Part shown: piece by piece, positions 1-64,000 of the stretch
How the letters are laid out: every line of letters begins with the position of its first letter
Numbering within the stretch: position 1 is the first letter of the stretch
DNA from: Akkermansia sp.
GTDB lineage: Bacteria; Verrucomicrobiota; Verrucomicrobiia; Verrucomicrobiales; Akkermansiaceae
DNA length: 64,000 bases
Assembly: GCF_020860705.1 (NCBI RefSeq)
Contig: NZ_JAJBTT010000019.1
Location: forward strand, 1-64,000
Reading direction: 5' to 3'
Program-made: the position numbers and the translations under genes
The notes under the pieces: model-generated
What the model was told of the DNA's origin: nothing
Database searches by the model: none
The model's input: the letters and a program-made list of their open reading frames with translations, nothing else

Positions 1-310
1 TTTTCAGGAACAGCAGGATGCACCCGGCCGCCAGCCCCCCCACCACCGGAATGAACAGCCTCCATTCAGGCTCCACCTGGGAAAAGGTGCCCACGCGGGA
101 ATCCGACCAGATGCCCGTGAGCAACCATTGGATCACTTCCACCATCCTCTCAAAAAAGAGGGACATGCTGGCCCCTACCACCCCCACGACCACGGCCCAT
201 ACGTACGTGACCTGCCTTTCCCCTATCTTCCAATGATGGAACAGTCTTAAAATCCACCCGTACCAGACGGAATCCGGTGGGGGAGGAGGCTGGGGAGAGG
301 CGGAATTCAT
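1..310 (-). CDS. ClC-family chloride channel/transporter, N-terminal part (cut by window edge)
   Basis: The frame is open from an ATG at 310 to the window edge, giving about 103 residues. After a proline-rich cytoplasmic start (MNSASPQPPPPDS) comes a charged stretch and then a hydrophobic helix (VTYVWAVVVGVVGASMSLFF) followed by FERMVEVIQWLL. A second hydrophobic helix (FIPVVGGLAAGCILLFL) ends at the edge. This helix/amphipathic/helix layout with a glycine-rich second helix is typical of the start of ClC chloride channels and H+/Cl- exchangers. The selectivity-filter motifs lie outside the window, so the family call is an inference. No clear ribosome binding site precedes the ATG. Another polytopic membrane protein remains possible. 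Confidence 0.55.
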   Translation of the reverse strand, partial: MNSASPQPPPPPDSVWYGWILRLFHHWKIGERQVTYVWAVVVGVVGASMSLFFERMVEVIQWLLTGIWSDSRVGTFSQVEPEWRLFIPVVGGLAAGCILLFLK

Positions 311-519
311 GGGCAAAGCGGCAATAGTACTCCATTGTGACAAAAAAATACCCCCTGATGTTCGATACCGCAGGAAATAGCTGCCTGCCCCGCCCCGGAA
401 AGCCTGCGAATGGCAGCCATGAGCAGGGGTCCCCTTCCTCCGGAGAACGTTCCGGCCCGGCAAAGGTCTTGCACCGGGCCGCAAACCTGCTACACCGGAA
501 GTAACCCATCCCCACCACC

Positions 520-1110
520 ATGCCCAACCAACCCCAGCGACGGGTATTCCCGAGCTTCCGGAAACTGGCGCTTCCGGTGATTGCCTGCACCATCCTTGGC
601 AGCCAGCTGCATGGAGTCAGGCATGCTGCGTCCGTCTGGCCCACGGAACGGGAAGTGCTCTCCAGCCATTCCATCTTCGGGCAGCCGGGAGACCCGGACT
701 CCCTGGTCACCATCCCCCTGCCCTATCCATTAAGACCGTCATGGGACATGGATACGGAACTCACTTCCATCACCTGCCACCGTTTCATCGCCGCTCCGCT
801 CATCCGGATTTTCCAACGAACGCTGGAACATTACGGCATGGAACGCATCCGCGAACTGCGGCTGGACGTTTACGGCGGCTGCTTCAATAACCGGCCCATC
901 CGCGGAGGTTCCCGCCCGTCCCTGCACGCGTGGGGCATTGCCGTGGACCTGGACCCCGAACGCAACACCCTGTACATGAGCGCGCCGGAAGCCGCTTTTT
1001 CCGGCCCGGAATATGATGCCTTCTGGTCCATCGTGGAAAGGGAGGGAGCCTTTTCCCTGGGCCGTGGGCGGAATTACGACTGGATGCATTTCCAGTTCGC
1101 CCGGCCGTGA
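520..1110 (+). CDS. M15-family (VanY/endolysin-like) peptidoglycan peptidase, exported
   Basis: This 196-residue protein has an N-terminal basic region and hydrophobic segment (LALPVIACTILGSQL), probably a signal peptide or anchor. The C-terminal half carries the zinc motif of the M15 D-Ala-D-Ala carboxypeptidase / L-Ala-D-Glu endopeptidase family: SLHAWGIAVDLD, with His136 and Asp143 as likely ligands, and DWMHFQF with His190 as the third ligand. Such enzymes cut the stem peptide of peptidoglycan in the periplasm. The spacing and compact size resemble the M15_4 (phage endolysin-like) subgroup. It stands alone between two minus-strand genes, so it is probably monocistronic. The family is firm from the motifs; the exact bond cut cannot be read from sequence. 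Confidence 0.8.
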   Translation: MPNQPQRRVFPSFRKLALPVIACTILGSQLHGVRHAASVWPTEREVLSSHSIFGQPGDPDSLVTIPLPYPLRPSWDMDTELTSITCHRFIAAPLIRIFQRTLEHYGMERIRELRLDVYGGCFNNRPIRGGSRPSLHAWGIAVDLDPERNTLYMSAPEAAFSGPEYDAFWSIVEREGAFSLGRGRNYDWMHFQFARP

Positions 1111-1155
1111 ACGGCCTGCGCGGGAAATCTCCGCTGCACCGCAACGGACCGGACG

Positions 1156-1944
1156 TCAGAAGGTATATTTCAGGTTGATGCCGTAATAAAAATCATCCCC
1201 CAGGTCCCTCTGCTTCACCACGGTCAGCGCCTGGCTGTAATTGGTGAACAATTCCACGGTCAGGCGGGAGGTGGCGCGGAAGGTAAAGCTCAAATTGTAA
1301 TCCAGAGCGTTGGATCCGTGATGCACCACCGGCCCCACATATCCTCCATTGTAGCCATAACGCACCACGGCGTCCACGCGCACGCAATCCGCTATGTCTT
1401 CATGCATTCCTGCAAACACGGCATAATAGCCGCGGAACGTATGGTTGTTGTACTGCCAGTACAGGTCCGTACCGCTAAACCAGCGGTCGGAAAAATGATA
1501 GGTTGTCTTCAGCCCCGGACGCGGAATGCCCTTGTCCCCCGGGAAAACGAAGCTGTGTTCATACCAGGGCATGACCGTCCAGTTCCCCAGCTCCTTGATG
1601 TAATCCAGCCGGTATTTTAATTCCGCATGGTTCCGGTGGTCCGTGGAAACGCCGTACCATATTTTCCCCACCCACTCCTTATATTGAACCTCAGGAACGA
1701 ACGTGCAGAGAGAACCGTCCCACAGGTCCAGGCCCTCGCACTCGTACTTGCTGGCCCAGCCCGTCTGGAAACGCAGGTAAACCCGTTCATCCGCAGGTCC
1801 GGCCAGAGAAAGGGGATGGGGGCACGCCGTTTTCAAGTAGTAGGATTGATCCTGGCAAACCATCGAGGAGCCCCAGGCGCCCGTGCATGACAGCACGCCC
1901 GCGCAGACTGCCAGCAATAATTCCGTTGCAGAGTTCGTTTTCAT
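1156..1944 (-). CDS. Putative outer-membrane beta-barrel protein of unknown function
   Basis: This 262-residue protein has a signal peptide (LLLAVCAGVLSCTGAWGSS). The mature part is rich in alternating aromatic/polar strands (for example YWQYNNHTFRGYYAVFAG and LSFTFRATSRLTVELF) and ends in ...INLKYTF. A terminal phenylalanine after alternating hydrophobic residues is the usual BamA recognition signature of outer-membrane barrels. The size would fit a barrel of roughly 10-12 strands. Several cysteines lie in the N-terminal part of the mature protein and could form a disulfide. I do not recognise the family. The stop at 1156 is 46 bases from the stop of the convergent M15 gene. Confidence 0.6.
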   Translation of the reverse strand: MKTNSATELLLAVCAGVLSCTGAWGSSMVCQDQSYYLKTACPHPLSLAGPADERVYLRFQTGWASKYECEGLDLWDGSLCTFVPEVQYKEWVGKIWYGVSTDHRNHAELKYRLDYIKELGNWTVMPWYEHSFVFPGDKGIPRPGLKTTYHFSDRWFSGTDLYWQYNNHTFRGYYAVFAGMHEDIADCVRVDAVVRYGYNGGYVGPVVHHGSNALDYNLSFTFRATSRLTVELFTNYSQALTVVKQRDLGDDFYYGINLKYTF

Positions 1945-2183
1945 CTTTTTCCATAGTTGGATGGGAGTTTCCTGCGGCGGTACATCCGGACGCGGATGGA
2001 ACCCTTCTACGTTGTACCCCTTCTACGTTTTTTACTGCAAGCCGATATTCCGCCCGCAGCCGGATAAAACGCCTCCAGAAGACGGGACCCCTATGGAAAA
2101 AACAATATTCAGTTCCCAGATCCAGAAAAACAAATTCCCGCTGAAAGATTGTGCCGGCAGTCTTTGTACCTGGTATTGAACAT

Positions 2184-4181
2184 ATGAAGCTCCTCATTCC
2201 CGCCCTCGTCTTCTCCGCCTGCCTTCCTGCGGCATTTTCTCAAGAACAGATCATCCCGAAGCCGGCTGAAATCACGCTGTTAAAAGGGACCCCGGCCCGG
2301 CTCACCCCAGCCTCCGCCATCGTATCAACCACGCATGACAAGCCCTTTCTGAACCGCGCCAGGCAATTGCAGCAGATGCTCAGCAAAGGGACCGGTCTTC
2401 CCCTCCCCCTTAAAACACCGCAGGAAGCTCCAAAAAACGGCACCTGCATTATCATTAAAAAAGACCCGTCCCTGGCCTCCAGGGGAGAGGAAGCCTATTC
2501 CATCCAATCCTCCCCGGAGGGAATTATTCTTTCCGCCGCCCATGCCAAAGGCATTTTTTATGCCGGCCAAAGCCTGATCCAAATGATGCCCGTTATCTTC
2601 CACGACAAGAAGGCGGACAAATCCTCCGTGAAATGGAACATTTCCGGAACTCCATTTAAAATGGTGGACTATCCGCGTTTTTCCTGGCGCGCCCTGATGG
2701 TGGACGAAGGCCGCCATTTCTTTGGAGAAAAAGTCATCAAGCAGATCATTGACCAAATGGCGCTGCTGAAGATGAACACGCTCCACTGGCACCTGACGGA
2801 CGATGCAGGCTGGCGCATTGAAATTAAAAAATATCCCCGGCTCACTTCCATCGGCTCCAAACGCAGGGAAACGGAAATAGGCACCTGGAACAGCGGCAAA
2901 TCAGACGGAAAGCCGCATGAAGGCTTTTATACGCAGAAGCAGATCAGGGACATCGTGCAGTATGCGGCGCAGCGCAATATCACCATCGTCCCGGAAATTG
3001 AAATGCCGGGCCACGCCAGCGCCGCCAGCGTGGCCTACCCGTTCCTGAGCCTTAAATCACCCGCGGAGGTTCCCACCACCTTCATTGTAAACACGGCTTT
3101 TGACCCTACCTCTGAAAAGACTTATGCCTTTCTTTCCGACGTGCTTGACGAAGTCGTGGCGCTGTTCCCCGGCAAGATCATCCATATCGGCGGGGATGAA
3201 GTACGCTATGACAAGCAGTGGAAGGGTGTTCCGGAAATTGAGAAGTTCATGAAAAAGAACAACATGAAGAGTTATGCGGACGTCCAGATGTACTTCACCA
3301 ACCGCATGTCCGGAATCGTCGCCAAAAAAGGACGCCGCATGATGGGATGGAATGAAATTTACGGCCATGACGTCAATGGGGACGGCGGAGGCAAAGCCGG
3401 CGCCAAGCTGGACACAAACGCCGTCATCCATTTCTGGAAAGGCGACACCAACCTGGGCAAAAACGCCATCAGGGATGGCCACGAGATCGTCAATTCCCTT
3501 CACAGTTCCACCTACCTTGACTACAGCTACGGCAGCATCCCCCTGCAAAAGGCATACGGCTTTGAGCCCATCTTCCCTGGCCTGGAGGAACAGTACCATT
3601 CCAAGGTCAAGGGGTTGGGCGCCCAGCTATGGACGGAATGGATAGCCACTCCGGAGCGGCTGCACTACCAGGCATTCCCAAGGGCCTGCGCCTTTGCGGA
3701 AGTGGGCTGGACTCCCGCTGGCAGGAAGGATTTTCCCGATTTCAAGAAGCGTTTAAAGGAATATGGCGAACGCATGGACCTGATGGGCATCCACTATGCC
3801 AAAGACATCGTGGATCAAATAGACAAATCCGACTTTTTCAACACTCCCCGGCTCGGGGGCTGGACTCCGGACAGCGTAGCCGACAAGAAACTTTCCCTGG
3901 ATGCCTCCAAGCTGATCAAATCCCCCGGCAGGTATACGATCACCCTGCTCTATGAAAAAGGAGCAAACGCCGTTGAAATAGAATCCGTGGCCTTATATGA
4001 AGGAAACAGGGAAATAGCCCGGGACACCCACCCCGGCAAAAGTGGAACCCAAAAGGAAAACATCCGTTACATCCTGAACGTTCCGGCCGTCAAAGACGGC
4101 GCCACCTATACAGTAAAAGCCAAACTCAGCGGCTCCGGGGGCGACGATTCCTACGGCACCGTTTATGGTGAACTGCCATAA
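2184..4181 (+). CDS. Beta-N-acetylhexosaminidase, glycoside hydrolase family 20, secreted
   Basis: The enzyme removes terminal beta-linked GlcNAc or GalNAc from glycans such as mucin O-glycans. The chosen ATG at 2184 gives a clean signal peptide (MKLLIPALVFSACLPAAFSQ); an upstream in-frame ATG at 2151 would put 11 unlikely residues before it. Domain order is an N-terminal GH20b-like domain (about residues 20-160), then the GH20 TIM barrel with FSWRALMVDEGRHFFG, LHWHLTDDAGWRIEIK, PEIEMPGHASAA and the catalytic pair in HIGGDEV (Asp338-Glu339), then a C-terminal beta-sandwich-like region. In GH20 the Asp orients the substrate acetamido group and the Glu is the acid. Length (665 residues) fits secreted gut-bacterial members. 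No lipobox is seen. Exact linkage preference cannot be told. Confidence 0.93.
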   Translation: MKLLIPALVFSACLPAAFSQEQIIPKPAEITLLKGTPARLTPASAIVSTTHDKPFLNRARQLQQMLSKGTGLPLPLKTPQEAPKNGTCIIIKKDPSLASRGEEAYSIQSSPEGIILSAAHAKGIFYAGQSLIQMMPVIFHDKKADKSSVKWNISGTPFKMVDYPRFSWRALMVDEGRHFFGEKVIKQIIDQMALLKMNTLHWHLTDDAGWRIEIKKYPRLTSIGSKRRETEIGTWNSGKSDGKPHEGFYTQKQIRDIVQYAAQRNITIVPEIEMPGHASAASVAYPFLSLKSPAEVPTTFIVNTAFDPTSEKTYAFLSDVLDEVVALFPGKIIHIGGDEVRYDKQWKGVPEIEKFMKKNNMKSYADVQMYFTNRMSGIVAKKGRRMMGWNEIYGHDVNGDGGGKAGAKLDTNAVIHFWKGDTNLGKNAIRDGHEIVNSLHSSTYLDYSYGSIPLQKAYGFEPIFPGLEEQYHSKVKGLGAQLWTEWIATPERLHYQAFPRACAFAEVGWTPAGRKDFPDFKKRLKEYGERMDLMGIHYAKDIVDQIDKSDFFNTPRLGGWTPDSVADKKLSLDASKLIKSPGRYTITLLYEKGANAVEIESVALYEGNREIARDTHPGKSGTQKENIRYILNVPAVKDGATYTVKAKLSGSGGDDSYGTVYGELP

Positions 4182-4633
4182 CCTTTCCCTGGCCATCGGA
4201 ACCTGAACAGGCAAAAGCAGGCGGAACGTAAAACTCCTCCGGCTTTTTGGTGGGCTGGGAAGGAGTGCGCCTTCCTCCTTTCGCCAGCAAACCACGGAAA
4301 TGAAAGTCCATGTGGATGCCTGCGGTGGTTACCGGCAGCGTATGAAGTGCCGCAAGCGGGGCATTCCTCCCGGCATTCGGCAAAGACGTCCATCTCCCGG
4401 ACGGGCAGGATTTCCACCCCGGACAGGGAAAAGAGTTCCTTCTGCCAGTCACTGTATAAGGGTTTTCTTTAAAAGATGCCGGAGGCCGCCATTGGCGGCT
4501 CCCCGGCATCTGAATAACCGGAATCAACGGACAAGGATCTTTATCCGCGGAAACCAGCATCATCCATCAGCGGCTCTTTCCATGTGAGAGCGCGTCATTC
4601 ATCCGCCAATGAAACGGAGAATCCGGACGCAGC
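4182..4633. other. Intergenic region between convergent genes
   Basis: These 452 bases hold the downstream end of the hexosaminidase transcript and the terminator of the opposite-strand operon at 4470-4511. A small 6-bp hairpin (GGAAGG, loop, CCTTCC) at 4258-4275, followed by a pyrimidine-rich run, might end the hexosaminidase mRNA, but it is weak. No gene was convincing here. Confidence 0.5.
4470..4511 (-). terminator. Rho-independent terminator of the propeller-protein operon
   Basis: A long hairpin pairs AGATGCCGG (4474-4482) with CCGGCATCT (4503-4511) and GCCGCC with GGCGGC around a three-base loop. Read on the minus strand it is followed by CTTTTAAAG. It lies 123 bases beyond the stop of the gene at 4634. 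Confidence 0.65.
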
Positions 4634-5161
4634 TCACAATTCACCCAGCATCTTCTCCACGTACTGGAAAAAGATGCTGCCGTCCTCCCCGCTGACGCCA
4701 TAATCTTTGACATCCTCAATATTGGCATTCTTAATGCGGGTGATGATATAGACTTTGGAGAACATAATCCCCCATTGCCCATACTTTTTGTTATCGAACC
4801 AGACGTGATGATCGTAGTATTGATCGAAATAGAGGGTTCCTCCGTCGTCCGGATCGGCAATCGGACCGCAGTATTTAACAATAATGTGGCTGATGCCCTT
4901 GTAGCACCATTCCCTGCCGCATTGCGGATTTTTGGAAAGGGTGGTACTCATCGCAATGGTGGTGTCTGTAATATCATAGGACATTTGATCCTCATCATGA
5001 TATTTGATTCCTTTTTGAGGCAGGTTGATCTGGTTTTTGATGATGACACCATCATAAATGAGGCGTCCTCCTTTCCAGTCCGTTTCCGGTGGCGCTATTT
5101 CCCCCTGCAGGAAGCAAGTCCCTGAGAGAGAAACCATAATTGCACAGGCAATTTTGTTCAT
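4634..5161 (-). CDS. Small secreted protein of unknown function, coupled to the propeller gene
   Basis: This 175-residue protein has a short signal peptide (MNKIACAIMVSLSGTCFLQG). I do not recognise the mature domain; it is rich in Tyr, Ile and Asp and has three cysteines within about 20 residues (CGREWCYKG and KYCG). Its ATG overlaps the TGA of the upstream beta-propeller gene (ATGA, 5158-5161), so the two are almost certainly translationally coupled in one mRNA and may act together outside the cytoplasm. Function unknown. Confidence 0.7.
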   Translation of the reverse strand: MNKIACAIMVSLSGTCFLQGEIAPPETDWKGGRLIYDGVIIKNQINLPQKGIKYHDEDQMSYDITDTTIAMSTTLSKNPQCGREWCYKGISHIIVKYCGPIADPDDGGTLYFDQYYDHHVWFDNKKYGQWGIMFSKVYIITRIKNANIEDVKDYGVSGEDGSIFFQYVEKMLGEL

Positions 5162-7746
5162 TGTTGCTTTCTATTTTGTTGTTGTTTTAACAATTCCTTT
5201 TTGAGGAATTCCTTCATTTCCTGAACAGATTTTTCAGGAGGGGTCTTCGCATCGTCCCGGTACTGCCGCCAGTCGATATGCAGCTTGGCCATGAGGCGCA
5301 ATTCCCGGAGTGAGAAAGGAACGGTGCCCGGGGCATTAGGCATGAAATCCCGTGACCGGTTGCCGATGTAATAAATCTGGCTCTGGTCCCATGCACGCTT
5401 CATGGTTTCATCAAAGGAAGCCCTCACGCGGTCGTCACTGACTTTGGCTTCCCACTGGAGGCAATCCGCCAGGCAGCCACCCTCCGCACGGCTCTCCCGG
5501 GCCTGCCGCCACAGGGAAAGAATATACCTGTTCTGAAGACTGCACGCCGCCGGCGTCAGGTACTTGCGCGTGTATTGCAGTTCATACAGGGGCTTGCACA
5601 CGACTTTTTCCCTCTGCCCCAGCGTGGCTCCATTCACTCTCTCGGGCGTGGGAACAATGCCCGCAAACTGACCAGACACGTAATAGGGCAGTTCCTCCGG
5701 AACGCGGATTTCCCATGGGATCCTTTCATTCACAAATACGCCGTTTAAAATGGTATTGAAGGAACCGTTCCGGCAAACACGGAACAAGTAAATCCCCCCT
5801 TTTCTGCACATGAATCTTTTATAAACTCCGGACCCCGCAAACCGGGAAACGCGCGTGCGCGCCTCCACCGGGAATGAATACCACTGCTCCATGGCGGCGG
5901 TCAGCTCCTTCCCCCGCTTGTTCCGTTCTCCTATCGCAAGATCCCCCTCAATATTAAACTGGAACACGAGGGGGGCGGTGGAAGGATGCCTTCTGGCTTC
6001 CACCACGTAATCCCGCCTGGATTCATTGGAAAGATACCCGTTGGGATTGTAGAAATACAGGGCTACTTCATGAACGCCTTCCGGCACTTCCACAGCGACC
6101 CAGATATCGGGACCGTCCACAAAGGACGGGTACGCTTCCCCGTGGTCGTCCCATTCCGCCTCCGTCCGCACGGAATCCGTAGGGTCGAAAAGAATGTTAC
6201 GGTTATCATTTTCCTTGATGCTGTGCACCCACCAGCGCAGGGCGTCCCCCTTGTTGCGGTTGAGCCCCATCAATCCCTGAATCCAGTAAGAAGACAAGGC
6301 CCCCTTGTACCCGGGATAACCAGGAACGGAGGAAAGGGTACGGAACGACACAGTCTTGGCCGTAAACTCGGAATTGCTCATCGGGGCGTTTGTGGCGCAC
6401 AGCGTGGCGCGCGTCAGGCCGTACCTTCCGCACCAGTCTCCTTTCGTGGTCCAATCCTCCCCACGGAACACAATGCTCTTGCCCGCATGCGCATCCACCC
6501 CCAGCTTTTCCAGCCTATTAAGAACCATGGCCGGATCTTCCATCTGTGCCGGGGAGGGAAATGCAATCTCCCCATCCTGCTGCTTCCTGTCCAGTTGATA
6601 AGACAGGGTCCCCTTGTTCAAACCGACAAATCCCCGCCCATACGTCGCCGCCCAGACGCTTCCGTCCCCCAGAGCCAGGAGGGAGGATACATCTGTGTTT
6701 TCCAGCCCCTTCCTTATCCTCCGGCGCACCGTCATCCTTTCGGCATCCAGAACATCCACTCCCTGTGTCCGGTAACCGATGAAAATATGTTTTCCCTGCT
6801 GAATAATTGAGGATACGAAATCCTCAGACAGCATCCTGGAATCCCCCTCTCCCGGAACGGCGGTCTTCCGCACGGCGGAACCATACAGATGATTGTTCTT
6901 CTGGGCATAATCACGTCCCCGCATAAAACGCCATGAACTGATGCCGTTGCTGTACGCCAGTCCGGAGCAGGTGCCTACCAGCACCTGGTCCTTTTCCGTA
7001 CAGGCCAGAACATTGCAGGTATTGGAAGGCAGTCCGTCCCCATACGACTGGTACGGCTGCCGGGCAAACTGCTTGGTATCCCAGTACCAGGGCGCCTGCA
7101 CGTTCTTCCACTGCATGTATCCTGATTTGAGCGGCGAGCAGGATACGCCACCGCACGCATAAGCCAGCCACAAATTCCCCCTGGTATCAAAGCCCGCGGA
7201 AGCTACTTGGTCTTCCACCAGTCCCGTGGACCGGTCCAGCGTTTTCCAGGAATCATTTCCCGGATTGTAAATGGATACGCCGCCGGACGTAGCAACCGCT
7301 ACCTCCCCGGAAACGGGAGAAACGGCCAGCGCATACACATGCTCGCCATTCAGGGCGTTGCTGCGGTCATACGTCTTCCACTCCCTTCCATTGAAGACGG
7401 CCACGCCGCTGTCGTCCGTGCCCGCCCATATCCGGCCCTGCCTGTCTTCCGCAATGCAGGTGAAATTCTTCCCTTTAGGAAAACCGGAATAATAATCCAT
7501 ATTGAGCCAGGACTTTTCATACGACCGATCTCCAACCTGAAGGCGGTAAACGCTTTCCTTCTCCCCTACCGCCCAAATGGAGCCGTCGCCAGCCACCAGG
7601 GTTCCACGGATAAACCGCACCGGGCATTCAGGCAATTGTTCCGGCACCTGGACGGATATGACGTTGCCTGCAGACCATGATCCCAACAAGGGGAGCACCA
7701 GCATCACTGTTCCTACGAAATATTTTAATTTTATAAACATAACCAA
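5158..7746 (-). CDS. Secreted seven-unit beta-propeller protein (two-component-regulator propeller repeats)
   Basis: This 862-residue protein has a hydrophobic signal segment (VGTVMLVLPLLGSWSAGN). The N-terminal half contains about seven repeats of the regulator-propeller (Reg_prop) type, for example GSIWAVGE, GRIWAGTDDSGVAVFNG, GEVAVATSGGVSIYN, GNLWLAYACGGV, DQVLVGTCSGLAYSNG, KHIFIGYRTQGVDVLD and GSVWAATYGRGFVGLN. These repeats usually form the periplasmic sensor of hybrid two-component systems in Bacteroidetes. Here no transmembrane helix, kinase or receiver follows. Instead there is a C-terminal half of about 450 residues that I do not recognise, ending in a charged helix (EKSVQEMKEFLKKELLKQQQ). 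A promoter lies at 7768-7796. A second in-frame ATG at 7740 is an equally good start. Confidence 0.75.
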   Translation of the reverse strand: MVMFIKLKYFVGTVMLVLPLLGSWSAGNVISVQVPEQLPECPVRFIRGTLVAGDGSIWAVGEKESVYRLQVGDRSYEKSWLNMDYYSGFPKGKNFTCIAEDRQGRIWAGTDDSGVAVFNGREWKTYDRSNALNGEHVYALAVSPVSGEVAVATSGGVSIYNPGNDSWKTLDRSTGLVEDQVASAGFDTRGNLWLAYACGGVSCSPLKSGYMQWKNVQAPWYWDTKQFARQPYQSYGDGLPSNTCNVLACTEKDQVLVGTCSGLAYSNGISSWRFMRGRDYAQKNNHLYGSAVRKTAVPGEGDSRMLSEDFVSSIIQQGKHIFIGYRTQGVDVLDAERMTVRRRIRKGLENTDVSSLLALGDGSVWAATYGRGFVGLNKGTLSYQLDRKQQDGEIAFPSPAQMEDPAMVLNRLEKLGVDAHAGKSIVFRGEDWTTKGDWCGRYGLTRATLCATNAPMSNSEFTAKTVSFRTLSSVPGYPGYKGALSSYWIQGLMGLNRNKGDALRWWVHSIKENDNRNILFDPTDSVRTEAEWDDHGEAYPSFVDGPDIWVAVEVPEGVHEVALYFYNPNGYLSNESRRDYVVEARRHPSTAPLVFQFNIEGDLAIGERNKRGKELTAAMEQWYSFPVEARTRVSRFAGSGVYKRFMCRKGGIYLFRVCRNGSFNTILNGVFVNERIPWEIRVPEELPYYVSGQFAGIVPTPERVNGATLGQREKVVCKPLYELQYTRKYLTPAACSLQNRYILSLWRQARESRAEGGCLADCLQWEAKVSDDRVRASFDETMKRAWDQSQIYYIGNRSRDFMPNAPGTVPFSLRELRLMAKLHIDWRQYRDDAKTPPEKSVQEMKEFLKKELLKQQQNRKQQ

Positions 7747-7767
7747 TTTTTTCCTGATTATTATATG

Positions 7768-7796
7768 AGAATATTACCGCATTTTACCTTCGTCAA
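7768..7796 (-). promoter_or_regulatory. Sigma-70-type promoter of the propeller operon
   Basis: On the minus strand TTGACG (7796-7791) is followed after exactly 17 bases by TATTCT (7773-7768). This predicts a transcript start near 7761, about 15 bases before the ATG at 7746. Confidence 0.5.
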
Positions 7797-8064
7797 CCCA
7801 TTTTAAATTTATTCTCAATTTTATCCAAATAAAAAACCGCACAATCCATTTACCGTTAGATACATAAGTCATTTAATATATGTTAGTTATAAATATTTTT
7901 TGGTTTTGGAAACAGCCCCGCTACAGCCGTTCCAGGCCTGAACGGAAAAATAGAGAGTCTCCGTTTAAAAGCGCCGCCAAACCGTTCTTCCCCACCCCCA
8001 ATTTTGGCATCAAATACGATGAGCCATTTTCACCAACATCGAATTCGGAATCCGCCGCAACGCG

Positions 8065-8084
8065 CTTAATATTTAAATATTAAG
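8065..8084. repeat. 20-base perfect palindrome
   Basis: CTTAATATTTAAATATTAAG is identical to its own reverse complement. It lies about 105 bases upstream of the -35 box of the PEP-CTERM gene promoter and could bind a dimeric regulator or extrude as a cruciform. Confidence 0.5.
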
Positions 8085-8187
8085 ACTATCAGTCAGTTAT
8101 GATTTAATTATTTTTATTATTAATCGCCATTCCTTCATTTTTCCCTAATCAAAATTTCTCTAACACGCTTTAAACCAAACTTTCCGG

Positions 8188-8216
8188 TTGACTTCGGATT
8201 CCGAATCCGATAAAAA
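8188..8216 (+). promoter_or_regulatory. Promoter with operator-like palindrome filling the -35/-10 spacer
   Basis: TTGACT (8188-8193) and TAAAAA (8211-8216) are separated by exactly 17 bases. Those 17 bases are a perfect inverted repeat, TCGGATTC-C-GAATCCGA (8194-8210). A regulator bound there would sit directly between the promoter boxes. The 12 bases ATTCGGAATCCG from this site recur at 8043-8054. A further inverted repeat, AGAAGGGA / TCCCTTCT (8228-8248), would lie at the very start of the mRNA. Confidence 0.55.
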
Positions 8217-8290
8217 CCGGGTATCGTAGAAGGGAGGCCTTCCCTTCTGAATTTAAATTGAATAATTTAAACTGTTATAACATCAATTTC

Positions 8291-10792
8291 ATGCAACCTC
8301 ATTTGCCTCATCAACTAACAGCCTGGCTCATGGCTGCGGCCTTCTTCGGGACATTCGCCTCACAGTCCCAGGCTGCCGGAGAAAGCATCAGCATCAATTT
8401 CGGCACCAATGAATCAAACGGCACCATTACCGATTCTTCCAGTGCCGGGCTCGAACCCGTTATCGGCTCCAACTGGAATCAATTCAGCGGGGCATCCCAA
8501 TCCACGGCGCAGGACCTGAAGAACAATAACGGGGACGCCACCGGAGCCACGGTCACGTGGTCCAGTAAAAATACCTGGCGCGGCGGCGGCACCCCCTCCA
8601 CAGGGGATAGCCAAATGCTCAAGGGGTACCTGGACGACGGCAACGGAATCACCATCAATGTCAGCGGCCTGGATTTCCTGACCTACGGCGTCTACGTTTA
8701 TTGCAATACGGACACCGCCAACGGCAACTTCTCCGCCAAGACCATCAACGGCGTTTCCTACACCTGGAACGGAACCTCCACTGTCGCGGGATCTTCCGCC
8801 TGGGGGGCAACGGGAACCTATGGGGAAGCAGTGGAAGGAACCAATACACTGTACGTAGGAGGCCAGACTTCCAACAACCTGACAATCAGCACTCCGAGCA
8901 ACACTTCCGGATCAGGCACCCGCGGGTGCATTGCGGGCATCCAGATCGTCAATACCTATGACGGCGTTAAAATTTCCGCTACGCTGGACGGAACCGCGTC
9001 CTCCGAGTGGACGGCTTCCCAACTGGGAGACGCCGCATGGACGGATGCCAATGACGGCGCCGGAACCTACGCTTCCGTCAACGTCACCAACGGACCGGGA
9101 GCACTGACCATTGCGGACGGAGAAACGCGCCGTACGGACGCCATCCTCGTGTCCGGCGGAGACCTGTCCATTTCCGGTGGCTCCCTGAACCTGTCCGGCC
9201 CCGGCATTCTCCGGGCGGCGGAAGGCACCACACTCACGGTATCCTCCAACATATCCGGAACAGCCACCCTGGACGGGGCCGGAGCCGTCATCATGAACGG
9301 AACCAACACCCTGACAGGCCTTTCCGGGTCCGGCGCACTGACGTTGGGTGACACGGCCTCCATCACCATTACGGGTGATACAGCCTCCACCTATATCGGC
9401 GCTCTCACCCTAGGGGACAACGCCTCCATCACGGCAACCAATCCCAACTGGACCTTCGGAGGCGTCCTGACCATGGCAGCCGCCAACTACAATGCCAATG
9501 ACTCCTGGGCGCACAAAGCCACCTCCCTTACCCTTACGGGCGCCGGGGATGTGGAGTACACCTTTGAGGAAGGAACCCTGATTCCCATCACCCACGCGGA
9601 CAGCTCCCTGACGGTCCACAAGGTGACCAACGGCACCGGCACCATCAATGCCAACCATGCCTCTGACATCGCCCACCTCATTATTGACGCCGGCACAGTC
9701 AACCTGGCAGCCGGCGATACTACCTATACGTTTGAGTCCATCACCATCGGTCAGAACGCCAAACTGAGCCTCAAAAGCTCAGGTACCATTCTGGGCGGAA
9801 CTCCGGACATGCTGATGAAAGCCGGCTCCACGTTTGAAATGCTCAATTGCAAGGCCTACGGAGCGGACACCCCTTTCAATGCCAATATTACCATTGATGC
9901 AGCCGGGGCGGGAGTGACCATCGCCGGCTCCTACTACGGAAACGCCACCAATCTGGGAGGAACGATCACCGGTGAAGGGGAGCTGCTGATCACCAATGGT
10001 TCCAGCGGCACCAACAGTTTTACCATTTCCTCCGTCATTTCAGACAAGGACGCCACCCGCCAACTGGGCGTGAAGGTGAACAAGAACAGTTCCACGGTCG
10101 TTTTCTCCGGCAACAACACCTATACCGGAGGCACCACCATCGTTGAGGGAACGCTCCAGGCCGGCTCCGCAACCGCCCTTGGACAGGGGGCCGTCCTGGT
10201 GCAGGGAGGAACGCTGAATGCCAGCAGCCAGGCTCTGGCCAACGCCATTACGCTCCAGGCGGGAAGCATCCAGGAACTCGGCAGCATTTCCGCGCCCAAG
10301 GAGATCACCGTTTCCCTGACGGGGAATGCCACCATCAAGGATTCAACGGTAGTTCTCAGCAACGCGGCCGGAACCCCATTGGCCTCCACCGGCCAGGTGC
10401 TGACCCTTTCCGGCACGACTTCCGCCACGCTGAATAACGTTACGCTGAACCTGTCCAGCTTCAACACGGCTCTCATCGACATGCAGGAAACATCCACCCT
10501 GAACCTGACCGGAGGCCTGACGCTGAACCTGGGGAGCGACCTGGAGCTCGACCCCACCTCCCTGACAATCGCGCTGATCACGCAGGGTGAAGGCACCTCC
10601 CTGGCGGACAACATTGATTGGGACGCCCTGCTGACGCTTACGCAGAACAACCAGAACCTGATCTGGGACGGCGTTACCTACGATAACGGCAGTCTGACCT
10701 TTACCGGCCTTACCGTACCGGAACCCGGCACGGCCACGCTGAGCCTTCTGGGCCTCACGGCCCTGCTGATGCGCCGCAGAAAGAAGGCCTGA
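8291..10792 (+). CDS. PEP-CTERM surface protein with autotransporter-associated beta-strand repeats
   Basis: The ATG at 8291 gives a signal peptide (QLTAWLMAAAFFGTFASQSQA). An in-frame TTG at 8258 would add 11 residues and is less likely. The mature protein (833 residues in all) is rich in Gly, Ser, Thr and Asn. It has glycine/threonine-rich strand repeats and the module VVFSGNNTYTGGTTIVEGTL, characteristic of autotransporter-associated beta-strand (PATR) repeats of a beta-helix. The C terminus is a PEP-CTERM sorting signal: VPEPGTA, hydrophobic helix (LSLLGLTALLM), then basic RRRKKA. Exosortase normally cleaves this and leaves the protein on the outer surface or in exopolysaccharide; no exosortase gene lies in the window. 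Likely an adhesin or surface-layer component. A strong terminator follows. Confidence 0.88.
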   Translation: MQPHLPHQLTAWLMAAAFFGTFASQSQAAGESISINFGTNESNGTITDSSSAGLEPVIGSNWNQFSGASQSTAQDLKNNNGDATGATVTWSSKNTWRGGGTPSTGDSQMLKGYLDDGNGITINVSGLDFLTYGVYVYCNTDTANGNFSAKTINGVSYTWNGTSTVAGSSAWGATGTYGEAVEGTNTLYVGGQTSNNLTISTPSNTSGSGTRGCIAGIQIVNTYDGVKISATLDGTASSEWTASQLGDAAWTDANDGAGTYASVNVTNGPGALTIADGETRRTDAILVSGGDLSISGGSLNLSGPGILRAAEGTTLTVSSNISGTATLDGAGAVIMNGTNTLTGLSGSGALTLGDTASITITGDTASTYIGALTLGDNASITATNPNWTFGGVLTMAAANYNANDSWAHKATSLTLTGAGDVEYTFEEGTLIPITHADSSLTVHKVTNGTGTINANHASDIAHLIIDAGTVNLAAGDTTYTFESITIGQNAKLSLKSSGTILGGTPDMLMKAGSTFEMLNCKAYGADTPFNANITIDAAGAGVTIAGSYYGNATNLGGTITGEGELLITNGSSGTNSFTISSVISDKDATRQLGVKVNKNSSTVVFSGNNTYTGGTTIVEGTLQAGSATALGQGAVLVQGGTLNASSQALANAITLQAGSIQELGSISAPKEITVSLTGNATIKDSTVVLSNAAGTPLASTGQVLTLSGTTSATLNNVTLNLSSFNTALIDMQETSTLNLTGGLTLNLGSDLELDPTSLTIALITQGEGTSLADNIDWDALLTLTQNNQNLIWDGVTYDNGSLTFTGLTVPEPGTATLSLLGLTALLMRRRKKA

Positions 10793-10816
10793 TCCCTACC
10801 TGCCAGTATCTCCTCC

Positions 10817-10855
10817 GGGGGCTGTTCCGCAACAATGGCGGGACAGCCCCCGTTT
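10817..10855 (+). terminator. Terminator of the PEP-CTERM gene
   Basis: A 14-bp stem pairs GGGGGCTGTTCCGC (10817-10830) with GCGGGACAGCCCCC (10838-10851), with one G-U pair and a seven-base loop, followed by GTTTG. Confidence 0.75.
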
Positions 10856-10899
10856 GTCAGGCGCCATTCCTGTGATGAAAAAATGCAGCATTCACCCTT

Positions 10900-10935
10900 T
10901 AAAACAGATGGGGCCTCCGCACCCGCGGAGGCCCC
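10900..10935 (-). terminator. Terminator of gltB
   Basis: A perfect 11-bp stem pairs GGGGCCTCCGC (10910-10920) with GCGGAGGCCCC (10925-10935) around a four-base loop. Read on the minus strand it is followed by ATCTGTTTTAAA. It lies 40 bases beyond the gltB stop. Confidence 0.8.
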
Positions 10936-10975
10936 TAGCGTTACCCAAACAACAGAAAACTGCTGAATGCTTCTT

Positions 10976-13900
10976 TCAGGAATGCATGGCCAGGGCGTGG
11001 CGGTATTCCACCGGGAAGACCTTGATGAATTTTCCGCGTTCCTCCGGCCAGTTGCTTAACAGGTCGCAGGCGCGGCGGCTCCTGGTGGCCATGTAGTGCT
11101 CGTAAATGAGCTGGAGCAGTTCCGCCTCATCGGCGGAGTGCGGCATGACCGTTTCCAGATCCACGCTTCCCAGGTTGCATTTCTGATCGAAGTTGTTGTC
11201 CGCATCGTACACGTAGGCCAGGCCGCCGGTCATCCCCGCGGCGAAATTGACGCCCACCTTGCCGAGCACCGCCACGCGGCCTCCGGTCATGTACTCGCAG
11301 CCGTGGTCGCCAATGCCCTCCACCACCATCGTGGCGCCGCTGTTGCGGATGGCAAAGCGTTCCCCGGCCTGCCCGTGCAGGAAGATTTTTCCGGATGTGG
11401 CCCCGTAGCCGATGACGTTGCCGGCAATGACGTTGTCCGACGGAGCGAAGGAGATGTTTTCCGGAGGCCGCACGATGATCTTGCCGCCGGAGAGGCCTTT
11501 CCCTACGAAGTCGTTCGCTTCCCCCACGAGTTCAAACGTGATGCCCGGAGCCAGAAAGGCGCCGAAGCTTTGCCCCGCGCATCCGGTGAAGTGTACCGTA
11601 AGCGTGTCTTCCGCCAGGCCGCGCGGGCCGAATTTCATTACCAGTTCCCCGGAAAGTTCCGTGCCTACCGTCCGGTCCACGTTGCGGATCTCGCGGAAGA
11701 GTTCGCTCTTTTCCCCTTTCTCCAGCAGGGTTCCCAGGTTCGGCAGCAGGTGGCGGCGGTCATAGTTGTCCAGCGGCTCCCTTTCAAAGGAAGGGTCGAA
11801 CCTGCGGCCTTCCCCGTCCGCCGCATGCAGGATGGAGGAGAAGTCCAGATGCTGCGCCTTGTAGAAGTCAATGGCGCGGTTTACAGAGAGCAGGTCCGTC
11901 CTGCCCACGGCTTCGTCCAGGGAACGGAGCCCCAGGGAAGCCAGGATTTCCCGCGTTTCCTGCGCCACGAAGCGGAGGTAGTTGATCACGTATTCCGGCT
12001 TGCCGCTGAACTTGGCCCTCAGGGCCGGGTCCTGGGTGGCGACGCCCACGGGGCACGTGTTTTCATGGCACCTGCGGAGCATCGCGCAACCGATGGAGAT
12101 CAGAATGGCAGTGCCGAAGCCGAATTCCTCCGCCCCCAGCAGGGCCGCCATCACTACGTCGCGCCCGGTGCGCAGCTGGCCGTCCACCTGGAGCCGTACG
12201 CGGGAACGGAGCTTGTTGAGCACAAGCGTCTGCTGCGTTTCCGCCAGCCCCAGCTCCCACGGCAGCCCGGCGTGCTTCACGCTGGTGAGCGGGGAGGCGC
12301 CCGTGCCACCGTCATGACCGCTGACCACGACCACGTCCGCATGGGCCTTCACCACCCCGGCGGCCACCGCGCCAATGCCCACCTCGGAAACGAGCTTGAC
12401 GGAGACGCGGGCGTCCGGATTGGAGTTCCGGAGGTCGTAGATCAGCTGGGCCAGGTCTTCAATGGAATAAATGTCATGGTGCGGCGGCGGGGAAATAAGG
12501 CTGACGTTCGGCATGGAATGGCGCAGCCGGGCGATGTACGGGTCCACCTTGTGGGCCGGGAGCTGGCCGCCCTCGCCGGGCTTGGCCCCCTGGGCCATCT
12601 TGATCTGGAGCTCGGAGGCATGGCGCAGGTAGTTGATCGTGACGCCGAAGCGTCCGCTGGCGATCTGCTTGATCGCGCTGTAGCGCACCTCTCCTTTGGC
12701 ATTGGGCTCGTACCGGGCCTCGTCCTCGCCCCCTTCCCCGGAATTGCTTTTCGCCCCGATCTTGTTCATCGCGATGGCGATGGTCTCATGGGCCTCCGGA
12801 CTGAGGGATCCCAGGGACATGGCCCCGGAGACGAAGCGGCGCAGGATGGAATCCACGCTCTCCACTTCCTCCACGGGGACGGCTTCCCCGGGAACGAATT
12901 CAAACAGCCCGCGCAGGGTGCAGAGGTGCTGCGCCTGATGGTTGCTGTAATCCGCGAATTCGCGGTACTTCCGTTCGTCGTTATCGCGCACGGCGGCGCG
13001 GAAGGCCTGGAGCGTCTGCGGATTCCAGAGGTGGTTCTCACCGCCCTTTTTGTACTTGTACTGGCCCCCGGCGTCCAAGCCGCCTTTATCCCCGGCGGCC
13101 CGGGCGCTCCGCTGGTTGCATTCCGCGGCTATCTCTTCCAGCCCGATGCCGCCCACGCGGCTGACCGTGCCGGGGAAGAATTCGTCAATCAGTTCCCGGT
13201 TCAGCCCCACGGCCTCGAACAACTGGGAGGAGCGGTAGCTGCGCAGGGTGGAGATGCCCATTTTGGACATGATCTTGAGCAGTCCCTTGTCAATGGCATT
13301 GATATAGTTGCCGGAGGCCTTCACCACGTCCAGCGGGCAATCCTGCGGCGCAGCCAGGGAAGTGACCGTCGCCAGGGCCAGGTACGGGTTGACCGCCGTG
13401 GCTCCGAAGCCCAGCAGCAGCGCGAAGTGCATCGTTTCCCTCGCCTCTCCGGTTTCCACGATCAGGCCCACGTCGGAACGCAGGCCCTCGGCCGCCAGGG
13501 CGCGGTGCACCACGGAACACGCCAGCAGGCTGGGGATGGGAACATAGCCCCCGCCGATGTTGCGGTCCGTCAGCGCCAGGATGCGTATACCGGACCGGAC
13601 AAGTCCCACGGCGGATTCCGCCAGATTGTCCAGGGCTTCCCGCAAATCCTTCCCGTCCCCGCCTTCCGGGAACTGGATGGAGAGCCTGGCGGAAGGGAAT
13701 CCGGCCTGCCGGATGTTGCAGAGGCGGTTGAGCTCCTCGTCCGTAATGACGGGGCGCGCCATCTTGATGAGCCGGGCGTGTTCCGGCGTTTCTTCCAGAA
13801 TATTGGGATGGTTGCCGATGTACGTGGTCAGGCTCATGACCAGTTCTTCCCGGATGGGGTCGATGGGAGGATTGGTCACCTGCGCGAACAGCTGCTTGAA

Positions 13901-15415
13901 GTAATTGAACAAAAGCGGAGCCTTCCCGGAAAGGACGGCCAGCGGGGCGTCGTTCCCCATGGAGCCGAGAGGTTCCGTACCCTTCATCATCATGGGGCGT
14001 ATGATCAGCTCCACGTCCTCCTGCGTGAATCCGAACTGGCGCTGGTGGGCGGTCAGATCCGGCATTTCCGCGGAAGCGGAGACGGAGTCAAACAGGGAAC
14101 GGACGGAAATCTTGTTCCTTTCCACCCAGCGGCGGTAGGGCATGCGCCGGGCCATTTCATTTTTGGTCTCCGCGTCGGACACCAGCCGATGGTTCACCAG
14201 ATCACAGTAAATCATCTCTCCGGGGCGCAAGCGCCCCTTGCGGGCCACTTTCTCCGCGGGAATGTCCGCCACGCCCGTTTCCGAGGCCAGGATGAAAATA
14301 TCATCCGTTGTCAGCGTGTAGCGGGCGGGACGCAGGCCGTTACGGTCCAGCATGGCTCCCGCGTTGACGCCGTCAGAAAAGACGACGGCGGTCGGGCCGT
14401 CCCACGGCTCCATCATGGCGGAATGGTATTCAAAAAAGCCGCGCACGTCCGGCCCCAGATGGTAGTTGACGCCCCAGGCCTGCGGCATGAGCATGAGCAT
14501 GACGTGGCGCAGGTCCCGCCCCGCGGCCGCCAGCAGCTCCACCATGTTGTCCAGGCAGGCGGAATCGCTCTGGCCGGGGGGAATGAGGGGCAGAAGCTTC
14601 TGCAAATCATCCCCCAGCAGGGAGGAGGACAAATGCGGCTCCCGCACCTTCAGGTGGTTCAGGTTCCCCCGCAGGGTGTTGATTTCTCCGTTGTGGGCCA
14701 GGTAGCGGAAGGGATGGGCGAGGCTCCAGGTGGGGAAGGTGTTCGTGCTGTAGCGCTGGTGGACGAGGGCCAGGGGAGATTTGAAATGCTCGCTGGCCAG
14801 GTCCTCGTAAAAACCTTCAATCTGCGTGCCGAGAAACAGCCCCTTGTACACGATGCTGCGGCTGGAGCAGCTGCACACATAGCAGCCTTCCACGCGCCTC
14901 TCCATTTCCCGGCGCATCACGAACAGCTTGCGTTCAAACTCCGCCTGGTCTGCAAAGCCGCTGCCGTCAATAAAGAGCTGGCGGATCAGGGGGCAGGTGA
15001 GCTGGGCGTTCCTGCCGATGCTGTCCCGGTTGACGGGCACCTGCCTCCACGCAATTACTGCACCGCCGTTTTCCGTCACGGCGGCTTCCAGTTCCTCCTC
15101 ATGGCCGCAGCCGCCGAACATCATGGCGACTCCGTATTTTCCCCTGGAGGGAAGCCGGTTGGGAAGGGCCAGGCGGAAAAACTCATCCGGCAGAGCCACC
15201 ATGATGCCCGCTCCGTCCCCCGTTTCCGGATCGCTTCCCACCGCACCGCGGTGCATCAGCCTCTTGAGAACGGTAACCCCCATTTCAATGATTTTGTGGC
15301 TGGGTTCGTTCTTCAAGTCCGCCACCAGGCCCACGCCGCAGGCGTCCTTCTCCTGTTCAAAGTCATACAATCCCTGCGGCTCAGGGACGCCTGTCTCGAA
15401 TTGATCGCTATTCAT
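10976..15415 (-). CDS. gltB: Glutamate synthase large (alpha) subunit
   Basis: GOGAT transfers the glutamine amide to 2-oxoglutarate to make two glutamates. The start is set at 15415 (MNSDQFETG), because the sigma-54 promoter lies at 15458-15473; the longer frame to 15484 would begin upstream of that promoter. Domain order is a class II glutamine amidotransferase with the expected N-terminal cysteine (Cys26 in DACGVGLVAD, exposed after propeptide removal), a central domain, the FMN-binding synthase domain with SGHDGGTGASPL, the iron-sulfur region CRR-type (AMLRRCHENTCPVGV), and a C-terminal GXGXG beta-helix. Length (1479 residues) is normal. No small subunit (gltD) is adjacent. It is divergent from glnN, its partner in ammonia assimilation. 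Confidence 0.96.
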   Translation of the reverse strand: MNSDQFETGVPEPQGLYDFEQEKDACGVGLVADLKNEPSHKIIEMGVTVLKRLMHRGAVGSDPETGDGAGIMVALPDEFFRLALPNRLPSRGKYGVAMMFGGCGHEEELEAAVTENGGAVIAWRQVPVNRDSIGRNAQLTCPLIRQLFIDGSGFADQAEFERKLFVMRREMERRVEGCYVCSCSSRSIVYKGLFLGTQIEGFYEDLASEHFKSPLALVHQRYSTNTFPTWSLAHPFRYLAHNGEINTLRGNLNHLKVREPHLSSSLLGDDLQKLLPLIPPGQSDSACLDNMVELLAAAGRDLRHVMLMLMPQAWGVNYHLGPDVRGFFEYHSAMMEPWDGPTAVVFSDGVNAGAMLDRNGLRPARYTLTTDDIFILASETGVADIPAEKVARKGRLRPGEMIYCDLVNHRLVSDAETKNEMARRMPYRRWVERNKISVRSLFDSVSASAEMPDLTAHQRQFGFTQEDVELIIRPMMMKGTEPLGSMGNDAPLAVLSGKAPLLFNYFKQLFAQVTNPPIDPIREELVMSLTTYIGNHPNILEETPEHARLIKMARPVITDEELNRLCNIRQAGFPSARLSIQFPEGGDGKDLREALDNLAESAVGLVRSGIRILALTDRNIGGGYVPIPSLLACSVVHRALAAEGLRSDVGLIVETGEARETMHFALLLGFGATAVNPYLALATVTSLAAPQDCPLDVVKASGNYINAIDKGLLKIMSKMGISTLRSYRSSQLFEAVGLNRELIDEFFPGTVSRVGGIGLEEIAAECNQRSARAAGDKGGLDAGGQYKYKKGGENHLWNPQTLQAFRAAVRDNDERKYREFADYSNHQAQHLCTLRGLFEFVPGEAVPVEEVESVDSILRRFVSGAMSLGSLSPEAHETIAIAMNKIGAKSNSGEGGEDEARYEPNAKGEVRYSAIKQIASGRFGVTINYLRHASELQIKMAQGAKPGEGGQLPAHKVDPYIARLRHSMPNVSLISPPPHHDIYSIEDLAQLIYDLRNSNPDARVSVKLVSEVGIGAVAAGVVKAHADVVVVSGHDGGTGASPLTSVKHAGLPWELGLAETQQTLVLNKLRSRVRLQVDGQLRTGRDVVMAALLGAEEFGFGTAILISIGCAMLRRCHENTCPVGVATQDPALRAKFSGKPEYVINYLRFVAQETREILASLGLRSLDEAVGRTDLLSVNRAIDFYKAQHLDFSSILHAADGEGRRFDPSFEREPLDNYDRRHLLPNLGTLLEKGEKSELFREIRNVDRTVGTELSGELVMKFGPRGLAEDTLTVHFTGCAGQSFGAFLAPGITFELVGEANDFVGKGLSGGKIIVRPPENISFAPSDNVIAGNVIGYGATSGKIFLHGQAGERFAIRNSGATMVVEGIGDHGCEYMTGGRVAVLGKVGVNFAAGMTGGLAYVYDADNNFDQKCNLGSVDLETVMPHSADEAELLQLIYEHYMATRSRRACDLLSNWPEERGKFIKVFPVEYRHALAMHS

Positions 15416-15457
15416 CAGTTTGCTGTTTCTTGTTTGGGTTAAGCTGCCTTTATTGCA

Positions 15458-15473
15458 GCAAAAAGCGTGCCAA
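15458..15473 (-). promoter_or_regulatory. Sigma-54 (RpoN) promoter of gltB
   Basis: On the minus strand TTGGCACGCTTTTTGC matches the consensus TGGCAC-N5-TTGC. The -24 GG (15471-15470) and the -12 GC (15459-15458) are separated by exactly 10 bases. The predicted transcript start is about 15446, giving a 31-base leader to the ATG at 15415. Confidence 0.85.
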
Positions 15474-15518
15474 CTTTTTTTCAAACGCTATCGAAACTGC
15501 TCCATCACTTTCCATCGC

Positions 15519-15651
15519 CCTGTTTTACAGGCTTTTCCCACGATGTCCTTTTCCTTCCATGAGCTCAAGAAACATACTGGGAAGGGCTCGGATACCTACC
15601 TGTTTTACATTTTTGTAAGTACAGTTTTTACCTGTTTTTACATTTTTGTAA
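15519..15651. promoter_or_regulatory. Three-copy repeat between the two sigma-54 promoters (candidate activator sites)
   Basis: CCTGTTTTACA occurs at 15519 (as CCTGT-TTT-ACAGG, itself a palindrome) and at 15599. A one-base longer form, CCTGTTTTTACA, occurs at 15631. The last two sit in longer direct repeats (15597-15618 and 15629-15651), 32 bases apart, each containing TTACA-TTTT-TGTAA dyad symmetry. They lie between the divergent -24 elements, where an enhancer-binding protein would be expected. No activator gene is in the window. Confidence 0.6.
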
Positions 15652-15775
15652 CACATCTTTAGCTTCTTCATGATCCGCCCTTCCAGGAAATACTCCTCTT
15701 AAAGACGACAAACAATATTGATATTCATGTTCTTATACTTCTCCTGCACCTCTTGGAGAAGGTGATCTGAAAAAG

Positions 15776-15791
15776 TTGGCACGCTTCTTGC
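15776..15791 (+). promoter_or_regulatory. Sigma-54 (RpoN) promoter of glnN
   Basis: TTGGCACGCTTCTTGC matches TGGCAC-N5-TTGC, with GG at 15778-15779 and GC at 15790-15791 exactly 10 bases apart. The transcript would start near 15803, leaving a leader of only about 14 bases. The flanks mirror those of the gltB promoter. Confidence 0.85.
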
Positions 15792-15816
15792 TGCATAAAA
15801 GGCACAACAGTTAACC

Positions 15817-17952
<2,136 letters not shown>

Positions 17953-17965
17953 GGTGCAACGACGG

Positions 17966-18040
17966 AGCTCCGGAACCATGCCGCCCCTTTGAGGGACAAG
18001 CCTCTGCCCGCAGGGGGAACGGCACGGCTCCGGGGCTTTT
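17966..18040 (+). terminator. Terminator of glnN
   Basis: Arms AGCTCCGGAACCATGCCG (17966-17983) and CGGCACGGCTCCGGGGCT (18020-18037) form an 18-base stem with one G-U pair and two mismatches, followed by TTTT. A second short hairpin, CGCCGG/CCGGCG (18069-18085), followed by CTTTT gives a backup site. Confidence 0.6.
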
Positions 18041-18206
18041 GCGCACCCGGATGTCCCCGCATCTTCTCCGCCGGTTCCCCCGGCGCTTTTCCCCCAAAAA
18101 TCCGCGTCATTGATCGTAAAAAAACTTTCCTCCGGCAGCCAGCGGGCACTTAATTCTCCCGGCGGAAATCCACGGTCCAGGACTGCATGATTCTTCCATC
18201 GCCATT

Positions 18207-21200
18207 ATGCCTAAAGACACCTCCATCAAAAAGATTCTCGTGATCGGGTCCGGCCCGATCGTCATCGGCCAGGGTTGCGAATTCGACTACTCCGGCACCC
18301 AGGCCTGCAAAGCCCTCCGGGAAGAGGGTTACGAAGTGGTACTGGTCAACTCCAACCCCGCCACCATCATGACGGACCCGGAGACCGCCCCGCGCACCTA
18401 TATTGAACCGATCACCCCGGAGTTCGTGGAGAAGATCATCATCCGGGAAAAACCGGACGCCCTGCTCCCCACCCTGGGCGGACAGACCGCCCTGAACTGC
18501 GCCATGGAGCTGCACCGCAGCGGCGTGCTGGAACGGGAAAACGTGCGCATGATCGGCGCCAATGCGGACGCCATTGACCGCGGGGAGGACCGCAACCTGT
18601 TCAAGGAGGCCATGATCCGCATCGGCCTGGACGTGCCCCGCTCCGGCATCGCCCACACGATGGAGGAGGCGCGCCAGGTGGCGCGGGACATCGGCACCTT
18701 TCCCCTCATCATCCGCCCCGCCTTCACGCTGGGCGGCATGGGCGGCGGCGTGGCGTACAACAAGACGGAGTTTGAAGAAATCTGCGCCCGCGGGCTGGAC
18801 CTCTCCCCCGTCTCGGAAATCCTGATTGAAGAATCCCTCATCGGCTGGAAGGAATTTGAAATGGAAGTCATGCGGGACCGCGCGGACAACTGCGTGGTCA
18901 TCTGCTCCATTGAAAACATAGACCCCATGGGCGTGCACACCGGGGATTCCATCACCGTGGCCCCCATCCAGACCCTGACGGACCGGGAATACCAGGTCAT
19001 GCGGGACGCCTCCTTCGCCGTCATCCGGGAAATCGGCGTGGAAACGGGCGGCTCCAACATCCAGTTCGCCATCAATCCGGCCAACGGCCGCATGATCGTC
19101 ATTGAGATGAACCCGCGCGTCTCCCGCTCCTCCGCGCTGGCCTCCAAGGCCACCGGGTTCCCCATCGCCAAGCTGGCCGCCAAACTGGCCGTGGGCTACA
19201 CGCTGGACGAACTGAGCAACGACATCACGCGGGAAACGCCCGCCTGCTTTGAGCCTACCATCGACTACGTGGTAACCAAGGTTCCCCGCTTCACCTTTGA
19301 AAAATTCAAGCAGGCGGACGAACACCTGACCACGTCCATGAAATCCGTGGGCGAAGCCATGGCCATCGGCCGCACCTTCAAGGAATCCTTGCAAAAAGCC
19401 CTGCGCTCCCTGGAAACGGGCCGCTGGGGCTGGGGATTCGACGCCAAGGCGCCGGAAAACCCCTCCGCAGAGGAAATCACGCGGAAGCTGGCCGTCCCCA
19501 CGGCGGAACGCATTTTCTGGATCCAGACGGCGTTCAGCAGCGGCTTCTCCCTGAACGAGGTGCACCAGCTCACCCAGATCGACCCCTGGTTCCTGGCCCA
19601 GATGCGGGATCTGGCGGAAGCAGGCGGCCGCCTGGCCTCCCTGGATCTGCGGGAAGCCAAGAAGCTGGGCTTTTCAGACCGCCAGATCGCCCTAGCGCGC
19701 GGTACTACGGAAGAAGCCGTGCGGCAGGAACGCCAGCAACAGGGCATCATCCCCGGCTACCGCCTGGTGGACACCTGCGCCGCGGAGTTCGAGGCCTACA
19801 CGCCCTACTTCTACTCCACCTACGGGGATGAGAACGAAGCCCGCGACACGGGCCGGAAAAAAATCCTCATCCTGGGCGGCGGTCCGAACCGCATCGGCCA
19901 GGGCATCGAATTCGACTACTGCTGCGTGCACGCCTCCATGGCCCTGCGGGAAATGGGGTATGAAACCATCATCGTCAACTCCAATCCGGAAACCGTCTCC
20001 ACGGACTACGATTCCTCCGACAAGCTCTTCTTCGAACCCCTGACGCTGGAAGACGTGCTCCACATCTGCGAGCAGGAAAAGCCGGACGGCGTCATCGTCC
20101 AGTTCGGCGGCCAGACGCCGCTGAACCTGGCGAACGCCCTGGAAGCCCGCGGCGTGCCCATCATCGGCACCAGCCCGAAGGCGATTGACCTGGCGGAAGA
20201 CCGCGAACACTTCTCCGCCCTGCTGAAGGAGCTGGGGCTGAAGCAGGCGGAAGCGGGAACAGCCACCAATGTGGAGGACGCCGCCGCCATCGCCGCACGC
20301 ATCGGCTATCCGGTGCTGCTGCGCCCCTCCTTCGTGCTGGGCGGCCGCGGCATGATCATCGTGTATGAGGAAAAGGAACTGCGCCAGTACATGAGCGAAG
20401 CCGTGGAAGCCTCCGAAGAACGCCCCGTGCTGATCGACCGCTTCCTGGAAAACGCCGTGGAAATAGACGTGGACGTCATCGCAGACCGGGAGCGCGCCGT
20501 CATCGGCGCCATCATGCAGCACGTGGAGCCCGCGGGCATCCACTCCGGGGACTCCGCCAGCATGATCCCGGCCATGGGCATCTCCATGAAGATGCACAAG
20601 GAAATCACGCGCGCCTCCAAGGAACTGGCCCGGCGCCTGAACGTCTGCGGCCTGATGAACATCCAGTTCGCCGTGAAGGACGAACAGCTCTACGTCATTG
20701 AAGTGAACCCGCGGGCCTCCCGCACGGTCCCCTTCGTCTCCAAGGCCATCGGCAAGCCCCTCGCCAAGCTGGCCGCCCAGATCATGGCGGGCAAAACGCT
20801 GGCGGAACTGGGCTTCACCCAGGAAATCACGCCGGAATACCACTGCGTGAAGGAGGCCGTCTTCCCGTGGGGCCGCTTCCCGGGCATCGACGTGGTGCTG
20901 GGGCCGGAAATGAAATCCACCGGGGAAGTCATGGGCATTGACCCGGACCCGGACATCGCCTTCGCCAAATCGCAGGTCAGCGCCTTCAACCCCCTGCCCA
21001 CGGAAGGAAAAGTCTTCATCTCCGTAAACGACCGGGACAAGGAGCGGGTGCTCCACATGGCCCGCCAGCTGGCGGACATGGGCTTCACCCTGTGCGCCAC
21101 CCGCGGCACGATGATCCACCTGCTCCAGCACGACATCGAATGCGAACGCGCCTACAAGGTGAACGAGGCGCGCCGCCCGAACATCGTGGACCATATCAAG

Positions 21201-21410
21201 AACGGAGACATTGACTTCATCATCAATACGCCCGGCTCCCATGACGCGCGGGCGGATGACATCATCATCCGCTCCTCCGCCATCGCCGCCAAGACGTCCT
21301 ACTGCACGAACCTGGCCTCTGCCCAGGCCTGCGTGAACGCCATTGAGGCGCTGAAAAACAGGGAACTCCAGGTGCGCACCATCCAGGAATACCACGCCCA
21401 GACCCTTTAA
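18207..21410 (+). CDS. carB: Carbamoyl-phosphate synthase large subunit
   Basis: The large subunit makes carbamoyl phosphate from bicarbonate, ammonia (from CarA) and two ATP, feeding pyrimidine and arginine synthesis. The 1067 residues show the internal duplication of the family: two ATP-grasp halves, each starting with a nucleotide-binding signature ([21 protein letters not shown] near residue 12, and [17 protein letters not shown] near 555). ATP-grasp motifs include [14 protein letters not shown] and [13 protein letters not shown], and metal-site motifs are [14 protein letters not shown] and [14 protein letters not shown]. The C-terminal MGS-like allosteric domain starts near residue 930. 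carA follows after 30 bases; the order carB-carA is the reverse of the usual carAB. Confidence 0.97.
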
Positions 21411-21440
21411 TCCCACACCACACACAGCATACCTATCATC

Positions 21441-22547
21441 ATGAGAGCCATTCTCGCACTGGAAGACGGGACCGTCTTCATCGGTTCGCACTTCGGAGCC
21501 ACGGGCACGGAAGTGGGGGAAGCCTGCTTCAATACGTCCATGACCGGCTACCAGGAAGTCCTGACCGATCCGTCCTACAGCGGGCAGATCGTCACCATGA
21601 CCTACCCGCTGATCGGCAACTACGGCATCAACCCGGAAGACAACGAGTCCGCCGGGGCACAGGTCAGCGGCTTTGTGGTGGCGGAACTGGCCAAGGTCCA
21701 TTCCAACTGGCGCGCCACGGAAGCGCTGGGCCCGTGGCTGGAAAGGCAGGGCGTCATCGGCATTGAAGGGGTGGACACCCGCAAAATCGCCAAGCACCTG
21801 CGCTCCGCCGGAGCCATGCGCGCCTGCCTTACTACGGAGCTGACTCCGGAGGAAGCCGTGGAAGCGGCCAGAAAGGCCCCTTCCATGGAAGGCTGCAACA
21901 TTGTGGACAAGATCGGTTCCCATCCCATGACGCCGGAGGAAGTGGACGCGCTGGTGACGGAAGGGGAACTGCCCCCCGTGGAATATGACATCGTGGCCTT
22001 CGACTTCGGCATCAAGTACAACATCCTGCGCCAGCTGAGGGAAAACGGCTTCCGTGTAACCGTGGTTCCCGCCCACACGACGGCGGAGGAAGTGCTGGCC
22101 ATGAAACCGGACGGCGTCTTTCTCTCCAACGGTCCGGGGGACCCCGCCACGCTGACGGACATCCACCGGGAAGTGGCCGCCCTGATCGGGAAAGTCCCCA
22201 TGTTCGGCATCTGCCTGGGGCACCAGATCATCTCCCACGCACTGGGGGCGAAAACCTTCAAGCTCAAGTTCGGCCACCGCGGCGCCAATCATCCCGTCAA
22301 GGATCTTAAAACGGGCAAAATCAGCATCACCTCCCAGAACCACGGATTCGCCGTGGACCCGGCCACCGTGCCGGACGACGTGGAAATCACCCTGCTGAAC
22401 CTGAATGACAACACGGTGGAGGGCATCGCCCACAAGACGCTGCCCGTTTTCAGCGTGCAGTACCATCCGGAAGCCGCTCCCGGACCCCGCGACCCCCAGT
22501 ACCTGTTCCGGGACTTCAAGCAAATGATCGCTGCCGGCAGACGGTAA
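21441..22547 (+). CDS. carA: Carbamoyl-phosphate synthase small (glutaminase) subunit
   Basis: CarA hydrolyses glutamine and tunnels ammonia to CarB. The 368 residues show the CPSase small-chain domain (MRAILALEDGTVFIG..., with MTGYQEVLTDPSYSGQIVTMTYP) and then a class I glutamine amidotransferase domain. The catalytic cysteine is in GICLGHQI, and the His-Glu pair is in VQYHPEAAPGP near the C terminus. It lies 30 bases after carB, in one operon, and is closed by a strong terminator. It uses the product of GlnN, so it sits next to its nitrogen source. Confidence 0.97.
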   Translation: MRAILALEDGTVFIGSHFGATGTEVGEACFNTSMTGYQEVLTDPSYSGQIVTMTYPLIGNYGINPEDNESAGAQVSGFVVAELAKVHSNWRATEALGPWLERQGVIGIEGVDTRKIAKHLRSAGAMRACLTTELTPEEAVEAARKAPSMEGCNIVDKIGSHPMTPEEVDALVTEGELPPVEYDIVAFDFGIKYNILRQLRENGFRVTVVPAHTTAEEVLAMKPDGVFLSNGPGDPATLTDIHREVAALIGKVPMFGICLGHQIISHALGAKTFKLKFGHRGANHPVKDLKTGKISITSQNHGFAVDPATVPDDVEITLLNLNDNTVEGIAHKTLPVFSVQYHPEAAPGPRDPQYLFRDFKQMIAAGRR

Positions 22548-22582
22548 ACGGCTGCGGCGTTGCCACCTTTTTGGATTAGACC

Positions 22583-22626
22583 AGTGCATTTTCCTCGTCA
22601 CAATGGGGGAAATGCACTACTTTTTT
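22583..22626 (+). terminator. Terminator of carBA
   Basis: AGTGCATTTTCC (22583-22594) pairs with GGGAAATGCACT (22607-22618), a 12-bp stem with one wobble and a 12-base loop, followed by ACTTTTTT. Confidence 0.8.
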
Positions 22627-22690
22627 CAAAGCATCCAAAGCATCCCGCCATTCCTCTTTGGAACTCTCATCACCAATCCATACCTGATAT

Positions 22691-23758
22691 ATGAGCAAAA
22701 TTGCATTGATCTCCGGCATTACGGGGCAGGACGGCTCCTTCCTCGCCGAATTCCTGATTGACAAAGGCTATGAAGTACACGGCATCCTGCGCCGCTCCTC
22801 TTCCTTCAATACGGGCCGCATTGAACACCTCTACCTGGATGAATGGGTGCGGGACATGAAGAAAAACCGCCTGGTCAACCTGCATTACGGAGACATGACG
22901 GATTCCAGCTCCCTGATCCGCATCATCCAGACCGTGCAGCCGGACGAAATCTACAACCTGGCCGCCCAGAGCCATGTGAAGGTCAGTTTTGACGTGCCGG
23001 AATACACGGCGGAAACGGATGCCGTGGGCACCCTCCGCATGCTGGAAGCCGTCCGCATCCTGGGCATGGAAAAGAAATGCCGCATCTACCAGGCGTCCAC
23101 TTCCGAGCTCTTCGGGCTGGTGCAGGAAGTTCCCCAGAAGGAAACCACTCCGTTCTACCCCCGCTCCCCCTATGGCGTCGCCAAGCAGTACGGCTTCTGG
23201 ATCACCAAGAATTACCGGGAATCCTACGGCATGTTCGCCGTGAACGGCATCCTGTTCAACCATGAGAGCGAACGCCGCGGGGAAAACTTCGTCACCCGCA
23301 AGATCACGCTGGCGGCGGCACGCATTGCCCAGGGCATGCAGGACAAGTTGTACCTGGGCAACCTGAACGCCCTGCGCGACTGGGGATATGCGAAGGATTA
23401 CGTGGAATGCATGTGGCTGATCCTCCAGCACGACACTCCGGAGGATTTCGTCATCGCCACCGGGGAAATGCATACCGTGCGCGAATTCTGCACGCTGGCC
23501 TTCCGCGAAGCCGGAATTGAACTGGAATGGGAGGGAGAAGGCGTGAAAGAACGCGGACGCGACAAAAAAACGGGGAATATTCTGGTGGAAGTGGATCCCA
23601 AATACTTCCGCCCCGCGGAAGTGGAACAGCTGCTGGGAGACCCCACCAAGGCCAGAACCCTGCTCGGCTGGAATCCCACCGCCACGCCGTTTGAGGAGCT
23701 TGTGCGCATCATGGTCCGGCACGACATGGAATATGTTAAAAATCCCGTCAATTCCTGA
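22691..23758 (+). CDS. gmd: GDP-mannose 4,6-dehydratase
   Basis: The first step of GDP-L-fucose synthesis: NADP-dependent conversion of GDP-mannose to GDP-4-keto-6-deoxymannose. The 355-residue extended SDR enzyme begins with the Rossmann motif [14 protein letters not shown] and continues with [26 protein letters not shown], the TSELFG catalytic segment and the YGVAKQY Tyr-Lys motif, then [16 protein letters not shown], all typical of Gmd. The stop is one base before the fcl ATG, so the two are translated from one mRNA. Confidence 0.96.
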
Positions 23759-23759
23759 A

Positions 23760-24848
23760 ATGGAAAAAAACAGCCGAATATTCGTGGCCGGACACCGCGG
23801 CCTCGTTGGTTCCGCCATCTGGAAATCCCTGGAAAACAAGGGGTATTCCAACCTGATCGGCCGCACCCACCGTGAACTGGACCTGGAAGACCCGGCGGCC
23901 GTCCGGGAATTCTTTGACCGGGAAAAGCCGGAATACGTCTTTCTGGCGGCGGCGTTCGTGGGCGGCATCATTGCCAACTCACGCTACCGGGCGGATTTCA
24001 TCTTCCGCAACCTTCAAATCCAGCAGAACGTCATCGGGGAAAGCTTCCGGCATGGCGTTTCCAAGCTCCTCTTCCTGGGGAGCACCTGCATTTATCCGCG
24101 TGAGGCTCCCCAGCCTATCAAGGAGGACGCCCTGCTCACCTCCCCGCTGGAATACACCAATGAGCCGTATGCCATCGCCAAAATTGCAGGGCTGAACATG
24201 TGCGAAAGCTTCAACCTGCAATACGGCACCAACTACATCGCCGTGATGCCTACGAACCTGTACGGTCCCAATGACAATTTCCACCTGGAGAACAGCCACG
24301 TGCTGCCTGCCATGGTGCGCAAGATCCATCTGGCCAAGTGCCTGATGGATGGAGACTGGAAGGCCGTGCGGAAAGACCTGGAAGCGCGCCCTGTGGAACA
24401 AGTGGACGGAACGGCGCCGGAAGAAGCCATTCTGGCCGTACTTGGCAACTACGGCATCGCCCCCGGGTCCGTGGAACTGTGGGGGACGGGAACGCCCCTG
24501 CGGGAATTCCTGTGGAGCGAGGATATGGCGGACGCCTGCGTCCATGTGATGGAACAGGTGGATTTCAACCAATTGAAAGGAGACGGCCGGGAAGTGCGCA
24601 ACTGCCATATCAACATCGGCACCGGGAAGGAAATCTCCATAGGCGACCTGGCGCGCCTGATCGCCTCCACGGAAGGCTACCGGGGAGAACTGGTTTTCAA
24701 TGCGGACAAGCCGGACGGCACCATGCGCAAACTGACGGACGTTTCCAAGCTGCGTTCCCTGGGCTGGCGCCACCAGGTGGAGCTGGAAGAAGGCGTGAAA
24801 CTCATCTACCAGTGGTACCTGGACCCGGCAGGGGCCGCAGGGAATTAG
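23760..24848 (+). CDS. fcl: GDP-L-fucose synthase (epimerase/reductase)
   Basis: Converts GDP-4-keto-6-deoxymannose to GDP-L-fucose with NADPH. The ATG at 23760 (MEKNSRIFVAGHRGLVGSAIW) directly follows the gmd stop and puts the Rossmann motif at the N terminus. Further motifs are FLAAAFVGGI, FLGSTCIYPREAPQPI and the catalytic YAIAKIAG (Tyr-X3-Lys), then NLYGPNDNFHLENSHVLPA. At 362 residues it is longer than the roughly 320-residue E. coli enzyme because of an insertion around residues 200-240 (RKDLEARPVEQVDGTAPEEA), as in many Bacteroidetes enzymes. It forms an operon with gmd. Confidence 0.95.
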   Translation: MEKNSRIFVAGHRGLVGSAIWKSLENKGYSNLIGRTHRELDLEDPAAVREFFDREKPEYVFLAAAFVGGIIANSRYRADFIFRNLQIQQNVIGESFRHGVSKLLFLGSTCIYPREAPQPIKEDALLTSPLEYTNEPYAIAKIAGLNMCESFNLQYGTNYIAVMPTNLYGPNDNFHLENSHVLPAMVRKIHLAKCLMDGDWKAVRKDLEARPVEQVDGTAPEEAILAVLGNYGIAPGSVELWGTGTPLREFLWSEDMADACVHVMEQVDFNQLKGDGREVRNCHINIGTGKEISIGDLARLIASTEGYRGELVFNADKPDGTMRKLTDVSKLRSLGWRHQVELEEGVKLIYQWYLDPAGAAGN

Positions 24849-24881
24849 CAAGTCCCGCATCTCCGGCAGCCCGCACAGCTC

Positions 24882-26207
24882 ATGAGCCACCTCCCAGACA
24901 GCCAGGCTACGGAACCTGTCAGACCCAGCCTGTGGGCGCTGAGCCCCCTGCTGGTTTTCTTCCTGCTTTACCTGGTCATCTCCGTAGCCGTACAGGATTT
25001 TTACGCCGTCCCGGTGACGGTGGCCTTTACGGCGGCGGCTGTCTGGGCCGTGCTCATCACCCGCGGGAAAAGCATGGCGGAACGGGTGGACCTGTTTTCC
25101 TCCGGCGTGGCCAACAGGAACATCCTGATGATGATCTGGATTTTTGTGCTGGCGGGCGCGTTCGCCCAGTCTGCGAGGGACATGGGGGCCATTGACGCCA
25201 CGGTGCAGCTCACGCTGCGCCTTCTGCCGGACAACCTGCTGCTTGCCAGCGTGTTCATTGCCTCCTGCTTCATTTCCCTTTCCGTAGGCACGTCCGTGGG
25301 AACCATTGTCGCACTGGCTCCGGTAGCCGTGGGCCTGGCGCAGGCAACGCAGGTCGGTACGGGCATGATGACGGCAATCGTCGTGGGAGGGGCTTTTTTC
25401 GGAGACAATCTTTCCTTCATTTCAGATACCACCATTGCCGCTACCCGCACGCAGGGCTGCGCCATGCGGGATAAATTCCGGGCCAATGTGAAAGTGGTTC
25501 TTCCCGCCGCGCTGCTGGCCCTGGGCTGCTACGTACTGCTTGGCTGGAACGTGCAGTCCCCTCCCTCAACGGACGCTCCCATTGAATGGCTGAAAGTGCT
25601 CCCCTACCTGCTGGTGCTGGTCACGGCGCTGGCCGGAATTCATGTGATGGCCGTGCTGACGCTGGGGCTGCTCGCCACGGGCGCGGTGGGCATCGGCATG
25701 GGATATTTCTCCTTCATGGACTGGTTCAGGTCCATGGGAGACGGTATGACCGGCATGGGAGAACTGATCATCGTCACTCTGCTGGCCGGAGGCGTGCTGT
25801 CCCTGATCCGCTTCAATGGAGGAATCGCCTATATCATTGAAAAAATCACTTCCCACATCCGCGGCAGGCGCGGCGCGGAATTCAGCATTGCGGCCCTCGT
25901 CTCCCTGGCCAACTTCTGCACGGCCAACAACACCATCGCCATCATCACGGTGGGCCCCATCGCCAAAGACATCAGCGACAAGTTCCACATCCCGCCCAGG
26001 AGAAGCGCCAGCATTCTGGATACCTTCTCCTGCCTGGTCCAGGGCGTCATTCCCTACGGCGCCCAGATGCTCATGGCCGCCGGCATCGCCCAGGTTTCCC
26101 CCCTGCTCATCATGGAGTACCTTTACTATCCCCTGATCCTGGGAGTCTTTTCCATCCTCGCCATCGCTCTGGGCGGCAGAGAAAGAAAACCGGTCCGCCA
26201 GGACTGA
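24882..26207 (+). CDS. NhaC-family Na+/H+ antiporter
   Basis: This 441-residue inner-membrane protein has about 11-12 hydrophobic helices. The strongest family marker is GGAFFGDNLSFISDTTIAAT near residue 170, a conserved NhaC-family segment with charged or polar residues inside the membrane. A second marker is SLANFCTANNTIAIITVGPIAK. It probably exchanges Na+ (or an organic acid) for H+. It begins 33 bases after fcl and may be read through from it, though no functional link is obvious. Substrate cannot be read from sequence. Confidence 0.85.
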   Translation: MSHLPDSQATEPVRPSLWALSPLLVFFLLYLVISVAVQDFYAVPVTVAFTAAAVWAVLITRGKSMAERVDLFSSGVANRNILMMIWIFVLAGAFAQSARDMGAIDATVQLTLRLLPDNLLLASVFIASCFISLSVGTSVGTIVALAPVAVGLAQATQVGTGMMTAIVVGGAFFGDNLSFISDTTIAATRTQGCAMRDKFRANVKVVLPAALLALGCYVLLGWNVQSPPSTDAPIEWLKVLPYLLVLVTALAGIHVMAVLTLGLLATGAVGIGMGYFSFMDWFRSMGDGMTGMGELIIVTLLAGGVLSLIRFNGGIAYIIEKITSHIRGRRGAEFSIAALVSLANFCTANNTIAIITVGPIAKDISDKFHIPPRRSASILDTFSCLVQGVIPYGAQMLMAAGIAQVSPLLIMEYLYYPLILGVFSILAIALGGRERKPVRQD

Positions 26208-26279
26208 CCAGGGAAGTCAGGAAAACACGGCCGCGCACCAGGGCAAGGCGCCCCGTTCCTCCCCCCTTTTTGTTACCGA

Positions 26280-26332
26280 CATGTTATCCTTGTTATCTGC
26301 ATGTTACTCAACATATGGAGTTCCCATGTTAT
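26280..26332. repeat. Direct repeats CATGTTA(T/C) just upstream of the PA14 gene
   Basis: CATGTTAT, CATGTTAC and CATGTTAT occur at 26280, 26300 and 26325, within 62 bases of the ATG at 26342. They may be regulator half-sites or chance in an AT-rich leader. Confidence 0.35.
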
Positions 26333-26341
26333 CATACATGT

Positions 26342-27589
26342 ATGAGCCTTCATATAGAACCCACCGAAGAGGCAGTAGACACTCTGCGCAAGGAAAGGCG
26401 GAAAAATTACATTGCCGCCCTGGCGACATCCTTTCTCTCCGTCATCCTGGCCGGAGCCATTCTCTATTCCCTGACCATCATCATCGCCCCCCCGGAAGAA
26501 CCCCAGGTCGTCGGCTACATGACGCCTGACGAAGCACCTCCGGCGGAGACGCCTCCTCCCCCGGAAGTACAGAGGGAAACCTCATCGTCATCCCATGCGG
26601 AAACTCCCGTCAAGGTAGTGGTGGCAGCCGCTGCCGCACCGGTGAGCCTTCCCAAGATCGACATTGATCCTCCGGATGAACCCGTCATGCTGGAAGAAGG
26701 GAACGCTCTGGGTATGGGAGACGGCTTTGGTCCGGACCTGGGCAGCGACACCTCTGCCTTCGGCAAGACGGAACCTTCCGGAAGCACGCTGGTGGGAACC
26801 TTTTACGACACCAAGCAAACGCCCGGCGGACGGCCCACCAATATGAATATGGACCAATACCGCGCCTTTCTTTCCCGCTTTGTCAACAAGGGTTGGAATG
26901 AATCGGAACTGAAACGTTTTTACAAGGCGCCTCAGCAGCTGTATGCCGCCCAGTTCTACGTTCCAAGAACTCCTGCCGAAGATGCGCCCAAGGCGTATGG
27001 ATGTGACGACAAGGTCAAACCCAGCCAGTGGCTTGCCATTTACCGGGGCAAGGTGCGCGCTCCCAAATCCGGCACCTTCCGCTTCGTGGGCCTGGGTGAC
27101 GACTACCTCGCGGTCCGGTTTAATAACCAGAACGTATTCGACTATGGCTGGGAATCCGCCTCTCTGGGGAAAATGACGGCGAATAACGCAAAATGGCTGG
27201 ATGCCATGGAAGGCAAGCCCGGCAACGACGACCTGAAAAAAGAACTCAAGGATGCGGGGATCAACGTACCCCCCGTCACGTTCTATAAATACGGCACTTC
27301 CGGTCACTGGAACAACACCATGCGCGGCGTAGCCGCCGGCAAGACATTCACCGTGGAGCAGGGCAAGGTGTACCCCATTGAAATTCTGGTCAGTGAAGGT
27401 CCCGGCGGGGAATTCGGCATGACCCTCCTGCTGGAGGAAGTGGGCATGCAGCCCATGAGCAAGGATCCCAAGACGGGCGCTCCCATCCTGCCCCTGTTCC
27501 GGACCAACTACGGCGTACCCAAGCTGGACAAGAACAAGGAATATGTGCCGTTTGATGAAATCGGCATCGTCTGGGAATCCATCAAATAG
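26342..27589 (+). CDS. Membrane-anchored protein with proline-rich linker and PA14-like domain
   Basis: The ATG at 26342 (MSLHIEPTEEAV) is preferred over 26270, which adds 24 cysteine-rich residues encoded by the repeat leader. The 415-residue protein has a short charged cytoplasmic end (LRKERRKNYIA), one transmembrane helix (AALATSFLSVILAGAILYSL), and a proline-rich periplasmic stretch (PPAETPPPPEVQ). The C-terminal domain contains YRGKVRAPKSGTFRFVGLGD and DDYLAVRFNNQNVFDYGW, the core of PA14-like carbohydrate-binding folds. The anchor-plus-proline layout resembles TonB, but no TonB C-terminal domain is seen. The function is unknown; a periplasmic glycan- or protein-binding role is an inference. 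A clear terminator follows. Confidence 0.75.
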   Translation: MSLHIEPTEEAVDTLRKERRKNYIAALATSFLSVILAGAILYSLTIIIAPPEEPQVVGYMTPDEAPPAETPPPPEVQRETSSSSHAETPVKVVVAAAAAPVSLPKIDIDPPDEPVMLEEGNALGMGDGFGPDLGSDTSAFGKTEPSGSTLVGTFYDTKQTPGGRPTNMNMDQYRAFLSRFVNKGWNESELKRFYKAPQQLYAAQFYVPRTPAEDAPKAYGCDDKVKPSQWLAIYRGKVRAPKSGTFRFVGLGDDYLAVRFNNQNVFDYGWESASLGKMTANNAKWLDAMEGKPGNDDLKKELKDAGINVPPVTFYKYGTSGHWNNTMRGVAAGKTFTVEQGKVYPIEILVSEGPGGEFGMTLLLEEVGMQPMSKDPKTGAPILPLFRTNYGVPKLDKNKEYVPFDEIGIVWESIK

Positions 27590-27617
27590 TCGCAAACGGC
27601 CCCATTACCCTCCCTCC

Positions 27618-27650
27618 ATGCCCGCAGGCCCTCCTGCGGGCATTTTGCTT
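27618..27650 (+). terminator. Terminator of the PA14 gene
   Basis: A perfect 11-bp stem pairs ATGCCCGCAGG (27618-27628) with CCTGCGGGCAT (27633-27643) around a four-base loop, followed by TTTGCTT. Confidence 0.85.
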
Positions 27651-27689
27651 GTCCGCCCCTGAAAGATGGCCTACGCTATCCCTGCAATC

Positions 27690-28610
27690 ATGCAGCCTTT
27701 CCGATTCCATTCCATCTACCAGCCCCGCATCTGGGGCGGCCAGCACATGAGAACCCTGCTTGGCAGGGAACTGCCCGACCGGGAAACGGCCTACGGGGAA
27801 GCCTGGGAAATCAGCGACCGCCCGGAAGCCATGAGCATGGTGCGGGAAGGAGAATGGGAAGGAACCGGCCTGCACCGGCTGTGGGAAGAACGGCGGGAAG
27901 AAATTTTCGGACCCGGCTATGAGCATTTCCCGCGCTTCCCCCTGCTCTGCAAAATTCTGGATGCCCGTGAAAACCTTTCCGTCCAGGTGCACCCTCCGGA
28001 ACGGACCGCCGCCGCCCGGCAGGGGGAAGTCAAAAACGAAGTATGGTATGTGCTGCATTCAGACGCGGACGCCCTGATTTACAGCGGCCTGGAAGACGCC
28101 GCCACGCCCGGGGACATCCGCCGGGCGGCGGAAACGGGCCGGATGGAACAACTGATACGCTCCACCCATCTGGAAAAGGGGGAACATCTTTACATTCCCG
28201 CGGGCCTTGTCCACGCCATCGGCGCCGGACATCTTATTGCGGAAATTCAGCAAAACAGCGATACCACCTACCGGCTTTACGACTGGAACAGGACGGACGC
28301 CTCCGGAAAGGGGCGGGAACTGCACCTGAAACAGGCGCTGGATTCCATCATGGAATTCCGGGAACTGAGCCAGCAGCCCGGTTATCTGACTGACATGCCT
28401 CATTTCACCATGGAGGAGCACCGGCTGAACGAGGGGGAACGCTTCACCCAGCCGGACGCCTCCCGCTTCGCCATTTTCACGGTTCTGAAAGGCTCCGTAT
28501 CCTGGAACGGAAAAACGGCGCGCCAGGGGGAATTCATCCTGTCTCCGGCACGGGCAGACGCCGTCACCGCTTCGGAACCGGGGACCGTCCTGCTTTCCAC
28601 AACGGTTTGA
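27690..28610 (+). CDS. manA: Mannose-6-phosphate isomerase, class I
   Basis: Zinc enzyme interconverting fructose-6-phosphate and mannose-6-phosphate, the entry to GDP-mannose and so to the Gmd-Fcl pathway 4 kb upstream. The start at 27690 gives MQPFRFHSIYQPRIWGG, which matches the usual N terminus of the short class; an ATG at 27666 would add eight residues. Motifs: GEAWEISDRP, LSVQVHPPE (zinc Gln and His), KNEVWYVL (zinc Glu), and HLYIPAGLVHAIGAGHLIAE with a further zinc His and the active-site loop. At 306 residues it is the short Bacillus-type form. Confidence 0.92.
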   Translation: MQPFRFHSIYQPRIWGGQHMRTLLGRELPDRETAYGEAWEISDRPEAMSMVREGEWEGTGLHRLWEERREEIFGPGYEHFPRFPLLCKILDARENLSVQVHPPERTAAARQGEVKNEVWYVLHSDADALIYSGLEDAATPGDIRRAAETGRMEQLIRSTHLEKGEHLYIPAGLVHAIGAGHLIAEIQQNSDTTYRLYDWNRTDASGKGRELHLKQALDSIMEFRELSQQPGYLTDMPHFTMEEHRLNEGERFTQPDASRFAIFTVLKGSVSWNGKTARQGEFILSPARADAVTASEPGTVLLSTTV

Positions 28611-28757
28611 GGAGCCCAATATGACAAAAAGCGTGAAGAATTCAGCATAAAGCTGAAGCTTTCACATTTTTTCGTTGCAAAGAAGGAATGTGAATCTTAG
28701 CGTGGACTAAACTTTTCCCGCATCCGCGCTGCAACTCCCCACACCCCGGACTGCCGT

Positions 28758-29489
28758 ATGAGCAATATTTCCTCCATCGCCACTTACCTTGCCCGCGTTT
28801 CCGGACAACTCCAGCCCATGCTGGAAAAAGTCCAGGGCATGGACCGCAGAACATTCCTGATGGAAGCGGCCGCCCTGCTGGCCCTGACCAGCTGCTCGGA
28901 CTCCTCCGGCAAGGCCGGAATGGCGCCCATGATCTCCTTCAAGCCCTCCGCCGTTCCCCTGGTGAAACGTTCCCCGCGGCAGCTGCTGGCGGAATGCAAT
29001 GTCCACCAGATGTTCATGCCCCGCTCTTCTCCTCTCCGCCAGCGCGCCTCCCGGATGAAGCCGCGCTTCATTACCATGCACAACACGGAGAACCCTTCTG
29101 CAGACGCCATGCAGCACGCCCGCGCCCTGAATAACGGCGCCCTGCGCTGCAACTGGCACTACACGGTGGACCCGTATGTGGCCATGCAGCACATTCCCCT
29201 GAATGAAACGGGCCGCCATGCGGACAGGGGCGGCCCCGGGGACATGTATTCCATCGGCATTGAAATGTGTGAAAAGCGCGGCCAGAGCATCGTCAAAACC
29301 TTTGACCGCGCCGCCAAGCTGGCCGCCTATAACATGTATGCCAACGACATTCCCCTGCGCAACGTCGTGCCGCATTACTACTGGACCGGCAAGCGCTGCC
29401 CGCACCTGCTGCTGGACAACGGCAAGCCCGGCTTCAAATGGTCCTGGTTCATCTCCCGCGTGGATTATTATTTCCGCTGCATCAGCTGA
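28758..29489 (+). CDS. N-acetylmuramoyl-L-alanine amidase (Amidase_2/PGRP fold), probable Tat lipoprotein
   Basis: Cleaves the bond between MurNAc and the stem peptide of peptidoglycan. The 243-residue frame has an unusual N terminus: 27 residues precede MDRRTFLMEAAALLALTSC, which combines a twin-arginine-like motif (DRRTFL) with a lipobox (LTSC, Cys46). An internal start at 28839 would give a normal Tat-lipoprotein signal and may be the true one. The catalytic domain has FITMHNTENPSADAMQHARA (zinc His), WHYTVDPY, GIEMCEKRG and VVPHYYWTGKRCPHLLL (further zinc ligands). Likely anchored in the envelope for wall turnover. Confidence 0.82.
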   Translation: MSNISSIATYLARVSGQLQPMLEKVQGMDRRTFLMEAAALLALTSCSDSSGKAGMAPMISFKPSAVPLVKRSPRQLLAECNVHQMFMPRSSPLRQRASRMKPRFITMHNTENPSADAMQHARALNNGALRCNWHYTVDPYVAMQHIPLNETGRHADRGGPGDMYSIGIEMCEKRGQSIVKTFDRAAKLAAYNMYANDIPLRNVVPHYYWTGKRCPHLLLDNGKPGFKWSWFISRVDYYFRCIS

Positions 29490-29500
29490 ACGCAATTTCC

Positions 29501-29544
29501 AGCTTCCTCCGGCATGGAGGTTGAGGATGCAGGGAAGCTTTTTT
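29501..29544 (+). terminator. Probable terminator of the amidase gene
   Basis: AGCTTCC (29501-29507) pairs with GGAAGCT (29533-29539), with an inner CCTCC/GGAGG hairpin, followed by a run of six T (29539-29544). It begins 11 bases after the stop codon. Confidence 0.6.
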
Positions 29545-30179
29545 CCGGAAGCGTTTTCCGCCTTTCTCTATCATGGGAACATGGAGGCAAGGCATATGGG
29601 ACCGTTATTCTCCCATGCCGTTTCACCTGTCCGGCCGTCTGCGGACGGAATATCATTTAGTCCCGGCATCAGGGAACTGGGTATTTTTATGCCATCTTCC
29701 CATCCCGGTACGGCAACAAAACGCCGGACTTTAAAACGGAACATCCTGCATGGCGGAAGGATTTCCATGAACGCCGCATCTTCCCGTCTCTTTGAAGGGC
29801 GCCCCGTCTCCGGACCTGTTCCTGCCGGAAGAATAGTGCGGAAGCCTGATGGGCAGCATGTCCTACCCCGTTCCTAAAAAAACGCGGAGAAGCATCTTCA
29901 TTTTTCTTCCTCAAAAGACGTGGCGTGACCGGAATCTCTCCAAGAGCCTCAATACCCAGCTATCTCCAAGGCTTCCGAAACAGGAAACCCGGTGCGGTCT
30001 TTCAAAGGATTTTTATCTTTTACGAAGTGAAGAAGGCCTTCCAGCAATCTTTCTGCCCGGTCCAACCGTCAGGACGCAAAACTCCGCAGCCGCCAGGTCC
30101 ACGCACAAACCTTGACAACTGCGGAGCTGCGCTTACACACACTTATTCATCCAACAAAAATCACTCAGCGGAACTTCCA
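29545..30179. other. Long gap with no recognisable gene
   Basis: About 635 bases between the amidase terminator and the gadB stop. Short open frames on both strands have no recognisable features, signal peptides or start context. I see no RNA gene, and no convincing terminator for gadB either. Confidence 0.5.
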
Positions 30180-31670
30180 TCAGGAGTGGTGGAAGGACGT
30201 GCCTTCTTCCGCAGTCATCGGAGAGGTGACCGGGTGTTTCTCGAAGAAGTCGATCATGCGCTTGAAGTCCTCCAGGAACAGATCAGCCAGATCCTTGGTG
30301 AAGCCCTGGCGGACCATGACGCGCATCACCACCGTATCCTGGCAATTTGCAGGGAGGGTGAAGGCGGGTACCTGCCAGCCGCGGGTTCTCAGCTTGTCCG
30401 AGAGGTCAAACAGGGTGTAATTCGTCTTGGCTCCGTCCTTGATGAAGAAGCAGGAAGCGGGAATGCCCTTTTCCGGATCACCCGTACAAATGAATTCGTA
30501 CGGTCCCAGTTTGGCAACCTCATCTGAAATGTACTTCGCCACTTCGTAGGCCTGGGTATGGATGTTGGTATATCCTTCCTTGCCCAGACGGATGAAGTCG
30601 TAGTACTGGCAGATGATCTGCCCGGCCGGCCGTGAGAAGTTAATGGCGAAGTTGGGAATTTCCCCGCCAAGATAATTGACATTGAAAATCAACCCTTCAG
30701 GCAGGTCGGAAATATCTCTCCACACCACCCAGCCCACACCGAGCGGAGCAAGACCGTACTTGTGGCCGGAAGCGCTGATGGATTTGACGCGGGGAATGCG
30801 GAAGTCAAAGACAACGTCCGGAGCGCAGAACGGAGCCAGGAAGCCACCGCTGGCGCCATCCACATGGATGTCAACGCTGACGCCGGTTCTTTCTTCATAA
30901 TCGTCCAGTGCCTTGGCGATTTCCGCCGGCAATTCATAAGCGCCCGTATAGGTTACGCCAAAAGTGGGAACCACGACGATGGTGTTTTCATCAACTTGCT
31001 GCAGCATGCTTTCCACGTCCATCTTCCATTTTCCGGGAGACATGGGAATTTCACGCATTTCAATGTCCCAGTAGCGGCAGAATTTGTGCCAGCAGATCTG
31101 GACGGGACCGCATACCAGGTTGGGCTTGTCAATGGGCTTGCCGGCGGCTTTCTGGCGGGCCCTCCAACGCCACAGGGCGGCCATCCCTCCAAGCATGCAG
31201 GCTTCACTGGAACCAATGGTGGAACAGCCGATAGGCTTTTCATCCTGGCTGGCGTTCCAAAGGTTGGCAATGATGGAAGCACAGCGCATTTCAATAGCGG
31301 CTGTCTGGGGATATTCATCCTTGTCGATCATATTCTTGTTAATGCTGATATTCATCAGCATCCTGACCTGCTTTTCATCCCACGTCTGGCAGAATGTGGC
31401 AAGGTTCTGGCGGGCATTGCCGTCCAGCATCAATTCATCTGACACCAATTGAAAGGCGTCTTCCGCACGCATGGCGTAATCCGGAAACTGGTCCTTGGGC
31501 AGGAGGTTGTCAGCTTCCGGAGAGCCGAAAATGGAATTTTCAGCACGGGCTGTATCGGGTTTTTGGTTTGGATCAAACATGACGGTATCTAATTGTTTCA
31601 TCGTTTCCGGGACGGCCTCGAGAGGCTGCCCGTATGAAGGATAGAAGCCCCCGTAAAAGAAAATGTTCAT
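30180..31670 (-). CDS. gadB: Glutamate decarboxylase
   Basis: PLP enzyme converting glutamate to GABA and CO2, consuming a proton, usually for acid resistance. The 496-residue sequence follows E. coli GadB closely: [83 protein letters not shown], and the PLP lysine in [15 protein letters not shown] (about residue 300). The C terminus SFHHS resembles the pH-responsive tail SFKHT of the E. coli enzyme. The start is uncertain: by alignment, ATG at 31601 (MKQLDTVMF) fits E. coli better than 31670 (MNIFFYGGF). No GadC antiporter is adjacent. Confidence 0.95.
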
Positions 31671-32045
31671 ATTTCTATTGTCATTCCTCTTAAGATAACT
31701 TTTCTATAAAAATACAGGAACAAGTTTTATTTTATTATATACCCATCACTAAAAATCATTAAATTACAAAATTTGTTATATTTTATAATCTATCATCATA
31801 AAACACCCTATGTATGACACAGGTCATCTTCCGCCGGATAAGAGGACCGTACTTTTTCATCTTCAATGTACAACAGAGAAAATATGTTAGAAGGGTCTCA
31901 TGGAACAGCACGTCATCCATTGAGAAAAAATGAGCGTTCGGGACTCTTATCCTTTCCAGACGCCGAAGGCAGCGCGCACCCACCCGGGCGCCCGTGCGAA
32001 GCACGGCCCAGGTCTGGATTCACCAAAGAACCTTACCGCATACTA
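31671..32045. other. Divergent control region of gadB and the autotransporter
   Basis: These 375 bases are AT-rich next to gadB and GC-rich near the autotransporter. A short hairpin, CCGTGC-GAA-GCACGG (31992-32006), lies about 40 bases before the autotransporter ATG and could affect its translation. I found no convincing -35/-10 pair. Confidence 0.4.
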
Positions 32046-35000
32046 ATGAAACCAAAATTAGCAGTATCCGCCATCCTGTTCCTCATGGCCTCTTCCCTGG
32101 TACAAACGGGGGCAGCCCAGCAGAGTGAAGATCTTTACCAAGGCACCGTCACTGCCCGCCAGGAGACAGACGGAAGTATTACTTACAACCTGAAGGAGAA
32201 CCTGACCTTTGAAAACTTCATGACAAGTGACACTGTTTACGCAGGCAGCGTTTTCTTCAACCAGACCACGGCTCCTGGTACGGCCCCCAATACGTCCGTC
32301 ATGACGTTTACCGGCACGGGACTGTCCATGAGTTTTGAAAATTGTTCTTCCGTTCACAGCAACCGCTGGACCAACGACAATGAAGGCGGGGGCGCTATCC
32401 GCGCAGAAATGCTCGTCTTCACGGATATGGGGGATCTTTCCTTCAACGGCAGCAAGTCCATTGTCAATGCCGACACCAACGCCGGGGGGGCCGTGAACGT
32501 GCGTGGAGATGCAACCTTCTCCAACATGGGCAACATCTCCTTCACCAACAATGAACTGGGAGACAGCGACGCACAGGGACAGGCCCTCGGCGGCGCCCTG
32601 TTTGCGTGGGGAACGATCACCTTTGAGAATACCAAGTCCATCCTGTTCAGCGGGAACACCACCGGGCATTCTCCGACAGAGGCACACGCCAACATAGGCG
32701 GTGCCATCCACGCCGGAGCCTATGATTCCTCCACGGATATGGAGGACTACATTCCCGAGGGGGAAAACTCCGTCTCCTTCCAGAATATTGATGGTGACAT
32801 CGTCTTTGAAGACAATTCCGCGTGGATGGCCGGAGCTATTTACGCTTATGCAGGTACGGATAATGGCGAAGAAGGCACAGGAGGCGGAATGAAGATAGAC
32901 GGCGTCACCGGAAACGTCATTTTCAAAAACAACCGGGCGGACGCCAGGGATAAGACCTCCGACTGGAACGGCAACTTCGGCGCCGTTTACAGTGGACAGG
33001 ACCTGGATATCTCCAACGTGGGGGGAGACCTGCGCTTTGAAGGCAATTACGCCAGCAACAGCGCCGGGGCGTTCGGCATCAGCGGAAGCCTCAATCTCGA
33101 CAATATCGGCTCCATCACCTTCATCAACAACCACGCGGATGGTTCCTACGGCGTGAGCTGGGTTACCGGGGACTGGAACGTCTCCCATACGGGAGATATC
33201 TCCATTTCCGGAAACAGTGCGGACAATTACTACGGCGCCATGTCGGTGGATGGAAATACCTCATTCACCCGAACCGGAAACATCACCCTGGATAATAACA
33301 CGGCAGGTAATTATTACGGCGTGGGATTCCTCCGCAAAAACCTCACCTTTGCCTATACGGGAGACATTTCCATTTCCGGCAATAAATCCATAGGTTACGG
33401 ATACGGGGCCCTTCGGGTGGACGGGAAAACGTCTTTCGTCAATACCGGGAAGGTCACGATCTCCGGCAACTCGGCCCAAAGTGACGTAGGAGCGCTTCAG
33501 GCAGCCAACGGACTGGAATTCATCAATAACCGCGGCGGCGTGCTCATTGAAAACAACTCCGTGGGCGGCGAGGCTGGAGCCATGCTCCTTTATTACGGGA
33601 ACGCCATCTTCTCCGCGGACCAGGGAGACATCATCGTGAAAGGCAACACGGAAAAACGCGGAGGGGACAATCCCATCCTGAACTCCCTGCTCTTCGGAAC
33701 CAACGGAAGCCTTTCCATGAACAGCGTGGCACTCCGCGCCCAGGAAGGACGTACGGTCACCTTCTATGACCCCTTCCGCAATGGAGGAGACGGAGCGGAG
33801 TACGACAACATCGCCTATGACTTCAACAAGTCCGAAGGGGTGGATACGGCACCCTATAACGGGGAGACTCCGGCATTCACCGGAACCATCCGCTTCTCCG
33901 GAGCGGAGGCGGACAGGCTGATCACCCAGGCAGCAGGCGAGTCGGAGGTCGACTGGCAGAACCGGCTGGCGGAATCCAAGTACTTCAATGTCTCCGGGAA
34001 AACCACGCTGTACGACGGCACCCTGATTCTGGAAGACGGCGTTACGTACGGCAGCAGCGATCTGGCCAAGGATTCCTCCTTCACCATCAACAAGGGCGTT
34101 CTGGAGATCACGGGCAACAGCTCCGTGAACAGCAAGGCCATCGCCTTTGCAGAGGGAGTTACCCTGAGGGCCGGCCGCGGCGCGACCTTCCGCGGTGATA
34201 CGATCGATTTCAGCAAGGGCGTCATCTTTGACCTGCGCCCCTTCATGGATGATTACAGCTCCGGCCTGCACATTGAACAGGCCAATTCCCACACAGTCGG
34301 CGGCCTGATGGGCGTGGCGGACACCATGGACGACTACGCCCACAACCGCTGGGCAACCCAGCAGAAATTCCTGGCGCTTTCCTATACTGAAGGCACCCAA
34401 GGCAGCAGAGAGGGCGATTTCGATGACATTTATTCCACTACCACCGGGACGAATGTGGTCGATTCCCCCTATGCGTATTCAGGCTACTGGACCAAGGAAT
34501 GGGTAGACACGGACGGAGACGGCACTGGCGACCAGCTGTACGCCGTCTGGAACCCCACCGGCGGCATTGAAGACATTCTGCCGGAACTGGCCGGCGCAGA
34601 CATAGGCAACTCCATGTGGAGCTCCGCTTCCAACATGAAGTCCGTCTCCAACGCAGCTTTGGGCAAAGTGGGCATCACCCGCTTCCTGCTGGGGCCAAAA
34701 AACAACTTCTGGGTCAACGGCCTGGGGGACTTCACCTACCACGCCACCAGAAACGGCATTGACGGCTACGACTACAACGGCGGCGGCTATGCCGTGGGCG
34801 CCGACCGCAGATTCACGCCGAACACTATCCTGGGCGCCGCCTTCGGCAACCTGTATGGCAAGAACAAGAGCCGCACCTGGATCAGCGAAGTGGACCAGAC
34901 GTCCTACGTGGCCCTGCTCTACGGAGCATGGAGAAGGCAGATGTCTCCCGTCAACATGCTGAACATCCAAGGAACCCTGGGCTACGGCTGGACGCGCAAC

Positions 35001-35528
35001 AAGCTGGATTCCTACTACGCCGGAGGCTCGTCCAACGGCAAATGGGAGAACAGGATGGGCTTCGCCACCCTGCAAGCCACCTGGGACCACAATCTGAACA
35101 AGGGATGGACACTGTCCCCGTTCCTGGGCATCGAATACACCCAGGTGAACCAGAATTCCTTCACGGAAACGGGATATGATCCCCGCCACTTCGACAGGGG
35201 AGACCTGAAGAACCTCAGCCTTCCCGTGGGCGTGGGAATCAGCAAGTCCCTGCAATTCGGCAACGGAGTCCTGTGGGTGAACAGCCTGGCCGTCAGCTAT
35301 GTTCCCGACGTCGTCCGCGACAACCCGGAAACCCGCGCCAGACGCCTGATGAACGACTTCTCCTGGACCGCCAGGGGATCCCGTCCGGACCGCAACGCCG
35401 TACGCGTCAACTACAACAGCACCGTCGTCATCAACCCCAAATGGACGGCCTACGCCGGCTATGAATTTGAAGGCAGAAGCAAGTCAACCTACCACCGGGT
35501 CAACGCCGGGGTAAGCTACGCCTTCTAA
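32046..35528 (+). CDS. Autotransporter with Pmp-like passenger and C-terminal beta-barrel
   Basis: The ATG at 32046 gives a signal peptide (MKPKLAVSAILFLMASSLV, cleaved near GAAQQ); 60 upstream in-frame residues are non-signal-like and rejected. The passenger (about residues 40-800) carries many repeats with GGA(I/V/L) and FxxN or F.NN motifs, such as GGGAIRAE, GGAVNVRG, GGALFAWG, GGAIHAG, FINNHADG and FINNRGG, like chlamydial polymorphic membrane proteins, which fold as a beta-helix. The last 300 or so residues are the autotransporter barrel (NNFWVNGLGDFTYHATRNG, then AVGADRRFTPNTILGAAFG) and end in VNAGVSYAF with terminal Phe. Type V secretion places the passenger on the surface. Probable adhesin. 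1160 residues. Confidence 0.92.
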   Translation: MKPKLAVSAILFLMASSLVQTGAAQQSEDLYQGTVTARQETDGSITYNLKENLTFENFMTSDTVYAGSVFFNQTTAPGTAPNTSVMTFTGTGLSMSFENCSSVHSNRWTNDNEGGGAIRAEMLVFTDMGDLSFNGSKSIVNADTNAGGAVNVRGDATFSNMGNISFTNNELGDSDAQGQALGGALFAWGTITFENTKSILFSGNTTGHSPTEAHANIGGAIHAGAYDSSTDMEDYIPEGENSVSFQNIDGDIVFEDNSAWMAGAIYAYAGTDNGEEGTGGGMKIDGVTGNVIFKNNRADARDKTSDWNGNFGAVYSGQDLDISNVGGDLRFEGNYASNSAGAFGISGSLNLDNIGSITFINNHADGSYGVSWVTGDWNVSHTGDISISGNSADNYYGAMSVDGNTSFTRTGNITLDNNTAGNYYGVGFLRKNLTFAYTGDISISGNKSIGYGYGALRVDGKTSFVNTGKVTISGNSAQSDVGALQAANGLEFINNRGGVLIENNSVGGEAGAMLLYYGNAIFSADQGDIIVKGNTEKRGGDNPILNSLLFGTNGSLSMNSVALRAQEGRTVTFYDPFRNGGDGAEYDNIAYDFNKSEGVDTAPYNGETPAFTGTIRFSGAEADRLITQAAGESEVDWQNRLAESKYFNVSGKTTLYDGTLILEDGVTYGSSDLAKDSSFTINKGVLEITGNSSVNSKAIAFAEGVTLRAGRGATFRGDTIDFSKGVIFDLRPFMDDYSSGLHIEQANSHTVGGLMGVADTMDDYAHNRWATQQKFLALSYTEGTQGSREGDFDDIYSTTTGTNVVDSPYAYSGYWTKEWVDTDGDGTGDQLYAVWNPTGGIEDILPELAGADIGNSMWSSASNMKSVSNAALGKVGITRFLLGPKNNFWVNGLGDFTYHATRNGIDGYDYNGGGYAVGADRRFTPNTILGAAFGNLYGKNKSRTWISEVDQTSYVALLYGAWRRQMSPVNMLNIQGTLGYGWTRNKLDSYYAGGSSNGKWENRMGFATLQATWDHNLNKGWTLSPFLGIEYTQVNQNSFTETGYDPRHFDRGDLKNLSLPVGVGISKSLQFGNGVLWVNSLAVSYVPDVVRDNPETRARRLMNDFSWTARGSRPDRNAVRVNYNSTVVINPKWTAYAGYEFEGRSKSTYHRVNAGVSYAF

Positions 35529-35531
35529 GTC

Positions 35532-35574
35532 GCGCATCGCGGCAGCGGGGCGGCTCCGTCCCGCTGCCATGCGC
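35532..35574 (+). terminator. Hairpin after the autotransporter gene (no T-tract)
   Basis: GGCAGCGGG (35541-35549) pairs with CCCGCTGCC (35560-35568), and an outer GCGCAT/ATGCGC pair (35532-35537 and 35569-35574) extends the stem. Without a T-run it may protect the 3' end or act with Rho rather than terminate alone. Confidence 0.5.
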
Positions 35575-35749
35575 CCCCTACCCAGCCAACGGTCTGCATT
35601 CTTCCCGGATTGCAGGCTGTTTGTTTTTCCGGAAGGGATGCATCAACAGGAAGGAAAACGCACGGCAGACCATTCCGTCAGGAACAACTAAAAACATGGT
35701 TCTGCCGGTTTTATTTCCGGCCATCTTCAATGAAAAACCCGCCGTGAAA

Positions 35750-36301
35750 TTATTTGCCAGGAGTTTCACTCATGTACAGCACATGAGGATACAGAACAGA
35801 ATCCGGAGCAACCTTGGGATGGTTGAATTCCCCCCTCTTCTTCATTCCGGCACGCCGCATCACGACCTGTGAAGGAAGGTTCACGCAGGCAGTGAAGGAA
35901 TACACCCGGTCAAAGCCCAGCCGGGAAAAGCCGTGTTCCAGGCATGCCACTGCCCCTTCCGTAGCGTAACCGTGTCCCCAGGCTTCCGGAACAAGACGCC
36001 AGCCTATTTCCACGCAGGGCGTGAAGTCCGCTTCAAAGTCCGCCCAGTGAAACCCCATAAGGCCGATCAGGCCGCCGGAGGCTTTACTTTCCACCGCGTA
36101 AAGACCATAACCCTTTTCATCCAGTTCCGCCCTCATGCGGTTCCACATGGAGCGGGATTCCTCCTCCGTCATGACGGCGGGAAAGAAGCGCATCACCCGG
36201 GGATGGGCGTTCATAGCCGCAAAAAAGGGCCAGTCCTTTTCTTCCCATGCCCGGAACACCAGGCGTTCCGATTCCGGCAGAAGCAGTTTCCCTCCCGGCA
36301 T
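35750..36301 (-). CDS. GNAT acetyltransferase, RimJ/RimL-like
   Basis: This 183-residue protein starts at 36301 (MPGGKLLLPESERLVFRAWEEKDWP). It has the N-terminal LxLR-like strand and charged loop of RimJ/RimL-type N-acetyltransferases, LIGLMGFHWADF (strand 4) and the acetyl-CoA pyrophosphate loop in EIGWRLVPEAWGHGYATEGA (R-x-x-[A/G]-x-G-x-[A/G] variant). The substrate is unknown; N-terminal alanine of a protein or a small amine are the usual options. It begins four bases after the dnaE stop, so it is the last gene of the pyrD-dnaE-GNAT operon. Confidence 0.85.
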   Translation of the reverse strand: MPGGKLLLPESERLVFRAWEEKDWPFFAAMNAHPRVMRFFPAVMTEEESRSMWNRMRAELDEKGYGLYAVESKASGGLIGLMGFHWADFEADFTPCVEIGWRLVPEAWGHGYATEGAVACLEHGFSRLGFDRVYSFTACVNLPSQVVMRRAGMKKRGEFNHPKVAPDSVLYPHVLYMSETPGK

Positions 36302-36305
36302 GGCG

Positions 36306-39300
36306 CTAGTTGTACATGGAGAGTTCCGTTTCCAGCTCTTCACAGCGGTTGACGCGGAACCGTTCGTCCAGCTCCAGGATTTGACTGTGCCCCAGGCTGT
36401 CCTTGATCGTGAGGTTGACTCTGGACCGGCCGGGGTACCTTTTCAGGATGTCCCGTATCTGTTCCAGATTCTTTCTCGTATGGCGCAGGGGGCTGACGAT
36501 GATGTTCAGGGGGCCCTGTTCCCCGGCTCTGGATTTGCGCTTTTTACCGCCCAGCGGATCCACGCTCTGCGCGGCTACGCTCTTGGCGGAAGTGCGGTCA
36601 TCCTCCCGGATGTTGGCACGCACGGAGACGAAAACGCCCGGTTCCAGGCCTCCTTCCATTTCCAGGGCCTTTTCATACACGTCCGACCACAGCAGCACTT
36701 CAATGCTGCCGGTGAAGTCTTCCAGCGTCAGGATGGCGAATTTCCTGCCGGCCTTGCTGATCTTGGGGATGACGGAACGCACCATGCCGGCAATCTGGTG
36801 CTTCTGTTTGAGCTCATGCGGTTCCAGCGTGTCAATGAGGCCGATGCGGGTATATTTTTCCGCATCAATGACGCCGCGCATGGAGTCCAGGGGGTGCCCG
36901 CAGAAGTAGGCGCCCAGCAAGTCCTTTTCATCCCCCATGCGCTGATCCTTGGACCATTCCGGAACAGGGGACTCATCCTTCACCCTCGGGGCTTCAAACG
37001 TCATGTCAAACAGGGCTCCCTGCCCCAGCGCCTTATCCTTGTGCACCTGGGAGGCGCCGCTGAGGGCCAGGTCCACGCGCTCAAACATGGCGCAGCGCGG
37101 TTCCAGCGTCCAGTCCAGCGCTCCCGCGCGGATCAGGGATTCCAGAATCTTCTTGTTGACGGATTTGGAATCCAGCCTGTTGCAGATATCTTCCATGCTG
37201 GAGAATTCCCCGTTCCTTTCCCGTTCTTCCAGAAGAATCTGCATGGCTCCTTCCCCCACATTCTTAATGGCCGCCAGTCCGTACCGGACGGCCAGCTTGC
37301 CGGAAGGAGTTTTCTCAGGAGTGAACTTGAGCATGGATTTGTTCACGTTGGGAGGCAGGATTTCAATGCCCATGCGGTTGGCTTCCTGGATGAACACGCC
37401 GATTTTATCGTTGTTCGCTTCGTTGGACATCAGGCCGCAGAGGAATTCCACGGGAAAGTGGGCCTTGAGGTAAGCCGTCCAGTAGGAAATATGGCCGTAA
37501 CAGGCGGAGTGGGACTTGTTGAAGCCGTACCCGGCGAATTTTTCAATCTTGTCGAAAATGGCCGTGGCCGTCTTTTCATCAATCTGGTTGGTCTTCCAGC
37601 ACCCCTCCACAAAGTGGGCCTTTTCCTTGGCCATTTTTGCGGGGTCTTTCTTACCCATGGCGCGCCGCAGCAGGTCGGCCCCGCCGAGCGTATAGCCCGC
37701 CAGCAGTTTGGCCGCCGCCTGAACCTGTTCCTGATAGATCATCACGCCGTAGGTTTCTCCGCTGACCTGTTCCAGCAGCGGATGCTCATACACCACCTGG
37801 CGCAGCCCCTTCTTGACCTCGATCATTTCATCCATGAACTGCATGGCTCCCGGACGGTAAAGGGCCAGCAAGTCAATGATGTCTTCAATTTTCTGAATCC
37901 CGTAACGCCGGCAGGTATCCACCATACCACCGGATTCCAGCTGGAACACGCCCATCGTGTCCCCCCTGTTCAGCAGGTCCAGCGTTTCCCGGTCATCCAG
38001 GGGAACGGAGTCCAGCTTGAAGTCCGGCACGCGCCAGCGGGCGTATTCCTCCGCATCATGCATGACGGTAAGGGTTTTCAGCCCCAGGAAGTCCATCTTC
38101 AAGAGACCCACTTCATAAATCGCGCTCATGTCGCACTGGGCGACAACGGCAGCATGCGGGTCGGAAAGATCGTCACGGGTTAGAGCGACATGTTCGTCCA
38201 GGGGACGGTCACCAATCACGACGCCCGCCGCGTGCACGCCCACGTTGCGGATCAGCCCTTCCAGGCGCGTGGCGTAACCCCAGAGTTCCGCGTATCCTTC
38301 ATCGGAGGCGATCAGCTCCCTCAGTTCCTCATTGCTCTTGTAGCTGGACTGGAGAGTTACCTTGGGGCCGGTTTCAATCAGCTTGGAGATGCGGTCGCCA
38401 TCCGCATAGGACATGTCCATCACGCGGGCCACGTCCCTGAGCACGGACTTGGCGCCCATGGTGCCGTACGTGATAATGTGGGACACGGCACGCTCCCCGT
38501 ATTTCTGCCGCACGTAGTCAATGACCTCCGGGCGGCGCGTCTGGCAGAAGTCAATGTCGATATCCGGAGGGCTGACGCGCTCCGGGTTGAGGAAACGTTC
38601 AAAGATCAGCCCGAACCGCAGGGGATCGATGTTCGTGATCTTCATGGCATACGCCACCAGGGAGCCGGCGGCGGAACCGCGGCCGGGCCCTACGGGAATG
38701 TCATGATCCTTCGCCCAGTTGATGAAGTCCGCCGTAATCAGGAAGTAGGAGGGGAACTTCAACTGGTTGATAATCCCCAGCTCATAATCCAGACGGTCGC
38801 GGAGCTCCTTATCCGTGGCCACGCGTTCCTTGCCGTACCTCTCCTCCAGGCCTTCATAGCACACCCTGCGCAGGTATTCCTCACGCGTAGAGCCGTCCGG
38901 AGTGCCGAATTCCGGGTACTTTTCCGTACTGGCGGAGTCCAGCTTGATGGTGACGTTGCACCGTTCCGCAATTTTCAGCGTGTTTCCCACCGCATCCGGA
39001 TAGTCCTGGAACACCTCCCGCATCTCCTCCGGAGATTTCAGGTAGACTTCCGTGGAGTAGCGCATGCGCTTGGGGGAAGCCAGCTTCTCGTTGGTGCCGA
39101 TGCAGATCAGCACGTCGTGCATGTCGTGATCCTCTTTCCTGAGGAAGTGCACGTCATTGGTAGCCACGATGGGGGTATTGGTCTTGCGGGCGATGCGCAC
39201 CAGCTCCGGCAGGCATTTTTTCTGTTCTTCCATGCCATGGTCCTGAAGCTCCACAAAAACATTCCCCTCCCCGAAGGTATCCTTCAGCGCCAGCAGGGCC

Positions 39301-39830
39301 TCCTCCGCCTTTTCAGGCTGGTCGTTGAGCAGCCATTCATTCAGCGGCCCGGCAATGCACGCCGTACAGCAGATGAGGCCTTCATGGAACTCCCGCAGGG
39401 TTTCCATGTCCACGCGGGGCTTGTAGTAAAAACCTTCCAGATGGGAGCGGGATACCAGCTTGACGAGGTTCTGCCAGCCGGTTTCATTTTCCGCCAGAAG
39501 AAGCAGGTGCGTGTATTTGCGGCGGCCGGGAAGCTGCTTTTTCACGCTGATGGGCGTGGGGGAAAGGTACACCTCACAGCCGAAGATAGGCTTCACCTCC
39601 TGTTTTCGCGGACCTTCCGGATGTTCCTTGTTCCAGGCGGCCACGGACTTGTTGAGGCTGTTCGCCTCCATGACCAGCTCAATGGCCCCGAAGAGGTTGC
39701 CGTGGTCCGTGATAGCGACGGCCGGCATGCCCATGCGGGAGCATTCGGCAATGAGGTCCTTGATATGGACGGCGCCGTCCAGCAGGGAATATTCCGTGTG
39801 ATTGTGAAGGTGTACGAAGGAACCGGGCAT
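36306..39830 (-). CDS. dnaE: DNA polymerase III subunit alpha
   Basis: Replicative polymerase catalytic subunit, 1174 residues, the normal length for DnaE1. The N-terminal PHP domain is intact (FVHLHNHTEYSLLDGAVHI and AVAITDHGNLFGAIE). The palm has the catalytic aspartates in PPDIDIDFCQTRRPEV. Also visible are GRGSAAGSLVAYAM and, in the fingers, FQLESGGMV and VMIYQEQVQ. An OB-fold follows near residues 980-1060 (AGMVRSVIPKISKAGRKFAILTLEDF). It lies 32 bases after pyrD and four bases before the GNAT gene. Confidence 0.97.
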   Translation of the reverse strand: MPGSFVHLHNHTEYSLLDGAVHIKDLIAECSRMGMPAVAITDHGNLFGAIELVMEANSLNKSVAAWNKEHPEGPRKQEVKPIFGCEVYLSPTPISVKKQLPGRRKYTHLLLLAENETGWQNLVKLVSRSHLEGFYYKPRVDMETLREFHEGLICCTACIAGPLNEWLLNDQPEKAEEALLALKDTFGEGNVFVELQDHGMEEQKKCLPELVRIARKTNTPIVATNDVHFLRKEDHDMHDVLICIGTNEKLASPKRMRYSTEVYLKSPEEMREVFQDYPDAVGNTLKIAERCNVTIKLDSASTEKYPEFGTPDGSTREEYLRRVCYEGLEERYGKERVATDKELRDRLDYELGIINQLKFPSYFLITADFINWAKDHDIPVGPGRGSAAGSLVAYAMKITNIDPLRFGLIFERFLNPERVSPPDIDIDFCQTRRPEVIDYVRQKYGERAVSHIITYGTMGAKSVLRDVARVMDMSYADGDRISKLIETGPKVTLQSSYKSNEELRELIASDEGYAELWGYATRLEGLIRNVGVHAAGVVIGDRPLDEHVALTRDDLSDPHAAVVAQCDMSAIYEVGLLKMDFLGLKTLTVMHDAEEYARWRVPDFKLDSVPLDDRETLDLLNRGDTMGVFQLESGGMVDTCRRYGIQKIEDIIDLLALYRPGAMQFMDEMIEVKKGLRQVVYEHPLLEQVSGETYGVMIYQEQVQAAAKLLAGYTLGGADLLRRAMGKKDPAKMAKEKAHFVEGCWKTNQIDEKTATAIFDKIEKFAGYGFNKSHSACYGHISYWTAYLKAHFPVEFLCGLMSNEANNDKIGVFIQEANRMGIEILPPNVNKSMLKFTPEKTPSGKLAVRYGLAAIKNVGEGAMQILLEERERNGEFSSMEDICNRLDSKSVNKKILESLIRAGALDWTLEPRCAMFERVDLALSGASQVHKDKALGQGALFDMTFEAPRVKDESPVPEWSKDQRMGDEKDLLGAYFCGHPLDSMRGVIDAEKYTRIGLIDTLEPHELKQKHQIAGMVRSVIPKISKAGRKFAILTLEDFTGSIEVLLWSDVYEKALEMEGGLEPGVFVSVRANIREDDRTSAKSVAAQSVDPLGGKKRKSRAGEQGPLNIIVSPLRHTRKNLEQIRDILKRYPGRSRVNLTIKDSLGHSQILELDERFRVNRCEELETELSMYN

Positions 39831-39862
39831 GAATGAAACCTTTATGCAGTGAGTAAGACGGA

Positions 39863-40909
39863 TCAGGAATTAACGGGGCATTCAGCCTTCATGGCCTCCA
39901 CGCATTCCCGGATGAGGTCCGGCCCGCGGTACAGGAACCCGGTGTAAAGCTGGACCAGGCTGGCCCCCGCCTTGATCTTGGCGACGGCGTCCGCTCCGCT
40001 CATGATGCCGCCCACGCCGATGATCGGAATACTTCCCTTCAATTCGGAAGCGAAAGCGCCAATGACTTCCGTGGACCTCTCCGTCAGCGGAGCGCCGGAC
40101 AGGCCGCCGGCTTCTCCCTGGCGGGGACTGTTTTGCACCCCGGCGCGGGAAAGCGTGGTATTGGTGGCAATGAGGCCGTCCAGCCCTTCATCCAGAAAGA
40201 CCCGGCTGAGTTCCGCAATCTGTTCATCCGTCACATCCGGGGCCACTTTCATGAAAATGGGAACCTGGCGTCCGGTTTCCGCAGCAAGGTTGGATTGCTC
40301 CGATTTCAGGGAAGCCAGCAGGCGCGCGGCAGGTTCCGCCGCCTGAAGGTCACGCAGGCCGGGCGTATTGGGGGAAGAGAAGTTAATGGCGATGTAATCC
40401 GCCACAGGCCATGCCGCGCGCAGACAGGTCAGGTAATCCTGGGCCGCATCTTCATTGGGCGTCACCTTGTTCTTCCCAATGTTGACGCCGAGAACGCCAT
40501 GAAAACGGGTGGCGGCACGGATATTCTCCACACCGTCGGCAATGCCGTCATTGTTGAATCCCATCCGGTTGATGATGGCCCGCTGCGGAATCAGGCGGAA
40601 CAGGCGGGGCTTGTCATTGCCCGGCTGGGGGCGAGGCGTCAGCGTACCCACCTCCACAAAGCCGAAGCCGATCTGCCCGAAGGCGTTCACGGTATCCGCC
40701 TCCTTGTCCATCCCGGCGGCGAGGCCTACCCGGTTGGGGAATTTCATTCCAAGAATTTCCACGGGATCGGAAGGAACCTCACCCATTACAAGAGGCAGCA
40801 CGCGCATCTTTTCTGCCAGGCGCAACCCCCACAAAGTCACATTGTGGGCGGTTTCCGGATTCATTTGGAACAGGACACTTTTGGCGACGGAATATAAGGC
40901 GGGCGACAC
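39863..40909 (-). CDS. pyrD: Dihydroorotate dehydrogenase, quinone-type (class 2)
   Basis: Membrane-associated FMN enzyme oxidising dihydroorotate to orotate with a quinone acceptor. The 348-residue protein starts with GTG at 40909. The N-terminal amphipathic helix typical of class 2 is present (LYSVAKSVLFQMNPETAHN, aligning with the E. coli N terminus), followed by NRVGLAAGMDKEAD, IINRMGFNNDG, and the class 2 catalytic serine in NFSSPNTPGLRDLQ; FMN contacts include IIGVGGIMSGADA. It is the first gene of an operon with dnaE. Its promoter leaves only about three bases of leader. Confidence 0.96.
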   Translation of the reverse strand: MSPALYSVAKSVLFQMNPETAHNVTLWGLRLAEKMRVLPLVMGEVPSDPVEILGMKFPNRVGLAAGMDKEADTVNAFGQIGFGFVEVGTLTPRPQPGNDKPRLFRLIPQRAIINRMGFNNDGIADGVENIRAATRFHGVLGVNIGKNKVTPNEDAAQDYLTCLRAAWPVADYIAINFSSPNTPGLRDLQAAEPAARLLASLKSEQSNLAAETGRQVPIFMKVAPDVTDEQIAELSRVFLDEGLDGLIATNTTLSRAGVQNSPRQGEAGGLSGAPLTERSTEVIGAFASELKGSIPIIGVGGIMSGADAVAKIKAGASLVQLYTGFLYRGPDLIRECVEAMKAECPVNS

Positions 40910-40911
40910 GA

Positions 40912-40947
40912 TGGGAGGGAGTATACCACACCCTCCTTTAGGGTCAA
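40912..40947 (-). promoter_or_regulatory. Promoter of pyrD giving an almost leaderless mRNA
   Basis: On the minus strand TTGACC (40947-40942), a 16-base spacer and TATACT (40925-40920) predict a start at about 40913, three or four bases before the GTG at 40909. Confidence 0.6.
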
Positions 40948-40961
40948 GAATGGGAAGCGTC

Positions 40962-40989
40962 TTGCCGGGATGATTTTATCCGGTACAAT
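40962..40989 (+). promoter_or_regulatory. Promoter of thiE giving an almost leaderless mRNA
   Basis: TTGCCG (40962-40967), a 16-base spacer and TACAAT (40984-40989) predict a start near 40996, two bases before the ATG at 40998. I saw no TPP riboswitch sequence; there is no room for one. Confidence 0.45.
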
Positions 40990-40997
40990 TCCCTTCC

Positions 40998-41645
40998 ATG
41001 AACAGGAAGGAACGCCTCTCGTCCTGCCGTCTGTACGGCATTGTGGATACAGGATATACTGCTGAACATCAATTACTATCCGTTACGGAAAAATTACTGG
41101 AAGGCGGACTGGGCATCCTCCAGCTCCGGGCAAAAAACCACGGGCCCGAGTTCATTGAACAAATGGGAAAACAGCTTGCCCCCCTGTGCCGCAGACATGG
41201 CTGTCTTTTCATCATTAACGACTATCCGGAAATTGCCCTAAGGACCGGGGCGGACGGAGTCCACCTGGGCCAGAACGACGGCGCCCTGGCACCCGTACGG
41301 GCCATGCTGGGGGAGGACGCCATCATCGGGCGTTCCACGCACAGCCCGGAACAGGCCCTGGGAGCGTTCCGGGAGCAGGCGGACTACATCGGCTTCGGCC
41401 CCTTGTTCCCCACAGGCACCAAGCCTGGAAGACCTGCCATCGGGCTGAACGATATTGCAAGCGTCCAGCAACAACTGCCGGAAGGGTTCCCCGTCTTCTG
41501 CATCGGCGGCATCACCGGGGAGACGCTGCCCTTCGTTCTGAAGGCGGGAGCCGGCAGAATCGTCATCGTTTCCTGGCTGCTGGCACAACCGGACATCACG
41601 GGAACGGTAAAGGCGCTTAGAAAAAAGCTGGGGGAAGCGTCCTAG
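40998..41645 (+). CDS. thiE: Thiamine-phosphate synthase
   Basis: Joins HMP-pyrophosphate and thiazole phosphate to form thiamine phosphate. The 215-residue TIM-barrel protein has LLEGGLGILQLRAKN (substrate Arg/Lys), FIINDYPEIALRTGADGVHLGQND (phosphate and Mg2+ contacts), IIGRSTHSPEQA, YIGFGPLFPTGTKPG (the P-loop-like TGTK region) and FCIGGITGETLP. Length is typical. It is isolated from other thiamine genes and divergent from pyrD. Confidence 0.92.
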   Translation: MNRKERLSSCRLYGIVDTGYTAEHQLLSVTEKLLEGGLGILQLRAKNHGPEFIEQMGKQLAPLCRRHGCLFIINDYPEIALRTGADGVHLGQNDGALAPVRAMLGEDAIIGRSTHSPEQALGAFREQADYIGFGPLFPTGTKPGRPAIGLNDIASVQQQLPEGFPVFCIGGITGETLPFVLKAGAGRIVIVSWLLAQPDITGTVKALRKKLGEAS

Positions 41646-41682
41646 GGGAAGGCCGCATTTTTCCGGGGTTTCCACCCCCTCT

Positions 41683-42363
41683 TCAACGCTTTTCCTGCTT
41701 TTTCTCCCCCTCCGGAGAAAGAGCGGGCCGTGAAATCAGCAGCGCAGCCGTATCCACAATCATCTGCAAAACCAGATCCTGGTCCTTCATCCACAGCTCC
41801 TTGTCTTGAAGTTCCATCCGGGTGACGTATTTCCCCAGCGTGGCATGGAAAATGGAACTCATGATATGCACGTGCCAGGAGATGGAAAGCTCATCGTTCC
41901 ACACGCAGAATTGGCGAATCCTCTGCGTCATTTCCCGGATAAGCGGCGCGTAAAATTCATCGTAAATCTTCTTGCCCAGATACTCCGGTTCCTGGGGCAG
42001 CCGCCACAACAGGCGGGCATGGTCCGGACCGCCAAGGCTTTTATCCAAAAGAAGGCGGAAAGCAGGTTCAATGAACGCACGGGCATACGCCTGCAGGGAC
42101 GGATGAAGATCCGCCTCTTTCAGCTTTTTCAGGCGCGCCTCCATCAGGGGTTCCGCATACTGCCTGAAAACGGAAAGGTACAGCCCTTCCTTGTTTTCAA
42201 AATAGTACACGATGGAAGCCAGGTTCACCCCGGCTTCAGAAGCAATCGCCCTCATGGTCACTCCGTCAAATCCTCTGAGGGCAAAAAGTTTCTGAGCGGC
42301 ACGGAGAATTTTACCGCTGGTTTCCGCAGAACGGTCGGACTGGGATTTGCGGGGAGGAGTCAT
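41683..42363 (-). CDS. TetR/AcrR-family transcriptional regulator
   Basis: This 226-residue protein has the N-terminal TetR helix-turn-helix (ILRAAQKLFALRGFDGVTMR, then AIASEAGVNLASIVYYFENK) and a helical ligand/dimer domain of about 160 residues. It lies 27 bases after a thioredoxin gene and follows a multihaem cytochrome gene on the same strand, so it may regulate that cluster from its 3' end. No operator is evident. The ligand is unknown. Confidence 0.88.
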   Translation of the reverse strand: MTPPRKSQSDRSAETSGKILRAAQKLFALRGFDGVTMRAIASEAGVNLASIVYYFENKEGLYLSVFRQYAEPLMEARLKKLKEADLHPSLQAYARAFIEPAFRLLLDKSLGGPDHARLLWRLPQEPEYLGKKIYDEFYAPLIREMTQRIRQFCVWNDELSISWHVHIMSSIFHATLGKYVTRMELQDKELWMKDQDLVLQMIVDTAALLISRPALSPEGEKKQEKR

Positions 42364-42390
42364 CGTTTCAGAAGATCAAACAGCAGGAGC

Positions 42391-43131
42391 CTAGCGGGAG
42401 GAACGTCTTGAACCGGCAGCTTTTACCAATTGTTCCATGTCCTGGGAAGACTGAATGGCGTTGCCGTCCTTATCCACCAGGATCATGGTGGGAATGCCGC
42501 GGGGGGCCACTTTTTTGGCAAGATCCGTCAAATCCTTCCTCAGCAGAATGGGCCACGGCATATTATTGGCGGCAGCCCATTTCTGGGCAGCTTCCAGGCT
42601 TTGGTCCAGATTGCACATGATCACTTCCACATCCGGGTTATCCTTCACCACCTTGTTGTAGGCCTCCACACTGTGGGGCGCATTCCGGCAGCACGGCCCG
42701 CACCAGCTGGCGCTGAAATACAGAATGAAATGCCTGGGATTCAGCTTCCCGTCCTTCTTCTGGAGCTTGCCGTTGTCCAGCATGTAGGTCTTCCCCTTCA
42801 TTTCCTCAGCCACAGGCCCGGACGGCACGGAGGACCATTCCGAAAGAGGCTTTCCTATCACCTCCTTGTGTTCCTCCAACCACGTGCGGTCTTCCTCGGA
42901 AAGTTTTTCCAACGGCATCGTGATGGGTTTCTTGGCCGTGGTCACCAGCTTGACAGTCTTCATATTCAAGGCGATGGGGCGGGCCTCCACCGTGCTCCCC
43001 GTGCTTTTATTCGTCCAGGTACGAAGGGAGGGATCCTCCGCCGCATCAGGAGAGCCGGCAAAACAGAAGGAGGAGCCCAGCACGAACGCAGATACCAGCA
43101 GAATACGCAACGGGGAAAATTTCATATACAC
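42391..43131 (-). CDS. Exported SHD1-thioredoxin fusion protein
   Basis: This 246-residue protein has a signal peptide (FSPLRILLVSAFVLGSSFCFA). Residues 35-85 (RTWTNKSTGSTVEARPIALN and MPLEKLSEEDRTWLEEH) match the SHD1 module found in many planctomycete and verrucomicrobial exported proteins. The C-terminal domain is TlpA/ResA-like thioredoxin with the redox motif WCGPC in FSASWCGPCCRNAPHS and the cis-proline in RGIPTMILVDKDG. It probably reduces disulfides in the periplasm. It lies 19 bases after an eight-haem cytochrome gene, so assisting cytochrome c maturation (keeping CXXCH cysteines reduced) is a reasonable inference. Confidence 0.85.
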   Translation of the reverse strand: MYMKFSPLRILLVSAFVLGSSFCFAGSPDAAEDPSLRTWTNKSTGSTVEARPIALNMKTVKLVTTAKKPITMPLEKLSEEDRTWLEEHKEVIGKPLSEWSSVPSGPVAEEMKGKTYMLDNGKLQKKDGKLNPRHFILYFSASWCGPCCRNAPHSVEAYNKVVKDNPDVEVIMCNLDQSLEAAQKWAAANNMPWPILLRKDLTDLAKKVAPRGIPTMILVDKDGNAIQSSQDMEQLVKAAGSRRSSR

Positions 43132-43150
43132 AACGCTGATATACTATTTC

Positions 43151-45430
43151 CTACCTTCCATGTCGAGAAGCCGATTCCAGAATTTGCCTGGCCTGGGCAT
43201 GCCCGGGATCGCGCCGCAGGGCTTCTGCAGCAGCAGCCGCGGCGTCACGGTAACGTCCGTTGCGGTAAAGCATCACCGCCAGCGTGAACGGAATATCCGC
43301 ATTCTCCTTGTCCAGGGAAGAGCAATTTTCCAGGTCCTGCAAGGCCTGCTCCAGCCGTCCTACCTTTTCATTGAGCAGTGCCCGGTTGAACAGGGCGCGG
43401 ATGAAAGAGGGCTCTATTTTCAACGCTTCATTAAAGGATTCCAGCGCTCCCGGCTCATCATTGTTCTCAATCTGGCCCAGCCCCAGCAGATACCACAGGT
43501 TGGCATCCCTGGGCGCCAGCCGCACAGCCTCCCTCATCTGGTCCACCGCTTCCCGGCTGCGGCCCTGGGAGGCCAGAAAAACGGCATAATCCCGGTGCAC
43601 TACGGAAGACGTGGCATCCCACTTCAAAGCCTTGGCAAACCATTGTTCCGCCGCCTTCGCATCCTTGCGGCTGATGGCTATCTGGGCCAGTTTCATCGCC
43701 CCGGACGGCTGGTCCGCCTGGTGCAGGGCGGCGGCGGTCAGTTCCTTCATGGCCGGGCTGTCCGGCGGCAGGGAATCCCGGAGAGCCCACTCCGCCTGCA
43801 GGCGCACGACCTTGAACGGGTCATTAAGCAGCTTGCCCGCGGCGGGATTGCCCGCACGTCCCATCACCTTGGCGGCGGCGGCGCGCGTCAGGGGGTCCGT
43901 ATCCTTAACCGCAGCGGCAGCCAGCTCCTGAACGACGGGTTCATGCGCCCAGGCATCCATCAGCTCCAGCAGCGTGGCACGCCATGCGCCCACTTCTTCC
44001 CGCTTGAAACACTCCATCAGCAGGGGCAGCACGTCCTCCTTCCCTTCATAGGCGCGCTGCACGGCCCGCGTGCGGTCCCTGTACTGCGCCATCTTGGGCT
44101 TTGGCCCGTAATATTTTTCCACCGCTTCCGCAGCCCATTCATTGCTCTTTTCCTTATGGCACATGGTGCAGGCATTCGGAATGCCCAGCTCCACGCTCAG
44201 AAGGGGGTCGGGAGAATTGTAGGAATGGTCCCTGCGGGGGTCGCGGGCCATGTAGAGGCTTTCCGGCATATGGCATTCCACACAGCGGGCGCCCATGCTG
44301 GACTGGGGGCACGGCGTATGCTTGGTGATGTCAATGATGGGGGCTTTCACCCCGTTTACCGCTTCCCCGGTGCCGTGGCACCGCAGGCAGAGCGTGTTAT
44401 CCTCCTGCGGAAGCTTCAGCGTTCCCGTATGCGGGTCATGACAGTCCAGACAGGTGACGCCCGCCTTGCCCATGCGGCTCAGGCGCAGCCCGGTTTCACA
44501 ATAATCCTCGTCCCGCTGCATGCCGTTGGGCCAGAAAACGCCGGGCTGCACGGGAAGCACCAGCTGGAAATGGTCGTCAAAACGGTCTCCCACGGCAAAA
44601 TCATGATCGAATTCGTCCCGCCGGGCATGGCAGGAGGCGCAGTTGTCGTGAATCTGCTGCGGCGTCAGCTTGTTTTTGGTGGAAATCATGCAGCCCGTTC
44701 CCGCCTCAGGCTTGTCCAGCAGCGGGCCGTGGCACTGAATGCAGGTCACGCCGGGTTCCGTCCAGGTGGAGGCATAGCGGTCCTTCACCGGATCATAATT
44801 TTTATGAAACAGGGACATGTGGCACCACGCGCACTGCGTGTTCCAGTTCATGCCGCGCCCCGTCCAGTGCCCCCAGTCGCCGGGCTGCCGCGTATCCTTG
44901 CCAAAAATGTCAAACCACTCCTTGCGGTTCACGTCCCACGCGGCGCTCAGGGTGTGATAGCCACCGTCCTTTGCAGGCACCAGATACTGCACCAGGGGAA
45001 TTCTCCCTGTGGCCCACTCCGCCCGCCAGGAAGTTGAAGATTGGCCGTCATGCACCATGCGCCCCTGTCCATTCGTGGAAAATTGAAGAATGCTGCCGTG
45101 GGCGTCCAGCTTCATGTTATGGAACGCCTCAGACTCCCACTGGTCCCCCAGCTTGCGGAACGCCCAGGCGTGGTCCGAGCCTGCCCACTGCCGGAATTCC
45201 TTTTCATGGCAGGCCCCGCACTGCATGGAGATGGGCACCTCATTCTGGTCCCAGTGTTCACTGCCGCCTGAAAAAACGGCCGGCTGGGCTCCCGCGCCGG
45301 AACGCCGGTCCATCCAGGACTTCATCATGGTGCCCAGCCCTATCAGAGCCCCAAGAATGACAAGAAGGATCACCCACTTTTTCATGGAGGACCTGCTCAC
45401 GGAAGCATCGGAAGGCTCAGGGTTGGACAT
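43151..45430 (-). CDS. Octahaem cytochrome c with HEAT-like and TPR repeats
   Basis: This 759-residue protein has an N-terminal membrane anchor (WVILLVILGALIGLG, residues 19-33) with the rest outside the cytoplasm. Eight CXXCH haem motifs are visible: CGACH (71), CAWCH (about 198), CIQCH (228), CASCH (263), CLDCH (323), CLRCH (346), CVECH (381) and CTMCH (420). A region of HEAT-like alpha repeats follows (about 430-560), then TPR repeats to the end (for example AEQWFAKALKWDATSSVVHR and ALESFNEALKIEPSFIRALF). This resembles the cytochrome c554/doubled-CXXCH group fused to TPR in verrucomicrobia and planctomycetes. The role is electron transfer, partner unknown. Likely co-transcribed with the SHD1-thioredoxin and TetR genes. 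Confidence 0.9.
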   Translation of the reverse strand: MSNPEPSDASVSRSSMKKWVILLVILGALIGLGTMMKSWMDRRSGAGAQPAVFSGGSEHWDQNEVPISMQCGACHEKEFRQWAGSDHAWAFRKLGDQWESEAFHNMKLDAHGSILQFSTNGQGRMVHDGQSSTSWRAEWATGRIPLVQYLVPAKDGGYHTLSAAWDVNRKEWFDIFGKDTRQPGDWGHWTGRGMNWNTQCAWCHMSLFHKNYDPVKDRYASTWTEPGVTCIQCHGPLLDKPEAGTGCMISTKNKLTPQQIHDNCASCHARRDEFDHDFAVGDRFDDHFQLVLPVQPGVFWPNGMQRDEDYCETGLRLSRMGKAGVTCLDCHDPHTGTLKLPQEDNTLCLRCHGTGEAVNGVKAPIIDITKHTPCPQSSMGARCVECHMPESLYMARDPRRDHSYNSPDPLLSVELGIPNACTMCHKEKSNEWAAEAVEKYYGPKPKMAQYRDRTRAVQRAYEGKEDVLPLLMECFKREEVGAWRATLLELMDAWAHEPVVQELAAAAVKDTDPLTRAAAAKVMGRAGNPAAGKLLNDPFKVVRLQAEWALRDSLPPDSPAMKELTAAALHQADQPSGAMKLAQIAISRKDAKAAEQWFAKALKWDATSSVVHRDYAVFLASQGRSREAVDQMREAVRLAPRDANLWYLLGLGQIENNDEPGALESFNEALKIEPSFIRALFNRALLNEKVGRLEQALQDLENCSSLDKENADIPFTLAVMLYRNGRYRDAAAAAAEALRRDPGHAQARQILESASRHGR

Positions 45431-45524
45431 GGCGAAAAATATTCTGCCATATCATACGCGCTCCACCAAGGAACTTTTACATCCACCGCTACAGTTCCGG
45501 AGGATTTTCCCGAACGCCTGCGGC

Positions 45525-46850
45525 TTATTCCTCCTCTTCCACGGCATCTTCCCGCATCAAGGGAGTAATACGGGTCACGATGCAGCGCTCCACTCCACCG
45601 TTCTCCGTCTGCGTCACCTTGAATTCCAGGCCGCGGTAGCCAACGGCGTCACCTTCCTTAGCCGGAGATTCAAGCAGATTGAGAATCAGGCCGCCCACGG
45701 TATCAATCTCCTCGCTCTGCAAATCCATGTCCATGGCTTCTCCCAGCTCTTCAATGCGGGCCAGTCCGGACACGTCGCAGGAAAAGCCCACCGCATCCCG
45801 GGGAAGATCCGTCAGCACCCTGATGCGGCCGCGGTCCCAGCCCATCACCTCGGAAAAAACGTCCGTCAGGGTCAGCAGTCCGGAGGTTCCCCCGTGCTCG
45901 TCCAGAATGACGGCAAGGCGCACATTGTCCTTCCTCATGATCTCCACCACATTGTCAAACTTCACCGTTTTAGGCACCTTGGGAATGGCGTGGACGTATT
46001 CAGCCGTCAGGGACTCTCCGCGGAACATGAGACGGAACAGGTCGCGTGCATGCACCATGCCTACCACGTGGTCCAGATCGCCGCGGTAAACGGGGTAGCG
46101 TGTGCGGCGGGTGCGGCGCACGATTTCCCGTATCTCTTCATGCCCCGCCCCTTCCGGAATGGCGTCTATCCTGACGCGCGGAGTCATGACCTGGTGCACG
46201 TATAAATCATCCAGATCAAACAGGCCGTCCATGATGCGGCCGGATTCCTCCGGCAGGGCGCCGTTTTCATGGCTTTCCTCAATAATGTACTGAAGTTCTT
46301 CCGCAGAATGGTAATGGGACTTGGATTCGTTCCTGTCCACGCCCAGCAGCCCCAGCAGGAAATTGCCCAGGGCGTTCATGCCCACGACCAGCGGATACAG
46401 GCAGAGCTGGATCACGTACATGGGCATCGTGATGACAAGACAAAGCTTCGTGGCGTACTGCAGGGAAAGCGCCTTGGGCACCATTTCCCCCAGTACGATA
46501 TGCAGGTACGTCAGCACCGCCACGGACAGGACGCTGGCCGCGCCGTGCGCCACCAGCCAGGAGGCCCATCCGTGCTGGGCCAGCCATTCATGGAGCCATC
46601 CGGCCACGGCATGCTCCCCGTACATGCCCAGCCCCAGGCTGGCAAACGTCACGCCAAGCTGCGCCGTGGCAATGTAACGGTCCTGCAAACGGGGGGTTTT
46701 CAACACCTGGGAAACACGGCGCGCCACCATGTTGCCGGACAAGGCCATCTGCTCCAGCGCGGCGCGGGGCGCGCCAAGCAGGGCAAACTCCGCGGCCACA
46801 AACAGACCGTTCAGCAGGATCAGCAGCAGAATAATGAAAATCGTCATCAT
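45525..46850 (-). CDS. CNNM/CorC (HlyC/CorC) family membrane protein, second of a tandem pair
   Basis: This 441-residue protein has an N-terminal CNNM (DUF21) transmembrane domain with four hydrophobic stretches and the ATAQLGVTFASLGLGMYGEH motif, a CBS pair (VHQVMTPRVRIDAIPE, GMVHARDL, VILDEHGGTSGLLTLTDV) and a C-terminal CorC_HlyC domain (IDTVGGLILNLLESPAKEGD). Family members transport Mg2+ or affect Co2+/Mg2+ homeostasis. Its ATG overlaps the stop of the upstream paralogue by four bases, so the pair is one operon and may act as a heterodimer. Confidence 0.92.
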   Translation of the reverse strand: MMTIFIILLLILLNGLFVAAEFALLGAPRAALEQMALSGNMVARRVSQVLKTPRLQDRYIATAQLGVTFASLGLGMYGEHAVAGWLHEWLAQHGWASWLVAHGAASVLSVAVLTYLHIVLGEMVPKALSLQYATKLCLVITMPMYVIQLCLYPLVVGMNALGNFLLGLLGVDRNESKSHYHSAEELQYIIEESHENGALPEESGRIMDGLFDLDDLYVHQVMTPRVRIDAIPEGAGHEEIREIVRRTRRTRYPVYRGDLDHVVGMVHARDLFRLMFRGESLTAEYVHAIPKVPKTVKFDNVVEIMRKDNVRLAVILDEHGGTSGLLTLTDVFSEVMGWDRGRIRVLTDLPRDAVGFSCDVSGLARIEELGEAMDMDLQSEEIDTVGGLILNLLESPAKEGDAVGYRGLEFKVTQTENGGVERCIVTRITPLMREDAVEEEE

Positions 46851-48181
46851 GCGTCCACCCCGCTTTCCATGGTAGGTTCATTTTCCTTCTTTTCCGGGGG
46901 GAGAAGCAGGATGGAGGAAACACGGTTGTGATCCATCTTCTCCACCACCAGGACGCGCCCGGCAATAATCAGACGGTCCCCCTCCTTGGGAATGCAGGAC
47001 ATGTGCTTGATCACGCAGCCGCCCACCGTAGTAGCGCCGTTCATCAGGAAAGGCACCAGGCATTCCGCCTTGTGGGCGCGCATCATGCCGGGAATGCGCA
47101 CGGAACCGTCCGCCAGGTTCTCCACCTTTTCCCCGGAGCGGATAAATTCCTCATCAATATCCCCCACCATTTCACCCAGCAGGCGTTCCAGCGTCACCAG
47201 CCCCACAAACTTGCCGTACTCATCCAGCACAAAAGCTTCCTTGGCCTTGTCCTCCCGCAGCCGGGACATCAGCATCTCCACCGTCTGCATCTCCATCACG
47301 CACGGCGCCTGCCGCAGCATGGAGCGCAGGGGGGGAAGAATTCCCTTTTCCGCATAGGCGGCCACCATGTCCTTGATATGCAGCATGCCGATCACGGACT
47401 CACGGTTCCCTTCATACACGGGAATATGCGTATGGGGCCTGTCCGCAATCATGTTCAGAATATCCTCCTGGGTGGCGTCCACATCCAGGCAAACCAACTG
47501 GAAACGGGGAATCATGATTTGTTCCACCGTGCGTTCCGCCAGGGAAAGAGCGCTATGAAGCCGTTCATGCTCATCTTCTTCCAGCATCCCTCCCTGGTGG
47601 CTTTCATCCAGCAGCATATTGATCTCCTGCTGGGAATGGATGTGCTGGTGGCCTCCCGGCGGCAGGCGGAACAGCTTGAGAAGCAGAAGACCGCTTCCAT
47701 TCAGGAAATCAATGAACCATGCAAAGAAGGTCAGCGTCCAGCGCATGGGGTAATACGTATACAGGGCCGCCTGCCTGGGAAACTGCAAAGCCAGGGACTT
47801 GGGCATCAATTCCCCCAGAATCACCTGCAAAACCGTCAGACCGATCAATACCACAATGGCGGCGGCGGAATTGGCCATGACGGAATCCATGCCGCCGAAC
47901 CGTTCAAACAGGGGGTGCAGGTAGGCGGCCAGCTCCACCTGGCCGTACGCGCCCAGAACCAGGCTGGAAATGGTAATGCCGAACTGGCAGGCCGCAATGT
48001 AGCGGTCCAGCTCCCTGGTATTCTCCAAAATCCTCAGCAAATGGGCAGCCACCTTGCTGCCATCTTCCGCCATCTCCCGGATCATGTTGCGGCGCACGCT
48101 CACGGCGGCGAATTCTGCGGCAACGTAAAAGGCGTTGACCAGAATAAGGAAAAGGATAACGAAGATGATAAAAAGAATCAT
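46847..48181 (-). CDS. CNNM/CorC (HlyC/CorC) family membrane protein, first of a tandem pair
   Basis: This 444-residue paralogue of the following gene has the same order: CNNM transmembrane domain (AACQFGITISSLVLGAYGQ and LGELMPKSLALQFPRQAALY), CBS pair (EQIMIPRFQLVCLD, IGMLHIKDMV, FVLDEYGKFVGLVTLERLL) and CorC_HlyC domain (TTVGGCVIKHMSCIPKEGDR). The CBS domains usually bind ATP-Mg2+. It leads the two-gene operon and is divergent from the M42 peptidase gene. Confidence 0.92.
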   Translation of the reverse strand: MILFIIFVILFLILVNAFYVAAEFAAVSVRRNMIREMAEDGSKVAAHLLRILENTRELDRYIAACQFGITISSLVLGAYGQVELAAYLHPLFERFGGMDSVMANSAAAIVVLIGLTVLQVILGELMPKSLALQFPRQAALYTYYPMRWTLTFFAWFIDFLNGSGLLLLKLFRLPPGGHQHIHSQQEINMLLDESHQGGMLEEDEHERLHSALSLAERTVEQIMIPRFQLVCLDVDATQEDILNMIADRPHTHIPVYEGNRESVIGMLHIKDMVAAYAEKGILPPLRSMLRQAPCVMEMQTVEMLMSRLREDKAKEAFVLDEYGKFVGLVTLERLLGEMVGDIDEEFIRSGEKVENLADGSVRIPGMMRAHKAECLVPFLMNGATTVGGCVIKHMSCIPKEGDRLIIAGRVLVVEKMDHNRVSSILLLPPEKKENEPTMESGVDA

Positions 48182-48313
48182 GTATGCCGGGGGCGCCCGT
48201 AAAACGCAACGAGCATCCGCATCATAGAGATCCCAAAAAACCTGTCAAGAACGGGAAACAAAAAAATCTGCCATAGTATCCATTTCTCCTTTTCCATTAA
48301 CCTTCCTCCGGCA

Positions 48314-48343
48314 TTGCTTCCTGCTTTTCTTCCATGGTAGAGT
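48314..48343 (+). promoter_or_regulatory. Possible promoter of the M42 peptidase gene
   Basis: TTGCTT (48314-48319), an 18-base spacer and TAGAGT (48338-48343) would start transcription at or next to the ATG at 48349. Both boxes are imperfect. Confidence 0.3.
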
Positions 48344-48348
48344 AAAGC

Positions 48349-49539
48349 ATGTCCGCTATCCGCCTGCTGCTGCTCCCCCTGCTCTTTCTGAATCTCTGCA
48401 TGGCCTCCGCGCCGGAAACGCCGCCTTTCAACGGACAATCCATGGAAAGGCTGACTTCCCTGCTGAGCATTCCATCGTCCTCCGGAGCGGAAGGCCCTTT
48501 CCAGCAATTCTGGTTGAAGCACGTCAAGCCCCTGGCGGACAGTTCCGGAACGGATGCGCATCAAAATGCCTGGGCAACGTTCCGCAGCTCGGATCCGGAC
48601 GCACCGGAACTGCTGATAGACGCCCATGCGGATGAAGTAGGCGTTGTCATTGCAGACATTACTCCAAACGGGTTCCTGAAAGTAAGGCCCGTCGGCTTTC
48701 CGGACTTCCAGTCCATGCTTTCCTGCCCTTACCGCTTTGACGGAGAGCACGGTCCCGTCACCGCCTTTGCAGGATCGGTGCCCGGCTGGTGGCTGAACCT
48801 CACCCCCCTGCCGGCAGGTGGGGAATACATTCTATTTGACGCAGGGGCTTCCAGCGCGGAGGAAGTCCGGGACATGGGCCTGAGCGTCGGGCAACGGGGC
48901 GTTCCCGCCACCAAACCGGAACTGCTGCACGGCTCGCGCCTGATGGCCCACGGCCTGGACTGCCGCCTCAATTCCTTCATGCTGATGGAACTGGCCTCCT
49001 TCCTGGCCAAGCATAAAAAAGACCTGAAATACCATGTAACGCTCCTTTCCTCCTCCCAGGAGGAAATAGGCCTGGTGGGCGCTACGGCCTATTGCGGCAG
49101 GAATTACCCCAAACTGGCCATTGTCATTGACTGTACGGTGGATACCGTCCAGCTCAACGATCTCCCGTCCCACGAAAAAAACGGGAGGCTGACGCTCCAG
49201 TCCATGGGAAAAGGCCCCGTCATCTTCACCCATGAAAATATCTTTTGCCAGCCCATCACCACGCAGCTCCTCCAGCTGGCGGAGAAGCACCGGATTCCGT
49301 TACAGAAAGACGCCACCTTCCCTCCCGGAATGGCCAACTTCGTCCCCGTCAAGCTTTACGGCGGCCAGGCCTCCCTCCTGGGGCCTCCCATCCGCTATAT
49401 GCATTCCCCGCGGGAACTGGCGGACCTGAAGGACGTGAAAGCTACGCTGGACCTGCTGGGCCGCTTTCTGTGCACCCTTCCGCCCCCAGCATTAAAGCAG
49501 GGCACGGAGAACAAGGCGAAGGAAGGACAAAAGCCCTGA
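48349..49539 (+). CDS. M42-family aminopeptidase-like zinc peptidase with signal peptide
   Basis: This 396-residue protein has metal-site motifs of the M42 (glutamyl aminopeptidase/TET) family in order: LIDAHADEVGVVI (first zinc His), HGLDCRLNSFMLM (the bridging Asp of the usual LDDR/FDNR), SSSQEEIGLVGA (catalytic Glu pair), and RYMHSPREL (last His). Two things are odd. It begins with a good signal peptide (LLLLPLLFLNLCMASA), whereas M42 enzymes are normally cytoplasmic, and the second residue of the DD/DN motif is Cys. It may trim peptides outside the cytoplasm. The metal ligands appear complete, so activity is likely. Confidence 0.85.
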   Translation: MSAIRLLLLPLLFLNLCMASAPETPPFNGQSMERLTSLLSIPSSSGAEGPFQQFWLKHVKPLADSSGTDAHQNAWATFRSSDPDAPELLIDAHADEVGVVIADITPNGFLKVRPVGFPDFQSMLSCPYRFDGEHGPVTAFAGSVPGWWLNLTPLPAGGEYILFDAGASSAEEVRDMGLSVGQRGVPATKPELLHGSRLMAHGLDCRLNSFMLMELASFLAKHKKDLKYHVTLLSSSQEEIGLVGATAYCGRNYPKLAIVIDCTVDTVQLNDLPSHEKNGRLTLQSMGKGPVIFTHENIFCQPITTQLLQLAEKHRIPLQKDATFPPGMANFVPVKLYGGQASLLGPPIRYMHSPRELADLKDVKATLDLLGRFLCTLPPPALKQGTENKAKEGQKP

Positions 49540-49620
49540 ACGTCCAAATCTGCCGGCAGGATTCATCAATATTCAAAGGGACTCTTCCGGACATTCTGGA
49601 AACAGGATCCGGACGGCTTC

Positions 49621-49869
49621 CTATTTGGAACCGTCATCCTCCAGATCAAGCAAGCAATGCCTGATCCAGAAAAAAGATTCCCCTTCCGGATGATTTTCCA
49701 GTTTCCCCAGAAACTCTTCCGCACTCTTCCGATCCGGAAACGATTTCGAAAAAACATCCGCTACCAGCAGGATTTCCTTATACAAAAAAGCACCGCTGTC
49801 CGCCCCCATTGCCAGATAAAAATAAAACCTTTTCCCTTTAGCCTCCGAAGGTACATCCAACCAAGACAA
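49621..49869 (-). CDS. Small protein of unknown function, possibly a 5'-damaged gene
   Basis: The 82-residue frame starts with TTG at 49869 and reads like real coding sequence (GKRFYFYLAMGADSGAFLYK, ESFFWIRHCLLDLEDD). The same frame is open a further 60 or so bases upstream without a start codon. An ATG at 49942, directly after the pnp terminator T-run, enters a different frame (MLKSG, stop). One base deleted near 49927 would join them into a protein of about 106 residues. So this is either a short gene with a TTG start or a frameshifted remnant. Function unknown. Confidence 0.4.
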   Translation of the reverse strand: MSWLDVPSEAKGKRFYFYLAMGADSGAFLYKEILLVADVFSKSFPDRKSAEEFLGKLENHPEGESFFWIRHCLLDLEDDGSK

Positions 49870-49942
49870 TTCGGAAACCTCTACCTCACGTTTGTTCCGT
49901 ATCAGAAAAAAACGGCCGCTGTTTTTATCCTGATTTCAGCAT

Positions 49943-49980
49943 AAAAAAGCCCCGCTCCCGGAACAAACCGGAAACGGGGC
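49943..49980 (-). terminator. Terminator of pnp
   Basis: Read on the minus strand, GCCCCG (49980-49975) pairs with CGGGGC (49954-49949), with an inner CCGG/CCGG pairing, followed by six T. It lies about 30 bases beyond the pnp stop. Confidence 0.75.
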
Positions 49981-50010
49981 TGGAAGTTTAAAGGTTTAAC
50001 GGAAAAACCG

Positions 50011-52155
50011 TTATTCCGTGATACCGGCAGCTTCCGCTTCGGCAGCCTTGGCGTCGCGCAGAGCGGCGCGAACGGACATCTTCACGCGGCCCTTGTCGTC
50101 AATGCCAATGCACTTGGCGGTCACCACGTCTCCCACGCTGACGACGTCTTCCGTCTTGGCGGTGCGGCCTTCGGCCAGCTCGGAGATGTGAATCAGGCCG
50201 TCCTTGCCGGGAAGCACTTCCATGAACGCGCCAAAGGTGGTCGTGGAAACGATCTTGCCCGTGTACAGTTCACCGATTTCAATGGTCTTGAACATGCGGG
50301 TGACCAGGTCCAGCGCACGGTCCAGGCCTTCCTGCTTGGAGGCGTAGATGTGCACGGTGCCGTCTTCTTCAATGTTGATGTCAGCGCCGGATTCAGCCTG
50401 GATGGCCTTGATGTTCTTGCCGCCGGGGCCAATCAGCTCGCCAATGCGGTCGGCGGGAATCTTGGTGGTCTCAATGCGGGGAGCATTCGGGCTCATCTGG
50501 GCCGGAGCGGCAATGGAGTCATTCATGACCTTCAGCACGTCCGTACGGCCGGCCTTCGCCACGTGAATGGCTTCTTCCAGAATGGAGAGGGGGATGCCGG
50601 GCAGCTTGAGGTCCAGCTGGTAGCCCGTCACGCCTTCCGACGTGCCGCAAAGCTTGAAGTCCATGTCGCCATAGAAGTCTTCAGAACCGATGATGTCCAG
50701 AAGGGTCTTGTAGGTGGTGATTTCATGCTGGTCATTCTGTTCCGTCACCAGGCCCACGGAAATGCCGGCCACGGGGCGCTTGAGGGGTACGCCGGCCGCC
50801 AGCAGGGACATAGTGCCCGCGCAGACGGAAGCCATGGAGGTGGAACCGTTGGATTCCATGATTTCAGAAGAAACGCGGATGGCGTACGGGAATTCCTGTT
50901 CGCTCGGCACGACCGGGAAGATGGAACGTTCCGCCAGGGCGCCATGGCCGATTTCACGACGGTTCTGACCGCCGAAACGGCCGGTGTCACCCACGGAGAA
51001 GGGCGGGAAGTTGTAGTGCAGGATGAAGCGCTTTTCATTCACGCTGCCCGTGTAGTTGTCCATGTACTGGCGTTCTTCCATCGGGGCGAGCGTCGCCAGG
51101 CAGAGAGACATCGTTTCACCGCGGGCGAACATGGCGGAACCGTGCACCACGGGAGGCAGAACGTTGATTTCCGCCGTCAGGGGACGCAGCTGCTTGAGGG
51201 CGCGGCCGTCGGCGCGCTTGTCCTTTTCCATGATGGAGATGCGGAAGGCCTTCTTCTGGATGTATTCAAAGACCTGTTCCACGTCAAAGTCGGTGGCTTC
51301 CGGATGGCGTTCCTTGATGGCGGCTTCCACTTCGTCGCGCAGGGCGCCCACCTTCTTCTGCCGTTCCACCTTGGAGGCGGCATAAATGGCTTCTTCAATG
51401 CGGTCCCCGGCGATTTCATAGCCGATTTCCAGCAGTTCCGGCTTGGCGAGGCAGAGTTCATAGGAACGCTTTTCCTTGCCGCACACGGCACGGAGTTCTT
51501 CCTGCTTTTCGCAGATGACCTTCACGTTTTCCTGGGCAAGGCGCAAGGCGGCGATGAAGTCTTCTTCCGGCAGTTCGTTGGCGGAACCTTCAATCATGAT
51601 GACTTGGTCCTTCGTGCCGGCAAACACCAGGTCAAGCTGGCTGTTTTCCCGCTGGGAGTTGGTCGGGTTGATGACGAACTGGCCGTCAACGCGGCCCACG
51701 CGCACGGCGCCCACGGGTTCGGCAAAGGGAAGGTCGGAAACGACGCAGGCGGCGGAAGCGCCGTTAATGCTCAGGATGTCCGGTTCGTTTTCACCGTCGG
51801 CAGAGAGCAGAAGGGAAATAACCTGCGTATCGTAGAAGTATCCCTTGGGGAACATCGGACGCAGGGGACGGTCCGTCATGCGGCACGTCAGGATTTCTTT
51901 TTCCGTGGGGCGGCCTTCACGCTTGAAGTAGCCGCCGGGGAACATGCCCGCAGCAGCGGCCTTTTCCTTGTATTCCACGGACAGGGGGAAGAAGGTCTGG
52001 CCTTCCTTGACTTTGGTGGCGCTCACCACGGTCACGAGAACGACGGTGTCGCCGCTGCGGACGACTACGGCGCCGTCTGCAAGACGGGCCATTTTACCGG
52101 TTTCAATCGTAATGGGATTCGTACCAACGTTGCATTCAACTGAATGTATGCTCAT
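50011..52155 (-). CDS. pnp: Polyribonucleotide nucleotidyltransferase (PNPase)
   Basis: Phosphorolytic 3'-5' exoribonuclease of the RNA degradosome. The 714 residues show the normal order: first RNase PH domain (GDTVVLVTVVSATKVKEG, FFPLSVEYKEKAAAAGMFPGG, RPLRPMFP), a helical domain, a second RNase PH domain (LPPVVHGSAMFARGETMSL, FNFPPFSVGDTGR-like HYNFPPFSVGDTGRFGGQNR, MASVCAGTMSLLAAGVP), then KH (IGELIGPGGKNIKAIQAES) and S1 (GELYTGKIVSTTTFGAFMEV). It has a long structured upstream region and its own terminator. It is not next to rpsO, unlike in E. coli. Confidence 0.97.
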   Translation of the reverse strand: MSIHSVECNVGTNPITIETGKMARLADGAVVVRSGDTVVLVTVVSATKVKEGQTFFPLSVEYKEKAAAAGMFPGGYFKREGRPTEKEILTCRMTDRPLRPMFPKGYFYDTQVISLLLSADGENEPDILSINGASAACVVSDLPFAEPVGAVRVGRVDGQFVINPTNSQRENSQLDLVFAGTKDQVIMIEGSANELPEEDFIAALRLAQENVKVICEKQEELRAVCGKEKRSYELCLAKPELLEIGYEIAGDRIEEAIYAASKVERQKKVGALRDEVEAAIKERHPEATDFDVEQVFEYIQKKAFRISIMEKDKRADGRALKQLRPLTAEINVLPPVVHGSAMFARGETMSLCLATLAPMEERQYMDNYTGSVNEKRFILHYNFPPFSVGDTGRFGGQNRREIGHGALAERSIFPVVPSEQEFPYAIRVSSEIMESNGSTSMASVCAGTMSLLAAGVPLKRPVAGISVGLVTEQNDQHEITTYKTLLDIIGSEDFYGDMDFKLCGTSEGVTGYQLDLKLPGIPLSILEEAIHVAKAGRTDVLKVMNDSIAAPAQMSPNAPRIETTKIPADRIGELIGPGGKNIKAIQAESGADINIEEDGTVHIYASKQEGLDRALDLVTRMFKTIEIGELYTGKIVSTTTFGAFMEVLPGKDGLIHISELAEGRTAKTEDVVSVGDVVTAKCIGIDDKGRVKMSVRAALRDAKAAEAEAAGITE

Positions 52156-52610
52156 TATATTCTTGTCTTTCAGTCACCCGCAGCCTCATCAGCCCATTCA
52201 GACCGGCTCCGGGCGGGAAGCCTGAATGGCGTCAGGTACGGGCAGTGCCTCAGGAAGAGTTTTATCCACGGCAGTTTTTTCCCGAAATAAAAGGGAACAC
52301 TGTCCGCGCGGCAGGGCGCACATCCCAGATGGATCAAACGCTCCGGCCCAGTCTTACCGGCTTGACAGCCTGTGAAAATCCGAAAATTTCTCAAGGCATG
52401 CCCGACAGAAACGCACCGGAAAACTAGTCCCCGAACGTCGGATGCCAGCATAAGCCCTGTCAAGGAGAATGCAAGCAAATAGTTTGATACCCCCACTATT
52501 CCGGGCTTTTCCCAACAACATGCCAAAATAACATTCCAGCAACGCCAGCCGTTTCTACCCGCCGGAAAACTTCCACCGGAACGGATTCAGCCGATGCTGA
52601 TAGAAAACCC
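52156..52610 (-). promoter_or_regulatory. Putative structured 5' leader of pnp
   Basis: This 455-base gap holds several minus-strand hairpins. CCATTCAG (52194-52201) pairs with CTGAATGG (52222-52229) 38 bases before the pnp ATG. CAGT plus TTCCC (52272-52283) pairs with GGGAA and ACTG (52293-52302). An 8-bp stem CTTGACAG (52361-52368) / CTGTCAAG (52457-52464) encloses GGCAT-CCGAC (52395-52406) / GTCGGATGCC (52437-52446). An innermost stem has U-G wobbles only on the minus strand, which favours a minus-strand RNA. E. coli pnp is autoregulated through a leader hairpin; a similar role is an inference. Confidence 0.4.
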
Positions 52611-54032
52611 TTACTTACCTGAAGAAGCGGGGAGGCGGCGCCATCCGCCGCCCAGGGCCTTGCAGAATTTGACCACGGCATTCAACCGCATCTGCGCGGC
52701 GTCCGCCATGTCCAGCTCCCCGCTCAACAGGTTCCTGTGCGTATCCAGAGCGTCCATCAGCCCCACGTACCCGGCCTCATACTGCTTGGAGGCAATGTCC
52801 CAGCTGCGGCGCAGGCACTTCACCTCGTCAAGGGTGGCCTCGTAAACCTCCGCACTTTTACGGCGTTCCACCAGGGCGTCCCGGATTTCCCGGAAGGCGT
52901 TCAGCACGGCCTGCTCATAGGCGGCCTGGACGGCAGCGCATTCGGCGTCCGCCGCACGAACGGCGGCACGCTTTCTTCCCCCGTCGAACAGCGTCTGGAG
53001 AATGCCTGCACCCAAATCAACATTCCTGGAAGGCTGGTTCAGCAATTCGTTCAGCTGGGTACTGACCTGCCCCAGTTTTCCCGTCAGCACCAGGGAGGGC
53101 AACCTGTCCTTCCGCGCCGCCTCCTTTCCGTAAAAGGCGGCTTTCAGGCGGGATTCCAGTTCCCATATATCCGGACGGCGTTCAATCATGTCACCGGGAA
53201 TCCGGGCCGGGATGGCCGGGGGGGAGGCCAGCAGGGCGGCATTGCCTCCGCCGGGCAGCCCGCCCTTCATCACCTCCCTGGGGCTGTTCCCCACCAGGAC
53301 GGACAGCACACTTTCAGCACGGGACAGCTCGTTTTCCGCCAGCTTCAGCTGGGCCAAGGTTTTGGAACGCTCCGCCTGAACGCGGCGCAGGGCAAGTTCC
53401 GGATACTGCCCCTGCACAAACCTTTTTTCATACATGGCGCAGGTCTGTTCATAGGAGGCGTGAACGTGCCGGATGATGAGGCATTTTTCCTCCCAGGTAC
53501 GCACATTGATGTAGGCGGAGGCCACTTCCGCCGTCAGCCGCAGGTAAACGGCATCCCGCGCCGCGGAGGAAGCCAGCAGCTCCGAACGGGCAGCCTCCGT
53601 GCGCGCCCGCAGCTTTCCCCACAGGTCCACTTCATAGGAAAGCACCCCGGACATGGACCACAAATCCCTTGACCGGTCCGGCAGGTTGTCCATGTAACGT
53701 TCTCCTTCGGACAGTTCCTGCCTGTTGGCGCCGGCTTTCAGTTCAGCCTGGGGCAGCAGGACGGCGCCCGCCTGCGCCGCCAGGGCGGCAGCCTCATCCA
53801 CCAAAGCGGAGGCGCGGACAAGATCGCGGTTATGCGCCACCGCCTTTTCTTCCAGGCTGTTCAATGCGCGGTCATTGAAAATGCGCCACCACCCCTGTCC
53901 CACGGGAGAAGTCCGGGCCGTCCCCTCCGGCATTTCCATGACGGGTCTTTCAAAGACGCCCGGACTGCCGCAGGACGCCAGCAGCGCAACCAGAACGGAC
54001 GGAGCTGAAAGAAGAGAAAGCAAACGGTTCAT
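52611..54032 (-). CDS. Outer-membrane efflux lipoprotein (TolC/NodT type)
   Basis: The start at 54032 gives a lipoprotein signal (LLSLLSAPSVLVALLASC, lipid Cys21), and its ATG overlaps the stop of the MFS gene (ATGA). The 473-residue protein has the duplicated OEP architecture of NodT-type factors: early WWRIFNDRALNSLEEKAVAHNRDL, then long helical hairpins, with DLGAGILQTLFDGGRKRAAV in the second repeat and KQYEAGYVGLMDALDTHRNL near the end. It forms the outer-membrane duct of the tripartite pump encoded upstream. The longer frame to 54236 lies inside the MFS gene and is rejected. Confidence 0.92.
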   Translation of the reverse strand: MNRLLSLLSAPSVLVALLASCGSPGVFERPVMEMPEGTARTSPVGQGWWRIFNDRALNSLEEKAVAHNRDLVRASALVDEAAALAAQAGAVLLPQAELKAGANRQELSEGERYMDNLPDRSRDLWSMSGVLSYEVDLWGKLRARTEAARSELLASSAARDAVYLRLTAEVASAYINVRTWEEKCLIIRHVHASYEQTCAMYEKRFVQGQYPELALRRVQAERSKTLAQLKLAENELSRAESVLSVLVGNSPREVMKGGLPGGGNAALLASPPAIPARIPGDMIERRPDIWELESRLKAAFYGKEAARKDRLPSLVLTGKLGQVSTQLNELLNQPSRNVDLGAGILQTLFDGGRKRAAVRAADAECAAVQAAYEQAVLNAFREIRDALVERRKSAEVYEATLDEVKCLRRSWDIASKQYEAGYVGLMDALDTHRNLLSGELDMADAAQMRLNAVVKFCKALGGGWRRLPASSGK

Positions 54033-55588
54033 GAAGCAGCCTTCCTTTCCGGGCCGGATTTCAGGCAGCACAGCGCGAACAGGACTCCGGCAGCCCCCAC
54101 GATCACCGTACAAAGATAAAAAGTATCCACGGAAAAAACCTGGCTCTGGAGCGCTACGGCCTTCTGCAGTACCGCATCCACAGACGCATGGATTTCCCGC
54201 GCCGTTCCTCCGGTTTCCGCAAAATGCTGCTGCCACATGTCAAGCGTGTGAACCGTTCCCGGAGAATCGTCCCTGACCTGTTCCGCCATGCCGAAGCGGA
54301 ACTCCGTCTTCATATGGGCCAATACGGTGCTCACGCTGCTGACATACAGGGAGATGAAAACGTACCGCACGGTGTTCAGCGTCCGGGAGGAAGCGGCGGC
54401 GGAACGCCCCTCCACCCCTCTCAGGGCAAGCGGCGTAGCCGTATTGAGACAGAAGGCGTAACCGACGCCGAATATCCCCAGGGGCCACGCCACGTCCAGC
54501 CAGGAACACCCCGCATCCAGGCGGGAAAGGAAAAAGGCGGAGGCTCCCAGCGCCAGCAGCCCAGCCATCATGCCCACCCTCAGGGCCAGTTTTCCCTTGT
54601 GCATCAGGGGAAGCACGAGAACCGCCCCGCCGCAAAACCCGGCCACCAGAATCATAAACACATAGGCGATTCCCACCGGTTCATAATTCATCACATTGCG
54701 CATGAACTGCACCGTTCCCACACGCACCCAGCAAATGCAGAAAATGTTGCACAGGGAAGCCAGCAGGCCGCACAGAAACCGCCAGTTTCCCAGCACGCGG
54801 ACGTCCAGCAGGGGGGTGCGGTGGGTCATGCAGGAGATGAAGGCCAGGGTAAAGGCGCAACATCCGCCGTACATCCAGCCCAGCACGCTGGGAACCGTCC
54901 AGCCGTCCGTCTCCCCGTAAATAAGCACCATCAGCATGCATACGCATCCCATTCCCACCGCCAGAAAGGAAAACCAGTCAAACTTTCCGCTCTTGGGAAT
55001 CCTCTGGTTGGGAACGTACAGCGTCGTTAAAACGGCCAGAACGGCCGCAGCCGCGCCCACGAGGACAAACAGCCCCCGCCAGTGCCAGTACTGGACCAGC
55101 AGGCAGCCCACCACCGGACTGGCGCAGGAAGCCAGGCCAATGGAACACAGCTTCACCCCCATCGCCACGCTGCGGCGTTCCGGAGGCAGGGCGGCGTTGA
55201 CCAGCCCCGTACCGTAAACCAGGGCCAGCCCTCCTCCCGCCCCTTGAAGGAAGCGGGCCGCAATCATGATGAAAAAATGATCCGCCGCCAATCCAAGCAG
55301 CGACCCGGCCAGCATCATCAGCAAGGCCATGCGCAGGGATCTTCTCAACCCGATGCGCGCCCACAGGTAGGAGGCTACGGTGAATGACAGGGCCGTCCCC
55401 AGCGGACACGCCGCCCCGGACCAGGAAACATCCAGCGTGCCCACGACAAACGTGCCTGACAAATCCGGCGTAGCCGCCGTAATGCATCCCATATTCAGGA
55501 ACGTCAGCATCGTGCAGGTGCAGGCCATCCCTATCAGCAGGCGGCGCTGCCACGCCGGAACCATTGTTTGCTGAACTGAACCGCTCAT
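54029..55588 (-). CDS. MFS drug-efflux transporter, DHA2 (EmrB-like) family
   Basis: This 519-residue inner-membrane protein has about 14 hydrophobic helices, the DHA2 number. The first helices (LLIGMACTCTMLTFLNMGCITAATPDL) correspond to the EmrB motif region, and AARFLQGAGGGLALVYGTGL matches the motif C-like helix 5 of drug/H+ antiporters. It lies 10 bases after the HlyD adaptor gene and overlaps the outer-membrane factor gene, forming an EmrAB-TolC-like proton-driven pump. The substrate is unknown; bile salts or drugs are typical. Confidence 0.92.
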   Translation of the reverse strand: MSGSVQQTMVPAWQRRLLIGMACTCTMLTFLNMGCITAATPDLSGTFVVGTLDVSWSGAACPLGTALSFTVASYLWARIGLRRSLRMALLMMLAGSLLGLAADHFFIMIAARFLQGAGGGLALVYGTGLVNAALPPERRSVAMGVKLCSIGLASCASPVVGCLLVQYWHWRGLFVLVGAAAAVLAVLTTLYVPNQRIPKSGKFDWFSFLAVGMGCVCMLMVLIYGETDGWTVPSVLGWMYGGCCAFTLAFISCMTHRTPLLDVRVLGNWRFLCGLLASLCNIFCICWVRVGTVQFMRNVMNYEPVGIAYVFMILVAGFCGGAVLVLPLMHKGKLALRVGMMAGLLALGASAFFLSRLDAGCSWLDVAWPLGIFGVGYAFCLNTATPLALRGVEGRSAAASSRTLNTVRYVFISLYVSSVSTVLAHMKTEFRFGMAEQVRDDSPGTVHTLDMWQQHFAETGGTAREIHASVDAVLQKAVALQSQVFSVDTFYLCTVIVGAAGVLFALCCLKSGPERKAAS

Positions 55589-55597
55589 ATCCCTCTT

Positions 55598-56608
55598 TTA
55601 AAAATCAATGGAAACCTTCCCCTGCATCCCGGGACGGAATACCACGCCGTCCTCAGCCTTCGGCAGGCTTACCTTGACGGGAAAACGCTGCATGACCTTG
55701 GTAAAATAGCCGCTGACGTTCTCCGTGGAAATCAGGGAAAACGTGGCATAGGTGGCCGCCCCTATCTCATAAACCGTGCCATGGAACACCTTCCCTCCAT
55801 ACCCGTCCAGGGTGAACTGCACATCCTGCCCCTGCCTGATGCGCCCTATCTTGGTCTCCTCCACGCGGACGTTGAGCCAGATGTCCCCGCTGTCCACAAT
55901 AGAAAACAGTTTCTGGCCGGAACTGACCATCTCACCCCCGTTCACCAGCTTGCGGGCAACTACCCCGTCCACGGGGGACTTGATCACGCACTCCCCGCAC
56001 AGCACTTCCAATTCCTCCAGCTCTGCCCGGGCGGCTTCCAGCTGGGCCTGGGCAGACCGCTTTTCCTCCTCACGGTAGCCTTCCAGCTTGAGGGCCAGAT
56101 TTTCCTGCTCCGCCTTCTCCACAGCCTGCGCCGCCAGATAGGAAGCCCGTACGGCGTCCCGGTCTGCAGAACTGATGCCCGCCTCTTCCCTCACCAGCTT
56201 TTCAATGCGTTCATAATCCCGCCGCGCGTGTTCCAGGCTGGCGGAGGCCTGGGCCGTCCGTGCCCGCTGGGATTCGATTTCCTGCGGCCGGAACCCGGTC
56301 ATCATCTCATCATACCTGGCCTGCATCAGCTTGACGCGGGAACGCGCGGCCATCAGGCGCGCCTGCATGGTGCGGCCGTCCAGATGGGCAAGCGTCTGCC
56401 CGCGGGTCACGGCGTCTCCCTCCGCCACCTCCACGCTGGTAACGCGTTCCGCCAGCTTTGACCCCACGGAAACGATGCTCGCCTCCACGCGGCAGTCGTC
56501 CGTCTTCATGGAACGGCTCTCCCGGAAATGCCAGACGCCCCAGCCAATGGCGCCAACTGCCGCCAGGGCCATGCTCCCCAGTGAAATGGCCTTCAAATGC
56601 TTGCTCAT
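55598..56608 (-). CDS. HlyD/EmrA-type membrane-fusion protein
   Basis: This 336-residue periplasmic adaptor has one N-terminal membrane helix (AISLGSMALAAVGAIGWGVW). Next come a lipoyl-like half (VSVGSKLAERVTSVEVAEGD), a long coiled coil (about residues 85-205, rich in Glu, Arg and Ala), the second lipoyl half (VIKSPVDGVVARKLVNGGEM) and a beta-barrel. It links the MFS transporter to the outer-membrane factor. It overlaps the tetR stop by four bases, so the four genes form one operon. Confidence 0.93.
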   Translation of the reverse strand: MSKHLKAISLGSMALAAVGAIGWGVWHFRESRSMKTDDCRVEASIVSVGSKLAERVTSVEVAEGDAVTRGQTLAHLDGRTMQARLMAARSRVKLMQARYDEMMTGFRPQEIESQRARTAQASASLEHARRDYERIEKLVREEAGISSADRDAVRASYLAAQAVEKAEQENLALKLEGYREEEKRSAQAQLEAARAELEELEVLCGECVIKSPVDGVVARKLVNGGEMVSSGQKLFSIVDSGDIWLNVRVEETKIGRIRQGQDVQFTLDGYGGKVFHGTVYEIGAATYATFSLISTENVSGYFTKVMQRFPVKVSLPKAEDGVVFRPGMQGKVSIDF

Positions 56609-57222
56609 GCGTCGCAGGAAAGGCGTTGCCGGGAAAATCCCTGAATGAACAAATCAATGGTCAGCTTCATGGAGGCCACCTTGTCCTGCCACGACCTGCT
56701 GTCGTCATTCAGGCAGTACATCAGCATATAGCCGTGCAGCGTATTGACGAAGGCGCGCACCATGAGCCGGACATCCCCCTCCCGGACCTTTCCCTTTTCC
56801 TGCATGGCGGTCATGTAATCGCACAGGAAGGAGTGAAGTTCCCGGGGATCGCGCAAAAAATCATCTCCGTTCGTATCCACGGAATCCAGCGCGCTCAAGT
56901 AGGCCCGGAAGGCGTTTCTTTTGGCTTTTGTCGCCTGGAAGTACAGGCGCGCCGCCAGTTTCAGGTCATGCGCCAGCTCCCAGGTTCTCTTACGCTCAAA
57001 CTCTTTCTTCAATTCACTGACGTATTCCCTGTACCGGATGATTTCATCCAGCAGGGACTTTTTGGTGGCAAAGTAGCGGAAAACGGTCTTTTCACAAATC
57101 CCGGCCTTCTTCCCCACTTCCTGAACGCTGACGCGGTGGAACCCCCTTTCACTCATCAGTTCAATGGCCGCCTCCACAATCTTTCTCAGCGTGTTCTGCT
57201 GGACCCGTGTCATCTGCTCCAT
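56605..57222 (-). CDS. TetR-family repressor of the efflux operon
   Basis: This 205-residue protein has a TetR helix-turn-helix (IVEAAIELMSERGFHRVSVQ, EVGKKAGICEKTVFRYFATK) and a helical ligand domain. It is the first gene of the tetR-hlyD-MFS-OMF operon and sits three bases from a perfect 8-7-8 inverted repeat centred on its own -10 box. It therefore very probably represses its own operon, released when a pump substrate binds. Confidence 0.93.
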   Translation of the reverse strand: MEQMTRVQQNTLRKIVEAAIELMSERGFHRVSVQEVGKKAGICEKTVFRYFATKKSLLDEIIRYREYVSELKKEFERKRTWELAHDLKLAARLYFQATKAKRNAFRAYLSALDSVDTNGDDFLRDPRELHSFLCDYMTAMQEKGKVREGDVRLMVRAFVNTLHGYMLMYCLNDDSRSWQDKVASMKLTIDLFIQGFSRQRLSCDA

Positions 57223-57224
57223 AG

Positions 57225-57262
57225 ATGTCTGTCAGTGTAACAGACATTTTTTTACAGGTCAA
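57225..57262 (-). promoter_or_regulatory. Efflux operon promoter with TetR operator over the -10 box
   Basis: On the minus strand TTGACC (57262-57257), a 17-base spacer and TACACT (57239-57234) form the promoter. The inverted repeat ATGTCTGT-N7-ACAGACAT (57225-57247) is centred on the -10. Transcription would start about five bases before the ATG at 57222. Confidence 0.7.
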
Positions 57263-57304
57263 GGCCCTCTTCCCGGGCATGGGAACGCCCCTCCCGGCAG
57301 GCGC

Positions 57305-57340
57305 AAAAAAAACGACCGCTGCGGAAAACCGCAACGGCCG
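57305..57340 (-). terminator. Terminator of rpsO
   Basis: Read on the minus strand, a 12-bp stem (two G-U pairs) between 57340-57329 and 57324-57313 with a TTTT loop is followed by eight T. It lies 28 bases beyond the rpsO stop. Confidence 0.88.
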
Positions 57341-57368
57341 TATCAAACGGGAATAAATGCTCCGCCGT

Positions 57369-57623
57369 TTAGCGGCGAAGGCCAAGACGCTGAATCAGGC
57401 TCTGATACTGGGCCAGATCTTCACGCTTGACGTAATCAAGAAGCTTGCGGCGCAGAGCCACCATCTTCAGCAACCCGCGGCGGGAAGAAACATCATGCTT
57501 GTTCGTGCTCAGGTGGTCGGTCAGGTGGGCGATGCGCTGGGTCAGGTGGGCGATCTGGTAGCTGGAGCTACCGGAATCCTTTTCATGCATCTTGAATTCC
57601 TGCAAATTGATTTCGTTACTCAT
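57369..57623 (-). CDS. rpsO: Ribosomal protein S15
   Basis: This 84-residue small-subunit protein binds 16S rRNA at the central-domain three-way junction. It has the family signature: [58 protein letters not shown] and the C-terminal [12 protein letters not shown]. The length (usual 88-89) is slightly short at the N terminus. It is a single-gene unit with its own strong terminator. Confidence 0.97.
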
Positions 57624-57724
57624 AAGTGTTTTCTTTGAATGTATTTAGCTCGTGGCAGCGGCTAATCGACACTGTGAGGGCGCCAACTATGCATCATCCC
57701 GCCCCAAAAGCAATTCAAATTTCA

Positions 57725-58366
57725 TCATACCGGAGAATTTGCCTCCGTTCCTCCGGCAGCAGCGCCATTCCCGCTTTTCTCAACCTGCCATGCCTCCCGG
57801 TCCTTTTCCGTAATAGGCCGTATCACACGGCAGGGATTTCCCACCGCCACCACATTGGCGGGAATGTCCTTCGTCACCACGCTGCCTGCACCTATCACGG
57901 AATTCCTGCCGATGCGAACGCCCGGCGCAATAACCGCGTGACCTCCTATCCACACCCCGTCCTCAATGGTGACGGGCAGCGCAAATTCCAGCCCCTCCCT
58001 TCTCAGGCCCGGGTCCACGGGATGCCCTGCGGTGTAAATGCCCACATTGGGGCCTATCAGCACGTCATTGCCGATCGTGACCGCGGCGCAGTCCAGAACT
58101 ACCAGGTTGAAATTGATATACACACGGTCCCCCATCCGGATATTGAAACCATAGTCGCACCGCAGGGGCGGTTCCAGATAGCAGCCTTCCCCCATCCGGC
58201 CGAAAAGCTCCGCTGCCACCTCCCGGCGCAACCCCTCCTCCCCGGGAGCAGACTGGTTGTAGCGGAAGACGAGCTGGCGCGCCCTGAGGCGGGCGGCCGT
58301 CAAGTCAGGATCCTGGGCATGGTACAAGCGCCCGGCCAGCATGTTATTCCAATCCTTCGAGGCCAT
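57725..58366 (-). CDS. Sugar O-acetyltransferase, maltose-acetyltransferase (Maa) type
   Basis: This 213-residue hexapeptide-repeat (left-handed beta-helix) acetyltransferase has the N-terminal Mac domain (DWNNMLAGRLYHAQDPDLTA, RLRARQLVFRYNQSAP). LbH repeats follow, with the catalytic His in IYTAGHPVDPGLRREGLEFA, then VWIGGHAVIAPGVRIGRNSV and PANVVAVGNPCRVIR. The start at 58366, inside the end of the L,D-transpeptidase gene, matches the N-terminal extension of the family. It acetylates a sugar using acetyl-CoA; the natural substrate is unknown. It overlaps the upstream gene by 23 bases and is probably co-translated. Confidence 0.93.
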   Translation of the reverse strand: MASKDWNNMLAGRLYHAQDPDLTAARLRARQLVFRYNQSAPGEEGLRREVAAELFGRMGEGCYLEPPLRCDYGFNIRMGDRVYINFNLVVLDCAAVTIGNDVLIGPNVGIYTAGHPVDPGLRREGLEFALPVTIEDGVWIGGHAVIAPGVRIGRNSVIGAGSVVTKDIPANVVAVGNPCRVIRPITEKDREAWQVEKSGNGAAAGGTEANSPV

Positions 58367-59207
58367 GGGATGAAGAGGGGGTTACGACATCCGCTCCGGA
58401 AGAGGGCAGCGGCGCGTTCCCCTGTTCTTCCACAGACGGTGCGGCCGCGGCATCCTTTTCTACGGATGCTTCCGACCTTACAAGCTCCCTCTTCCCGGAG
58501 GAAGGGGAATTTGCGCCAGCCTGCGGAGCGGACGGCTTATGCACCGTTCTGAAAACGTCATCCGGTTTCTTCTGAAGCTCGTGAATGTTCCAGCTCCCGT
58601 CCCTGACAATCACGCGGGTTCCCACGGGAGCCACCTCAAACAGGTTCTTTGCAATCAGATGGGGAATGCGGATGCACCCATGGGAGGACGGGCGGCCGGG
58701 CAAATACCCTTCATGAATCCCCACGGCCCCGTTCACTCTCATGAAATAAGGCATCTGGGCCGGTTCAAACCTTTCTCCCGGCCGTGCGGCATCCTTCCGT
58801 ATATCCCCGTCGCGCTGCTCTCCGGCGGCATTGATGAAGGTTCCGTAATAGGAATGATGGTCCTTGTCCTTGGAAGCGATCCGGAAACAGCCGGCCGGCG
58901 TCATGCCGGAGCTTCTTCCGGAGCTGATGGGCGCATACGCAATGCGGTGCGTTCCGCGGTACACATACATCATCTGCTTTTTCTTATCCACCACGACCAG
59001 AAGCTTTCCCGGCATGGAGGGATCGTCCTCCCACTTGAGCAGATGCCCCGGAATGGTTCCTGTTTCCTTAAAATACCCGGTCATTTCTTCCACCGGAATA
59101 TTGGAAGGGGAAGAAAGGGGGGCATCCTTTCCCGTAGTGCCGCAGGAGGAAAACAGAAACGGAACGCACAGGCAGGGAACCAGCAGCTGGGGAAAGGATA
59201 ACTTCAT
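58344..59207 (-). CDS. L,D-transpeptidase (YkuD) lipoprotein
   Basis: The ATG at 59207 gives a lipoprotein signal (LLVPCLCVPFLFSSC, lipid Cys22). The 287-residue protein has a YkuD domain: KLLVVVDKKKQMMYVYRGTH, the substrate loop SSGRSSGMTPAGCF, and the catalytic GIHEGYLPGRPSSHGCIRIP with nucleophile Cys in HGCIR. A low-complexity Ser/Ala/Pro/Glu tail follows. It makes 3-3 peptidoglycan cross-links or attaches proteins to the wall. Starts at 59222 and 59237 are alternatives. It lies next to phage DNA; its promoter region includes a TTGACA-N4-TGTCAA palindrome. Confidence 0.92.
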   Translation of the reverse strand: MKLSFPQLLVPCLCVPFLFSSCGTTGKDAPLSSPSNIPVEEMTGYFKETGTIPGHLLKWEDDPSMPGKLLVVVDKKKQMMYVYRGTHRIAYAPISSGRSSGMTPAGCFRIASKDKDHHSYYGTFINAAGEQRDGDIRKDAARPGERFEPAQMPYFMRVNGAVGIHEGYLPGRPSSHGCIRIPHLIAKNLFEVAPVGTRVIVRDGSWNIHELQKKPDDVFRTVHKPSAPQAGANSPSSGKRELVRSEASVEKDAAAAPSVEEQGNAPLPSSGADVVTPSSSHGLEGLE

Positions 59208-59264
59208 CTCGGGGAGTCGCATCACTGCGTTAGACAACGGGAGGCCGGAAAAAGGAACCGCTTT

Positions 59265-59280
59265 TTGACAAAACTGTCAA
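59265..59280. repeat. Inverted repeat TTGACA-N4-TGTCAA at the phage/host boundary
   Basis: A perfect 6-bp dyad (59265-59270 and 59275-59280) lies between the L,D-transpeptidase start and the terminase stop. It could be an operator; as a terminator it lacks a T-run. Confidence 0.35.
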
Positions 59281-59321
59281 CCATCAATCAAAAAATTCTT
59301 TTCCGTTCCCGTTCCGCATCC

Positions 59322-60953
59322 TCACCACATCCGGGCGCGCCTGCCGCGGCTCCCCTCATTCACAGGCCCGTGAAGCAGTCCGTGGGACCACGCCTCCGCA
59401 AACGTGCGCGCGGCATCCGCCGTATGGGAATGTCCGTCATGCACGGGGCTTTCCGCTACGGAACCACCCGCACCGGGCGGCCTGGACCTGTACAATTCCA
59501 GATGTTCCACCCCTCCGGGTTCCTCCTCTCCGCGCATGTTGCGCACCCTCTCCTGGGTGCGGGCATGAAAGAAGCTGCGTTCCAGCAGTTCCCGCAGGGT
59601 ATTGATTCCCCTCCAGACATCCGTGGTCCTGGGAACGACGCGCACGTTCCCCAATCCCAGCCGCCCCATGTTCTCTACGTAGGAAACACCGTGCGCATCC
59701 CTCCGCGCCGCGTCATGAGGCAGCAGATGCGCCGTAACCGCCACACCGTGCAGCTTTTCCCATTCCCGCATCTTTTCCACATAGTGGGCCAGGGGCTGCT
59801 GGTTGGCGGCATAATGGTCCAGCCAGTGGAAGCTGTCCCCCATCACCTGCACAAGCCAGATGGCCGTATGGTCGCTCAGGCCCAGGTCCCACGCCGTGAA
59901 GGATGGCGCGCCGGGGTCCGCGGCAAACTCCATCCCCACCCGCCCCTGCTCCCGCAGGGCCATGATGCGGCTGCCGTAAATGCTACCTTCCTCCCCGGTG
60001 GCAAAAGCTTCCTGCGGCGTTCCCGGATACTCCTGCTTCATGGCGGCCCCCATCACCCGGGCCATGCGGGCGTACCACCTTTTCTGGCCGGAATCCAGCG
60101 TTACTCCCGTTTCCCGTTCCAGAGACAGGAAATACTCATCCAGTTCCCGGCTCCATCTGCCACGGCCGGGCAATGTATATTCCTCCTGGTCAAACCAGCT
60201 GAAAAAGAAAAACCGGAAATCCAGGGGGGAGAGCTCGCTTTTTCCCAGGTTTTCCATGGCTTGGCGCGTCAATTCGTAATTCACGCCGTACCGCCCTCCC
60301 TCATGGGTGCTCTCCTTCAGGATGAAGCCGCCGGGAGGCACCGTATTGATTGCCCCCGTGCGGATCTCCCTGGCCCGCCACGGCGCATGCACGGAAACAT
60401 GCGCCAGTTCGGAAACGTGCAGGAACTGCATGGTGCCCCCGCGCAGGTTCGTCCCCACGCGCACATCGCTTCCGTTGGCAAAAGCCAGGCGGGTGCGTGC
60501 GGCCGTGCAGGGACGCCATTCCCCCTTCTTCTCCACGCCGGACAGGCTCTTGATCCTCTCTCCCAGCCGGGCCAGCGCCACATCCATCGCGGAAGGATTG
60601 GGCGGCACGTAATCCAGATGGTCCCAGGCGAAATGCAGCTTGGCGAGCTTCTGCTGGGCGTCCGGAAGGCTCTTGTCAATAATGCCGCAATGGAAATTGG
60701 ACCGGAACAGGCTCATGTCCAGCATCAGCATGGCCACATACGTGGAAATGCCCAGCTGGCGCGCTTTCAGGATGTCGTTCCTGTACCACAGCCGCTCATG
60801 CAGCCGCCGCTGGGCCCTGTTCAGGGAAAAACGCTGAAGCTGGCCGGCCTTGTTTTCTATCCAGTACAGATGTTCCAGCCGCCAGAGCTGGCTGGACAGG
60901 ACGGACTGCCACGGCAGGCTCCAGGATTCTGTCAGCTGATTAAAAGTTTCCAT
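59322..60953 (-). CDS. Phage terminase large subunit (TerL)
   Basis: Motor and nuclease that packages phage DNA. In the 543 residues I see an ATPase with a deviant Walker A, ILKARQLGIST (61-71), a Walker B with catalytic Glu, MQFLHVSELAH (175-185), and a coupling region. The RNase H-like nuclease has acidic motifs in FTAWDLGLSDHTA (Asp356), LPHDAARRD (Asp414) and VHDGHSHTADAAR (Asp506/Asp513). All key residues appear present, so it is not obviously decayed. It overlaps the upstream giant gene by 14 bases. No portal or capsid gene follows: the next gene is a host L,D-transpeptidase, so this is the end of an element. Confidence 0.9.
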   Translation of the reverse strand: METFNQLTESWSLPWQSVLSSQLWRLEHLYWIENKAGQLQRFSLNRAQRRLHERLWYRNDILKARQLGISTYVAMLMLDMSLFRSNFHCGIIDKSLPDAQQKLAKLHFAWDHLDYVPPNPSAMDVALARLGERIKSLSGVEKKGEWRPCTAARTRLAFANGSDVRVGTNLRGGTMQFLHVSELAHVSVHAPWRAREIRTGAINTVPPGGFILKESTHEGGRYGVNYELTRQAMENLGKSELSPLDFRFFFFSWFDQEEYTLPGRGRWSRELDEYFLSLERETGVTLDSGQKRWYARMARVMGAAMKQEYPGTPQEAFATGEEGSIYGSRIMALREQGRVGMEFAADPGAPSFTAWDLGLSDHTAIWLVQVMGDSFHWLDHYAANQQPLAHYVEKMREWEKLHGVAVTAHLLPHDAARRDAHGVSYVENMGRLGLGNVRVVPRTTDVWRGINTLRELLERSFFHARTQERVRNMRGEEEPGGVEHLELYRSRPPGAGGSVAESPVHDGHSHTADAARTFAEAWSHGLLHGPVNEGSRGRRARMW

Positions 60954-63900
60954 GTTCCTCCACCAGCTTCTTCAGCAATGCTCCCTCCCCCGTCATTCCC
61001 TTCAGGGCATCCGTCCCCCTGTCCAGGGGCAGGCGGTACGCCAGAGGATCGTTCAGCACATGGGAGACAAAGCGCAGCGCCTGCACCATCACGGGATCAA
61101 ACAGGTCAAGCTTCCCGCGCAAATAGCCTTCACGCACGCCCAGCTCCTCATACAGCCTGATGACATCTTCCATGAAGCACCCCACGGCCTGTTCCCTGTT
61201 CCACCAGAAGCGTTCCTGGGCATCCTCATTCCCCAGCGTTTCAAGAATCCGGCCCAGAGACCGGCCACGGCTCTCCTGCACGGTTTTCAGGGAGGGTTCC
61301 TCCCCGGCTCCCGTGAAGCACTCCAGCGGAATATAGGAATCCCGCTCGGACCCCGCAGGCAGCCCCCTTCTGTCCAGATAAACGCCATTCCACGCATGCA
61401 CCACGTACGGCGCGCGCGCCGGACGCACAGGACTTTCCGGAACGCCCGGCATCAGGCGCACGGTATGCCCCGGATCGTCCGGATCACGGTAAATCACGCA
61501 ATTGGCATACATCGCGCGCGCCTCCTCCGGATCAGGCAGGAAGGGGAGCATGCCCCCTTTCATCTCATCCTGCCTGCGGTCCAGAACATCAATCAGGGAG
61601 GCGGCTTCATCCAGGGGAAGCTCCCGGCGCCAGGCATCCGTGACTCCCTGGGGAGCCTCTTTGGAATCAATCCGGTACGTCCTTCCCCGCCAAATAACGC
61701 CGGACTCCGCGGCCTCAGGCCGGCCCGCAAAATCACGCCGCACCGCGTCCAGCGTCTCCACCGCCCGGACCACGTCCGGACGGCTGCGCCATGCGGCTGG
61801 CGCAGGAACGCCGCGCCTGACGGAAAAATCATCTTCCACATACAAGGGGGCGTCCAGAACGGGCTGCGGGAGGGGATCCCCCATCGCCGCCAGAGAAACC
61901 TCCTTCGTGCGCAGGACGCCCTGTCTTGCCCCTTCCCTGAACGGGCGCTTCACCAAATGCAGGTACAAGCCGGGATGTTCCGGATCCGGCCGCCACAAAT
62001 TCAATTGGGGAAATTCCCTCAAAGCCGCGGCCAGTTCCGTCATGCGGCGTTCCGCCAGACGTTCCATCCTGCGGTCGGAGCCGCTGTATCCGTCCAGCCT
62101 GGACAGGGAACGCACCAGGTCTTCCCTCACGTGGTCCGGAGCCGTGGACAAAAGCCTGCCTGTCATCAGGCTGTGGGAATACCTCTCCATCATGGGCAGG
62201 CGCACTTCCCCGCTCCCTGCATTCCAGGCGCGTTCCGCCCGTATCCGGTCATTCATTCCCACCGTCTCACGGAGCATGCCCATGAACTCGGCGGTACCAG
62301 GCCCCTCCTTCAGCGTTTTCTTCAACTCCGCGGCGCGGCGCACCAGTTCCTCCAGGGGTTCGGGAGCCCTGTCCGGGCTTGCGGCCCCGTAGCGTGCCCA
62401 TGAAGCCACCGTTTCCGGAACGGCGTCATGATCCAGATGGGCAAAAAAATACTCTTTGGAAAGCTGGGACAGTTCCTCAATCAGCTCCGTCTCTCCGGGC
62501 AGCCCCCGGCGGCGGGGAACGCGGCCCAGATGCTGAAGCATCTCCCAGGCGCCCTCCGGAGAAATCTGGTCCGTGCGCATCAGCCGGTCCCAGACGACCT
62601 CCGCCTTGTCCTCAATCAGGGCCAGGGGATTGTGCGTATTATGAAGCCGCAGCCGGTGCATCACGAGCCCCTTGGCCGTGGGTACGGGCAGATTGTCCGC
62701 ATCCACGCCCAGCTGCTGCACGTCCCCCACATACTTGCCGTGAATATCCATGCGCTCCCTCAGGGCATCAGGACTCATCAGCGTTTCAGCGGCCACGCGG
62801 CCCCTGCCCGTCACCTCCAGGCGGTCTCCGGAACCCACGGCTCCGCGCAGGCCATAACCCGCCTTCAGCATATCCGCCACCGCCATGGCCGTCAGGCTGT
62901 CATACAGGCAGGAAAGGCGTTCCCCCTGCACGTTTTCCAGCCCGGAGGTCAACCGCAGGTAATTGGTATCCCATTCCGGATGCCCGCTGCGGGCATGCCA
63001 TTCCCAGCTCCGGATCAAATCCCTCTTGGCCGTGCAGGCAGGGGAAAACATCATGGAAACGTTGGCCATCAGGTCCGCCCCGGCTGCCTCCCGGGAAGAG
63101 TGCCAGGCCGACCATTTGCCATTGGGGTACCGCACCCTCCACAGCTTTTCCCCGCCTTCCCCGCCCTGCGACGACTGGAACAGGCGCGGAGACAGGAGGG
63201 AAAGATTTTCCACCGCCTTTTTCGTGCCCGGATAGATGCGCGGAACCGCCTGCTCCGGTCCGGCATCCAGCCGCGGCGCATCCAGTACGGAGGCATAACG
63301 GGCCACCTGCTCCGGCTCCACTTCCAAAAAACGGGACAACAGCCGTCCGTAGCTTTCCACCGGCGTATAGCCGCGCCCCACATGCACATCAAACTCCTTC
63401 ATGTTGGGAAGCACATGGAACAAACTGTTCACATCCGCCTGGGTTCCCCATACAAAACGGTTCATCTCCCGCAATTCCGGGCTTACCCCGTGGCGTTCCC
63501 TGTCCCCCAGGGAGGCCATCATGCCGCTCATGCGGGACAGGGCGGCGGCCAGGCCTTCCGGGTCCGACGCGCGGGCCAGCAAATCCGGGGCATGCAGCAG
63601 GGCGCTCCCCTCCTCCAGCCAGCGGTGCGCCCTGGCACAGGAAACCTCATCACGGCAAAACGACTGCCACAAGCGGAGGGCCACATGGCCGGACACCTCT
63701 TCATGGGAAGCCCCGTGCACCCGCTCCATCACCCCCTCATAAACATTGGCGCGCGTTCTGCGGTCCATTTCCACAGTGACGGCGTCCCAGTCCCTGCCGG
63801 AAAGCCCCGCACTGCGTCCCGCTTCCTCCGGATAAGCCAGCAGCAGCATCCTGTACGGACGGTAGGCGCGCTTCTTCAGCCTGTCTTCCACAAACGTCCG

Positions 63901-64000
63901 GCGCAGGGCGTCCGCATTCACGTCATAGTCCGCCGCATTTCTCAAACGCCACGGAATTTCCCGCCCGTTCCTGTTCCGAGATAACCCCAGGTCCTCCTCT
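60940..64000 (-). CDS. Giant phage-associated protein of unknown function (cut by window edge)
   Basis: The frame is open from 60940 to the window edge with no stop, so at least 1020 residues are present and the start is outside; a TTG at 63945 is the first internal candidate. The protein is highly charged, rich in Arg, Glu and Leu, without signal peptide or membrane helices. Recognisable short patches are WRVRYPNGKWSAWHSSREAA, GRVAAETLMSPDAL and VVHAWNGVYLDRRGLPAGS, none of which I can assign. Its size, cytoplasmic nature and overlap with terL suggest a phage structural, ejected or polyvalent protein. That is inference only. Confidence 0.7.
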   Translation of the reverse strand, partial: EEDLGLSRNRNGREIPWRLRNAADYDVNADALRRTFVEDRLKKRAYRPYRMLLLAYPEEAGRSAGLSGRDWDAVTVEMDRRTRANVYEGVMERVHGASHEEVSGHVALRLWQSFCRDEVSCARAHRWLEEGSALLHAPDLLARASDPEGLAAALSRMSGMMASLGDRERHGVSPELREMNRFVWGTQADVNSLFHVLPNMKEFDVHVGRGYTPVESYGRLLSRFLEVEPEQVARYASVLDAPRLDAGPEQAVPRIYPGTKKAVENLSLLSPRLFQSSQGGEGGEKLWRVRYPNGKWSAWHSSREAAGADLMANVSMMFSPACTAKRDLIRSWEWHARSGHPEWDTNYLRLTSGLENVQGERLSCLYDSLTAMAVADMLKAGYGLRGAVGSGDRLEVTGRGRVAAETLMSPDALRERMDIHGKYVGDVQQLGVDADNLPVPTAKGLVMHRLRLHNTHNPLALIEDKAEVVWDRLMRTDQISPEGAWEMLQHLGRVPRRRGLPGETELIEELSQLSKEYFFAHLDHDAVPETVASWARYGAASPDRAPEPLEELVRRAAELKKTLKEGPGTAEFMGMLRETVGMNDRIRAERAWNAGSGEVRLPMMERYSHSLMTGRLLSTAPDHVREDLVRSLSRLDGYSGSDRRMERLAERRMTELAAALREFPQLNLWRPDPEHPGLYLHLVKRPFREGARQGVLRTKEVSLAAMGDPLPQPVLDAPLYVEDDFSVRRGVPAPAAWRSRPDVVRAVETLDAVRRDFAGRPEAAESGVIWRGRTYRIDSKEAPQGVTDAWRRELPLDEAASLIDVLDRRQDEMKGGMLPFLPDPEEARAMYANCVIYRDPDDPGHTVRLMPGVPESPVRPARAPYVVHAWNGVYLDRRGLPAGSERDSYIPLECFTGAGEEPSLKTVQESRGRSLGRILETLGNEDAQERFWWNREQAVGCFMEDVIRLYEELGVREGYLRGKLDLFDPVMVQALRFVSHVLNDPLAYRLPLDRGTDALKGMTGEGALLKKLVEEHGNF

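Follow-up and report, generated by a model that had tools for sequence, protein, structure and literature searches.

The gap between gltB and glnN in Akkermansia, from which the large subunit of glutamate synthase and a type III glutamine synthetase are divergently transcribed, very probably acts as one nitrogen-control switch, in which one NifA-like activator on one central enhancer would turn on both genes. The two enzymes make up the main pathway by which ammonia is captured. The gap, of 404 bp, lies in a window of 64,000 nucleotides, which is the whole stretch of DNA analysed, and its features are collected in the table below. From the sites, their conservation, their geometry, their genome-wide rarity and the gene content, we infer that sigma-54 RNA polymerase would wait at two outward -24/-12 promoters, that a NifA-like enhancer-binding protein (GAF-AAA-HTH, encoded on contig C2) would bind the central TTACA-N4-TGTAA pair and loop to either promoter, and that glutamate synthase and type III glutamine synthetase would thereby be switched on together when nitrogen is short.

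Table. Coordinates of the features of the gltB-glnN switch and of its predicted third target (window positions, except where a contig is named).
Feature	Position	Strand	Remarks
gltB, glutamate synthase large subunit, 1479 aa	10976..15415	-	Pfam GATase_2, Glu_syn_central, Glu_synthase, GXGXG; NCBIfam NF008730 above cut-off
sigma-54 promoter of gltB (TTGGCACGCTTTTTGCT)	15457..15473	-	predicted start ~15446; -24/-12 bases invariant in 10/10 orthologous loci
enhancer palindrome 1, TTACATTTTTGTAA	15605..15618		conserved 10/10; exactly 33 bp from palindrome 2
enhancer palindrome 2, TTACATTTTTGTAA	15638..15651		conserved 10/10
sigma-54 promoter of glnN (TTGGCACGCTTCTTGCT)	15776..15792	+	predicted start ~15803; -24/-12 bases invariant 10/10
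glnN, type III glutamine synthetase	15817..17952	+	ATG at 15817 or 15820; Pfam GSIII_N, Gln-synt_C, Gln-synt_C-ter
small gene, 48-50 codons	G000:C53:26574-26723 (L011 1303-1452)	-	behind exact sigma-54 promoter and palindrome pair

The two promoters face outward, each to its own gene. The gltB-side promoter reads TTGGCACGC-TTT-TTGCT on the minus strand and the glnN-side promoter reads TTGGCACGC-TTC-TTGCT on the plus strand, both with GG-N10-GC spacing, and TGGCAC-N5-TTGC is found at only these two places in the window. The mirror-image sigma-54 sites described in the sequence-only reading of this DNA are therefore real. The same reading had taken the spacing by itself as the hallmark of RpoN promoters, and this we dropped as a sufficient sign, since GG-N10-GC alone occurs 1089 times on the two strands of the window. 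The fuller pattern TGGCACGNNNNTTGCW has exactly four exact sites in the 3.07-Mb genome, where simple base counting would predict about 0.7; two of the four are at the gltB-glnN gap and two lie outside it. When one mismatch was allowed, sites as a set were no commoner in the genome than in the control (14 against 21), and for this reason only sites with other support were used. The exact site upstream of argG (L010) was taken as chance: it lies inside a short open frame, has no palindrome and was not seen in the relatives scanned. A search of the gltB-glnN gap for a sigma-70-like promoter, a terminator or an RNA element found none.

The genome also carries the rpoN gene on which the earlier reading depended, with all three of its domains (activator-interacting, core-binding and DNA-binding). 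We compared the locus in ten Akkermansia genomes with orthologous loci, the window's own included, whose GlnN proteins are at 94-100%; both promoters are intact in all ten, and the expectation that the -24/-12 bases would be invariant among relatives was borne out. Both promoters are also found in a more distant genome of the genus (L115), and another (L114) has a weaker gltB-side site. Taken together, the rpoN gene, the invariant sites, the conserved enhancer and the candidate activator strongly support the proposal that sigma-54 controls both gltB and glnN. The window GlnN matches that of L030, a publicly available Akkermansia muciniphila record, at 97%. Elsewhere the genome encodes a second type III glutamine synthetase (G000:C34:27277-29358, L129), 58% identical to the window copy; upstream of it we found no consensus sigma-54 site and no enhancer palindrome.

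Midway between the two promoters sits the TTACA-N4-TGTAA palindrome pair. The sequence-only reading mentions neither this pair nor the activator, the missing PII and AmtB or the other members of the regulon. In all ten genomes, two TTAC-N6-GTAA palindromes stand exactly 33 bp apart, and the centre of the pair lies 159-162 bp from the glnN -12 element and 167-171 bp from the gltB one. That a conserved pair is kept at nearly equal distance from both promoters suggests that one enhancer pair serves the two. The genome has three copies of the 14-bp pattern TTACANTTNNGTAA, against none in the reversed control: two are in the gltB-glnN gap and one is 127 bp before the gene of the NifA-like protein, and this upstream palindrome is kept in 10/10 genomes. 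Among the 14 sigma-54-like sites tested, TTAC-N6-GTAA palindromes are found upstream of only three, those of gltB, glnN and a small gene on contig C53. A third and weaker element, the half-site TTTTACA, is kept in part in the ten genomes; it lies at window 15520-15529, with the gltB promoter on one side and the enhancer pair on the other.

Since a palindrome alone does not name its protein, these could be the sites of a separate repressor, with the sigma-54 promoters activated through something else. Near the single palindrome that precedes the activator gene there is no sigma-54 site, so at least that palindrome may serve repression. In the gap, however, the palindromes are 160-170 bp from both promoters, as an upstream activating sequence would be, and their double copies and their presence at all three enhancer-bearing sigma-54 promoters also fit an upstream activating sequence. 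We therefore regard the repressor explanation as improbable and treat the pair as an enhancer.

Which protein would bind the enhancer is suggested by the gene content. The genome encodes only two full-strength sigma-54 activators, namely the GAF-AAA-HTH protein on contig C2 and a response regulator beside a PAS kinase on contig C44. The former has intact Walker A, GSFTGA and Walker B motifs. Among the NCBIfam models it matches TIGR01817 (NifA) best, with a score of 464.1 bits against a curated cut-off of 528.85, and as this is below the cut-off we call the protein NifA-like and do not file it as NifA. It is predicted to bind the single palindrome before its own gene, the activator gene. The gltB gene is directly upstream of it in six genomes that are more distant within the genus (G124, G132, G144, G150, G154 and G159), and the gene order in G144 is glnN-gltB-activator. 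In G132 and G144, where the activator is present, no full sigma-54 site was found before the type III glutamine synthetase gene. In G119, the gltB-glnN module is present and no close relative of the activator was found, perhaps because of an assembly gap.

The response regulator on contig C44 is the only other true sigma-54 activator in the genome, and its partner kinase carries a PAS domain, as NtrB does; both promoters might thus be activated by an NtrC-like protein in a classical NtrB/NtrC arrangement. We consider this improbable as well. Against the curated cut-offs for NtrC the protein falls short (435.7 of 558.6 and 369 of 620), and no TTAC-N6-GTAA site is found upstream of its gene. Instead, a different palindrome of the GACA-N3-TGTC type precedes its operon in the window genome and in seven of the nine relatives, the start being not locatable in the other two. 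This palindrome is present at its own operon and at dnaK, and the gltB-glnN gap has none, so that control of gltB and glnN by the NtrC-like protein is unlikely; the NifA-like protein remains our candidate. In this way each of the two true activators can be assigned a palindrome and target genes of its own.

At dnaK, a sigma-54-type site with one mismatch to the pattern lies about 100 bp before the start codon (G000:C32:54393-54408, L018). The site is also found in G047, G055 and G063, and in G144 with a differing upstream region (the promoter is also noted at loci L221, L212 and L234), and two TGACA-N2-TGTC palindromes are upstream of it in the window genome, G047, G055 and G063. To our knowledge, a chaperone under sigma-54 through a two-component system would be unusual.

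The alignment of the ten genomes shows that the gltB-glnN gap is strongly diverged except for a few islands, which are both promoters with their leaders, the two palindromes and the weaker half-site. Conserved islands in a diverged gap are what selection on a regulatory region would be expected to leave. The sequence-only reading had noted that the two promoter arms resemble each other over about 30 bases, and the arms indeed match at 32 of 35 positions in the window genome. Over 38 bp the arms are 84% alike in the window genome as against 63-68% in the other nine; what is common to all ten is the promoter consensus with its flanking A runs, and the long match is peculiar to the window genome. 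Over the same 38 bp, the mean likeness of the same arm between genomes is 0.82 for gltB and 0.83 for glnN, whereas the two arms are alike at 0.69 within a genome and at 0.67 when opposite sides of different genomes are compared. Of the two causes that had been offered for the likeness, gene conversion is thus rejected (0.69 within genomes against 0.82 between them), and selection is supported by these comparisons. The notion that the promoters form an inverted repeat, recently duplicated or gene-converted and with no common regulatory meaning, to which the close match in the window genome would lend itself, is already contradicted and hardly credible, as the arms of the other nine genomes are far less alike with each arm conserved separately, and in 10/10 genomes the gltB promoter has T and the glnN promoter has C as its third spacer base.

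The activator is further predicted to drive a third sigma-54 promoter. This promoter, on contig C53 (L011), is accompanied by a TTAC-N6-GTAA palindrome pair, is exact in 8/10 genomes and precedes a frame of about 50 residues, which starts 48 bp after the sigma-54 site in all eight. The frame changes length by whole codons, and most of its dN/dS values fall at about 0.15-0.3; we take it for a conserved gene. Only a remnant of the frame is left in G038 and G113. In G038, homology breaks off at the first palindrome, and the enhancer, the promoter and the gene start appear to have been lost together. The small protein is basic. It has no match among the Pfam and NCBIfam families, and of the other genomes searched none yielded a convincing relative. 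Its structure is predicted as two helices, with a confidence (mean pLDDT 73, pTM 0.37) too low for a search by fold. The leader of the gene contains a short hairpin, GGATC-N4-GATCC.

How the activator might sense nitrogen is suggested by what the genome lacks. In this genome, rated 100% complete, no match was found to PII (PF00543) or AmtB (PF00909), while the same searches matched 13 of 14 and 14 of 14 control genomes, respectively. As neither was found, nitrogen state would not reach NtrC or NifA along its usual path, and the GAF domain of the activator itself probably reads the signal. In our view this domain is the natural candidate for the sensor, and 2-oxoglutarate or glutamine would be its likely ligand. 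A wider and more tentative possibility is that Akkermansia runs its nitrogen assimilation without PII and AmtB through a NifA-like activator that reads nitrogen state directly, with a regulon of gltB, glnN and the small protein, and that the last tunes glutamine synthetase or glutamate synthase post-translationally.

Among the papers listed by our literature search, none was directly on sigma-54 or nitrogen control in Akkermansia. Cappable-seq data exist for A. muciniphila taken from the caecum of mice (PMC4782308). In A. muciniphila, 0.05% mucin raised the transcripts of glutamine synthetase and glutamate synthase, the glutamine synthetase concerned being unspecified (PMC8079684); this response agrees with joint control and does not prove it. 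For an important gut bacterium, the analysis maps a very small sigma-54 network almost completely from sequence. It adds a new small protein to the predicted gltB/glnN regulon, and makes the control of glutamine synthetase and glutamate synthase without PII directly testable.

The switch has a counterpart in another phylum. In the tree of GlnN, the window-type enzymes form one fully supported clade with those of Fibrobacter and of two divergent genomes of the genus, and the second Akkermansia type III enzyme stands apart from it. In Fibrobacter, gltB and glnN are likewise divergent at locus L025, where each side has its sigma-54 site, and Fibrobacter activators are 66-67% identical to the Akkermansia NifA-like protein. 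The same divergent module, the joint clade and the closeness of the activators make transfer between phyla likely, and it is likely that the control region travelled together with its genes. No such palindrome was found within 1400 bp upstream of the Fibrobacter activators; palindrome pairs are found in Fibrobacter before other type III enzymes. In L026, L028 and L029, another type III glutamine synthetase gene has two TTACAAAAATGTAA palindromes upstream, 29 bp apart, and the scan used found no recognisable sigma-54 site before it.

Among known systems, the small proteins that tune glutamine synthetase, i.e. the cyanobacterial inactivating factors and archaeal sP26, are likewise short, basic and apparently co-controlled with nitrogen genes, whereas the Akkermansia protein has no sequence family match; we presume a likeness in role, as a lead only. 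In Prevotella ruminicola, type III glutamine synthetase and glutamate synthase are clustered and co-expressed in a glnN-2/gltBD cluster, which, unlike that of Akkermansia, has PII and AmtB (PMC5552732). Neither "sigma" nor "nifA" appears as a word in the text of that paper. In the enterobacterial NtrC-sigma-54 system at glnAp2, a gene for glutamine synthetase is likewise preceded by a -24/-12 promoter and a pair of enhancer sites. It differs from the Akkermansia switch in that the enzyme is of type I rather than type III, in that Akkermansia has one central enhancer pair for two divergent promoters, and in that the Akkermansia activator is GAF-based and not a response regulator, with no PII or AmtB found. 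The sequence of the NtrC site is unlike the Akkermansia palindrome. With the NifA (TIGR01817) family the Akkermansia activator shares the GAF-AAA-HTH layout. NifA recognises the consensus TGT-N10-ACA, from which the Akkermansia palindrome differs, and the Akkermansia protein is set apart from the family by its score below the cut-off and its linkage to gltB and glnN.
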